Of a stretch of 64,000 bases of DNA, positions 1-64,000 are shown one piece after another. The notes below the pieces were generated by a model, which ran no database searches, was not told where the DNA came from, and saw nothing but the letters and a program-made list of their open reading frames with translations. The stretch lies in assembly GCF_000165425.1 (NCBI RefSeq), contig NW_001799289.1:1342-65341 (forward strand), given 5' to 3'. Each line of letters opens with the position of its first letter. Position 1 is the first letter of the stretch. The position numbers and the translations under genes are program-made. The stretch comes from Paramecium tetraurelia (Eukaryota > Ciliophora > Oligohymenophorea > Peniculida > Parameciidae).

Positions 1-136
1 GTATCGATTTAAAAGTATCAATATCTTATTCTAAATGATATTAATCCTTAGTTTATTCCAATAACTCTTGCATAGATTGTACTCTTGAGAGTGCAGTCAA
101 GCACAACAATGACATCACCAATGATAGATATTTCAT
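1..136 (-). CDS. secreted protein, N-terminal part only
   Basis: The ATG at 136 opens a frame with no TGA to the left edge of the window, about 45 codons. It begins MKYLSLVMSLLCLTALS, a short basic start, a hydrophobic core and small residues, which is a typical signal peptide. The following residues (MQELLEQTKDQYHLEQDID) are polar and probably helical. The protein is therefore likely secreted or stored in a secretory organelle. Trichocyst matrix proteins are one ciliate family with this general layout, but nothing visible is specific to them. The same frame stays open upstream to about 529, but the signal peptide makes 136 the better start. Confidence 0.5.
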
Positions 137-2209
137 TATTTTAATATTTATCTTTGAAGTAATCTATTACCCATTTATATAGTGCTTAATCTGTGGTTAA
201 CTTTGTATTTAAAGACAATATTCCATAAAATTGATTATATATAATGATGAATCCACACATTAGGAAGCTAGACATGTAAGTCTACTTTCACCCCTTAAAA
301 ATTCAATAAGCAAGAAAAATTTAAAAACTGACATCTTCATCCTATTTCTCTTACAAGAAATCCTTTTTTTGCTTGATTGTGTGAGGATGTTGATAGCGCT
401 AATATGTACAAATACTGCAAACAATGGATGGATTGAGTGAATATTTTGAGATTTTGTTTTTGGAATTATGTTTGGAGAATGGGTTTGTAAATTTGATGAA
501 AACGTACATTGTATATTATATATGTACAAAACAAGATATTTAAACGAGGTGAATATACTTACCCCTTAGTTAAATACCCTTACCCCTTAGCTAAATATGT
601 ATCCGTTATAAAGATACAAGAACAGAATTTAGGATCTGAAATTTGTAATTTAAAATTCTAGTGAAAACAATCGGTACAATGAAAATGCTTTGCGATTGAT
701 GGTCTAATTCAATGAGATATTCGAGATTAGGCAATGTTCATATTTATAGAGATTAATCAATAATAAACCCTGTTTTGTAATATATGCTATATAAAAATGA
801 GACCCAATCTATGGATGCTTATTGTTATATCTACCTAAATAAAGTATTTTACAAATGAAAAATTTTTTTAAGTATGAAAATATCCTAATTACATGAATGT
901 ACAAGAAATTTTAAAATTAAGCAATTAAGTTTATTAATTAGAGTTTATAAAAATTATAAATATAATGAATATAGAATCAAATTTGCGGAATAAATAGTTG
1001 ACTGTAGAATAGAGAGAATTAGGTGGAAAAAGTTAAACCTATAAAAATAAGCATCAATATTTAAGCATTTTATCTTTTTAACTTTTATCTTCTAATTTAT
1101 AATAATTAGCTTACCTTTTTGTAATTCTTTATCTAATTAATTATTATAAGATTACCAAGTGAATTCTAATTATTCAGTTGAAAATTTGATTTGCAGCTAA
1201 AATGATATCAAAAAATCTCTAATGATTCATTATCCCTACATATAATTGATATAATGATCCATAAATAATCATTAAAAGTAATCAATAAGGTACAATTAAA
1301 TAATTTGGGTTCTTCTATTTCCAAAGAGATATATTAAAGTATATGTGGTTTTGATAGCTTTGATTGAAATCGTAATTATATTATCTCCATAAACTTACAA
1401 TCAGTAAGGACTATCTTTGAAAAACCTTATATAAAAAATTCAGAATTAGAAGTTAATTAAACAATAACAAGTGCTGAATAAGAATTAATTATTATTATAA
1501 AATAATTTTTCGTAAATGTTAATTTAAGTATCTCATCTATAGATAATCAATGCATCAATTTTCTACTATTCCCTCTTTAAAAAAAATTTAATGACCAAAT
1601 ATTAAATTGAATATCAAACAATAAAAGTCTCATGAATCTGTAAAATATAAATCAATCAAAATATTTGTAAGGTTGGATATTTATGAGGAAAATTTAATTT
1701 ATTTACTATCTTATTAAATGCAAAAGAGGATTAAATAGAAGTAGCAGAAATGAATTTAGGATCAAACATCAAATGAAGATTATAAATGAAGTTTTCATAG
1801 CTTGAAAATTTGTAAGTTGAACTTTTTGTTTGTGCTTTATTCAGTATTGATTTTAAGAATTTTATATATAATCATTAAATAGAAAAAAATATCAAGAACT
1901 AACAAATGTTATACAATTTTAAATATTATTAATTTCTCCATCCTTCAAGAACTAAAATTATATTATTTCATATTATCTTGCTTCTTATATAATCCTTTAC
2001 AATTTGCTAAAATTATGTAAAGGTTTAGATTATTTCTGTATCGGCAGCTATTGTAATTAGTAATATATTGCAATGTACAACAATTTAATTTAAACTATAA
2101 TGCTATCAGAATATAAATATTGATATATTTTAGTTTATGGAAATTTATATGAGAAATTGCTCCCACTAATGAACTTTATCATTTTAAAATAATAATAAAA
2201 ATTGTGATG
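137..2209. other. AT-rich tract without a clear gene
   Basis: About 2 kb of very AT-rich sequence. Between about 1240 and 2150 several plus-strand stretches look coding-like for up to 90 codons, but they switch frame and I could not join them with convincing introns. An 89-codon minus-strand frame at 260-529 has no recognisable motif. This may be a decaying gene or plain spacer DNA. Confidence 0.5.
559..597. repeat. 18-nt unit repeated twice, period 21
   Basis: The unit at 559-576 recurs at 580-597 with a single difference (ttaccccttag followed by t or c, then taaata). The second copy starts 21 nt after the first. No function is evident. Confidence 0.7.
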
Positions 2210-2661
2210 TCAATTCTTAGTAGCTTTTTCTTTTTCTATTTTTTTGATCATCAAATTTAAATAGTTCTTTAAAATTGGTTAACCTTTTGCATTTTTCTAA
2301 GTAAAAACTTTTTTAATTTATTTTCTTTCCTTTTTTTTGTTTATATTTTTCTTAATCTCTAAACTATTTTGCTTTTGATTTTAATTAGGCTTAATTTCTT
2401 AATTTTCTTGACTTTGATTGTTGTCTTACTCAAAAAGCTTGATTGCTAATTTGAATTATATACCTCTTTATAAAATGATTGTTTTTTTTCAGCCAAAATG
2501 TCCTTTTCAAGTTTTTCATTCAATTCTTAATTAAAGTATTTTTCTTTTTGTCTAAATTTCCTTTATAATGTACACTCTCTGATTTTTTCCTTTTGAATTC
2601 CTAATTTACTTTAATAATTACTTAATCGCTTCCTTTCCTAAAGAATTGCATTGACATCCAT
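2210..2661 (-). CDS. FYV7/CCDC59-like rRNA-processing protein
   Basis: A 141-residue, very lysine- and glutamine-rich protein. Its N-terminal third is basic (ERKRLSNYQSKLGIQKEKIR) and its C-terminus carries AKGQPILKNYLNLMIKKIEK. That end resembles the GQP-containing C-terminal motif of FYV7 and CCDC59/TAP26, nucleolar proteins of small-subunit rRNA processing. A 26-nt intron at 2438-2463 is needed; without it the frame closes before the motif. The gene lies 19 bp downstream of the methylthiotransferase on the same strand. The call rests on one short motif and general composition, so it is tentative. Confidence 0.55.
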
Positions 2662-2680
2662 TAATATAAAAATTATTAAT

Positions 2681-4258
2681 TCAATTAAAATTTATTTCAC
2701 ATTTATTTAAAGGCCTTCCTGAAAGTGTTTTTAAACCACTACCCAATATTTCAACTTCGACAAAATCTCCAATAGCATAGATATTATTATCATTCTGGAA
2801 TACGACACCTTTGTTGGAATCTGTTCGACCTTTGAGTTGATTAGGTTTATTCCCTAATTATTCAACTAAAACGATATGTTTCCTAAATTATAAAATTCAA
2901 TTACTTTCCAATCTCAAGTGAATTCTTATAATTCATTATTTTGTGTTATTGTTCAATCAGCTTTTCAAGACGACTTGATTTGACACTTTCAGGTACATTA
3001 TCTTATAAGTTTCTATACGCGTGTGTTTTTTCCCTCATCGAATAAGCAAACATAAACGCCTAATGAAATGCATATCTTACATTTTCAAATTAAACAAGTT
3101 ATAACAAACTTAATGTTTATTCAAAATCGTACTCAGTCTCATCACAAAAACCAACAATTACATCGGTTGACAAGGTTACATTAGGAATTAATGTTCTTGC
3201 TTCATTACATAAATCCACAATTGCCCCTCTTGTGTAATTTCTTCTCATTTTTTTCAATATTTCATCTGAACCTGATTGTATAGGTATGTGGATACTAAAT
3301 TACAAAATCTGTACTTCTTGCAAATATTTGGGTGTTTTGCAATTACTTCTAAAACTTTCTTTGGAAAATTCTTTGGATGAGGTGAAGTAAATCTAATTCT
3401 CGTTTTTGGAAATTTAACTGCAATTTCATCCAAGAGTTAATCAAATCTTAAGCCATTTCCAGATCTCAATTTATATAGTTCTGTAAAGCCAACTGTGTTT
3501 TCATGTTAACTTGATATTTTTTCATCTTGAAAAAAGTAACTATTTACATTTTAACCAAGGAGAGTGACTTCCTTTATTCCTTTTTAGGTTAAAATTTGTA
3601 TTTCTTCTAAAATACTTTCAGGATTTCTGCTCCTTTCTCTTCCTCTTGTGAAAGGAACAACACAAAATGAACACATATTATTGCATCCTCTCATTATAGA
3701 AACATATGTTGTGATGCTATCAGTAGGATTAATTGGAAGAATATCGTCGTAAGTTTCTGTTAATGAAAGATTTGTGTCAATTTATTTATCTCTTGTTAAT
3801 TGAAAAGAGTTTAACAGTGTAGGTAGGGATTTATAACTATCTGGGCCTACAATAATGTTTGCTCCTTAGACGAATAACTGTTCTTTAAGTCTTTCTGCCA
3901 TACATCCTAAAATGCCTAAAACTTTATTTTAAGATTTTAATTCTGACATTCTTTGAAACACTTTTTTCTCAGCATTTGCTCTTATTGAACAAGTATTTAA
4001 GAATATGATATCAGCTTCAGAGATGTCGTTTGTATTAGAATACCCCTCACTTGATAAAATTGATTACACAATTTAAGAATCATTTGCATTCATTTAACAC
4101 CCATATGTTTCAATAAAAAATTTAGGCCCATTATTAGTGTTATTGACTTAAGGGTCTTACTACTTCATGAATTCAGATAAAGAGGGAATTTCATTGATGC
4201 TTCTTTTAGAAGTTGAAAAGTAATTTCTGGGAAACCTTTGAATTAATTTTCTGAACAT
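2681..4258 (-). CDS. CDK5RAP1: tRNA methylthiotransferase, CDK5RAP1/MiaB type
   Basis: A radical-SAM enzyme that adds a methylthio group to N6-isopentenyl-adenosine at position 37 of tRNAs. The order is an N-terminal stretch [20 protein letters not shown] that looks like a mitochondrial presequence, the UPF0004 domain with ETYGCQMNANDS and NTCSIRANA, the radical-SAM cluster [19 protein letters not shown] (CxxxCxxC), [21 protein letters not shown], and a C-terminal TRAM domain starting near [21 protein letters not shown] separates it from the CDKAL1 branch. Two introns (about 20 and 22 nt) keep the frame, giving 511 residues. It is divergent from the coiled-coil gene at 4335, with 76 bp between start codons. 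Confidence 0.93.
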
Positions 4259-4334
4259 ATAATTATTTTATTTCAAGACTTATTAATTGTAAAAACATAG
4301 TTACTTATTTGTTATTTGATATTTTTAATAAATA

Positions 4335-6915
4335 ATGTAATACACACAAACGCAGCTAGAAATCAGCTTAGCTAGTTTTAAGGATATAAGAAACAATTTG
4401 AAGGATGAATTTTAAGATTACATTCTACAAAATAACTCAAAAGACAAGGAGACACCTAACAATTTTGGAATTATCTTAAAGGAGTTAAAAAATAAGAATC
4501 AATAAAAGCAATAGTAACTAGCTATGAATTCCCCTCCTGATTTTTCATAAGCGTCTACTTATTCATAAAATGTAATTGATCGTGGCATTTATTTAGTATT
4601 AATTTTCAAAATCAGGTGATGAAACCGAAAGATTAACAAAAGAGTTGGAAGTTCAAAAGTCTTTAATTTAAAGCGAAGTAGAACTTAAAAAATCTATCAA
4701 TTTCATCAAAAAGCAAATTTATCCTTTACAAGAATATGCTAATCAGCTGTCTCTATAGTAAAAGTAGGCAGAAAGTGAATGCAAAACAGCTGAGTCTGAA
4801 TCTGTATGATTATATATTAAATTAGAAAGAATAGAATAAAAAAAACAATTGGCGAACTATAATCTTCCATTGCTAGGTTAAAGTATTAAAGATAATAATA
4901 TCGTGATTTTATCTATGAGCAAAGTATGAAAGTAGAACAAAATCTAAAATAAGAACAAAGCACCCTTGAATAATAAAATGAAGCAGTTGAGAATTTGGTC
5001 TAAACAATAGCCAAATAGAAGGCTTAAATTGAAGATCTAATAAAATAATAATATGAAAAAATGGAAAAAAGCGAATAATAAAGAATTACAATATAGAACT
5101 ACTTGGCACTAACAAAATTATATGAATTTTGCACTAACTAGATAGAATAATTAAATGTGAATGATAATACATAAAGAATCAGCAGCGAATCTGAATCTTC
5201 AGGCAGAGATGATTTATACTCAGATTAAGAGGACTCAATAATCACAACCAATAATTTTTTTTAAACTCAAGTTCAAGCATCATCTTAGCCAAGATCAAAA
5301 CAGCGAATACCAACACCAAAGAAAAAAAAGAAGGAAAAAAAGAAATTAACTTATCCATAATTAATGGAGAAGTTTTAGAAATCAAAGGAATTACTTTCAA
5401 AAATTAAAAATGATGTCGATATCAATATCATGGAATAATTTATTTTGAATCATTATTAAGAAGAATCTGAAATACAAAGATAATTAGCAGATCAACATTA
5501 GGTTTTATAAGAATCAAAAGATGAGTATTTACATGAAATTTAGATGCTAAACGATAAAGTATTACCAATTATGTTATTTTAGCTAAATCTGACAGATGAT
5601 GTAAGAGAAAAATTAGTAAGATGTCAAGAACCCACATCTGAAAACTTTAATTAGAAAATCTTAACTCATAAAATTGCTAATACAAGTAATGAGAATGAAT
5701 TGCAGATCATAAAATAAACTGATAAATTGATTAAGTTGGAGGCGTTGTTCTTTACTTTGAATACTAGAGCCATGTCACTTTTAAGAAGAATATGTTCTAT
5801 TTTATAGAATATATAATAGATAAGTGAGAAGTTAGATAATCGAATAATTAATGTTTATTAAAATGCAGTGCTAACTGTTGGCCTACTAAGATCAAATAAT
5901 GAGCTAGACTTGAATCAATTTCCCAAATTTAAGAAACTTTTAAAAGGAAATAATCTTACTTTGATTTACTGTGATTAACAAGTATTTTAAGAGTTCTGTG
6001 AAAAAGTTGAAAATTTAACTGATGATGGCTTATCTACAAACTTTTAATTATTAATTGAAATGTGTATGACAAGAATAGCTGGAGAAACTTAATGTATTTA
6101 TGAATAGATTTCAACTATTTGTAATTGTCTCAAAGATGAAGTAAGAAGATTATGCAATTATGGAAGTCTAAGATCTTTTAGAGACTTAACGAGTTTGCCA
6201 ATAACAAATTTAGCTAATTCATATAATGCCCCTACTATGAGAAAATTAAAAGAATATTCAGACTCTAAATAATCAGAAGTCACTAGCAAGAAATCAATGG
6301 AGAGATTTGAGTAATATTTTTCAAATTATAAGGAAAAAATCATTATTGGCAGATGAGTTTAAATTTGTTATTGAATAAAACGAAAAAAGCTTAAACGAAG
6401 ACGACATAGATGAATTCTATTATCAAATAAAAAAAGAAATAGAAGCCAAGCCATCAACTAAAACAACAAGAATTGAGACAGCCAATCTAACAAAAACAAC
6501 ATTGGTTTACGATTAACCTTAAAAAAGTAAAATGACAGAATTTTTTAGATCAAATTCTAAGGTTTCTTAATCCTTAAGGAGAATTTAATCATGTAAAGTT
6601 AATATTAAACTATTAGAAGGATAATTTATAGACGCTTAATCAAAGAACTTTAGGTAGTTTCTTGAGAAAGAGTAAAAACATATAGAGCTATTGTCAAGAA
6701 TGAATCGTACTGGGAGCACATCTGCATTTTAACCTACAACATTAAGACCGAAGTCTCAGGAGAAAACTCGAGTTCTAAATATCTTACCAAGAACAATCAG
6801 CACATCATAATAATAAAGATCTGCAAGAAAAAAAATTGTTGCTTTACAACTTGAAAAGGATATGAAACGATTGAATGATCAAGTAGGTAGATTTACAAAA
6901 CTAAAGTTGAATTGA
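4335..6915 (+). CDS. long coiled-coil protein, unknown
   Basis: About 835 residues with introns at 4572-4596, 4804-4829 and 6311-6332. Residues from about 85 to 250 are strongly helical and rich in Q, E and K, typical of a coiled coil. An acidic, serine-rich patch and a basic KKKKKEKKKLTYPQ stretch follow. The middle holds a more globular helical region with few Q runs, and the tail is basic and serine-rich. I recognise no family. A cytoskeletal or basal-body scaffold is possible but is only a guess from composition. It converges with CFAP52; only 46 bp separate the two stop codons. Confidence 0.8.
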
Positions 6916-6961
6916 TTGGGATTGTAATTAATAATTTTATTTATGTTATAATCGAATCTAA

Positions 6962-9115
6962 TCATTTCTTCGATGATTTTGTTCCTGATTTAACTGATTT
7001 AGCAACTGGATTAGACTTTTATGACTATGAATCTTTAGGAGCTTATTGTGACTATTGTTAGGACTGCTGTTGAATTTCGTTCGATTTTTTGACGCTTTAA
7101 ACAGTGGGGAGTTCTTATTGTGCTTTGGAGTTTATTACAGATTCGGGCATTTTCCAAATGAATATGGCTCCTTCTGCACCTACAGAAATAATGGATTTTT
7201 GATCTGGACTGATTGTAATCTAAGAATTATCGCAAATAGTACTCTAGTGATTGAACCAGAATGACCTTATCCTTTAAAATAGCAGATTCCTTCATCATAA
7301 CCCCACAGCTTAACTTCTTTATCTTCTCCTCCAGAAACAAAATGCTCTCCTTCTTTAGTTATAGCAAGTGCATTGACTTCTCCTTCTTCTGATCCATCCA
7401 ACATTCTGATTGCCTAACCATCGAAGGTTTCCCAATAAGTAATCTATAGATTTAGTAATAATACAAATATTTACTTTTCTATCACTTCCGGTTGTGAGTA
7501 ATTGACTTTCTTCTGGATGATAAAGTACCATTTTAAATAAAGTGCTTTCGAAAAGACACATAACTCTGGTAAATGATTTGAGATCCCAAATAATGCAAGA
7601 ACCATCTGCACTGGCACTGACAGCTTATTCATTATTTCTTCTAACTTGAATTGACCATACTCTTCCTCTGTGTTCTTTCATGGATGACTTCATAACTTAA
7701 GTTTGTTTGCCTATTTCCCAAACTCTAACTTCTCCTTCAGATCCTCCAGAGATGATTCTTTGGCAATCTGAAGTGCAGGTCAAAGATGTGCATCCATGAA
7801 TATGTGCATCATTTATGACATACATCAATCTACCTGATTGAGGCAAGAATGCTCTGATTTTACCATCACTCCATCCACTCACTATACTTTTGCCGTCATT
7901 CATAAATGCAACTGCCCAGCATTCTAAATTAGGGACTTAGATTCTTAATAATTCTTATCTATTTTTAGCATTCCAAACTCTGATGTCATTCAAAGAACTA
8001 GTGGCGAAGACATCTGAATAGTTATGAGGAAAAGCAACATCATTAATTCTTTCATAATGACAAGTGTTTCTTAACTCAGGAATTAATCGCTCTGTGTCCA
8101 ACCAATAAATATTGCTCTATACTGTTCCAGTAAAAAAATGAGTATAATCATTTGTGAATGTAATTGAAGTTACTCCTCCTAAAAGTTCGCTGCTTGCTAC
8201 TATTTGCATTGTTTAGAATGACACTTTAGCTATCATACCATCACCAGCACCAACAATAATATCACCATTAGGTAATAAACCCAAACAATTAACTCCTTGA
8301 CTGAATAACTTCTTTACTGGAGCTAGTCTTTTATATATGGCCATATCCATTTGAATTTCAAACACATCTCCTGTTTTAGTACCACAATAGCAATATTTGT
8401 CATTTTTATCTATAGCAACACATGTGAATGTACGTTTTACGTTACCAAAGCTCACGTCAACAGATTAAATCTTTCTTATAGATTTATACTATACCTTTTT
8501 ATTTTATTTATCAATTGTTAAAATTTAAACTCCAGTATTTAAAACTGCTATCATTTTTTCATCTGATTAGTTGTAGAACTAAACTTGATTGACTGGATCT
8601 CTATTAGGAGTACCGTACAAGGCTTTTCCTGCTTTGATATCCCAAACAATCAACATATTTTTATCATCAATTCCTCCTAATGAGGCTAAGTATAATTCAT
8701 TGTAAGAAAAACTGAGCGATTGAATCAATACTTTATGTAATTTCAATCTGTGAATCATGCTTCTTTCCTTGAAATCCCAAATTATTATATCAGCTTAGAA
8801 TCCCATGTAAGTCCTTTATCCAGAAGCAACATAATCACCTGAACGAGAAACTGTTATCACAGAGATCTAATTATCATGTCCTCTAAACAAGATTAATGTT
8901 AAAATATACCTTAAAAATGTTTAAGCTCTACTAATTATATGTCGAACAACAATAGTGGAACCTAATGGATAGATAATATGCTTTTGATGATTATTCAAAC
9001 AATACCTCATTATCTGGATGCAATATCAAGCCCTAAGTAATTTTACCTGAAATGATTATGTTGTCAATATACCTGTAAATCCAATAACTGCTTGTATTTC
9101 AAGTTCTGATAACAT
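6962..9115 (-). CDS. CFAP52: cilia- and flagella-associated protein 52 (WDR16)
   Basis: A WD40-repeat protein of the ciliary axoneme and a microtubule inner protein of doublet microtubules in studied species. Stretches close to the animal protein include the start MLSELEIQAVIGFTG, ASLGGIDDKNMLIVWDI, YCGTKTGDVFEI, NDGKSIVSGWSDGKIRAF, GRLMYVINDAH, ISGGSEGEVRVWEIG, SGGEDKEVKLWGYDEG and GAEGAIFIWKMP. The propeller repeats run the full length. Six introns of 23-31 nt restore the frame, giving 665 residues, somewhat longer than the roughly 620 of animals because of a Q- and S-rich tail after the last blade. It points to a motile, ciliated cell. Confidence 0.95.
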
Positions 9116-9214
9116 TATTTGTATTTTTATTTTTCAAATTATATACTTCAATATTTTAATTAAAAACTGTTGTATTTTAGACATAAATTTATAAATCTTA
9201 TGAAAATTAATTAA

Positions 9215-9901
9215 TCAAACAGTCCAGAACTCTTCATTTTCTTATTTTTCTAATCTTACTCTTATGTCTCTATTCACATTTTCAAGAACCTAATTTAAAT
9301 CTCAATATTAATTTACTATTTTCCATAAATTAGATGAAAATTCGTCTTAATAAAATGATTTAACATCGTTCTTCTCCTTCTGTAGATTGATCTTTTTGCG
9401 CTCGTAAACCACAGTTTGAATTATGGAATTAGAAATGCTGTCTGCTATCATTCTTTCTTTGGCAATTTGAACTTCATTAGAAATTTTATTTGACTTTGAT
9501 TCGGAAAATAGGTTTGCTTATATTTAGTAAAGCAAAAGGGCAAAGGCTATAATACTCAAAAAAACTAGTATCTTAAACAAAACAAATTTAGTTTTTTATT
9601 AATTATTAAATGTCCTCTTCAACATTTTAGACTTACGATCATCATAATCGGATGAACTGAGTCTGGGAGTCGAAGTAAATGAAGTAATACTACTTTTTGG
9701 GGTTATGATATTGTTTTTTGAGGATTTGAGTTCTTAAATAGTTGATTTTGCAGTCTCAAAGTGTTGGGGAAATACGACTGAATTTTGAGCAAAAGGTTTT
9801 GATATGCTGTCATTTTATTTAGTTGATAACTTATTAAAAGTTAGTTTTCTGTTAGAAATATTTGAAAGAGGTCTTTGAATTGGGGAATTACTTCGATTCA
9901 T
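9215..9901 (-). CDS. single-pass membrane protein, unknown
   Basis: About 219 residues with one 27-nt intron at 9290-9316. The first 110 residues are polar and serine-rich (repeats of SS, TS and TP), likely cytoplasmic and disordered. One membrane segment follows (KFVLFKILVFLSIIAFALLL). The remaining roughly 90 residues are charged and helical (ISNEVQIAKERMIADSIS), ending NEEFWTV. No family is recognised. It lies 99 bp downstream of the CFAP52 start on the same strand and is divergent from the lipase-like gene at 10047. Confidence 0.75.
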
Positions 9902-10046
9902 TATGAATTCAAATTTTTAATTTATTTATTTATCGTTAATGTTAATTCTAAAAAAGAGATATTATCCATTTTCGTGGTTATTAGGAATTTTGCTAATTCT
10001 TTCGATATTCTATCAAGAATATCAAAGTCTTTCTTACACATCATAA

Positions 10047-11456
10047 ATGATTGTATTACTCTTAAAATCACATTATGAAGGTTTTAGATTGAATATTTTC
10101 TTTTATGCTCTAAGTTTACTACTAGATGTGTGTAGATTGAAGATACTAAGTCTTGGAGCAATAATTCTCTATTTTTATTTGACTCACAAGTTAAACAACT
10201 ACTATCTGCCAGATGGAGGAAGTCCTGTAGGTCATTTATATTTGAAAGGAGGCATACTTAATGACTACAAACACATTCCAGAAATGGCAATCTATTATCC
10301 TGCATCGATTGAAGATTGCAAAAAGCGTAAAAAAGGGTTCAAGTGGCTAAAAGTTAAGGATTACGCAAAAAAAATGGATGATACTGCTAAAAAGGACGTA
10401 CGCAGAAAAAGGAGGGTTCCCTATCTCTTTTTTAAAATTGTAGTTTCACAATTCTATAAGTTTATGATAAATGTGTATGAAAACGCATAAATTGACATAA
10501 ATTTTGCAGAAACATCAACCAATCTTGCTAAATTTTCAGTGATAGTATTAAGTCATGGATTGGCTTCACATTGTGATGGATACTCTGTTGTGGCTAGATA
10601 TTTGGCCTAGTAAGGTCATATTGTCTTTGTTCCAGAACATATCGAGAATATTCGGAATATTTACTTAACTAATGAAGAAAATAGAGAATATAGAAAATTG
10701 TAATTAGTAGATAGGTAACGAATTACATCATTCTAACCCTTAGAATAAATGCAGTAAAGCAGGTCTTAGATATAATATACAATCAAAAACTCTTCTCGGA
10801 ACTTTTCAAGCATCCTGACAAAAAGATACAACCAGATTATGATTAAATTTCGATCATCGGCCATTCTTTTGGTGGATCGACTGCATATGCAATAGCTCAA
10901 ACTGAGAAGAGAATCACAGGAGCTTGCATTCTATATGATCCAGTATTTATTGATTTTATAACTTAGTGTCTGTATATTTTCGACTTTGAAGAAAAGGTAA
11001 AATTGCACATTCCGTTGATGAGCATAAATGCCGATGATTTCTATAGAAGATTGTATTCATTTATGGAGAACGACGAAAGATTGGAGAAGGCATTCCAATT
11101 GATCGATGTAATGATATGATCTATTGAAGGGACCTATTTCAGATCATTGTGCTAATATTTATATCAAGGACCAATAACATGCAGATTTCTCTGATATCCC
11201 AATTATTTGGAATGGTGAAAGTGGACTTTATAGTATATCTAAAAATGTTCATGAAGTGCATTTGAGATTTGGAATGATTTTGCTATTGACGAAGATATTT
11301 TTAGAAGAATCGAAATAATATCATAAAATTAAACATAATAAACAGATGATAAATGGCAATGAGGAATTAAAATCCATAATACTAAAAGAGGTGGAGAAGA
11401 GTTTTGGTGCTCAAAGATTAAAATTGTTGAGATGGAAAGCCGTTCAAAATGAATGA
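10047..11456 (+). CDS. PAF-acetylhydrolase-like lipase/esterase
   Basis: An alpha/beta-hydrolase of the platelet-activating-factor acetylhydrolase type, which removes short acyl groups from phospholipids. Visible features are an N-terminal hydrophobic stretch that could be a membrane anchor (RLKILSLGAIILYFYL), the oxyanion region FSVIVLSHGLASHCDGYS, the nucleophile elbow IIGHSFGGSTAYA, the likely catalytic Asp in ILYDPVF, and the likely His in QQHADFSDIP. Introns at 10715-10743 (29 nt) and about 11110-11131 (22 nt) give 452 residues. The substrate cannot be read from sequence. ATG 10047 precedes the hydrophobic segment; the exact start is less certain than the rest. Confidence 0.85.
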
Positions 11457-11482
11457 TTAATATAATTAAAAATAATATTATA

Positions 11483-12240
11483 ATGAGCAATATTGATTAA
11501 CTTTTAAGAAGTCGACCAAAGATTTTAAAAGGGAGCCAAACTTTGATACAGAACAAACCTACAAATGAGTTTAGTCTTAATTTAGACAAAGCCTTATTTA
11601 CAATGTAGCCAGCTCCGAGATTGATAGTACCAAAGGAAGTCAATGTGAATAAGTAGAAATATGAGGGATAAGTAGATCAAGTTGACATGTATTCATGATT
11701 GATTACTAGAACTGAATAAGAGTTTGAGAAACTAATTCCGAAGAAGCAAAAGGATCATCCCATCACTAATAAGAAAATTGTTAATGATAAATAAGAAATG
11801 CCCACTTACATATTGGAGGAAGAGAAGACCAAATAAGTATGTACATCAAATAAATCAGTTTGTTATGGAAGCATTGAGTGAAGAGTTGGCAAGATTGGAT
11901 TCAAACACAGAAAATCTATTGAAGACTTTGGATTAAGAAAAGGAGAAGATGGGATTGATGAAGCAGTAGAACGATGAGATAGAGCAGCAAGTAAAGATAA
12001 TGGTTCAAAATAAAAGATTAGAGAATAGGATCTCGTAGTTGGAAGACTAATTGAAGTAATTAATTTAGGATAATTTAAAGTGTTCCAAAAGAAATTAAAT
12101 TAGATCTATTGAATGCTGATTGGAATGTGGCAAATGAGAAAATCGAATAGATGTTTAAAGAAAATTAAGAGCTATTCAATGAAGCAGATCAAATTGCGCA
12201 TGAATTCGCTAAATAATAATTGGAATGTGAAAATGATTGA
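11483..12240 (+). CDS. coiled-coil protein, unknown
   Basis: About 229 residues with introns at 11689-11709, 11837-11858 and 12056-12080. The first half is basic and proline-containing (RSRPKILKGSQT). The second half is a regular coiled coil (LARLDSNTENLLKTLDQEKE onward) ending in an acidic helix. It starts only 26 bp after the stop of the lipase gene. No family is recognised. Confidence 0.75.
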
Positions 12241-12297
12241 TATTTTTATAAATTATATTTATAAATTTAGTTAACAAGCTCGACGTAGAATTTAAAA

Positions 12298-12768
12298 ATG
12301 AATAAACCAATGTAATAAAGTGATGGAGATGAAATATTCATTCATATTTAAAACAACGCAGATCAATATAACATTCAATCGTCAGATGAAAAAAATTAAA
12401 ATTAAATTATGATCCCAGATCAAGTCATAGAGGCTAAGACCGCAAATCCAAAACCAATGACTTTTGATCAAATTAGATTGGTTTCATCCACATAAGTGAG
12501 TGGTGATGGACATGCTAAATCAGTTAGAGTGCAATGTCCATAATGCAAATAAAAAGTATTACAATTAGTATCCTAGGTTGATACTGTGATTATTCGTAAA
12601 CCAGGAACCTAAACATATCTTGCCTCATGTATTCTTTTGCTTTGTTCTTTTGGTTTAGTCTGCATTTCTTGTTTACCTTGTATCATTGATGATTGTAAGG
12701 ATGTTCTACATTCTTGTCCTAAATGCAAAATTCCTTTAGGAAAGACATAATTCAAGATTTTAGATTGA
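12298..12768 (+). CDS. LITAF-domain membrane-associated protein
   Basis: An intronless 156-residue protein. The C-terminal third is a LITAF (SIMPLE) domain, a monotopic zinc-binding domain found on late endosomes and lysosomes. It has a first CxxC pair in VRVQCPQCKQ, a hydrophobic insert SCILLLCSFGLVCISCLPC, and a second knuckle DCKDVLHSCPKCKIPLG. The N-terminal 70 residues are Q- and N-rich and disordered. Single-domain LITAF proteins of about this size are common in eukaryotes. The upstream gap is 57 bp. Confidence 0.88.
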
Positions 12769-12855
12769 TCCATTTATATAGACACTTTATTAAAATTAAA
12801 TTACAAATTAAAAACTGTTGTTTTTCATTACATATTATTTAAATAAATATTGTAT

Positions 12856-14320
12856 ATGAAATAATTTCCAATATAATAAGCAAGAAATCTTGTGAATGAG
12901 TTCTTTGACTTTGTTGCTAAAGCAGTAAGTCCATTTCACGTCACATCTCTATGTAAAGAGAGATTGGCCAAGTCAGGATTCACCGAATTGAATGAGACAG
13001 AAAATTGGAAATTGGAAAAGGGTGGTAAGTATTTCTTCACAAGAAATCTCACAACTCTTGTTGCTTTCACTGTTGGCTAAAAGTTTGACCCAAATAATAC
13101 AGGATTTAAAATCATAGGTGCTCACACAGACAGTCCATGTTTACGATTAGCACCAGTCTCTAAACTAGATTCTAATGGATTCTTATAAACATGTGTTTCT
13201 ACTTACGGTGGCGGTTTGTGGCATACTTGGTTTGACAGAGAATTGACATTGGGAGGTCGAATTGTTTTTAAAAAAGATAATGTTTATTAGAGTTAGTTAT
13301 TCCATTATCAAAAACCACTATTAAAGATCCCTAATCTGGCTATTCATCTAACAACTGATAGAAATAGCTTTGCTCCAAACAGTAAATATTTATATACAAA
13401 ATTAGATGAATCAAATTTAAGACCTGTGTTTGCCTAAGAAGCCTATCAGACATTGACTGGAATTGAAAAACCCAGCAGTGAAGGATAAACTAGTTTTGAA
13501 AATAAGCACTATAAATATTTGCTTAATTTAATTACAGAATAGACTGGCATCCCAACAGCCGATATTTTAGATATTGATTTATACTTCTCAGATTGCCAAC
13601 CACCTTCATATTTTGGCTTAAATCAAGAGTTCATTTCTGCTGCCAGAATTGATAACTTATTTTCAAGTTTCTTCTCACTTTTAGCCATTACAAATCCAGA
13701 AAGCTTCACAGAGGACTAAGCATTCATTAACATGGTCTGTCTTTATGATCACGAAGAAGTTGGTTCATAAAGTGCCCAAGGAGCTGATTCTTCATTACTA
13801 TCCAATAACATGAAGAGGATTTATGATATCCTATCCAATTCTAATTAGGCCTCAACTGATAGTTTTTACAAGGCTATTCAAAAGAGTTTCTTGATTTCTT
13901 CGGATATGGCTCATTCAATTCATCCAAATTATTCAGACAAGCACCAACAAAATCATAGAGTCAAGATGAATGAAGGCATTGTTATTAAAGTTAATCATAA
14001 TCAAAGATATGCTACTGACGGTGTTTCATCAGCAATTCTAAGAGTGATTGCTTAATAGGCTGATGTCCCAATCTAAGACTTTATTGTTAGAAATGATTCC
14101 CCTTGTGGTTCAACAATAGGCCCTTTATAAGGTTTAAATCATATTGATAATTTTAGCTTCGAATACAGGCATCAAAACTATTGATATTGGAGCAGCCTAG
14201 TGGGGCATGCATTCCATTAGAGAAACTGCCGGAGTAGTTGATGGTTATTATTTGGAAAAACTATTTGTTGAATTTTTCAAACAATACGAAAAAATAGATC
14301 ATAAGTTGCTTGGAATTTGA
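12856..14320 (+). CDS. DNPEP: aspartyl aminopeptidase (M18)
   Basis: A cytosolic zinc metallopeptidase that removes N-terminal Asp or Glu. Family motifs are present in order: the metal ligand region [45 protein letters not shown], the carboxylate pair [16 protein letters not shown], and [19 protein letters not shown] with the last ligand His. The C-terminus [18 protein letters not shown] is also typical. One 25-nt intron at 14132-14156 begins GTTT instead of the usual GTA and is required to reach the end. Length is 479 residues, as expected for the family. Confidence 0.96.
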
Positions 14321-14409
14321 GTATTATGATTATTGCAATAATAAGAATTCCATATACATACACCTAATTCAAAGATAACGAAAGTTGTTATTTGGGCTAT
14401 TCTATTTAT

Positions 14410-14619
14410 TCAAAACTTAATTAATAAATCTATGTTTTGTTTGATATTTACTTATAAAAATAATATTGAATAGTTCTATTTTTGATCCTCTTCAAATATT
14501 TCCAAAGTATTTTAAAGGCTATCTAAATAAGATACATTATTTCCGCATTTAAGATGCTATTGGCAGTTTTTAATAGATATTAAGTGGAAATCTGCTAGGA
14601 TGTCATCAAAGTCAGCCAT
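14410..14619 (-). CDS. small ORF, possibly a gene
   Basis: A 69-codon frame starting MADFDDILADFHLISIKN and ending at TGA 14410. It is acidic and helical in its first half, with no motif. It sits alone between the converging peptidase and glycosyltransferase-like genes. The regular amino-acid composition is the only support, so this may be chance. Confidence 0.3.
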
Positions 14620-14787
14620 TAATTTATCTAATAATTAAAGAAATTCATTAATTGCTAAAATTGTAAATTACATAAAGAAACGAAATTTAATTTCATTACT
14701 TTATTATTATATTTAATTGAAGAATGAATAATAATGAGAAATTTATAAAAAACCTCACATAGCTATATAAATAAAATTATAAACACT

Positions 14788-17334
14788 TCACTTCTTGATA
14801 TTCATATTATTTTGATGACCTTGTTAGTTATTTTGATTTTGAATATTCTAATTCTTGTTTTGAAGTTATAATTTGTTTTTGTATTTTTTTTATTTTAGTT
14901 AATATTATTTTATTTTTTATTTGTATTTTTATCGATTCAAAATATTTATAAAATTTAAAGCTATGCTGAATTACTTTTCTGTATTTTCACATTGAAATTT
15001 AATTTCAATTTGACTTTTTTCCTCACCAGTATCTTTGATTTAATATAAATTTTTGGGATAAATTTGCTATCGAGAGTGTTTTTCAAATGGTTAGTCTTAA
15101 ATACTATATGTAACATTTGTGTAAAATAAGCATCCTAAAATTCCTAAAAATATATATCCTGAATAATTATTATAAGCCTCGATGGCAAAAAATATATAAA
15201 ACACAATTGCATTGGTCAATAATAATTAAGCCAGTTATTATTTCCGTGCTAATTAAACTTGTGGTAAATATTTTTTACTGTTAATATTCTAAATTTACCA
15301 AAAATATGTCAAAAATGAAAATTTATAAGTGTATGTTAATAAATTATTTCGTTAATTACACCATTCTCTTTTGATTACAATAAAAGCTAAGAGTATTATG
15401 AGACTTTTATAAACTACAGAATAATCCCAAAGATGTTTTCCATATGAAAATATTAGATTGAAAAAGGTAGATAAAAATACAGCAAAATCGAATATTTTTT
15501 AAATGTTGATTAAACGCATAATTATTGTATTTATTTCTAAAGTCTAAGATAAGGTCCACTTCAAAATATATTCTCGATTGTTTTCATCATTTATAGAAAA
15601 GCTTTTTTTAAGTTCCAAAGATATGTCATCTTTTTGAATTTTAATTTTACAATTAAGTTAGCTGTTTATTTAAGAAAAATCTTCTTAAAATTAGAAATCA
15701 GAATTGTTGCGGCTTGATTTAAATTCAATTTCATTTAATTCGTTATAATTCAAAACATAAAATATTTGATCTTTATTTTCCAATTCTATTTTATCTTAGA
15801 AGTTGAATATGATAGAAATTAGTATAAATACAAAAACATTGAAAGAATAACAAATAGGGATTAGCATTGCTAAAAAAGTATAAAGAGAAGACTATTTTAA
15901 AGTATTATAAATCAGCTGGTATGGACTATAAAAAGCAAAAAAAAAACCTAATTAAATTTTAAATAATTTACAAACTGAAATTGCAAAGTATCCTGATATG
16001 AATTAAAGTTTGCAGACAGCATTTTAAAAACTAACCTAAAGGTAGATTTTCCAATTAGAAGTGATTAATTCATAATTTTGCATTTGATAATGAATGTTCT
16101 ATCTTGCTTCAACGAAATGATCTATTAATGTCTTTTCTGGTAATTGGTTAATACTTAAAGTTAATACCGGCTTACTTAAGTGATGCAATTCTAATTATTT
16201 TTGTTGTGTTAACATTAACATAGGTAAAATTGAATTTAGTCCCAGCACTCCAATATTTGTTTTTTAGGCTTTTTATAATAGGGAATAATATTCTACCATC
16301 TAATTTGAAATAAGACTCCATTTGTAAATGCATTATAGAGGGTTATGAAATTACTTTATTTTAAATTTAGAATGAAAACCAATAATACTTTTAGGAATCT
16401 GTATATAATAGGATAATTGTTTCAAACTTTCATCTTCAACTAATAATTGTTCACCCAATTAAATACCAAATATTGTTTGCTCTTAACAAAATAGAGAAAA
16501 AAGATCTGTGATTCGAAATTTTAATATAAAGTCGCTCTTTAATATCACAACATATTCTGGATCAATGAAACTCAATATTCCAAGATAAATCCATCGAATT
16601 AATTACAATGTGTCAAGTTACATAAAGAAAGAAAAATAATATTCGAATTTGCCATTTTCATCTTATTTCTCTAAGAAAAAGGAATGATCTGTAGAAAAGG
16701 AGTATTTTATATACATATTAAAGTAATCTTTGTAGATGTCATCTTCCTAAAACAACTATTAGAAATGCTTTTTACAATTAATTAATATAATTGGAATTAT
16801 TTTAAGACCTTTAAAGTAAGATATTGTCTCATTTAGATCATGCTCTGATTCCCCTTAATATATAAGAATAGCCACGTTTGATTTATTAATTTTTTATTGA
16901 TTAGGATTATCACTTTATTTTTGGGTTTTTTCATCTTTCTCTTCTTCTACTTTCTCTTTTTTTTCTTTAATCTTAGAATAGTAATTGTAACTTGATAAAA
17001 TTTTCTTGAAAGTACGTCCTCCAATCAACAAATCACTGAAAGATTGAATAAAATATTTCTTTTCGTAATTTTCTTCAAATTTATTTACATCTTGATTTTT
17101 TTCAAATGTATTTAAATATGTGGTGGTCTCCTCCATAAAAAGTAAACATGCCTCGAACGTTTTAATTTCCTCTTTTAATTGCTCTTTTCTAGTATCAGAA
17201 ATATGTTTCACTAATGTAGTTCTCTCATCAGAAAAGGGTTAGGGTATTTAGAATTTACTCTTATCGTCCTCAACTAATATCATTAAAGGTATCCTGTCAT
17301 CCTCTTATAATTCAATTAGTAAATATTTAAACAT
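14788..17334 (-). CDS. large multi-pass membrane protein, glycosyltransferase-like
   Basis: A single uninterrupted frame of 848 residues. The first 420 residues are soluble, with a lysine-rich insert around 130. Several stretches recall a family-2 glycosyltransferase fold: VAILIYQGESEHDLNET, GLKIIPIILINCKKH, DPEYVVILKSD and a region near NPLQCIYKWSLISNQM, which resembles chitin synthases at the NPL/EYK..N step. About six membrane segments follow in two groups (around 455-520 and 640-760), and a Q- and N-rich tail ends the protein. The canonical QxxRW motif is not seen, so catalytic activity is doubtful. The gene is certain; the family is a weak suggestion. Confidence 0.85.
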
Positions 17335-17533
17335 TTATTATAAAAATTTGGAAAATTATTTCACCAAATATGAAAGTAGAAAATATATTCTATTACCAAA
17401 TTTTGATTCTAAGATTATAAAGAAATATTGGGTAACTGAGATATGGTGATTGAAAGCATAAATAATTAAAAATGGTTATAATTATTGATTTTACTATTCT
17501 AGAAATATTAATCTATTATTTCAAATATAAATG

Positions 17534-18616
17534 TCAGACTTCGAAAAGATCTGTTCTAGGGAAGGCACTTTTCTCTACATTTCTTAAAGGAAGAAACCAA
17601 TACTTAATTTCAGGACCAAAGACTTCTTTAAAGTTATCGATAATTCTGGGCTTTCTGAAAGGGTTCTAATTTAATAAATTTGATGTGAAATACATTGGCT
17701 TTTATTTCATTTATGTGGTATTCGACAGTAGTAATGTTTTGGGCAGTATGGTAGATATGAAATCCCAATAGAAATCCCATAACCAATACTAAGGAAAAGC
17801 AGGTTACATCACAAATTGTCAATATAAACTATTAATTTTTGGTCAGTTCCTAAAAGATGTTAACATAAGCATACTTGTAACACAAGCTTATCATTAACAA
17901 ATAAATCATAAGAAATAAATAATGTACATTGGATCATGCACAAGAGAGCATAGAAATTGAATTGGCAGAAATACCTATGATTTTTCAAACCTACACAATT
18001 ATTAACCCATGGACAATGATGGTCCTAATTAATTAAAATAATTAATAAAACAATTACCATTCTCAATATACATTTATTGCATTCTTTACAATGATGAGTT
18101 CTGGGTAATTTTATATTATCACATTTAAAACAGTATGAAACTAATTATAATGCTTGAATAATATCGCTAGAACCATATAATTAAATTATTTTATTACAAT
18201 TTCATCATCATGCTCATCGTGCATCTCAATATGGTTTTGCATCCTTCGTTACCTATGCTTATTAATTTTTTCAGTCATTTTTTTTGTTCTTTATTTAATG
18301 TCTTCCAAAGTTCTTTCATGATAATGTTTAGCCTAAGTGTCATAAGAGCAAATACTAAGTCTTTCGGAGGATATCCAGGCTTGGTATATTGGATCATAAT
18401 GTAGGCTAAATTCAAGAAGATGAATATGATGGTAAATTCAATTCCAATCAAATAAGTAATACTTCCATGCTAATAATGTATTAGTGAAAAACGAATTACT
18501 TTATTAAGAAATGCAGGTAGGAAGATAAAAACAAAAGCATAATATTCGCTGAAGATTATCCCATAAACAAGTATCACGGCGATGAAATCAGGTAGTTGAT
18601 GTTACCCCTTTAGCAT
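17534..18616 (-). CDS. DHHC palmitoyltransferase
   Basis: An S-acyltransferase that attaches palmitate to protein cysteines. The zinc-finger core reads [20 protein letters not shown], then [20 protein letters not shown], with the catalytic DHHC cysteine intact. Two membrane segments lie before it and two after it. A KPGYPPKD stretch (DPG-like) precedes the core, and [18 protein letters not shown] followed by WFLPL matches the usual C-terminal TTxE/PaCCT region. Six introns of 23-33 nt are needed, including a 33-nt intron inside the core between CILRM and DHHC. The product is 304 residues. Target proteins are unknown; lipid-anchored MGC proteins are encoded elsewhere in this window. Confidence 0.94.
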
Positions 18617-18896
18617 TAATTACTATATTTATTTAATTTTAAATTATATATATTCCTTTTGCAAAATTAGAATTTTCTATGCAATATTCTTGAAATTGTG
18701 AGAGTGGTGGAGAAAAAGGGAAGGATATGAGAATTTTATAATGAATCTTTAGTAAATTTCAATGATTTTAAAATTTGAAAATGAAATAGAATACTTGAAA
18801 TTACGGAGAATTAAATGGATTATTTAATATATCTTGGTTAAAAGTAATGTAGGATTGAGATTGCATATATATATATTATTTAATATTTGAAAAATA

Positions 18897-20385
18897 ATGG
18901 AACCTGAATAATTGATAGATTAATTAAATGATATATTGTTGGCAGACCATTTCAGATTTATAGAGGTTATAGGAAGAGGCAGTTTTGGTGTAGTAGTGGC
19001 TGCGTTTTGTAGTAATCTAGATCGAGTGGTGGCAATAAAAGTTAATTCTCATATTAGAATTATAATAGATAACATCGAACGTTGATCAAGAGAACGAAGC
19101 CAATTTGCTTAAAGCTTGTTGCCATTATAATATTGTTAAACTTTACAAGGTATGGCATTTTTTTTCATTATAGGTGTTAGTAGCTAATAATCATCTTTAT
19201 CTCATAATGGAGAGACTGGTCGGTTTAACTCTGGACAAATTGATGAAACAATCTATATTGCCAGAATAAAGCGTTAGAAACTACATGACTCAAATTTTAA
19301 ATGCTTTGGTGTTCCTTCATAGAAAGAATATTATCCATAGAGATCTCAAGCCAGGTTAATTTAACCTCTATAATAGAAAATATCTTTATTTGTGAAAATG
19401 CATGCGTTAAATTAATAGATCTAGGCTTAGGATAAGAGATTGTGTGTAAAGGATGTGTCTATTAATCTGTTGGTACACCCTATTTTATTGCCCCAGAAGT
19501 CATTTTAGGAAAGGATTAAAGTCAAGTATGTGATTGCTATCACTAATTTAGGCTGTTGATATTTTCAGTTTAGGAATTATCTTCTATATGATGATCAACA
19601 ATTTGTAACATCCATTATGGGATGGACAAATGAGAAAAAGACATTATTACTAATTGATTTCAAATGAATTTTCAATTAACTTCCCCAAAACTATGCCTGA
19701 GTATTCTCTAAATATGATATTTAATAGGATGGCAAAAGATTTTGTGTTGAACACCGTTTAATTCAGGGCAGAAAACAGGATGACTGCCTCGTAATGCTTA
19801 GAACATCCGTGGATAAAAGGAAAAGCAGTTAAAACTCATCCCATGACAACAAGAGAAATCATGTTAAGATACAACATTTAATAAAAGCTTTAACATGTAA
19901 ACCTCATTAATTAATTAGGTAATTAAATCATTGATGTTTATAAAAACTCTTCAATAAACATGCGAAGAAGAGATTCACTACATCAAAACTAACACTTCCC
20001 CTTAGAGAGATGAGTAGGAAGAGGATCGAATCTCTCCTGAAAATGACTAGTAGATCACTGCGAGATTAAGTGTTGAATTAACCAACAAAAAATAAAAATC
20101 ATTTAAATTGCATGCTATTCCTCTTAAAAAAGTAAGTTCATATAAAGATCTAGTGACTTTAAGGGAAAAGTAAACAAATCAAAAGAAATATCAATGTATT
20201 AACATGTATTTTAATAAGATATGATATCAAGGTTTAGAGAGAAATTGACTATAGGCAATCAACTCAACACCAACGGGCATCATAAATTTGATTCTCCAAT
20301 GAGTCATCGAAAATTAACTACTCTACCTTCAATTAATACTAATAGGTTATAAAGATAATCAACTTTTAATTTTAAAATTTTGTGA
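18897..20385 (+). CDS. serine/threonine protein kinase
   Basis: A 446-residue kinase with six introns of 22-28 nt. The kinase domain occupies about residues 15-265: P-loop GRGSFGVVVA, lysine in VVAIK, catalytic loop HRDLKPENIF, GTPYFIAPE and AVDIFSLGII. The magnesium loop is DLG (LIDLGLGQ) instead of DFG, a substitution tolerated in several active kinases. A C-terminal tail of about 180 polar residues is likely disordered. The single-domain layout resembles ULK- or CAMK-like kinases of ciliates, but I cannot place the subfamily. It ends 30 bp from a converging coiled-coil gene. Confidence 0.92.
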
Positions 20386-20415
20386 AGTGCTTTTTATAAA
20401 TTATCAAATAAGAAA

Positions 20416-21240
20416 TCAATTTTACTTTAATCTATTCATAATTTCATCTGCTTCTTAAGCCTTGGTTTCATCATAAGGAATATAATAGTTAGATAATCTG
20501 GATTATGGATTGCTCATTGGTTTGCTCTATTCTCTGAAGATGTTTATTGATTTAATGATCTCCTCATTATCCATCTCAATTTATTATATCATTTTCTTGA
20601 TATCATTATTTATAAAGAACAATTCAGTGTTGTCTTATTTCAACAGTTTGAAATTGGCTTGCATCTTTGCATTCTCTAATTTCAATTTATCGATTTACTA
20701 TTATAATTCATTATGCTTATGATTATCAACTCGTAAATTTAAATTAGAAATCTCAGAAATCAAATTATCCACATTGTTTCTAACTATCTAATATTACTGA
20801 TAAACTTCCTACGGTTATTATTACACTTAGTTAGTTTATTATATTGTCTTTATGGCAGATTTCAACTAGATTGAGGAATCTTCTTTCTTGCTCTATTAGA
20901 ATGACTGATTCTAACTCTAATCCTCCTTAATTCTAGGAACTTTCGAAATTAATTCTTTGAATTATTCATCTGAATTGTATATTTTCTCATTTTGAATCAA
21001 TACTTTACTAATATTCAACTTCAAGGTGTCCAATTTATCCTGTTCATTCAAACTTAACTAATTTCCTTCTTCTAATCGTTTAATTATTATTTCCAATTAT
21101 TTTCCATCTTATTCTAATCGTTATTTATTCTTATCAATCATTTATATAATCGTTGTTGACTTTCCTTTGTCCAAACACATCTTAAGTATTTCAATTTCTG
21201 CCTTAAGCTACAATTTTAATCTTGTTAGAGATTATAGCAT
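20416..21240 (-). CDS. coiled-coil protein, unknown
   Basis: An intronless frame of 274 residues, nearly all predicted helix with heptad-like spacing (for example QLEIIIKRLEEGNQLSLNEQ and ISEISNLNLRVDNHK). A glutamine- and serine-rich break lies near residue 120. The C-terminus is SRLSNYYIPYDETKAQEADE. There is no enzymatic motif. A cytoskeletal linker role is only an inference from composition. Confidence 0.8.
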
Positions 21241-21553
21241 TTATTCAAAAATCAATTATTTATAACAATAATTAATACTCCTTATTATTACTTCATATGA
21301 ATTCCAGCATTTTCATAAGACTCACTATCTAATTTGAAAAAATCTCAGATACATATTAATCTTAACAGTTGACTAGTCTATTTATTTATTTTCTCATTTA
21401 TTTGTTGGTCTAAGAATCAAAATATAAATATATTTTAATCAAAACTCATAATTCTTATATTCAATATTGACATCACGCAATGATAATTTGTATATATAAA
21501 TGCAATTAATTAAATAACATAAATATATAAATACAAACAAAGAGTAAATGTTT
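21241..21553. other. intergenic, 313 bp
   Basis: AT-rich spacer between two minus-strand genes. It should contain the promoter of the coiled-coil gene at 20416-21240. No motif stands out. Confidence 0.6.
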
Positions 21554-22951
21554 TCAAAGTTCAATTTCAAACTATGCTAATTAAATTGTTCTCGTAGGTT
21601 TCCTGAATTTACTAATGAAATTATTTCCTAATGTTTAGACAAAAGGTATAAATATTAGCAAAAAGAGAGCATAATTAATATAGTAAATATGCTCAAAGAT
21701 TAAAGTAATCATTAGGCGAGGAACCCCTTTCTCAAACAATTTAATTATGTATCTCTATTACTCTTGTATTAAATAACAAAAGAAGTATAATGTTAATTTT
21801 ATTATGTTGCCTTTGGAGAGCCAAAGTCTCAATGGACTTTTATTAGGTTGTTCAGGTGGTTGCTCGTAGAGTACAAATAAGTATAAAGGAAAAAAGATTA
21901 TTGAGATATATTAAACATCTGAAGTTTCAAATTTCTTTTCGTAACTATAATGCCCCTTATGAAGACAGGTATCTTGTCTGAGTATCAACTTCTTCCATTC
22001 TTCTTTCTCATCTAGTATCTATTAGGAATAGTGTCTAAAGTAACAAATTATCAATGTTATCAAGTAAAGTAAGGATAGCATAATACCCAAATTGATATAC
22101 TTAGCGATTTTGGTACATGTCTTCTCATCTTTAATTCTTTTGGCCTCAACGTAAAGAGAATGAATAAATTGTTCTAGTCCACAGTAATAATAAAGGTATA
22201 ACAGATACATTCCTAAGATCCATCCAAGGATTATTTGATTTAAAAAATGAACTCCAAAATATAAACGACCAATTCCAATCAAAAAAATAAATACTCCTAA
22301 AAAAAATTAGCATTGCTTAAAACTAATTGGAGAATTCGGATATAACAACTTAAATCTCTTATTACTAACATAGAAATATAAGATTTTACCATGATATTGA
22401 CTATTCCGTCTATGTCAGTTAAGATTAATTATCTTTATAAAATTAGTTATCGTCAATAAGCTATTTTTGATCTGGTTTATACTTTTTGCAAACTATTGTC
22501 TCTAAGAGTATCACATAAAACACGAATGGCCTTAAAGAGTGACCACTCGGATCCCCATATCCAGTATAGCAAAAATCCAATTTTATTTAATCATCAATGT
22601 AGAAAGGTCTTGGTTAAGCAGCTATCATTTTAACCAAATTTCCCAATGATGAGGCCAAAGCATTCATTGTAAAAATCTTTAAAGCTTGTTCTTTGTTGGT
22701 AGCTTTGAACCATATTAGAATTGCTAGGATATTCGTTACAATAGCATCTCCTGCAGTTGAGAATATCAACAAAAAGTATTCTATAAATATTTTATATGGA
22801 TACCAAATGTTCCTTACTCTTAACCATATTCAAATTTATTTTATAAAAACTTAGTAATGCTATTACTAAATTCATAAGTATATTTGCTAAAAAAGACATC
22901 CGAAACCAAAATCAGGGTTGCTAAAATTGTTGAAAATGTGACTTTGTTCAT
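21554..22951 (-). CDS. PAP2/glucose-6-phosphatase-like membrane phosphatase
   Basis: A 449-residue multi-pass protein with 23- and 25-nt introns. It carries the three-part PAP2 signature: motif 1 around KMIAAQPRPF, motif 2 in GYGDPSGHSLRPF (the PSGH histidine), and motif 3 in GIGRLYFGVHFLNQIILG. The HFLNQ ending of motif 3 resembles glucose-6-phosphatases (HFPHQ) more than lipid phosphatases (HFPSD). An unusually long C-terminal part carries further membrane segments. It probably hydrolyses phosphate esters at an internal membrane; glucose-6-phosphate is only one candidate substrate. Confidence 0.85.
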
Positions 22952-23559
22952 AAAAAAGGTATATTTAATATTAAATTTAGAAGTCTAAGTGAATGAAATT
23001 TAAAATTCCATTCCGATATTCCTAAAATAATAATTCCAGAATTCCCAAAAATATTCATATATATTTATTTAAGTATTTAAATATTTCTAAATAATGAAAT
23101 CAATTAAATTGTAGTTTTTAATTATTTTTATAATCATATAAATTCAATTTGAGTATCTAAACATAAATTAATTTTGAACAAGTTTTAAAAATCCCTATCA
23201 ATAAATTTTATAAATTTAATTGAATATAACAAATTTACAATATTATTTTATTAATCTTATAAAAAATATTGAAGTGAAAAAACTACGATTGGATTACCAA
23301 AATAACAAGCAATTTAACTTTGTTTATCTTCAGAAAGTTAGATTTCCCATAATATCATATTAGAAGCTTATTGTAACTTTACCTCATTGCTGATCTATTT
23401 GTAAATCATTAGATTTATAAAGAATAAAAATAACAATTAGATGAAATAGCCCTATGGAACATTAAGTTGACTTTATAATATATTGTTATTAATTTAATCA
23501 TTTAAGTTCATAGCATTTTTTGATTTCACTTTAAATAGTTTGCAACATTTATTTTTTCA
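22952..23559. other. AT-rich spacer
   Basis: No gene seen. The tract lies upstream of the phosphatase start and beyond the last recognisable copine remnant. It may include more eroded copine sequence. Confidence 0.55.
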
Positions 23560-24999
23560 GAATTTAAATGCTTTATTAATCAAATTAGTTTAATTAAACA
23601 ACTTTCACTTTGTTTTGATTTAATTCACTATTTATTATTGCAGAAATTTCAGTTAAATGTTCTGACAAAGTAACCAATATAATAACAGTAGGTAAAATTA
23701 GTTCTATTAATTACTGGGATATTAATACTATGTTATAGAAACTATTTAAAATTATCGATGTCATTAATTTAATCTAAAATTAAGATTATGCCAACAGTGA
23801 AATCAGGTTTGAAGATTTCTGTTTGTTTAATTATTTCAAAACAGCAAGGAGTTAATTAAAAGTTATCTTGTAATTCAATATATTTAGAACATTTTGAATA
23901 ATCTTCGCAGATCTATTGAATCCCATTTTATTAGTTTGAAATTATAAAACTAGTCAATATAGAAAAGGAGAAATTACAAATCTTTATTTTATTAATTGAG
24001 TTTTCCACCAAACCCATACAATGAGGCTGTATTTTATTTATTATATTGAATTAGAATGGATCCTATAATAATAAGAAACTATTAAAATATATTTAATTGG
24101 TTGTGAGATTTAACATGCATATTCATGGAACTTTTGCTAAATTCCATGAAAATTAAAATTTAAATTTGTTTACTTTAAAGCCAAGAATAAAAATTTAATT
24201 CATGCTTAATCTGACATGACAATAATTTTAAATGTCCACAGTTTTTCTAAAATTTATAATCAGAGTTACATGTTCTGGATTAATTAACGCAAATTGTTTA
24301 CTTGGAGATAACATAATATCATGATATGATAATTCAATAAACCCAATAAATTTGTGTTTTGGAGGATTCTTTTACGAGTGATCCCAACATTCAATTTTAA
24401 AGTTTTTGTAATCATCATAGAAATTTAAAAGGCCCATGTCAATTGAAAATGGAACCCAAGTAGGATTTAAATTATCTTCAATAAATTCAGTTACATAAGC
24501 AAGTTTCCATTCATCATCATCCCATTAAAAAAACTGCAAAAAAGGGTCTGATTTGTTGAAAATTCCATCTGTATTTAATAGCTTTTCTCCAGCCCAATGT
24601 TGGAACAATAGAGTTCCTTTTTGTAACAAATTTGCCTCTAGCTTTATAGTAAAGTGATTATTTGTTTTGATTTAAGTGCCATTTTTTATTAATTCTCCCA
24701 ATTAAAACTATTATCCTAATATAGATGAATACTTAAATGTAGCCAATAGATTTATCCTCATCTACACTTATATCGAGACGATAGCTTTAGTACTTATGAA
24801 ATTCGAATACTGCGTTGTAACTAGTTATCCATTAATCATCTTATTTATTCATGAGTATTGACTGATTTTTTATTTTATATATTTATTCATTTGAATCCTT
24901 ATATGATAATTGGACTTCAACTTATTTAGGTTAGAGTTCTTTGATGCTAAGTTGAACTTCAATCTTGACGTTCTTAAATTTATAATCTTAGATTTGCAT
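23560..24999 (-). pseudogene. copine, C2 domains readable, vWA domain decayed
   Basis: Copines are calcium-dependent phospholipid-binding proteins with two C2 domains and a von Willebrand A (copine) domain. The frame from ATG 24999, with a 25-nt intron, reads both C2 domains. The second is typical: FNKSDPFLQFF, AYVTEFIEDNLNPTWVPF and IECWDHSQ. The frame then ends at a TGA at 24123. Downstream, copine-domain pieces remain in shifting frames: GSILIQYNKQ with LYGFGGKL (near 24001-24030), GIQQICEDY, FTVGIILILDQINDIDNF, INIPVI, and a last VKVVQLNQF that echoes the IVQF motif near the normal end. At least two frameshifts separate these pieces. It is probably a dying paralogue, although a C2-only protein could still be made. 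Confidence 0.8.
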
Positions 25000-25182
25000 A
25001 ATAATAATTATAATATTAATAAACGATTATCAATTGTCTCTAATTTAAATAAGCTATTAGAAATTGATCGAAGAAACAATGAAAATTAGTATGATATTAG
25101 TAAGATGAGAATAATATATATCTCCCACATAGATAAATAATAAAATACTTGGTTACTTAGTAATTTCAATATCTATTATTAT

Positions 25183-26238
25183 TCAAATCCATGCAAGTTG
25201 CTTATATCCACAAGGCTAAGAATTATTATAGTGAAGAGATTGTTTGTAATTCATAGAGTTTAAGAATTGTTGATATTCTTACTCTGTATTCTTCCTATTG
25301 AAATAATCTATTTAATTTTAATAAAGCCTTTGAGGATTGAGCAATTACGACTTTAAGGGTTCTTCCAGTTTGAAAATTCTAAATTCAATGAACACAATTT
25401 AATTAGGATTAACTTAAGTTCTTTTAAACATTTATTTTTGTTCAATTCTACACTTATATTATGCACCCTCATAAGTATTGATATATTGATCAAAGTGTGA
25501 CACCCCTGAGAGTGAACTCAAAGTAACATCACACCATAATTTTAAGGATGTTCCTACATCAAAAATGGATGGTAGAGTTTTAGTTTCATGAAGATGATGT
25601 GAAACCATTTCTCTAGTTACGCCCATGAGAGCGTAAAATTATTCATTAACTATTCTTTACGATAATGAACTATTGTCTTTGTTTACTTTTTGGATTATAC
25701 AGTGATATGGGTAACCTTAAGCTAATTGTTCTACTTCTAACAATTCTTCATTTGAAATGTAATAATGTTGAGTATACTCATTGAGGATATTGAATCTTTG
25801 ATGTACTAATTCAACTGCTAATTAAGCATATTGATCTTCTTATTTTAGTAGTAGATTAACTATCTAATCAATTGAGTAGTTAGGTTGATCAAGTAGTTCG
25901 AGAGTGTAAAAATACACATCATCTAGTTGATCGGTTCGCGTTACTCTATAATTGTAAGTGCAGGGTGTTTCTTTAAGATTGCCTAAACAATGTTCAGGAA
26001 TATAATTGATAGCTAATTTAAGTTCCACTTCTGATTTTATGTAAACACGTTCTTTCAACTATTTTGGCACTGAAACTATACAAATTAATTGTTTGGTTGA
26101 GTTATGCTTGAGATTTTGTTTTCCTAATTGATTACATGGATATAAATAATTACTCCTTTTGTTAACACTCTTCGAATAATTTGAAAGACTTGTGGACTCA
26201 TCATGCATGCTTACTCGTTATTTGACTATTTTACTCAT
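25183..26238 (-). CDS. conserved-looking protein of unknown function
   Basis: An intronless frame of 351 residues. It opens with a serine-rich basic segment (MHDESTSLSNYSKSVNKRS) and then becomes globular, with mixed strand and helix character, for example HCLGNLKETPCTYNYRVTRT and SSLSGVSHFDQYINTYEGAQ. There is no signal peptide or membrane segment. I do not recognise it. The composition is normal for the window and in-frame TAA/TAG codons fall throughout, so it is very likely a real gene. Confidence 0.8.
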
Positions 26239-26586
26239 TTTGTATTGAGATTAATAAATATAAAAATACTATGAAAGATAAGAAATTTAGTGACATACAT
26301 TAAGTTGCTAATTATTTACATTAAGTTATTATAATTATTGTTATAATTACACTTATTATTATAGTATATATATATATATTATCAATTATTTTGGTTTTAA
26401 TTCATGGGATACAGTGTTAGTTCAATTATATGATATGAATAGGGTTAATAAACGATATTTAATGATTAAAGCTATTTAATTTTTTTCTCATTTTTGATTG
26501 GCCGATTATAAATGAAAAAAGATTAATTGGGATTTATATTTGCAATAAGGCGGGTTTGAAACATTAATAAATTAATCAAAAATCAA
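26239..26586. promoter_or_regulatory. divergent intergenic region upstream of histone H2A
   Basis: A 348-bp spacer between divergent starts. It must hold the H2A promoter, which in most eukaryotes is cell-cycle regulated. It contains a TA dinucleotide run near 26364-26380. No recognised histone element was seen. Confidence 0.45.
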
Positions 26587-26988
26587 ATGTCATCAGGAGG
26601 AAAAGGAAAAGCAGGAAAGGGAGGCAAAGCCGCAGGAGCTCATAAATCAGTTTCCAGATCACACAAAGCTGGTTTGTAATTCCCAGTCGGAAGAGTTTCA
26701 AGATATTTGAAATAAGGAAGATACACAGAAAGAGTTGGTGCTGGTGCTCCAGTTTATCTTTCAGCTGTTTTGGAATATTTGGCTGCTGAAGTTTTGGAAC
26801 TTGCTGGAAATGCCGCTAAAGATAACAAGAAAAACAGAATCAATCCAAGACACATTCTTTTAGCCATCAGAAACGACGATGAATTAAACAAATTAATGGC
26901 CAACACTACAATCGCTGACGGTGGTGTTTTACCAAGCATTCATCCATAATTATACCCATCAAAGGAAGACCCAAGTTAAGCAGTTTGA
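26587..26988 (+). CDS. histone H2A with C-terminal SQ motif
   Basis: An intronless 133-residue core histone. It has a basic N-tail ([17 protein letters not shown]), the H2A signature [30 protein letters not shown] and [13 protein letters not shown]. Residues of the acidic patch are present. The C-terminus ends PSKEDPSQAV, with an SQ pair three residues from the end. This is the position at which H2A.X histones are phosphorylated after DNA breaks, although the usual next acidic residue is replaced by Ala. The gene converges with succinyl-CoA synthetase, with 104 bp between stops. Confidence 0.97.
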
Positions 26989-27092
26989 AATGTTTAATTT
27001 GTTTTACAATTAACATATACAAATTTATTTTAATATTTCTAGTCTCCAAAACATTATAAACACATAAATAAATGAACTTGAATATTGATAAA

Positions 27093-28447
27093 TCAATTCT
27101 TCTTTGATGTGTGTGCAATTTTAACAGACTTTTATGCTGCATCATCTAAATCTGTTGCAGTTGTAATTGATACTTTAGTCTATGATTTGGCAAATTCATC
27201 CAACATCTTGGCGCCTTTTAATTATTCTCAATTTATTACCTTATTATGAATTTGTTCCTGTTAATCTAACAACTAATGGTGTCTTTAAATCAACCAATTA
27301 AGCTGCTTTGATAATACCTTCAGCAATAATGTTGCATTTCATAATACCACCAAAAATATTAATAAGGATTGTCTCTACCCTTGGGTGTGAGTTCAAGATT
27401 TCAAAAGCTGTCTTAACTTATTCAACATTAGCACCACCTCCGACATCTAAGAAATTGGCAGGTTCTCCACCATATAATTTAATAATGTCCATTGTAGCCA
27501 TTGCCAAACCAGCTCCATTCACCATACAACCAATATTTCCATCTAATGCAACATAGTTCAATCCTGCTGCCAAAGCCAACTCTTCATGTGGATCCACTTA
27601 TTCTGATGCAACTGATGTTTTTCTCAATTCTACCAACTCCTTTTATCTAAATTTAGCATTGTCATCAACATTAATTTTAGCATCAATGCAGAATAATTGA
27701 TTTTTTGGATCTGTTGCTTGCCATGGGTTGATTTCTACTTAAGTAGCATCCAAGGAAATAAACATCTTATAAAGATTTCTCAATTATTCAACTGCTTATT
27801 ATCTAACAGATTATAATTGAAGAGTGTCAACAACCTTATTGGCAATTTGATCTGTCAATCCTGTGTTTACATCAATTGGTAAGACAATAATACTATTTGG
27901 ATCTGTCTTTGCTACTTCTTCGATTTCCATTCCACCATTAATTGATGCAACAATAGCTGGCTTTTATGAATTTCTATCCAGAATAAATGCTAAATATAAT
28001 TGACGTACTATGTCGACACCTTCGTGTACAAGGACTGCATTCACTTACAAACCCTAATTTAGTAAATATTAATGAGTACTTCTTTTGGTGTCTAATGTGT
28101 TACCAATTTATATCCAATCATTTATTTTGTATAGTTGGCTACTTCCTCTGGAGTTTTGCAGATCTTGACTCCTCCCTTCAAACCACTTGATAGTGTTCCT
28201 TGAATTAAGCATTATTCATACCCTTTCCTCTTCCACCAGCATGAACTTGAGATTTAAGGATCAAACCACCACTTGGATCTAATGTCTTTGCTACTTTGGC
28301 AGCATCATCAGCATTCAAAGCAATTGCTCCTTTTTACACTCTGACATTGAATCCTCTCATCAAGTCTTTACTTTGGTATTCATGAAGATCAAAGCATTTA
28401 ACAACTTTGTGTTACAATGCAGCCAACCTTGTAATGCGATTGAACAT
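27093..28447 (-). CDS. succinyl-CoA synthetase, beta subunit
   Basis: The nucleotide-binding subunit of the mitochondrial citric-acid-cycle enzyme that makes ATP or GTP from succinyl-CoA. It has a presequence-like [19 protein letters not shown], then the ATP-grasp start [53 protein letters not shown], and the C-terminal ligase domain with [29 protein letters not shown] and [10 protein letters not shown]. Introns of 23, 26 and 25 nt are needed; the first interrupts the GRGKG loop. It is 426 residues. Whether ATP or GTP is preferred cannot be told. Confidence 0.96.
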
Positions 28448-28626
28448 TTATTTTAAATCTTTTTATTTAATCAAAGCACAATAACTAATCACTTAAAAAA
28501 TAAACTATTTTTAGGATCCATTAAAGCAATCTATACACACTCCTCTTAGAAATCAGATTAATATAAATAATAATTACAAAAGAAAAATGTAAAATGTAAA
28601 ATCAATCAATTAATCAAAAACTATTT

Positions 28627-30072
28627 TCAAGTCCTTTTCTTGAAATCATTTGATCGTAAAAATGATTTTTAGATTGGATTCTTGAAGTTGAAGTAAACTG
28701 ATTTGAAATGTAGTAGATTGTATTTTATTTCTAAATCTTGATTCTCTCTTTCCATTAATTGCTATTCAGCTTTCAAAGTCATACTCGGGTCATTTTCGAC
28801 TATACCTTCAAAAGTAGAAATTTGAGCAATTTAAATGTTTTGTTGATTTATTCTTAGTCCTTCATGCAAATCGCTTAAGGAATATCCCACTCCAATACTC
28901 TTTATACTGCCTTAATTGGTCATTGCACTGTATTATTATGCGCTGCTCCCATTATCCGATGTTCCGACTAATTCATCTTAAGCACCAAAGGTTTTAACAT
29001 TTTGAGGTTACAAATTCTCTCCTAAAAATTCTCTTAATAATATTAGTTATTTAATTACCTTCTTATCGTACCACAACTTTAATAATTTGGATTTTATGTG
29101 TTTTTCAATTTTTTGTGACCTTTTTACTTATGAGATTTGCTTTTCTAAAGAGTCCAATCCAATCCTTAATCTGAAATATTGTGTAAAGTTGTAAGGAAAA
29201 GGCCTCGGAGCATAGTATACGATGGGCTTTATTAGGGGGACAATGCTTTAACATATCTCATGTATCTTAATTTAATGGGATGATTACTTTAAAATAGAAT
29301 TTGGGCATTCTGAACACAATTCTTCAATTTTTGTTTCCTATTTTAATTTTCCAATTTTTTCTAATCTCTGTGTATCATTTTTATCGATATTCATCCATGG
29401 CAAACGTTATTATAATAAGTATATTAACAAGTAGCCTAAAGATTCTAAGTCGTCCTTTGCTGTCTAATCTATCCCTTAATGAGCAGCCAAACTTGCGTAT
29501 CTACTAGTACCAATAAAGGATATCTTCTTTTTTTTCTTGGTTTTTTAATTTATATTTCGCGATATTCCAAAATCAATGAGAAAGATCTTGTCGCTATCGG
29601 CTTTGCTTAATATATTTTCAGGTTTGAGATCTCTATGTATTATATTCCTATTAATTATTTATTAATTAACCTTTTGTGTATTTGTTCTAAAATCCATAGC
29701 AATTAGAAAGCGATATTGTACACACATTAGGTTGAAAACTTCTAATATAGCTTTTAAAAATAAGTTAAATCGTGTCCAAGCAATCTTGTTATCATAACGT
29801 TGCATTTCTTGAATTGACCATACCAATATAATTCAGGAATCTAAGAAACTCCTTCCAATAACGTCAATATTTCAATCTAATTTGACAAACTCTAATACTT
29901 CTTTATTTAAACTACTATAACTTGCCATTTCCTGCTTTTCCACCTTTATTGCAACATTTTTGTTTCTTTTCATACATCTCCCAAAATACACTATTCCAAA
30001 TGAACCTTATGATATTTTTTTAATTATTTCATATTGATTGTCAATGACATCTCCTTATTAAATTTGGTTCAT
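28627..30072 (-). CDS. casein-kinase-1-like protein kinase
   Basis: A 450-residue kinase with four introns of 22-26 nt. The CK1-type domain has P-loop ISQGSFGIVYFG, VAIKVEKQ, catalytic loop HRDLKPENIL, DFGISRNI and, in place of APE, the CK1-type SRYASLAAHQG (usually SINTH...E). The CK1 lobe ends NSILKYMRYVKALSPQQSPSY and GLDWTLQKS (FDW-like). A roughly 130-residue Q- and S-rich tail follows, probably regulatory. CK1 kinases act in many processes, and nothing here fixes the role. Confidence 0.92.
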
Positions 30073-30452
30073 AAATTTATTAATAGAAAGAATGATGATG
30101 TATTTTAAATCAATTCTTAAAAATAATAATTAATTATGATGGACTTTTAATTTACTCAATTGCCTTTTCTTAATGATATCAAAAATAATGATAATGTATT
30201 CAACATAAAGAAACATTTTATTTATAAATAATACCAAAAATCTTTGGCTTATTTTATCATTTATCAATTATTGATAAATTGTAAATAAAAGTTGATTTAA
30301 AAAATAAAAATCGTTGAATTGCTTTTTTATAATAATATATTTTACAATTTCATAAAAAACCAAAGTTGAGGAGAAGGATATTTTAATCGTCATTAAATAA
30401 TATATTCAGTTAAAATAATTTGTTAAATTATAAAATAAATATATTTAATTGA
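30073..30452. other. divergent intergenic, 380 bp
   Basis: AT-rich spacer between the divergent starts of the CK1-like kinase and the CRAL-TRIO gene. No motif seen. Confidence 0.6.
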
Positions 30453-32593
30453 ATGTTTTAAGGGCAGTACCAAAATCTGATGATCAATTAAAAGGATCTT
30501 CTTAATTTGAATTTTGAATGTATAGACTGAAAAATTGATTAAATTAGAGAATTACATCAAGATTGGAAGCGGCTATTAAGCAGTTAGAAGAATTTTCAAC
30601 AATGTGCAGTACGATTAGTTTGAAAAATAGCAGTTGAAGGAGTTAAAGGGATTTATGGATTCAATTCCTATATAGTATTTAAAGGAGTATGTTAAGTGAT
30701 AATATTTGAGGGTTTAGAACGATTCTGTATTATTGCGATTTTTATATGCTCATAAATTCATGAAGGAGGAGACAGTTAATTATTTTGTTGATCACTTAGA
30801 CTGGCTCAATAATCCAGAAACAACAATAATAGATGACCTTCCTCAATACGATAAAATCATATAAATTATAGGTAGGGATGAAATGCTAAGACCTGTATTA
30901 CACATAAATTTATGTCAACCTTTGGATAATTATTTTATCAAGGCCATAACCAACAAATTAATATTGATGGAAGATTACATGTTTGCTCCAAGCAAAGTGG
31001 AAAGTTGGATAATAATTATTGATATGAGTTAATTCAATCCAAATGTTTAGAAGGAGTATATTGAATAAGCAGTTAAACATTTTATCACAAACTTCCCAAT
31101 GTCATTGGAACATATCTATTTTTTGGATGCAAGCCAAATTTTAAGATAAGTAGGTGAAAATTTGTTGAGCTAGAAAGAATTTAAGATATTTGATTTGGAT
31201 GACAAAATTTCTATTATGAATAAAGCTGAATTTAAGAAGGATAAGCTATAGTTGCTATCTCCTGAATATAACACTTTATTTGTAGTTGAAGACCCATTAT
31301 TTTAATAGGCATCTCAAAAGTCTTTATCTTAATTAATTATCAATTAACCACAGCCTACATTATATGGCTAAACATAGAAGGGCTAATAAAATGCTGATCT
31401 AATTGGACCCTTATATCCTTTGGTTGTCTATGCAGTGTCATAACCTTAACCTTATGTTCCTGAGATCCATGATAAAGAATTACAATGCTACACAAACTAA
31501 AAATAGATTCCCACCTTCTTTTTAGACACTCAGAATTAATTTTGCCAAAATTATCAGCCTTTTAAATATAATAATACAAGTGGGCCTCAAAATCAATAGC
31601 AGACTGATCCTATTCCTTAATAGTAAACTAACAAAAGAATTGTAACTCAGTTGCAATCCCAAATGACTTTTCAAAATACAGAATATTCTATGTATTAATA
31701 AGATAATTATATGTAGGAGAACAAAATACGATGACATTATTGATTAGTACAATTGGAATAAGTATGGTATTGCCTAGTAATAGCCTATAGCAGACACAGA
31801 GAAAATAATATATGATGCAACATATCATGATTCATCATAACATCAAATCAATACACCATATATTTAATAAACTCCAACGCTACCAGGAACAGAACAAACT
31901 ATAAAGAAATTTGATATCCATAATAATCAAGATATTCATTCAACTGGGGGATTTTTTGAAGATCCTATTCTTCCTTAACATGATAATAATAATGTTCAGC
32001 CTTCTTTTTACAGTGATCAAAAACACTTGCCAATCAAACATTTTGATTTTGAAAACAACTCTCCATAATTAACTTAACCATAGAGGAATATCTATGCAGA
32101 TCCACGATCTCCACTTGAGATCGATCAATACCCTCCAATACATTAGTAAATAGAAAAAAAATTTGATTTTGGTCCAATTCCAGTAAGACCATCTGAATAA
32201 TCTTATACACCATCTTATATAGCTTCAGATAAACCATATGTTCCAGAAAGGATTTCAGATATTCCAACGTATCAAAACAATTATTTATAACAGCAGCGAT
32301 TTCACAATATTCCAACATCATCTCTACCTCAAACTTCTGGATATTCACCTTATCTGCCATAAACACCCTTTAGTCCTCTTCCAAGTAGTACTAATTTATA
32401 TGTTGCTCCAACTTATCCATTAACAACTACAAACAAATCCTACTTATATAACTCAACCTAACCTAAAATAATCGAATAAGATGGAATCAAATTTCAGGAT
32501 GAAACCATGGTTATTGGAGACCCTGACCACAGACCAACCAAAAATTCAAATAGAGATCCTGCACTTGATTAATAATAATGTTAAATTTTTTGA
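30453..32593 (+). CDS. CRAL-TRIO (Sec14-like) protein with long disordered tail
   Basis: A 687-residue protein with three introns of 28, 24 and 25 nt. The N-terminal helical part contains NDSVLLRFLYAHKFMKEETV, the CRAL-TRIO N-domain. A lipid-binding domain follows with VESWIIIIDMSQFNP, FPMSLEHIYFLDAS and LLSPEYNTLFVV. Sec14-type domains bind or exchange phosphoinositides and other lipids between membranes. From about residue 300 the sequence is rich in Q, P, Y, N and T, with many TAA/TAG glutamines, and is likely disordered. This tail is about as long as the folded part, which is unusual for the family. Confidence 0.85.
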
Positions 32594-33107
32594 TTTCAAA
32601 TATTCTGAATTTATTATTCTGAATGATTTTTCTTGTTGAAAAGTAAATATTTCAAGAATTGAAGTATTTATTTCTAAAGGTGCAAAAAATACTATTCAAA
32701 ATTATATATTTAATCTAGATTAATAATAATTTTTATTAATAAGTTTCTAAACTCATTATTAGGAGTAGTTGAATTTTTGACATCCAATATATTTATTATA
32801 TTTTAGGCTATCAATATTCAAATTTAAGTGTATTTGATCTCTAAATAAACAATATCATTTTTACTTAATCCATATTATTTTAGATAAAATATAAATATTA
32901 TTTAATGAAAGTTATATTCGTTGTTTAATCAAATTGCAAATCTTGCCTTGAACCACGTATTAGATTAGTTTTTCAATATATTTATCAATTTATTTTGTTT
33001 TTACTATAGATTAAAATATGGAATATAATTTATTTAACATTTACTGACATCATCTTCAAATGCTATTTAAAGTCGATTCATAACTTTTAATTAATAAAAT
33101 TAATCTA
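32594..33107. other. intergenic, 514 bp
   Basis: AT-rich spacer with no supported gene. The last part precedes the small MGC-start gene at 33108. Confidence 0.6.
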
Positions 33108-33320
33108 ATGGGTTGTGTCCAAAACAAAGCCAAACTATCCATGTCTTAAAGAATTATTCATTTATAAGAAAAGTCTGCTTCAATTGCAATTCATCATTAA
33201 TAATTTCAGATCAAAGATCAATAATACAATATACTCAAAAATCCCATTATTAGGAGGAGAGAATAAAAGAAAAGCAAAATCTCTTACACCAGTGCATGTA
33301 CTCCCATCATGAATGACTGA
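33108..33320 (+). CDS. small MGC-start lipid-anchor protein, copy 1
   Basis: An intronless 70-residue basic protein beginning MGCVQNKAKLSM. Gly2 and Cys3 fit dual N-myristoylation and palmitoylation, which targets proteins to membranes. The C-terminal part LKNPIIRRREQKKSK, ending TPIMND, is clearly related to the minus-strand gene at 33805-34059 (KNPIVKRRAHTSTPSLIND). The two lie in inverted orientation about 0.5 kb apart, so they are likely paralogues from a local inverted duplication. The family is unknown. Confidence 0.65.
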
Positions 33321-33509
33321 AAATTTTAAAGCTTAATGTTCATAATATAATATTTATTTCGTATTTTCAACTTGTTCAACCTATGCTGATCTGCATGTCC
33401 CTTTCATTTCCTGTCAATCTTCATCTTTAATTTTTAATTATTTTGCATACTCATATTGTACCGATAAACCAATTATAAATAAATCAAAAAATTAATCATA
33501 GTTATTATT

Positions 33510-33741
33510 TCAAGAATGTTTTGTATATAATTTTTGACAAAATTTATGTATTATCTGAATGCTTTTGTTTAGTTTCTCTTTTGTAAACTACACAGCCTTA
33601 ACTTTCTTATTCTCAAGTCTTTTCTCATTCGATGACAAAAGCTAAGACGATATACTACTATTGTAATTATATCAATAACAAATTTTATTCGTTAAATTCT
33701 AACCTAGTCGATAGCAATTGTATCTTCTCTTTCTCTACCAT
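33510..33741 (-). CDS. small protein, unknown
   Basis: A 69-residue protein with one 22-nt intron at 33658-33679. It begins MVEKEKIQLLSTRLEFNEQN, is serine- and lysine-rich and helical (SSNEKRLENKKVKAVQFTKE), and ends CQKLYTKHS. Splicing removes a TGA and joins two stretches of similar composition. It lies between the two MGC-start paralogues. No family is recognised. Confidence 0.5.
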
Positions 33742-33804
33742 CCATTTTGAAAAATTAATAAAAGTTTAAGTAATTATACGTGAAGAGATAAATATAAAAA
33801 TAGA

Positions 33805-34059
33805 TCAAGAGAATTATCTTTACACATATGAATTCTAAGCTTCCACTTTATTCTAATCGTTGATTAAACTTGGTGTTGAAGTGTGAGCTCTCCTTTTAAC
33901 TATAGGATTCTTTTATATTTTGTATTTTTCTAAACAAAAATGATTAAAAATTTCTCTTTCGACCTCATCTTCCTCAATTTGTTTTGAAGTTATTTGAGAA
34001 GCCAACTATACAGATTGAAGTTTGTCAATTTTATTCTTGGATGTCAATGAACAACCCAT
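33805..34059 (-). CDS. small MGC-start lipid-anchor protein, copy 2
   Basis: An intronless 84-residue protein starting MGCSLTSKNKIDKL, again with Gly2 and Cys3 suited to dual acylation. The middle is acidic and helical (KQIEEDEVEREIFNHF). The segment QKNPIVKRRAHTSTPSLIND matches the end of copy 1 at 33108. It extends further, ending QNSYVQRQFS. It is probably a membrane-tethered adaptor, but that is inference from the N-terminus only. Confidence 0.65.
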
Positions 34060-35118
34060 TTAAAAATAATTAATTAGTTTTGATCGTCGTGTTTAATATT
34101 ATGAAAATAACAAATCTAATTTCTAAATAACATCTATTAACTATGCTGATTATTGTTATTCATATACATTGTTCACTTAGCTAACTATTTTAGCTGTCAT
34201 ATCTACTCATCTCCTCCAATCAGAAAACTTTTTTAATCTGAACATTAAATATATATAATCTAATTTTAAATTGGACACATATTAATTTTATGCAATTTAG
34301 AGATATCGTTTTTTAATAGCAATTAGATAATTTAATCATTCCTTTCACTTTCATCTCATCAATATCAATATGAATTAATTTTACATCATTATTCGAATCA
34401 GCTCATGAAACAAAAATTGGATACGGATTGGCAATTTTGTTAATTAGTTTAAGATTATTTTTTAGATGTTTATTCATTAAATGGATGATAATATTATTAT
34501 ATTAAAATCTAATAAAATACTATTGGGGTCAAATATGGAAGTGATATTGATTAAGATTTAGGTTTAAGGAGAAAATCATTGATTGAATTTTGAATTGCAC
34601 ATTATAAATAGGTATAAAACTATTTTTTAAATTCTGTTCATATATCAGTTTTAAGATGTTTCTTTAACATAATACGCTATGAATTCAACTTAGATGATAA
34701 ATAATGATTCTGGGTTATTCTTATCGATTAAATGAATCTATTTAAATTTAGAAAGTTAAATAAAAATATTTTTATCAAAAAATAAAAATGAAAAATTCCT
34801 ATCCCCCTTCTGGTCTTAATTTATTCTTCAATAATGCTATATCGTGATAAAATTAATAACATGATTTTATTTAAATATTGAATAAATTCAATTTTAGTTA
34901 CAAAAAATATATATTTTATGATCAAGTAAATAATTTATCTATGTTTTACTTATTTGATTCTCATTTTACTTTTCCAAAGATAAAACACTTAGAGAAGTCT
35001 TAATTGAAAGTATATATTTTTTTTCAATATCCTTTATATTAAGCTTAGAGTCAATTTAAAATCAATACCTAAAAAAATACGATAAGTGAATCGATTATTA
35101 AATAGATTTATTATATAT
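34060..35118. other. AT-rich tract, about 1.06 kb, no gene resolved
   Basis: Short coding-like stretches occur on both strands (for example around 34370-34440 on minus and 34530-34590 on plus), but TGAs and frame changes prevent a model. It may contain remnants of a decayed gene. Confidence 0.5.
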
Positions 35119-36639
35119 TCATAGTAATTATGCATTAACAATCAACCTCTCCTTTTCCCAATAAAGGTGCTATGAGTAATAACTAAGGCTATATCTAAAA
35201 ATTAATATAATTTTACATTATTAAGTAAGATATAAATTATTAAAGTAATCTTATAGTTTTTCTAGTCTTTATCTTAATATTTTATACGCTTTTTCATTGT
35301 AAATTCCGAAAATTAACATTTCGAATTGTGTTTCATTGCAAGCATCAGTGTTTATTTGGATGTAGATTTAATTTGATATATTGCACTCAAAAATTTCGAT
35401 TAAAATAAGAAACAATGCCTCTTTGTACCCCAAGAAACTAATATCTAGAAGATTTTTTGACAAAATAATCTATTTTTACGAATACAACAATTTTAAATTA
35501 GAAAAGACTTTGCTTAAATTTACTTACTTGATTTACTTCTATTCTAACTTTTCTTATAAATAGTGATATATAATCAATTTAAATAATCCTTTTAAATTTG
35601 ATGTTTTATGAATAAGGATTCTTTTAAATTATTGATATATACTTTTTAATAAGAGTCGATATTTAAATTGGAATTGCTATTCTATCATTAAATTTTGTTG
35701 TTCTCCTATGATTCTGTTACATTTGCATTGGTCAATTTTTATCAAAATTATAGGATTGGTTCCTGAGAATATTGAATATGTTATTTCTTATGCTTTCTAA
35801 TTCAATTCAATGATAAGGGATTGGTTAATGATATTATCATCCTACTTGTCGAATTTATCTATTTATTTAAATAGAAAATTTTCTAAATTGATTTTCCTAT
35901 GAAAGGTTAATTTCGATTTCCTCAAGAAATTCTTCAATTCCTCATTAGTGTCACAGTTGACAATGAAAGAAAAGGATCCCTTTACAATAAAAGTGTGCCT
36001 TAATTGATCAAAATTAAAGATTACGCAAGGCTCTGTTACCATGCTTAATAGAATCTTGTCCCATTATTCGTTTAAGAGTGTAAGTTAAAATTTAGATCTT
36101 TCTGCAGCAACATTTTAATATAATGAAAATAGAAGTAGGAAGCTAATCAAAAATGCCGATAAAACAAATGCTTAGGAAAAGTTAGGCTGGTAAATTATAA
36201 AATAAGCTAAGTAAATTGAAAAAATTGATAAGACCTAAACCAATGCATCTATAAATTCTCCAGAAGCAATGATTACAAATTAAAATGCCACTATCAAGGC
36301 AGCTGCTAATTAATAATGAAATTAATTTTTGCTATCATCAACTCTCAAATAAGGGATCATTATTACATAAGTAACAAGTATTAAAGCATAGCGACAGTAA
36401 TGAGGCTTCATTATTAGTATTGCAATTAGACATAAATCACTAATAAAATAGCCTATTGTTCCATAAATTTCATCAAGGCTTTAGGTAATTATAGAAAAAG
36501 TCCCTTTGACTAAAACAACAAGAAATGTTAAATATATTATTTTTTTAACTAAAGGCTTTCTTTTTTCCCTTAATTAAATCTCCTAATACTTTTCCTCTAA
36601 TTTTTAATCCTTAAATTGCAAGGTGTATCTGTTTATCAT
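35119..36639 (-). CDS. multi-pass membrane protein with sensor-kinase-like C-terminus
   Basis: A single frame of 506 residues without any TGA. After a charged 35-residue start come about six membrane segments (to about residue 190), for example IGYFISDLCLIAILIM, YALILVTYVIMIPYL and FVLSAFLISFLLLFSLY. A soluble region of about 310 residues follows: ERSKFQLTLLNEQWDKILLS, then helical pairs, VNLSKVFSNLKLLYSQKQI, and EALFLILIEIFECN. That order recalls membrane-bound ciliate histidine-kinase-like proteins, where a PAS-like or dimer helix precedes a HATPase domain. I do not see the phospho-acceptor His box or the N and G boxes, so a catalytic role is unlikely or degenerate. Confidence 0.8.
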
Positions 36640-36700
36640 AAATTTGTGAAAATATATTATTATTTAATTTCATCGATTAAGAAAACACCATAATAAGATA

Positions 36701-37102
36701 ATGAATTAATTAACAATTAATGATATAAGGTCACGTATAACTAATTTAAGAAGTTGATGACATTTTTGAGAGAATAGAAAAATTGGAAAAAATAGAAAAG
36801 TAATTAATTTTGTAAATTTAATATTCTTTAGCTGTTGCTCAGAAATTGTTTTTGTTTTGTATAAACTAGAAACGATATCAAATTAAACTTATGGGTAATA
36901 ATTAAATTAAAACATCAAAAATATGTTACACGAAAACAACCTAAGAGTCATATTTCATATTCAATTACCAATAATGTTTAGATCTTATTATAATTTTTTT
37001 AATTAAGCTAACTTACAATTAATAAAATGTTACTCCTTTAAAATTATACTTTCTGAATGTGTAAACAGTCTGAATTGCGTTTTTTCAACTAATTTTCAAT
37101 GA
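36701..37102 (+). CDS. small helical protein, tentative
   Basis: A possible 116-residue protein starting MNQLTINDIRS, then a regular amphipathic helix DDIFERIEKLEKIEK, then SEIVFVLYKLETISNQ. The model needs two introns, a 19-nt one near 36735 and one of 20 or 32 nt near 36805. A one-exon frame starting at an internal ATG is also open. The helix-rich start recalls small Mediator-type subunits such as MED11, but the match is weak. The gene itself is uncertain. Confidence 0.4.
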
Positions 37103-37296
37103 AAAATGCGTTTGATATAAAGTAATAATTGATTTTCAAATAAATCAATCCTATTTGTCTTAAATAACTAATACTAGGAATATATAGTTAAACTAAAACT
37201 TTTTAAAATAAAAAAAGAAATTTAACATGCATTAAAAACAAATTTATTATATATTTATTATTTATATAATTATAAAATAATTCAAATTTCAAAGTG

Positions 37297-39608
<2,312 letters not shown>

Positions 39609-39782
39609 AAATATATCAATTAATTATATTCTAAGTTATCTTTAGATATATATACCCCCTATCAATCGGCTATATATTAAATCCCTTAGCCGTTATTTTG
39701 CAGCTCGCAGATCTTGAATATCATGTTGAATATGATAGAAGATAGAAATATAATAATTAATTAATTTATATATATAATAAAG

Positions 39783-40446
39783 ATGGATGAACCATAAGTA
39801 GTAAAAATTATTGTAGTCGGCGAATCATATGCTGGAAAGACATCATTGTTATAGTAATATTGTTATAACGAGTTTGATCATAATCACAGTGCAACAATTG
39901 GTTGTGATTTCACTTTAAAGTGGATTACAAAAAATGGGACAAAACTGAAGTTATAGATTTGGGATGTGGCTGGTATCTATTAATTAAATTGAAAGGATAG
40001 GAGAGATTTTAAAATTTGTCTAAAATGTTTATACGATAAGCAAAGGGTTGCTTAATTATGTGTGACATTACTAATAAGAAATCCTTGGAAGCCGCTTTGT
40101 CTTGGCGTAATGTTGTTAAGGATATTGCAGATGAAGTTCCTATATTTTTAATTCAAAATAAAACTGACTTATTGTAAGGAGAAAGAGAGGAATACTAAAC
40201 TGAAGAATATTTAACTCAATTTGCACAACAACACAATTTTACTCGTAGTTACTAGATAAGTGTGAAACTAAATGAGAAGGTAGATTTGATATTTTACGAG
40301 CTTGTGGAGGCTATGATTGAGAAAGGGGTCATAAAATTAGAAGACAGTGTGATCAAAAGGTATTAATTAATTAACTTTAAAGTTCCTTTGTAATTAAAAA
40401 CGATAATAATGATCGAAATAAAGCAAAGAAAAAAGAATGTTGTTGA
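39783..40446 (+). CDS. Rab-family small GTPase
   Basis: A 205-residue GTPase of vesicle traffic with two 23-nt introns. G boxes: G1 VVGESYAGKTSL, G2 Thr in SATIGCDF, G3 WDVAGQERF (the first intron splits the G3 glycine), G4 QNKTDL and G5 SVK (usually SAK). The C-terminus ends KKKECC, a double-cysteine geranylgeranylation signal used by Rabs. The GCDF switch and long tail are not diagnostic of one Rab subtype. Confidence 0.95.
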
Positions 40447-40521
40447 ATAAATATACATCATCTATATTACTAAATTGTATAAATACTTATTAACCTAAAC
40501 AGATGTAATCGATATCATCAA

Positions 40522-41349
40522 TCATTCATAAACATCACAATATGCTTGTCTTGTTAAGATGTTCGATCTGCTAATTATTCTATTTTGAGAACAAACTATA
40601 AATGGAGCAGCTCTATCCTCAATCTTTGTAATTTCTCCATTTGTAATGATAACAATTCCTGGATCAAGAGTACCGATAATTAAGGATAATTGATCCTAAT
40701 TCTCTATAATTGCAAGTTAGACAACAGCACTTTCCATTTGATATTCATAGAGCTTTGTAAATTCTGGGAATGAAGATAAAATAGCTTTGCCACTTGAATC
40801 TCCTGTTAGAATTTTATTTCCAAGAATAAAGTGATGCATTATTTATCCCTTATGCCCAATATCCACAATATTCTCATTGTATGATATTTGATTTCCCATA
40901 ATATATAATGTATCATCATGAGATCTTAATTAAGTAACCCAAGGTTATTAGTTTTGAGTACATTTTAATTCAGCAGTGTCTAAATCGTATATTAATAATT
41001 TATCAGATGTTGTACCCACATATAGTTGATTCTTATGAACGCATATAGAAAGAGGAATCTCAGGTAATTAAGTTACTTTAGGTTCTTCATCTCCTTTATA
41101 TATTTTTAAAGTTCCATTTACTGAAGCAATGATGTGATAGTCATCATGAATCAGAGCATCTGCAATTGCATATTCATTTCCTTCTTTCTTGTATAATAAT
41201 TTCAAAGATTCCAAGTCCCACACTGATAAATCGTGATCATTGCCAACACTAACAAAGGCATTTAATTTTGGATGTTTATCGAACTTGAAGAGAGTACCAT
41301 GCAATGAAATATCAATTAATTCAGAATGAACTCTTTTTCCTTTAAACAT
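40522..41349 (-). CDS. WD-repeat-like beta-propeller protein
   Basis: An intronless 275-residue protein, mostly beta strands. A clear WD-type blade lies near residue 30-50 (FVSVGNDHDLSVWDLESLKL). Later blades are degenerate: IIASVNGTLKIYKGD, LYVGTTSDKLLIYDLDT, KILTGDSSGKAILSSFP and LIIGTLDPGIVII. This probably makes a single small propeller used as a protein-binding scaffold. I cannot name the orthologue. It converges with the Rab gene, with 75 bp between stops. Confidence 0.8.
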
Positions 41350-41475
41350 CAAATTATATAAATAACAAAACTTTTATAAAATATATTCTTAATCAAAAAG
41401 AACGTATTGAATTTCTAGAAATACATTTTTTATTGGGTAGCAATACTTGAAACCTGAAAATTTCTGCTGCTTGAG

Positions 41476-42062
41476 ATGACTGTAAAATAAGTGTAATCAT
41501 CCTAGTTAGTTAAGTGGTGAATGGATTGCATTACTTACATAAGTGTATGATCATTTGCAAAGATATCAAATTGCATAGGATGAAAGTAAGATTATCTTAG
41601 AAGGAAAAATTTAAAATAATGATCTAGGCGTTTGTAAACATAAATAATAAAAGCTCGGAATTCTAGATTGCTCAATAATAATTATAATGTCAGGAATCTC
41701 AATAATATATACTTAAACTAAATTAATAATGGATATTTGAATGGGAATAGCGCTAGTTCTTTAGATACTATAATTCAATCAAATTCAATAAGCGTATGGT
41801 ATTTTGTGATTGATCGCTATATTAGAATTAAAAAGGAATAAGTTTATTATATTGTAAAATGAAGAAATTAGAGATATTATATGATAGTGAAAATAAAATG
41901 AGTAAATAAATTTATTATAAAATGGAGTTTTGTTAGAATTTAATAAATTAAGAACAAAAAATAAACTCAGCCTTTGAAATTAGTTCAAAACATATTTATT
42001 TTATTTACAAAATTTACCAAATAACTACAAATAATTACAAACTATTTTTAATATTATTTTGA
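41476..42062 (+). CDS. protein of unknown function
   Basis: A 171-residue model with introns at 41491-41509 (19 nt), 41634-41653 (20 nt) and 41794-41825 (32 nt). Joined exons read MTVKQLSGEWIALLTQVYDH, EGKIQNNDLGVSRNSRLLNN, an asparagine-rich middle, SASSLDTIIQSNSIS and a helical end KMKKLEILYDSENKMSKQIY. Each intron removes a frame break and leaves even composition, but no family supports the splices. One other frame contains a chance kinase-like string. It is divergent from the beta-propeller gene (126 bp). Confidence 0.5.
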
Positions 42063-42279
42063 CCATGAAGAACAACATTGAAATTAGAAACAATTTTCAG
42101 GGATCATGCAAATTCTCATCACTAAGGTTCCTATATATTAATTAAGAGTTTAACTTGAAATTGGGTTAATTTACAGAATTTTAATAAATAAGATACGAAT
42201 CTCTTAATTCTATTAAAAAAGTATTGAAAATGAATTGATAGAATTGAAAATATTCATTTCTAATATCATTTTTTGATTA

Positions 42280-43697
42280 ATGGAAACTGTTTAAATAATA
42301 GAGCCTGTTTAAATAATAGAGCCAGGTTATGCTGTCACGCATAAAGCTGTTAGTCAGTACAGTGAAAGCTACAAATTGGGATACATTAATTATGGATGCC
42401 AAGGCATTAAAGAAGAGACTTGTGCTGTGAAAACCTATAAGTTAGAGAGCATGGTAATGTATAATTTCTAAAGTAGGAAGACTTTATTAACGCTTAAAGA
42501 GAGAAAGAAGTGCTGATGAGTCTGAACCATGAGAATATTGCCAAAACATACAAAATTATTGAGAAGGACAATAAGATGTACATTTTTAGGGAATATGACG
42601 CGCAAATCACTTTGAAAACTATATTCGACAGATTATAAGCCACTTAATAAGTAATTGATAAAAGTAAGAAGTTCAATTATCATAATAGAAAATATATTGA
42701 GTTTAGGAGCTTAAATGATCGATTGTCTCAATTACATGGAATCATTGTAGCTTACAAATAGAGATTTGAATCCGAGCAATATTTTCCTTAGTTAGGAGAT
42801 GAATTTTAAACTTTTTGATTTCGGATAATCCAGAATCATAGAAGAAGATGCAATCGGACAATCTATGGTTGTTGGAGTTAATGAAGTATAGAATCTAAAA
42901 ATATCTATAGTAATTTATGAGTCCTTAAATGTTGGAATTAGAAAAAGAGGGTGGTGTGACTATAGAAATTAATTATTACAAAAGCGACATATGGAGTTTG
43001 GGCATGATTTTATATTATTTCGGAGAAAATTAATATCCATGGAGAAGAGATTTGAAAAAGAGTTAAGTAGAGTTGGAATTAGAAATTCAAAAGATGAAGG
43101 ATCCTAATTATAAACTGTAATTCAGTAGAATTAAATGTCCTGATTTAAAACGTTTGATTTCAAGAATGTTGATTTATGATTAGAACAGGAGAGCATCTGC
43201 TATGCAATTACTAGAAGAGCCTTTCATAAAACCATTTGTGAAATAGCCATCTCCATAGGTATTCTCAAATTTACCATATAATTTAGATAAGTAAATTACA
43301 ATTTTTATGCGAATTGACTTAAAAATTTAATGAAATGAATAAAGCATAAGACGTTGATGAAATGTATTAAGACTTAATTTTCAATCATTTAATAAGATAT
43401 TTTAGTAAAAACAGGAAGTTAATCAATAGGAGATCTAAATTTTATAAGAGTTACAAATAATTACTAGACTATCAGATGTTCAATAAAAAAGAGTTGTGGT
43501 TGACTTTTCGAATCAAATCTAAAACCAAAAGTTATCTTTTGAATTACATAAATGAATATAAAAGAAAATCTACGTTAGATGATCGTTAACGATAAGAATT
43601 ATTGTTATTGTTGTAGGCTATGGATACTGAGAAGTAATTCCCAAATAATCTTTAATAATTAATTGAAGAAGTGGAGAATAATTATTTAGAAAATTGA
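42280..43697 (+). CDS. atypical protein kinase (NRD instead of HRD)
   Basis: A 438-residue protein with four introns of 23-28 nt. The kinase domain includes CAVKTYKLESM (the usual lysine), DCLNYMESLQ, the catalytic loop TNRDLNPSNIFL, DFGQSRI, QFMSPQMLE in place of APE, and KSDIWSLGMILYYFG. The loop has Asn for the HRD histidine and Asn for the lysine of DLKxxN, while the catalytic Asp, the DFG Asp and the VAVK lysine remain. It may be weakly active or a scaffold. The tail of about 150 residues is basic and helical. A duplicated hexapeptide lies at the N-terminus. Confidence 0.88.
42288..42323 (+). repeat. perfect 18-nt tandem duplication in coding sequence
   Basis: Unit tgtttaaataatagagcc occurs at 42288-42305 and again at 42306-42323 with no difference. 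In the kinase frame it encodes VQIIEP twice near the N-terminus. Length in multiples of three keeps the frame, and the identity suggests a recent duplication. Confidence 0.9.
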
Positions 43698-43901
43698 AAC
43701 CTATAAATTTAACATTTATAAAACAATTACGTTAGTTTATATTAATTTCTTAACTTATAATACTGCATCTCCAATTGAGCAAAGCATTTAAAAAGATATA
43801 TAGTTCTAAGGTAGCCATTCTCCATGCAGTCTATAATTAAATAACTAATAAACATTAATTTAAAATCAAAACAATATAAATCATCATAGAAAATCTATTC
43901 A

Positions 43902-44725
43902 TCAGATTTCGTTGTTGAGTTGTTAAGATATTTTGGATTGTTATTTTTATTTTTGAGTTTTAATCCTCTAAATCACACCCATAATGCTTCCTATTTTTAA
44001 TTGATGAACTTTTAAGGGTTCATCAGGAATAATTAGTTTTTCCTTTCTCAACATCATTTCTAATTTTGTTGTTATGAGATTAGAACTTTTCTTTTTGACA
44101 AATTTGATTGCTGGCGTTGAGATCTTCCTATTGCTTTCAATAGATTATTATGACACACTTCTTAATTTCGCAATTCTATTCATAAACTCATCAATAGCTT
44201 ATTTGCTACAATTGCTATCCTTCAGTCTTTAACGAATTCCTGTAATAATTGTTTGATTTTTGTCAGGTATATTCTTACGTAATGATTCGTTTAATTGTTC
44301 CATAGTACTCGCTTCAATTGAAGCCTGTTGTTTTGAATACAAATCTGCAGCACTTTGATTGTTGGAGATGATTAACTCTATCCATAATGCACAACTTTAC
44401 TCTTGTGTATGATTCTGTCTGGACTTTGAGAAATGAAAGTGTTTTGATCTTTAGGTGGCGATTGTTGCTATACTAGTGTTCTCTCCGTTATTGATTTAAT
44501 CTAATAATGATTCAATTTTATTATTCTTGATTTCTTCTCATCTTTCTCCTGAGTTTTCTCTCTGTATGATATTATACGAGGTTAACTGTTGCTTGTTATT
44601 TTCTTTTACATTCGTTAATCCAACAATGCAATAATCTCATCTATATTCTCTGGCTCTGCGCAATCAATTGATTTATCTTTTAAATTCATTTTTGCTATTT
44701 CTTACTGCAATTTTTTTATGTTCAT
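43902..44725 (-). CDS. helical/disordered protein, unknown
   Basis: A 266-residue protein with one 23-nt intron. It starts MNIKKLQQEIAKMNLKDKS, then a basic K- and Q-rich middle, SNNQSAADLYSKQQASIEAS, MEQLNESLRKNIPDKNQTII and a basic tail (KFVKKKSSNLITTKLEMMLR). No membrane segment or enzymatic motif is seen. It converges with the atypical kinase gene (204 bp between stops). Confidence 0.7.
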
Positions 44726-45437
44726 TACAATCGAATGTAAATATGAAAAATAATCTTACTAGCATCTATTCGTAGTCATATACTCCAAGTAACTAATCTT
44801 CTCAAATGCCCTTTAACTTAAACCCAACCTATTCAAAGCAGTCTACGTTGCTTAAGAATCAAAATCAATTTTTTATTCTAAAATTTGTTTCATTTCATGA
44901 ATTGGCATTTTATTCATATTTTAATATTATTATTGTTATTATGCATAAATCTATAATGTGTTTACATCATAAAATAACCCATAATTTAGACTTGTAATCA
45001 AAGAATAGAATGCTTAACTAGAATATCTAGAAGTAAATACTTCTTTAATTTAACGATTCACTAATTCCCACCTTAATTTCTAAATATTGATTTTAAATTC
45101 TTAAAAATTAACATTGTATATTAAGATATAAGATATTCATTATATGATCAAGATATATTGCTATATTTAATACAATTTCTTTATTCACGAATAAAATATG
45201 TGAGATGTATGAGTATTATCATAAAAAAGACAATACTCAGACAAAACTAATATTTAAATAGTTATACAACTACTAAATTTGATTATCATATATGATATTT
45301 AAATATTTAAATAAACAGCTATTCTAATTGAAAAATCTCATTCTATATAATTCAAGAACATTAAATAATTAATTCTTATTATAATTTAAGTATAACAAAT
45401 ATTTTAATTATATAAAATAATTAATAGATTAATATCT
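44726..45437. other. AT-rich intergenic, 712 bp
   Basis: Spacer downstream of the RNA polymerase III subunit gene and upstream of the gene at 43902. A 63-codon plus-strand frame at 44806-44997 is unsupported. Confidence 0.55.
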
Positions 45438-48400
45438 TCAATTCATTGTATACTCCTATCTCTCATGAGATGGTACCAATTATAATTTTGGTTTGATGTT
45501 CATTGCCAAAAGTTCTTAAAATAACAATTTACAACAATATGGCAATCTAATTTAATAAACTTTATCTGTGTTACAACCTCTACAAACAGAATCACTCTTA
45601 AACATCCCACATATTTCACACACATACACATTAAATGGATCACTTGAAATCAATAATCTCTCTATTAATAAATTAGAAGCTCCATAAGCCAAAAAGCAAT
45701 CTCTCTCCATCTCTCCAATACGTTGACCACCATCTTTGGCTCTTCCTTCGACAGGCTAACGTGTAAGTTTCTCCATAGGACCTTTGGCTCTGGCATGAAT
45801 CTTGTCGATGACCATATGCTTCAGTCTTTGATAGAAAATAGGTCCTTGATAGACATAGCACTCCATGTATTCCCCAGTGATCCCAGAAATCAGACAGTCT
45901 TTTCCTTAATAATGAAATCCCCTTTTCAGTAATTCTTCCCCCACCTATAGGACATTCTCTCCCCCGAAGGCAGTTCCATATTTGAATTTGCCTTCCAAAG
46001 CTCCCAATTTACCACACAATAGTTCCATTAATTTAGCAATTGTCATTCTTGATGGATAACCATGAGGATTCATGATGAGATCAGGACACCATCCTCTTTC
46101 ATTGAAGGGCATGTCTTCCTAATTAACAATGAGACCAACGACACCCTTTTGACCATGACGACTTGAGAACTTATCTCCAAACTCAGGTCTTCTGATTTAC
46201 CTGAAGATTGTCTTGATAGTTTTGATTTTCTCAGTTCCATCATTGGTATTATTAATAATCAAGACTCTATCTACAGTATATGGCCATTTTTCTTTGAATA
46301 CAGAGGGAGTGTCTGCAATTTATATATTTTCAGTTTACGGATTATCTGGAACTTGAGGTGTCTTTTTATTCACATAAATATCTCCATGATGCAATTGGGC
46401 TCCCACCTTAGTAATGCCATCATTGTCTAAAGCATGGTATTTCTTGATAAACTTCTTTTTGGTATTATGGGTTTTGGTTGGTGGTTCATCAATTCTCTCA
46501 TTGAATCTGCTTTCCTTATTCCTTTGATTGATTTCACATTCAGTCACTGATTTTTTATAGACTGCAGTTCTGCCGAATCCTCTATCCAGTGAAGACTTAT
46601 TCATAATCAAAGCATCTTCGATATCATAACATGAATAACTCATCACTGCTACTTAAGCATTGTGTCCAGCTGGCAATCTGTGTTAGTTGACAGCTTCCAT
46701 GGACACCGTACGAACTAAAGGAGTCTGTGGGTATATTAATTGATACAATTAAGTATCACATCTGATTTATGTATTCATTCCAATAATACCTAGAGATTGT
46801 TTACCCATCTGACATTAAAAAGTATTACGAGCACTCTGATTGTGATGTGGAAATGGTACTAAACCAGTCACACAACTAAGGATGGTCATTTAATCTATTT
46901 CCAAATGAGTAGTCTCCATGGTCACATCATTGATAGTCAATGCAATAAATGCATTATCAGATTCATTAACATCCAGATATTCGATCTTCCCATTTTTCAC
47001 AAAACTAGAAAACACTGTTTTGGCATCATTCTACTTGAAATCAATCATGTCAATTTAAATTAATTGAGGTTTGCCATCTTTGACAAGAATCAATGGTCTG
47101 ACTAATCTACCACTATCACCAGAGATGTTTACTACTTTCCTTAAATCATCCTTGTGAATTGAAACAAATTCATTAATCTTTCCTCTCCTTCTTAAGATTC
47201 TTAATTGATCAACAAATTCCTGTGGTCTAGCATGCATTCCCACTATAATACCATTTAAGTACACTATGTAATTCTTATGAAATTCACTTGGTTTAAAATG
47301 ACATATATCTTCTACACCCATAGACAATATAATCTTATAAACACTATCTTAGATATCCTCCTAGGTGATGTGTGTCAATAAAGCCAACGTCTTAACTAGA
47401 CCACAATCCTCACCATCAGGAGTATCTGCAGGACAAATCATACCAAATTGAGATCCCACCAAGGCTCTTGGCCCACTTACTTTAAGTGTCTTTTACACCT
47501 GACTTCTCATTTTGGTAAGCATACCTAAAGCAGATGTATATGATATTCTGGCTAATAATTATGTAACTCCTTGTCTATCCATGTGAAATCTTTGTATTGT
47601 CCATTTTCCAGTTTTGATAGCTCTATTCAATCCCTTTGTGATATCAACTCCAAATTCCTTCATTTTCATAGTGACATCTTTAGGAGTGAATTTGCAATTG
47701 GCTTTGCCTAATTCCTTTTTGAGAATGCTTGATATAGTTGAGTTTAATCCTTTGAATAAATCTTCGAACAACAATTCAAGAAGATTGCCTGCACATCTCA
47801 TTCTTTTATTTCCATAGTAATCTTTATCATCAACAAATCGCTTGTCTTCCATTGCCAATATCAATCTTCTGACCATTTATCCTAGATATATTGCCTTGGG
47901 ATAGAAATCATATTTTTTGCAATTGACATGAGCCAGAAAGACTTGGGCTAGTTTCTCTCTGGCTTGATCTGCTAGATTGGATGATTGACCACCGAATTTA
48001 CTGGTAATTAACTTTCCAATATATTATAATGCATCCAATTGTGTTTTTATTTTTTCATCAGAGGAATCCTAAAAACTCATTAACAATTTCTCCACGATGC
48101 TTGGTTCAGTTCCAATCAATTCAATGATCTCTTTATCATTAACGATGCCTAAAGCCTTGAAAACGATAAAGAGAGGAGCATCTTTGAAACTTGAAGATTT
48201 CACATAAAATTTATTCTTTTTTAAAATAATCGATGCTTTGGATTTAGTTTCCAATTGATAAGATTGAACTGTCGACACATACTAATCTGTCTTATTGTCG
48301 ACATCAACTATGATTCTATTATCTACGACTTGTTCTAGTATGAGAATGACCTTCTCATTGCCTTCAATGATAAAATATCCTAAAAGTCTATAGAATGACA

Positions 48401-48915
48401 TCCTTACCTTTTGGATCGTATGGACATTCTCCATATTAGAAAATCTCAGCCTCGGTCTTGCCTGATAAATTGCACTTCTTTGATCCCAACATTATTGGCA
48501 TGCGTCCAATTAAAACATCTTTCTCTTCGATTGGCTCTCTGCCCTTCATATGAATACGCACATTCACACTATTTAGATTGTAACATTGCTTACTAGATAT
48601 CTCCTGCGTAAGTCTAATCGTTCAATCTACATTCGTGAGGATACAGGAGACTTTTCAAGGAGTACTTATCCCAACTGCTGGTGAATGTTGGATTTTCGAC
48701 TCTGATTGATAAGTACCTATGGGATCATAATGGGAAGTATGTTACTCCAAAAGGAAGGATGAATCACTCTCACAAGTAATCCTCTGATTCAAGGGTGACT
48801 TCACTATCTATTCTAGACGCTATTCAATGAAGTAATTGAAAGAATCAATGTGTTGTTTCTGTAATCCACGAAAAGACAAATACGAAGTGATTAGTTTATC
48901 CTTCTCTGAAATCAT
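45438..48915 (-). CDS. POLR3B: RNA polymerase III second-largest subunit (RPC2)
   Basis: One half of the active centre of RNA polymerase III, which transcribes tRNA and 5S rRNA genes. Three introns of 29, 25 and 28 nt near the 5' end give 1131 residues, the normal family length. Motifs in order: [59 protein letters not shown] with [88 protein letters not shown] and the C-terminal zinc ribbon [16 protein letters not shown]. The ending [19 protein letters not shown] is close to animal POLR3B and separates it from the Pol I and Pol II paralogues. Confidence 0.96.
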
Positions 48916-48929
48916 TAATTTTATTAATT
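48916..48929. promoter_or_regulatory. 14-bp gap between divergent start codons
   Basis: The RPC2 ATG (48915, minus) and the ATG of the membrane-protein gene (48930, plus) are separated by only taattttattaatt. Transcription start signals for both genes must overlap the neighbouring coding sequence or lie in this AT-only stretch, or one start codon is really downstream. Confidence 0.5.
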
Positions 48930-49496
48930 ATGGGTGACAATAATCCCAACAATTCAGATGGAATGCAATTATTGAAGACTCTCCTCACTGCAGATGTACC
49001 CTAGGAAGGCTCTGTTATGCAAGCTATTCGAAATGTATTATGGTTTCTAATCAAAGAAAGTCAATTCATTGCTCAATAACAAATAATAGATATCCATCTT
49101 ATAAGAATTACAATAGGCGTATGAATCATAATCTAATATCATCTTAGAAATCTTGATAACGAATTCAAGGAGATGAATGACAATACACTCATGGGACTAA
49201 ATGCCATCTATTTTTCATCTGTCGTCCTCACATAATTTATGTTCACCAGAAAGGTCAGCAAAGTCGTTTTCCTTCTCAGTTGTGCTTACTTCAATTTCTA
49301 CATCATCCAACCCATCGAGATCGAATACAAACTACGCAAATTGGCATTGCAAAATACTCTTGCAGGACAGGAAGTCAGAAATCTGTACAGATTCTACTTT
49401 AAGGATCATGAATTTACTAGGGAGATGACAGAAAAGTGCAAATTGTATGCATAGGCTGATGAAATTAAAAAATAAATTTATTCCAGAAAATTGTGA
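48930..49496 (+). CDS. small membrane protein, unknown
   Basis: A 171-residue protein with introns of 22 and 29 nt. The N-terminal 80 residues are soluble and helical (MGDNNPNNSDGMQLLKTLLT, NNKQQISILQELQQANLDNE). One or two membrane segments follow (LMGLNAIYFSSVVLTQFMF, KVVFLLSCAYFNFYIIQPI). The tail is charged (TREMTEKCKLYAQADEIKK). There is no motif. Both introns are needed to avoid TGA. It is divergent from RPC2 with an extremely short gap, and 202 bp upstream of the choline-transporter-like gene on the same strand. Confidence 0.75.
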
Positions 49497-49698
49497 TGTT
49501 GACTATTCTCGTGTCTTTATATTTTGACTTCATTTATAAAGATGGTAGAATTAGCCAATTTATTTACGACCACTCAAAAGGCGTTCCATATCGATATTTC
49601 AATATGAAATTCCTCGAATCGATCTACATTCATTCATTTTTGTTCTATATTTATATATTTTATAATGTGACATCATTCTATTATGGTTTATAATTATA

Positions 49699-51612
49699 AT
49701 GTCTAACAAAGTCTTACTTGCGGATTACAATAATCATGGTAATCAGCAATTCGAGTATCCTGAACAAGACATCTATTACACAGGTACATAAGAGTGTCCA
49801 TTATTTGAGGTCGTAAATTGAATCAAGATTTGAAACATGGACCCTTAGAACAAAGAGGCTGCCAAGACATCCTGTGTGTGATACTCTATTTGTCAGTTTG
49901 GGCCTTAATGATATTTTGCGCAATCAATTCGTGGGAAGCAGGAGATGCCTCCAAAATATATTTGCCATACGACAGTGTAAACTAAAGCCATAATAATAGT
50001 AATAAAGACAATGCGGAAGAGGCGATCTCAAAAGTTACTCCAACATCTACATCATAAGCTAGACGGAATCATATTGCGTCTCGGAATGTCCTGGAGAAAG
50101 TGGAGTTGGCAAAGAACTTCCATGCTATCAATGTTCTGCCCAAACAGCTCCCTATGCTAGTGCCTAATTGCTTACTCTGTGCTTCCCCACTCTCAAGGTC
50201 GACGAGAAATATAAAGAGTTGATAACCAATATTGTCGATATAAGCGGATTCCAAAGACATTATGCAGACATCGAAGAAACATGGCCAATCATTTTGGCTT
50301 GTGCTGGAATTGCATTTTTTATGGCTATCATACTAACGTTTTTGATTAGATTGGCAGCAGGATGTATAGTGTGGGGAATGATCTTGATTTATTTATTGAT
50401 CTTGGGATCTATCGGAACAGTAGCATTCTTACAATCCAAAGGACATTATTAAGAGTATAGAGTTCTGGATGATGCTCAATAATTGGAAATCATCGCCTAT
50501 GTATTTTGGAGTATCGGACTCTTGTCACTCTTGATAATTTTGTGTTTGGCCAAAAAGATTTCATAGGCTATTCAAGTTTTGAAAACAGCTGCTGATTTCA
50601 CAAGAGAAGAGTGGCAGGCTCTATTTGTTCCTGTCGTTATTCTCATCTTAGTGTTGGCATTCTTCGCCTATTGGATAATCTTCTCAGCCATCATATATTC
50701 AACCTCAAGTGATATAAGCAAGAGTTAATACAGTCCTTATGTGGAATTACAATGGGATGCAAAGACAGGTTGGCAATTGTGTCTTTACTTTTTCGCCTTG
50801 ATCTGGAATGTTTGTTTCTCATTGGCTCTTTGTCAATTTGTGATAAGCAGTTGCTGTTGCTTCTGGTATTACAGTCATCAAGGTTATCCATTGAGTAGCA
50901 GTATCCTAAAGAGTTTTTGTCGTGGATTCACTACTAATTTCGGTAGTCTCTTGTTTGGTTCCTTGATTTTGGCTATCGTTTGGACAATTAAGTTTGTGTT
51001 GGAGTTTTTGCATGTAATTTCAAGATTTAAATCAATAGAAACAATTAAAATAATCAGTGCAAGGTGACAATAATGCCATTGGATATGCTTTAAGATGTGC
51101 CAAATACTATGTCTCATGTTTCGAGAAGTTCATAAGATTTTTGAATCAAAATGCTTATACTATGATGGCTTTAACAGGGTAGAGTTTTTGCAATTCTGCT
51201 TACGATGCCTTCTATCTGATCCTGAGAAATGCTACTCGTGTAGCCATCACTCATGGATGTATGAATCAATTTCATTCTAATTCTAGTGGGTGAACTTTTT
51301 GAATTTTTGGGTGCTGTATTTATTTCAGCCTCCTCCTCCTTCATTTGCTACCTAATCATCACCAAGGCTGAAGCCTACAAAAATAATATCTTCAATCCAG
51401 TTGCTCCCACTTTGGTATGTATTATTGTTCATTACTTTTAGGCTTTCATCTTGGTCTCATATATGATTGGCAAGATGTTCATGAATTTATATGGAATGGG
51501 AGTTGACACTTTGTTGTTGTGTTTCATTGTAGATACTGAGATGAACAAAAACGAAGGAGGTGCTAAGTCAGTCCCACATTCCCTTAAATAATATGCTTCA
51601 GAATTAAATTGA
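49699..51612 (+). CDS. choline-transporter-like protein (SLC44/CTL)
   Basis: A multi-pass transporter-like membrane protein of the CTL family, which imports choline in animals and yeast relatives. After MSNKVLLADYNNHGNQQFEY there is a first membrane segment (ILCVILYLSVWALMIFCAIN), a large cysteine-containing outside loop (QCGRGDLKSYSN, YCVSECPGES, PCYQCSAQTAPYA), then about nine further segments. Family landmarks are RLAAGCIVWGMI, LEFLHKQLKQ followed by CFEKFIRFLNQNAYTMMALTG, FCNSAYDAFYLILRNATRVA, and the terminal LLLCFIVDTEMNKNEGGAKS. Five introns of 23-28 nt give 594 residues. The substrate is inferred from family only. Confidence 0.93.
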
Positions 51613-51640
51613 ATTTTATAAGCCATAATTATATACACCC

Positions 51641-51916
51641 TCAGATTTCCTTGAAACTCACAGGATCAACAGAGAATTCGATTTCAAAGGCCGTAGGCTT
51701 AAATCTCTCATTATAAATCAATTGGAATCTTGGCTGTCTGATTGGGAACATCTTGTAAGCATAAAGTGAATGCACATTGTAGCCCTTCTCCTTCGTCTCC
51801 TATGTAATCACTCTCAATGTGTTCAGATAATGTTTATAGCAATTGTTTGCGCATTTGTTCTACAACATCGAACCATCAAAACATGTTTCAAAGCACAACG
51901 CCACTAAATCCAGCAT
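51641..51916 (-). CDS. twin-CX3C (small-TIM-like) protein
   Basis: A 91-residue protein starting MLDLVALCFETCFDGSM. It has two CX3C pairs, CFETC and CANNC, followed by YKHYLNTL, as in the small TIM chaperones (Tim8/9/10/13) that carry membrane proteins across the mitochondrial intermembrane space. Only nine residues lie between the pairs, shorter than the usual 11-16. An in-frame upstream stretch from ATG 51979 (MNNEERKELIDDIQKVGYF) is cut off by a TGA at 51920-51922; I found no GT-AG intron that removes it in phase. So ATG 51916 is taken as start. Confidence 0.55.
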
Positions 51917-52020
51917 TATTCAAAAATACCCTACTTTCTGGATGTCATCAATTAATTCTTTCCTTTCCTCATTATTCATTTTTATAAGAGTTTTAAAATA
52001 AATATAATAACAAAAATTAA

Positions 52021-52423
52021 TCACTCCTTCTCTTTCTATTCAAGTTTCTCACTCAATTCCAGTATCACATTGTCTCTCATTTCAATTTCATCTTACAAAT
52101 TACTGAATTATGCTTCGATTGCTGCTATTCGTTCCCTCAACTTAAAATACTCTTTCAAATATTATTACTATATCATTCTCTTCAAAACAATGCTTCAATA
52201 TGATTTTATGCAATTTCAGTTATTGAATAAGTGTCTATTTGTCCACGTTCTCCAATTACAACTCATCCAATGAATTTTTCACATTGTTAATTTCTGTGTT
52301 TGTAGGTACAAATTGTTTTTCAGCATTTGCACTCTTCTCCACTTTCTCCCCAAGTGTTGCTGATAGTCTATCCCCCTTGTTCACTTAAGTTACATTAGAA
52401 AAAGGTATTCTCGCAGTAGCCAT
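52021..52423 (-). CDS. coiled-coil protein, unknown
   Basis: A 127-residue protein with a 19-nt intron at 52150-52168. It begins MATARIPFSNVTQVNKGDRL, is polar up to residue 45, then helical (SLDELQLENVDKQTLIQQLK; RERIAAIEAQFSNLQDEIEM), ending EKLEQKEKE. The intron is needed to connect the two helical halves and is one of the shortest in this window. No family is recognised. Confidence 0.7.
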
Positions 52424-52570
52424 TTTAATTTATATTATTAATAATTGTTAATTTTAAACCCGCGTTTTCCATTCATTAATGTCCCGCTAATTCATTTCCT
52501 TAATATTTGTAATAACATTCCGACACCCTTCAATTCCAAATTGTCATAATATTAGAATAAATAATAAATA

Positions 52571-53571
52571 TCATTATTGAGGCAGTGAGTCTATCTCTTC
52601 CTAGAGGATGTTTTGCACACATTTTGGATATTCGTAATTTTTATATCCCCGAAATAGTGGAGTATATTCTTTCTAATTGAAATCATATCATTAAACATAT
52701 ATACTAAATATGCCAAGATGTTTTTAGCCATCTGATCCTTCTTTATTGTGAACGAGGGAATTATCAAATCTGGCATTGTAGGCACATTTTCCCTATTATA
52801 CACTCTCAACTTATGCTCTTCGGGATCCATCCTTCCATTCCCCTTTGATATCTTATTTTTCGATGTGATGTTCAAAATGGGAGGCTTCTTCTTAAATTTC
52901 TCATTATATATCATGTTATATTACTGCAAACAACACTGGGTTTTATCTTTTTTCATACATCCTTTGAAGTGTGTGATCGTAGATCTATTCTCTCTTTTTT
53001 ACTGCCTCAGAATATGAAACCTTCTCGCTGATTGATATCGGTTACTGAGCTTCGACTCTTGGTTCCTCAGATAGCAAGTCTTATTCATCCTCTTCTTGCT
53101 CTTACTCTGGCTCTTATTAATCAATTATCTAGGGGTTTGTCATAAAATCTATGGCTCTTTTTTGATCCTCCTCTTACTCGTTTAATCTCTGCATCTCTTG
53201 TTGTTCTCGCTGCAATTTCTCTTGTCTCTCCCTCTCCATCAATCTGCGATAAGCCTTAATTTTCTTGTCTATCTATTTGATTGCTTCAGGTACGGGAATT
53301 GGTTTTGGAACATACTAAAAAGAGTTAAATTTTATATTAATTACTGGATGAGCATACTGGATAGATGGCTGAGGAAGTGTAATCATCTCCTAAGTTGCCT
53401 TTGGTTTTCGACTTTCTTGATAAACAAATTGGATTACAAAAACCGTTATGCATTTCTCATCTGAGCAGGCTACTCACTTTCTTCCTTGTCGTTCAGAAAC
53501 CTTGTTTTCTAATTTTAAGATTTAGCCTTGCCTTCATTTTTCTGTTTTTTTGTAATGAACTTTTCTGACAT
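52571..53571 (-). CDS. helical protein, unknown, possibly cytoskeletal
   Basis: A 295-residue protein with four introns of 26, 30, 25 and 32 nt. It starts MSEKFITKKQKNEGKAKS, then QPSIQYAHPYVPKPIPVPEA, a strong charged helix (KIKAYRRLMERERQEKLQRE), an acidic EQEQEEDEQD stretch, SYSEAVKKREQIYDHTLQRM, KKPPILNITSKNKISKGNGR and a globular end (MAKNILAYLKEYTPLFRGYK, then YPKCVQNILQEEIDSLPQQ). The conserved feel of the end suggests a real domain, but I cannot name it. Confidence 0.72.
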
Positions 53572-53630
53572 TTATTAGTTATTTTTAATATATAAATTAT
53601 GTAATTTTAATTTTCAATATTTTTAGAACA

Positions 53631-53756
53631 ATGCCCAAAAATTTAGTATTCCAAAGCGATCCTATTGATGATATCATCTAATATTCACAGTTTTACATTC
53701 TCTATATGTTCCATGCTATCATTTTTATTTGTTTTTTAATTTAACTCTTGCTTTGA
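53631..53756 (+). CDS. tiny membrane ORF, tentative
   Basis: A 41-codon frame MPKNLVFQSDPIDDIIQYSQ followed by a hydrophobic segment (FYILYMFHAIIFICFLIQL). It is divergent from the gene at 52571-53571, with 59 bp between. A 27-nt intron could extend it to about 53839. A single membrane mini-protein is plausible, but support is thin. Confidence 0.3.
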
Positions 53757-54278
53757 GTTATTTCTTAAATCTAATTTATCCAATTCAACTATATCAATTC
53801 CATCAAGCACTCTGAATTATAGTAATTGTGATATTAAATCACCAAGTATTTAAGAAATTTGAGAAAAAGTGACATTTTTTGAGTATTCTTATAATGGAAT
53901 GTGTAAACAACATCTAATAACATTATGATTGATATGATTTCATAAGTCCAATATTCTTTCAAGAACAGACATAAATTATATTAATTGAGTAATTGATTAA
54001 TTTATCATATAGAGTTATTATTTAATATAATTTCTTTGTTAAAATCGAAATCATTTATAATGGTACACATTTTTAAAGATTTTATAATATCTCTCTAAGA
54101 GTTATTTAGTGTGGAGACTCACTTTAGAAATAGTTGCTTGTACATAATATGTTGGAAATCTATAGATGAGGATATGGACTAAATTGTTTATTAAGATGTC
54201 TACAAATATAGATTGAATAGTAAAATACACATCTGCTCTATATAAATACTATATTATTGCATAATCAAAATCATAAAC
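53757..54278. other. AT-rich intergenic, 522 bp
   Basis: No confident gene. A plus-strand frame from about 54058 is open but runs into the antisense of the GTPase gene. Confidence 0.5.
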
Positions 54279-55228
54279 TCATAATAAAGAGCACCACCCT
54301 TGTTTTTAGTTCTATGGATCTTCTTCAACCTTTTTGAATTATTATTTTCTTGCGTTCTCCTTTTATTGAATAATATCATTTATAAGGCCAGTAAACATCT
54401 GATTGACATTGGACCCATTTTTGGCTGAAGTCTCATAAAAGAGTGCTTTGAATTAAGCAGCCAACTACTTGCCCTCATCATAACTAATGACTCTCTCAGA
54501 ACCTAAATCAGTTTTATTTCCGACAATAACAATGGAAGGTACATATTCTTATTTCTCAAACAGCTATTAAAATAACAACAGAGTATTTTTGATATCTTCA
54601 AAACTTTCTAAAGAGTTCACTGCATAAGTGAATATCAATCCTTCTTTGTCTTTCATCCATTGAGTTCTTAAGGACGTGTATGCTTCTTAACCACAGGTGT
54701 CAGAAATCTTGGTTGATGGATATACAATTTTACCTCGATTTAGCATTGCTAATCACCCACAATCACTCTTTTTGTGTATTTATCCAAAAGAGTGAGACTA
54801 TAATCTTCAAAAAATTCGTTATTAACCCATCGAGTCGTCAAATTAGATTTTCCAACAGAACCCATTCCCAACAATGAAATCCTGTATTAAACTAATTATT
54901 TTGATTCGCCATAAGAATTTTAAAAATTAGAATTATAATTATTGAACTCCTCTCCCTATATTAATAACACATTTTAGCTATACACTAGATATGAAATAAC
55001 TTGCTCCCATTTATATGCTATCAATGTCCATTATCTCTTTTCCTGATTGATCAAATATCCTGGATGCTCTTAGATCTAATAATTATTATGTCCAAAACCT
55101 AAAACTGCTGAGCACATTTGCAAAAACTTCCTACGATCAGTTTCCTTTCTCAAATAATGCACCTTCATTGATTTACGTGCATCTGCATTATTGTATATCT
55201 GTATTGTAACATTATTGGTATTTATCAT
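54279..55228 (-). CDS. Ras/Rab-like GTPase with N-terminal doublecortin/KHA-like domain
   Basis: A 287-residue protein with introns at 55131-55162 (32 nt), 54956-54983 (28 nt) and 54708-54733 (26 nt). Residues 6-76 resemble the ubiquitin-like fold of doublecortin (DCX) and KHA domains: VTIQIYNNADARKSM, ASRIFDQSGKEIMDIDSIQ and GASYFISSGEEF. After a short linker comes a complete small GTPase: G1 GMGSVGKS (101-108), G3 DTCGQEAY (Cys for the usual Ala), G4 NKTD, G5 ETSAKNG. The C-terminus CSLL is a CaaX box suited to geranylgeranylation. DCX domains bind microtubules and KHA-like domains mediate protein contacts, so a membrane-anchored GTPase linked to the cytoskeleton is an inference. Without the first two introns the N-terminal domain is lost. 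Confidence 0.85.
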
Positions 55229-56397
55229 ATAATTTATTATATTTTCTTTATAATTTTCATTATTCTAAAATACACAAAATGAGGAGTGAAACAACGCATT
55301 TTTCATATAATATCATTGAATCATAACATAAAATAAAACACTGGAACCTCATTCATAATCCCAAAGGAGCATCACAACTCCTTACCTAATTATTATCTTG
55401 ATTCAACTCCTCAACTAACCATCCAATCTCAATGCATACTAAAATATGATAATTATATCCATATGACCATATAATGAATAAATAATATCTGAAGTCATCT
55501 TAAGTGATTTATGTATTTTCACCTACTTTTTTTGTATTCAAACATCTTACATCGTTTTAATAATCTTAATTCCCTTACTAAATAGAATGCATGTTTGTGG
55601 GGTATAGACATTCTTTTTTTTGAATTCTTTTATGCATTTTGAGAACATTACTATAAATACATTTCTAAGATTACAATTAGATTAACAAGATGCAGTCATT
55701 AAATGGTTTTAACAGATTGTTATTTAATCTCAAGGTCTTGATTCATTCTAAAATACATTGACTATTCTCGTAGCACTTCTAACCTATTTAATTATTGTTA
55801 TTCTCCCTTTGTAATCGACAGGCGTTTTTAATTTCTTTTGATAATATATTAATTAAACTCATAAATTACAAAAAATATTTATAGATGTCACAAAACAAAT
55901 GTATAAATAAACTAATTTAACATACAATTAACAAGATACTATATTATTAATCAATAATCGTTAGCAGTTTAACTACTAATTCTCAAAAAGAAGCTTGCTA
56001 TCAATATTTTTTCCATCAAATTAAAAAGAAAACTAAACTACCATGAATTATAGTTTGTTTAATAATTAAAAATAAGTTGAATAAATAGTTTATGTTGTTA
56101 TATCTTTGTAAATAGACTGGATTGAATATGAAAATCATTTTGTTATAAAAACAATACTTCAATATTTTAAATGATTTAAAGTTGTTAATATTATAATAAT
56201 ATTTCGATATTATATTTTAATTATTTCAATATTTAGTTTAATCCTGATAAAAAAAGTGCAAACTAGATTATTATTAAAAATTTGGATTGAAAAATCATTC
56301 AGGTTTTGATCATATTAATCATTTTACATGATTATAATACTAATGTTTATTTGTATTACACATTTATTAATTTTGAAATGATTTATTTTCAGTAATC
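55229..56397. other. AT-rich divergent intergenic, 1.17 kb
   Basis: A spacer between divergent genes. Minus-strand fragments around 55500-55860 look coding-like in short pieces (for example MSIPHKHAFYLVRELRLLKR) but break at TGA. No gene is supported. Confidence 0.5.
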
Positions 56398-59015
56398 ATG
56401 TTTAGAAGAAAAAAAGTAGGATATGCCGAAGAATTAAGCATCCCTCCAAAGTCCTAAATAGTTGGAAGATACTCTAGAACGCATAAAGGAAGTATATAAA
56501 TAGATTATAAAAAGTTTCGAGAAGAATTTATGGCTTCATTGCAAGAATACTTAACAATTAGACTGTCTAATGATGATTAAGACCCTTGTGAAGAGGTATA
56601 TTGATCTATAAATATGAGTAGGTGATCTAAATCATTAAAAACCTATGTATCAAACTTGTAGATAAACCTCTCTGGAATTTCAAGGAATTAGCTGCTGAGC
56701 TCGAATTGCAGCTGGAGGGACACATAGGTATAGGTTGAGTTTAAACTATGTATTTTTTTTAGACGATTATACCGTGTTTAATTAAGTCAAATAATTGATT
56801 TCCAGTTTGAATGCCCAATACTCAAACAAGTTTAATTAAATAAGTTCTTGTTATTTAAAGAGTATATAAAGTGAAAAGGCCATCCCGAAGCAACAAATAA
56901 AGAGAATATGTCATTATGATGAAGGTAAATGTAAGCCTAATAATACAAGTTTAAGAGTTGATACCAAATACACGGGATAGAGTGGAGGAAATAAACCAAC
57001 ATCTTTTATCATTTATCCAGTATAAACTTATTATTTCATTTGATTAGTCATGACAGCCTACTACAGGTGGATCCGTGGTGTTGTCCATTCTAATCTTCAT
57101 TTGGGGTAACTTTAACAGATCAAGATATTTCATATTAGGCTAAAAAGTTGAATGTTGACATAATTTTGATTGATACTTTTGGAATCAAGTAAAATATATC
57201 CCAAAAGCTGTTTCTTCTGTTCCCAAATTATGAGACAATTTTACCCCAGTTGTCATCATCGATCAATATCAACAAAGGGAATTTATAGCAAGTAATGTCG
57301 AATTTATTTTGGATAGGCTTTATCAAACATATACGATGTATCCAATATCCTTGTGGATTGGCCTAACATACTCACATTGAAGGGGAAAGGAGTGGTCTGT
57401 TGTAACTTCGATGGGTTTGTAACCAATGAATTTATCAACTTTTATTTTGGAGAAGTTTACACTCCTCAGAGATGGTTTGAGAAGTAGACAGTTTTCAATA
57501 AGAGAATGTAGGATGGAAATAGAAAATCGGGTTTCTAAAGTCCGTATGCAGAATTCCACATCAATGATGAACTCTTAGTAAGAAAGTTAAATATAAAAAA
57601 AGTTTATTGATCCAACTAGGTATGGAAATATCGCATTACACATTTCATATTCTTGTGATCCAAATTGTAAATTTGTAACTGTTTAAATCAACTCTTCCTA
57701 TTAACTTGCTATTTTTACATTGAAAAAAATTAATTATCTAGAGGAGTTGACTCTCCCCTTCCCATCCACATCAAATGACTTGTGTCTGTGTGGGTCCATC
57801 TACTGCAAAAGACTCTCACAATTAGAAGCATTCAATAATCGACTAACTCAAAATTACCCTAATTATATTCAAAGAAATGCCTTACTATTATAATCAACTA
57901 TTTTTGGAAAAATCAATAATTAAACCACAATTCCTGATTGGTTGAGTAACTGGGAGAAACTGAACTCAGCCTAAGATCAAATCAACATCCTGACATGTGT
58001 GGATAAAGTTAAATTTGTACTTAATACGTTGAATGTCACTACTCCACCATTATATCTGGTTTTTGATACCTTTGATGTATTTTGGAAGAATTATGACAAT
58101 AACAAACCTAAGAATGAACTGAAATAATCCATTTTCAATGAAGTCAAAACAATGTTGATGAGACATTCAGATAGGAAAGAATGTCAAGAAGGATTGGAAA
58201 TCTTACAATTAATGAAATCCATAATAGAAAGTAAAGATCAATATAAAATGTAATTGACAAGACTCCTATTGCTTGTATTAAGCGAATTATTGTTGAAGAT
58301 GGAGTCAGCTCCCTTTCATAACGAAGGTTTATCTACAATATTATATTTTATGTCATTCACTCATACATACTTCTCATCAACTTAATATGAGGGATTCAAT
58401 GGCAAACCTTTTGAAGAAAATGAGTTTGAATACATCCCATAACCAAAAAATAAGTAGAAATTAGCCTTGTCTAAAATGTACACTCCCTAATACATATGGG
58501 GTCAATTAATCAATTGGAATAAGCAAACTCTCCAAAATCCTTAATCTTCTATGGCTCAAGAAAGAAGAGGAGTCCTGTGTTACCCTTCTTTAATACTGTC
58601 TTTTGACAATAAACATAAATTATTTCCTTATTAATGCAAAACAAGGGAAAAATTTCTAGAGTACTTCTACACTAAAAGTGATATCCAACCTGATCTATCT
58701 ATTTGGTCATACAAAAATTAATATAAGTATATATTTTAAATATGAAATTTTAGTGTCTATGGAACAATATTTTTCGAACAATGTTTTTCATAATAAATAG
58801 TGGGAGAACAATTCATTACTGAGATTTCAAAGTGTGGTCTAGGATCCTTCTTAAACAAGTTTAAATTTTGGTTATAAATTGAAAGTAGATTCAAACAGGA
58901 TAATCAAATGATAGAATACTTAAATTTCATATATGAAAAGTAATTGCATGTTTAGTAATATTAGATATTTTGTAAATATCAACAATTAATTACGTAAATT
59001 CAATTCAAATTCTGA
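56398..59015 (+). CDS. SET-domain protein, probable lysine methyltransferase
   Basis: An 810-residue protein with seven introns of 19-35 nt. A helical N-terminal region precedes VDPWCCPFQSSFGVTL and a cysteine/histidine cluster (GINCFFCSQIM, YPSCHHRS). The SET core follows: VCCNFDGFVTNEFINFYFGE with YTPQRWFEKQ, then RYGNIALHISYSCDPNCKFV, which replaces the NHSCxPN motif with YSCDPN, and EELTLPF for the usual EELTxDY. A post-SET-like CLCGSIYC follows. The last 330 residues are helical. SET enzymes methylate histone or other lysines. The DY-to-PF change at the active-site tyrosine makes activity uncertain. Confidence 0.85.
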
Positions 59016-59211
59016 ATGCACAGAATAAGTAGCCAAAAAGATAAAATAAAATAATCACTCAACCATCATTGATGAAACATAATAAGGATAATTTTGATTT
59101 TCTTTTTCGTTAAATGTTTTTTCAACAAAATATTAGTTAATTTGGGAATTTTTTACGAATTTATAAATTTTATATTAAAATTATTTTTCACTTATATTAT
59201 TTTAATATAAC

Positions 59212-60177
59212 TCATAAACCTACTGCCTTAGTACTTAAATCCCATAATTATGTTTCTAATCCACATTCCCTCACTAATTTAGTTGATTTAGATAATTGGT
59301 TTTTTTAATAATATCCTTATGGCACTAATTCTTCATATGGTTATAACATTGTATACTCAGTCGTTCTTGAACCTTGCTCTTCATTTAATGAGAACTAAGA
59401 CATCAAATATATAACCACTGTAGCAATGGCACTTAATATTCGATTTGATCCATTTTTAGAACCAAAGATCTCTGTTCTTACAAATCCAGGATGTAGTGAT
59501 ACAGCCTTTATTCTTCTATTTTCCTTGTCAAATTTCTATTATAAGGCTTAGGTGAACAAAATGTTAGCAAACTTTGTTGTGGCATAAGTACTCATTCCCA
59601 TACCTATTTCTCCTTTGATTGCCTTCTGAAAGTCAGGAGCTGACCTCACGAATTCATGAGCCCCACTTGCCACATTAATTATTCTAGACTTGTCACTCAT
59701 AACATCCAAAAGAAGATTTGTCAAAAGAAAATGGCCCAAGTGATTTGTGGCAAATGTGAGCTCATGGTTCAAATTGTTTTTTTATTCGTTGATAATAAAT
59801 ATACCAGCATTATTGATTAGGTAATCACATTAGTTGAATCTTTATTTAAATTCTTTAACGAATTATCTTACCGAATCATAATTTGGTAAATCCAAATTTA
59901 TATAATGTAAATTTTTATTCTTACTTATCTTTGATATTTCATCGATAATTATTTGAGTTTTTTCCTTACTTCTACATGCAAATATCACTGTTGCACCTCT
60001 TTAAGCCAACTTCTTGGCTGTCTCCTTACCAACACCGGCAGAAGACCCTGTCACAATAGCGATCTTGCCAGTTAAATCCACGTTATAAGTTCTCTTCGGT
60101 CCTGCCTTATTCAATGAATAAATAAATCCACCCAAAATAATGGCTATTAGGATTATCACTATAATAAAAAATATCAT
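59212..60177 (-). CDS. short-chain dehydrogenase/reductase, retinol-dehydrogenase-like
   Basis: An intronless 321-residue SDR. A membrane anchor (MIFFIIVIILIAIILGGFIY) precedes the Rossmann fold: cofactor loop IVTGSSAGVGKETA, ACRSKEK, LDLPNYDSV, NNAGIF, NHLGHFLLTNLLLD, catalytic Ser in INVASGAH, and YATTKFAN with the YxxxK pair. HPGFVRTEIF is the usual post-active-site PG motif. The ACRS stretch after the second strand fits NADP preference. Membrane-anchored relatives reduce retinoids, lipids or sterols; the substrate is unknown. Confidence 0.95.
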
Positions 60178-60534
60178 AATTAAAATATTAAATCATATAT
60201 TGAATTTAAGAAACCTTTTATAGTAGAAACAGCGTATTAAAGTAGGTATTATTATTGGAATCTAATTGATATTTGATCTTATTGCGTATTTGATCTTTGA
60301 CAATTATAAAGTTTAGTATTATTTGAGAAAATAAACTTTATTCTTATTTCCTAAAAAAAGTGTTATCAAAGTTTGTAAATAAAAATTCTAAATCCTTTGC
60401 ATATTCCAAAGCCCCTTCAATTTTTTGAGATTTCTTAGTGGATGGAAAGAGAGAGATGATATTTTGTTTAATAATATTATTGAAAATATGATATTTTATA
60501 TAAGAAGTGGAAAATAATTAAAATAATAAAGTCT
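60178..60534. other. AT-rich intergenic, 357 bp
   Basis: Spacer upstream of the dehydrogenase and downstream of the small gene at 60535. No motif seen. Confidence 0.6.
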
Positions 60535-60837
60535 TCATCCTTTCCTAATGTTATTGCATTTAAGTAGGATTTCTTCCCAAGCGTCACTTGACTTCTTCGG
60601 TCGTCTTCTGAAATTGCTCTCTATCATTCTTTTTAGCTCTTTAGATTTATTGCTTGATGGAGTCTGAGAACTATAATCTGGATATTCTATCTAGATCTTG
60701 TAGAGAGATGGTTTAGGTTATCGGGTCTATAATTGATTCTTGGTTTGATTTTCTTTGTCGTCGTCTTCTAATTACCATCGAGAGACAGTGAGTTCTTTTT
60801 CTTGGAAGAATTCGCTTTCCGTTGATTAATTTATCAT
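60535..60837 (-). CDS. small charged protein, unknown
   Basis: A 100-residue intronless protein: MINQSTESEFFQEKELTVSR, an acidic LEDDDKENQTK, a Q- and P-rich middle, and a basic helical end RMIESNFRRRPKKSSDAWEE followed by ILLKCNNIRKG. No family. It lies 25 bp downstream of the next minus-strand gene. Confidence 0.65.
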
Positions 60838-60862
60838 TATTTAATTTATAGAGAATCGATAA

Positions 60863-61785
60863 TCAAAATTAGTTATATAATTGTGTTCTTTCATACTTAT
60901 AAAAGTTGTGGGAGTCCTTCAAATCCTCCCTTTCCATTCTCTCTTTGGATTCGCATATCTTATACTTTTACCTGCAGAAATTGTGATTCTTCTTGAACTC
61001 TTTGAACTTGGATTAATCAAAATTGCATCTATTCAAATTACAGTAATATTTCAATTGCTTGCTAACCAAATACATTTGTAAATAAATCTCCTGGATCTGA
61101 TTGACATCATGAGTGCTCGTTAATTTAGACAACAAATCAAGAGTCTGATTCTGATATGCAATGAGGTCTTTGATGATTAGATCAAAACAATAACGAAGTT
61201 TCTAATTTCTCTATCCTTCAATGATCCTTAATCCCAAGCATTAGATATTTTAGATGACGAAACAATCTATTATGGGGATTTCACAAAGCTGTTGCATGCA
61301 CACTCTCTTCAAATAGATGTAATAGACTTGCAGAATCTGTTGGTAAGTTAGAGGATCCCTCAATTCTTGAAATTGGACTTTCTTGTCTGTTACACTCTTT
61401 CTGCATTCCGGTTCCTCCCTGAAATAATTTTACTCCAAAGTCTATTTGGGTGTGCTATTCCAACTGGGTGCCACATTCATACTTCTGGAAATTGTCAAGT
61501 TTAATTCAGTAGGTAATCTCTCTAAAGCAAAACTAGTATCGAGAGTTTTTGTTATCATGCCTATATTGCAATCCGCAAATATTTCCTTCGGAAGTGAACA
61601 TTATTGAATCATCCAATGGAAGACACTTAAGAGTCGAATTATTTATTCAGGTTGCAATGCAGAATCAAATGGTTTTGATAGTTCTTAGAATACTTTCTAC
61701 AAGCCTATCTAAATGCTATAGAAACTATACCGATACTGAGGATCTACTCCCCAGAACTCCCTATCTCCTCATTTTTCTGATTCAT
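60863..61785 (-). CDS. protein of unknown function, helical
   Basis: A 299-residue protein with one 23-nt intron at 61725-61747. Joined exons read MNQKNEEIGSSGDFYSIQIG, LQKVFQELSKPFDSALQPEQ, FADCNIGMITKTLDTSFALE, LTYQQILQVYYIYLKRVCMQ and a charged, cysteine-containing end (YCNLNRCNFDQSKFKEFKKN, EDLKDSHNFYKYERTQLYN). Another in-frame ATG lies at 61812. Long plus-strand open frames overlap it, but the minus frame gives far more regular protein. It has no recognised domain. Confidence 0.7.
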
Positions 61786-61830
61786 TATACGAATTAGAAT
61801 GGTTTTAATCATTTTAATAAATAATAAATT

Positions 61831-62555
61831 TCAGGAAATGAATCTCCCGGTAATGGGATCCCTACAACCTAATCTATACTAAGGAATCTCAGAAGTATTG
61901 AACGACTAATGCTTCATCTCCGAAGTCGGGTTCCAATAGTCAAAAGCAGAAGCCTTTTTTATTCGCTCTTAATTTGCCTATCGATCATAACATCTCAAGC
62001 ACATACTTCATGATTAGTAATGATATCATATTTCTCTGGTTTCGGATGATAAACCAATTATTTTTACGGCGGTTTGGGCTCTTGAGCAATCAATTAAGCA
62101 GTTTTATAACTCGGATGGTCATCCCCCCATCACTATTTAAGTGGCCATCAATGTGAGTTTATCTCTAATAGGCTTGGCTCTTGGAGGATTCTGATAGTCC
62201 TTATAGTTCTTGTATTCAGTATTGAAGTGAGTGTCCTTTGTGTAAGGCACATTAATATGATCAATGTGAATAGTAGGTGGATGCATATTCGCACACTAAG
62301 GTTGTATTAGCACATCTGTACATTCTCCCTTTTCACTATTTCTTTGTTTGGTTTGTAATCCACTTCGTAAACTGTTTCATTCGATTATTGCCAGGGTTTC
62401 CATCCTATGTTGTAGTGATGTTCTCTCTATTCCATGCCTATTGGTGGAGCATACATGCCCACTCCAACATCCAGATTCTCAGAAATACCTTTGAATACTC
62501 CTTTGTACCCTTAAGTCTAAGGGCCTGGATCACGGTGAATTTCTCCAATGCTCAT
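61831..62555 (-). CDS. repeat-motif protein, possibly axonemal, with one frame break
   Basis: Starts MSIGEIHRDPGPQTQGYKGV, then VGMYAPPIGMEQREHHYNIG with WKPWQQSN, VPYTKDTHFNTEYKNYKDYQ, DDHPSYKTAQLIAQEPKPPQ and a C-terminus ending CRDPITGRFIS. Introns of 26 nt (62296-62321) and 29 nt are clear. Between RDKLTLMAT and DDHPSYKT the frame shifts by one base at a run of six C (62123-62128 on plus); no GT-AG intron there fits the phase. Proline- and tyrosine-rich, low-fold composition with short motifs is common in microtubule inner and axoneme-associated proteins, but no family is proven. It may be a sequence error, a recent mutation or, less likely, a frameshift site. Confidence 0.65.
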
Positions 62556-62712
62556 ATATATTTATCATAAAATTTGATTAAATTTTCTAATTCCCAATCT
62601 AATGAATGAGAAATGGGATTAAAAATAAGCAATAATTTTGTAAGAGCTTTCAATATAAATAAACATTAATTATTAACTTCTTATTTGATTCTAAAAATAA
62701 ACATTTAAAACA

Positions 62713-63185
62713 TCAATTAGTTATAAAATTAGTCTACTGTTGTTGTCCTAATTCCATTCTTACCTTACACATTATTGAATCAATTATATCTTAATTGTTT
62801 TCATCTTCCTTTGAGAAATACTTAATCTTCTCCTAGTGTTGAACATCCTTAAGTTTTTCTAATTGTTTCTTCTCCTTCAACTTTTACAGTTACTTTTCCT
62901 GTTTTTCTTTATCATAAAGTAAATCACGAAAACTCTTAATATTATCTCATGACTTACAATAATTGAATAGCTTTAAAATGGAGAGAAGGCTTGAACAACT
63001 TTCGGATTCACCTTGAATGGGACTCTTCGAAACTGCGATCCTCTTATTTGTCCCTTAGGCAATGATAGAATATCCTTGACATTTGGTTCAATAATCATTC
63101 TTGCGTGGATCCTTTTGGTAGAACTTATATTTGGGTTTGTAACTATGTGCAATGAAGGAAGAGAAGGTTATGATTTTTAGTGCAT
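62713..63185 (-). CDS. small charged helical protein, unknown
   Basis: A 149-residue protein with one 23-nt intron. It starts MHQKSQPSLPSLHIVTNPNI, then MIIEPNVKDILSLPKGQIRG, RRVPFKVNPKVVQAF, a K/E-rich helix (LQKLKEKKQLEKLKDVQHQE), and ends MELGQQQQTNFITN. No family is recognised. It follows the next gene on the same strand by 34 bp. Confidence 0.68.
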
Positions 63186-63219
63186 TCCGAAAAATAGATA
63201 TAAAAATTAATTAAATAAA

Positions 63220-64000
63220 TCACTTAACCTTATAAGAGTCCTTGTCTTTTTTCTTCTTTTCTTCATCCTTATCTTCTAAAGGAATGACGCATTTTATTAA
63301 ACGGTTGGATCCATTAGAATTGTCTGTCAAATATAAATTTGTTGGTTTAATGAGAGAAAAACACATTCCAGTAATTTCTGGACTTCCTGGAATTAAAATA
63401 TTCTCCAAAAGTTAACCTTAAGGATTTAACACGGATATCAAACCCATTTCATTTTCGTTACCTACTGAGAATTCGAAACGAGCAACATACAGAAAATCCG
63501 ATTGGGAGATCACAAGTGCAGTAGGTCCAAATCTACCTGAGAATTGATGATAAACACTTAATGATATCAATTATCATACCTAAAAGCATAAATTCCAGCA
63601 TTTGTGAGTACAAACCTAATAATACGATTCTCACAAGTTTCGCTTACAAATAGACTCTTCTCATCATGACTTAAAGCCAATCCACTTGGATGAGCTAGAC
63701 ATCTATATGCTAGAGCAGTTGGCTTAATTTCCTAGCCATCCAGATCAACCATAAATACAGAACCGATTGGATTTTCAACGTTTGTTTCCCCAAAAGGACC
63801 TGAATCTGTAAAAAAGACGGCGTCTAATATTATTATCATGATTTAGATTACTTAAGTTGTTATAAGAGATGACGATTTAATTAGGACCCAAGAAGGGCAT
63901 TCCTTCATACTCAGTAACAAAATCCTTTGCTCCTTCTTAATTCTGATTGTTTGATTATTATTAGAGCTAATTTAATTGTCGATATGTAATAGCCTAATGT
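63220..64000 (-). CDS. strictosidine-synthase/SMP-30-like beta-propeller, partial
   Basis: The N-terminus lies beyond the right edge. The visible 243 residues form beta-propeller blades: YEGMPFLGPNQIVISYN, AVFFTDSGPFGETNVENPIG, VFMVDLDGQEIKPTALAYRC, AHPSGLALSHDEKSLFVSET and YLTDNSNGSNRLIKCVIP. The FTDSG, HPSGLALS and LFVSET strings match the strictosidine-synthase-like/SMP-30/gluconolactonase superfamily, which hydrolyses lactones or esters in many members. Introns of about 28 nt and 23 nt are present. The tail is lysine-rich. The exact subfamily and substrate are not determined. Confidence 0.8.

Follow-up and report, generated by a model that had tools for sequence, protein, structure and literature searches.

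A Paramecium gene predicted to join a doublecortin-type domain to a Ras-type GTPase with a CaaX ending

The window analysed here, a stretch of 64,000 nucleotides from Paramecium tetraurelia, carries on its minus strand a gene (54279-55228) that begins with the ATG at 55228 and ends with the TGA at 54281-54279. Its four exons join in one frame under the ciliate code and give a product of 290 residues. These coordinates are exactly those proposed in the first-pass annotation, and the three short introns by which it joined head and GTPase recur in our model, with lengths of 23, 28 and 26 bases in a single 290-codon frame. The features, all on the minus strand, are as follows.

54279-55228, minus strand: whole doublecortin-Ras gene, predicted 290-residue fusion, ciliate code
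55099-55228, minus strand: exon 1, residues 1-43, first part of the doublecortin-type head
55076-55098, minus strand: intron 1, 23 bases, ends TTAG
54984-55075, minus strand: exon 2, rest of the head to residue 74, containing RIFDQSGKEI and GASYFISS
54956-54983, minus strand: intron 2, 28 bases, ends ATAG; its excision puts head and GTPase in frame
54734-54955, minus strand: exon 3, residues 75-148, comprising linker, P-loop and switch I
54845-54868, minus strand: G1 box GMGSVGKS, residues 104-111; no ATG lies between the head and M105
54708-54733, minus strand: intron 3, 26 bases, ends CAAG
54279-54707, minus strand: exon 4, switch II to the C-terminus, with the stop TGA
54684-54701, minus strand: G3 box DTCGQE, with Cys at the Ras Ala59 position in the HRAS alignment
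54282-54293, minus strand: C-terminal CSLL, a CaaX-type prenylation signal read from the sequence

Because an in-frame ATG lies upstream at 55306, which could add 26 residues to the protein, the translation start of the gene is not certain.

The gene model takes TGA as the sole stop and reads TAA and TAG as Gln, and the coding sequence contains 17 in-frame TAA/TAG codons before it ends in TGA. In the same window, the gene for RPC2, an RNA polymerase III subunit (45441-48545, minus strand), has an open frame of 1035 codons with 29 in-frame TAA/TAG codons; the lack of TGA inside this frame is by construction. Residues 56-1024 of this frame align with solved RPC2 at 984 bits, and the 29 TAA/TAG codons together with this alignment therefore support the ciliate code. 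The G+C content of the window is 28.6%, which, taken with this code and the short introns, agrees with a Paramecium-like ciliate; scans of the window with Rfam and for tRNAs returned no matches. Other genes in the window encode a choline-transporter-like protein (49463-51064, plus strand; Pfam 131.8 bits), a SET-domain protein with an SDG2 C-terminal match (57381-58742, plus strand) and a short-chain dehydrogenase (59215-60192, minus strand; Pfam 118.5 bits), and a short gene without introns at 26587-26988 (plus strand), recognised by its sequence, presumably encodes a histone H2A-like protein. A kinesin motor gene (37367-39608, plus strand, with ends taken from a crude gene finder; Pfam 284 bits on the frame 37448-39496) lies shortly upstream of a Rab-like GTPase gene, which runs from 39783 to about 40588 on the plus strand, its 3' end being approximate. 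The G3 box of this Rab-like gene, DVAGQERF, is interrupted by a 23-base intron (39973-39995) ending AAAG; its NKTD box is kept, and its G5 region reads QISVKL where SAK is usual.

At intron 1 of the doublecortin-Ras gene, the phase allows seven GT-AG introns of 18-35 bases; one of the seven contains an internal stop and was left out, and the remaining six were scanned. The 23-base intron gives 32.1 bits to PF24478, against 18.4-23.7 bits for the other five splices, whereas PF25510 (29.7 versus 27.5-29.8 bits) and the DCX model (18.3 versus 14.8-18.3 bits) do not decide among them, so that only one of the three models prefers the 23-base form. When introns 1 and 2 are retained, the head falls to 13.1 bits to PF24478 and shows no match to PF25510 or DCX. 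With intron 3 removed, the stretch from switch I through the G3 box aligns to KRas without gaps. Its CAAG acceptor differs from TAG, the common intron end in the window: in genes scoring above 60, the crude gene finder placed 15 introns of 22-31 bases, 11 of which end in TAG. The intron of the Rab-like gene, which is fixed by homology at the G3 box, sets a precedent for an AAAG acceptor. Codon usage misjudges exon 2, scoring 0.5 in the chosen frame versus 2.2 in another, and 2% of random windows match or exceed the codon-usage score of the whole coding sequence. The crude gene finder began at 55168, found none of introns 1, 2 and 3 and put one other intron in their place; it likewise linked exon 1 with the GTPase. 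Both measures, codon usage and this simple finder, are too weak to back the introns.

The spliced coding sequence has ATG codons at positions 1, 21, 38, 59, 66, 105, 166 and 252. Specifically, codons 59 and 66, the last before the P-loop, lie inside the head, and codon 105 lies inside the P-loop itself, and a separate GTPase must therefore start within the head or within its own P-loop. The GTPase thus lacks a start codon that it could use by itself, and the sequence therefore indicates a single fusion protein, in which about 20 residues link the head to the GTPase. We are highly confident that the doublecortin-Ras protein is a real single fusion.

The spliced head matches PF24478 (DCX2_DCDC1) with 32.1 bits when scored alone, above the cut-off of 27.8, and the whole protein still scores slightly over it at 28.7 bits. 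The match places residues 2-69 on profile positions 10-77, that is, 68 residues on 68 positions, and through PF24478 the head belongs by sequence to the doublecortin superfamily, in its DCDC1 type. Two related models fall short of their cut-offs: PF25510 (Ubiquitin_DCDC1) gives 29.7 bits against 30.4, and the main DCX model PF03607 gives 18.3 bits for the head alone and 15.9 for the whole protein against a gathering cut-off of 22, with human N-DCX (77.9 bits) and C-DCX (70.6 bits) as the yardstick for this model. Scored separately, exon 1 (14.2 bits to PF24478) and residues 44-80, which are exon 2 plus a few residues (25.3 bits to PF25510), are both below the cut-offs, and point to one kind of domain, that of DCDC1. 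Among solved structures, the head comes closest to the doublecortin domain of Toxoplasma TgDCX (6b4a; E = 0.016, 18.7 bits), with 15 of 30 residues identical over head residues 47-76 as counted from the alignment. Such a low score is normal for the superfamily, because human N-DCX scores similarly low, with 22.2 bits to 6b4a and 16.3-17.2 bits to human C-DCX chains. By contrast, a two-sequence model built from human N- and C-DCX gives the head 4.4 bits, whereas the best of 5000 shuffles reaches 11.1 bits; the head therefore sides with the DCDC1 type and not with canonical DCX domains. The head is predicted to be doublecortin-like under any of the intron 1 splices. DCDC1 and DCDC5 are names that we take to denote one human locus. 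Doublecortin-type domains often bind microtubules. The head (residues 1-78) carries 11 Lys/Arg versus 10 Asp/Glu and has a pI of 7.9.

The first-pass annotation had called this region DCX/KHA-like. Its doublecortin half holds, in the DCDC1 form given by the 32.1 bits to PF24478, and its KHA half is not supported, since the Pfam scan returned no KHA match up to E = 10, a range in which HMMER's filters hide weak matches. The same scan, within the same filters, gave no RA/RBD and no p25-alpha match up to E = 10. KHA, RA/RBD and p25-alpha were rejected on these results as identities of the head.

Residues 100-261 form a Ras-family GTPase, with 146 bits to PF00071, 67.9 bits to the NCBIfam model small_GTP (cut-off 42.5) and 118 bits to a solved KRas chain; KRas, Rap1, R-Ras2 and RalA are the top solved chains among the best 60 of 806 matches. 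The G1-G5 boxes are complete in the alignment to HRAS (GMGSVGKS, the switch I Thr, DTCGQE, NKTD and ETSAK), and from these motifs the domain very likely binds GTP. In switch I, YDPTIEDSY of HRas becomes YSLTLLDKY, which keeps Ras Tyr32, Thr35, Asp38 and Tyr40 and replaces Glu37 by Leu. The G3 box reads DTCGQE instead of DTAGQE, as had been described, and the replacement of Ala59 by Cys with Gln61 kept suggests, on Ras biochemistry, an altered timing of the switch and not a dead enzyme. We consider it very probable that the Ras-type domain is an active GTPase. The CSLL box noted earlier is indeed present at the C-terminus, and the protein is probably prenylated; a final Leu in a CaaX box favours geranylgeranylation.

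Against twelve human references, the domain scores 116 bits with Rap1A, 115 with RalA, 107 with Rheb, 104 with HRas and 92.8 with Rab5A, the best of four Rabs. Three trees of 13, 11 and 12 rows, in which human references were entered by hand and long branches include that of the GTPase itself, group it with Ras, Rap, Ral and Rheb, apart from Rab, Rho, Ran and Arf, with fork support of 96/95, 96/96 and 95/96. The earlier reading of a complete Ras/Rab-like GTPase thus stands for its completeness and its Ras type (146 bits, trees), and the Rab part is set aside. In particular, a Rab identity was rejected on the G3 sequence ISDTCGQE, which is not of the WDTAGQE type, on 92.8 bits to Rab5A versus 116 to Rap1A, and on the trees. 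A grouping with Rheb received support of 84/67 in one analysis, in which both branches are long, and was unresolved in further trees; a firm Rheb identity was dropped, as this closeness rests on long branches.

Ras-superfamily switches usually reach microtubules through separate effector proteins. From the parts present in the sequence, namely a single DCDC1-type domain, a linker, a complete Ras-family GTPase and a CaaX box, we infer docking and a switch role, and we propose that the protein may be a prenylated switch of the Ras type, recruited by its head either to tubulin or to a partner bound on microtubules. GTP-dependent effector binding would thereby be placed where membrane and microtubules meet, for which the cortex, the basal bodies and the cilia are candidate sites in a ciliate. 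This is the best explanation that we can offer, and we put it at slightly better than even. Docking is favoured by the head's score over the PF24478 cut-off, with PF25510 and DCX under theirs, and by its top solved match, TgDCX, which is described as binding tubulin polymers (PMC7048138). The switch role is backed by the Ras-family scores and trees of the GTPase, and DCDC5, with its reported RAB8 interaction (PMC4756281), is a human case of a doublecortin-domain protein tied to a small GTPase. On the other side, the charge of the head is near neutral, its score lies under the main DCX cut-off (18.3 versus 22), and the two-sequence human DCX model does not separate it from shuffles. In frog cells, five relatives of TgDCX that carry a DCX domain (CvDCX2, CvDCX3 and VbDCX1-3) are reported not to localise significantly to microtubules (PMC7048138). 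The near-neutral charge and these five relatives cast doubt on microtubule binding by the head, which nevertheless seems plausible. Direct contact of the head with tubulin falls somewhat short of an even chance, and action through another protein is a tentative option, only slightly less likely.

The head may instead serve as a scaffold for other proteins, such as dynein, kinases or a GTPase regulator, and make no contact with tubulin. Its better fit to the DCDC1-type models than to the main DCX model and its near-neutral charge would agree with this, as would human DCDC5, for which interactions with dynein, RAB8 and RABin8 are reported (PMC4756281). However, TgDCX, the head's top solved match, binds tubulin polymers according to PMC7048138, and a partner of the head is hypothetical here, so we regard a scaffold as unlikely, though worth weighing. 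A further reading, in which the head folds back onto the GTPase and acts as its internal effector or inhibitor, is considered because doublecortin and Ras-binding domains have the beta-grasp fold in common; a survey of that fold places DCX and RA in one ubiquitin-like group (PMC1949818). The short linker and the four Ras residues retained in switch I would also suit such an arrangement, whereas, as far as HMMER's filters allow, the Pfam scan gave the head no RA or RBD match up to E = 10, and Leu at Ras Glu37 means that the usual effector contacts are changed; we judge fold-back improbable. Least credible is an artefact of gene model or assembly, with doublecortin and GTPase genes transcribed separately: although the exon joining is predicted from sequence alone, the introns were not recovered by codon usage or the crude finder and intron 3 ends CAAG, the finder too linked exon 1 with the GTPase, the last ATGs before the P-loop lie inside the head and the next lies in the P-loop, reading through unspliced introns 1 and 2 (51 bases together) meets no stop between exon 1 and the GTPase, and a product with intron 1 out and intron 2 kept stops at the TGA at 54809-54807, which makes the artefact very improbable.

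Returning to a prenylated Ras-type switch docked through its head, a broader form would be a ciliate class of Ras-type switches within a microtubule-associated protein, of which this protein would be the first member seen; the head would set the GTPase on cortical or ciliary microtubules, prenylation would add a membrane tie, and the GTP state would control the link. We hold this extension to be doubtful. A doublecortin-type domain and a Ras-type GTPase in one chain would form a direct, testable link between switch and microtubule, in cells whose layout depends on cortical and ciliary microtubules.

Relatives were sought in several places. A blastp search against six-frame pieces of at least 15 residues from the window, with E up to 1, recovered only pieces of the gene itself and one match at E = 0.33, which is the Rab-like gene; a paralogue within the window was set aside on this result. 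A pattern scan of viral contigs gave no match, a scan of genome contigs gave 40 stretches that matched the pattern, none of which was confirmed, and tblastn of the head against phages covered 114 records with a best E of 4, which is noise. A limited search of the open-licence literature, covering listings and chosen passages, found no doublecortin-GTPase fusion. Such a fusion is absent from the parts of PMC13406575 consulted, the available passages of a Tetrahymena Rab survey (PMC2954822) make no mention of DCX or doublecortin, and a term search of the main text of PMC1550402 found no ciliate, Tetrahymena, Paramecium, protist, GTPase or Ras. Protein databases may well hold proteins with this domain order from other ciliates.

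Several known systems resemble parts of this protein. The 2006 survey names, in the passages at hand, kinase, ricin and HELP/WD modules as partners of doublecortin domains (PMC1550402). DCLK kinases and DCX-EMAP (EMAL), like the present protein, join a doublecortin domain to another functional module, which is a kinase in DCLK and HELP plus WD repeats in DCX-EMAP, whereas here it is a GTPase (PMC1550402). The best Pfam match of the head, a DCDC1 domain, likens it to human DCDC1/DCDC5, but DCDC5 is reported to interact with a separate Rab (PMC4756281) and here a Ras-type GTPase lies in the same chain. TgDCX and apicortin share with the head an alveolate doublecortin domain, its best solved-structure match. 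Apicortins are described as combining DCX with a partial p25-alpha (PMC7048138), and an identity as apicortin was rejected here, as the Pfam scan, subject to HMMER's filters, showed no p25-alpha match up to E = 10.

A close parallel in design lies in PX-Rheb of Cryptista and FYVE-Rheb of Euglenozoa, described as Ras-family GTPases with N-terminal targeting domains (PMC5869587), which likewise are protist Ras-family GTPases with an extra N-terminal domain. The FYVE-Rheb of SRT308 is reported to retain a CaaX box and, in the same way as PX-Rheb, is described as anchored at both ends; conventional Rheb has seemingly been lost in alveolates, with a membrane-spanning form in some ciliates (PMC5869587). 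Added N-terminal domains on Ras-family GTPases are thus already published, and the new element here is the doublecortin-type domain. Unlike the PX and FYVE domains of the Rheb fusions, which are reported to bind PI3P, the N-terminal domain of the present protein is of the doublecortin type, and it would stand as a third kind beside the PX and FYVE of protist Rheb (PMC5869587).
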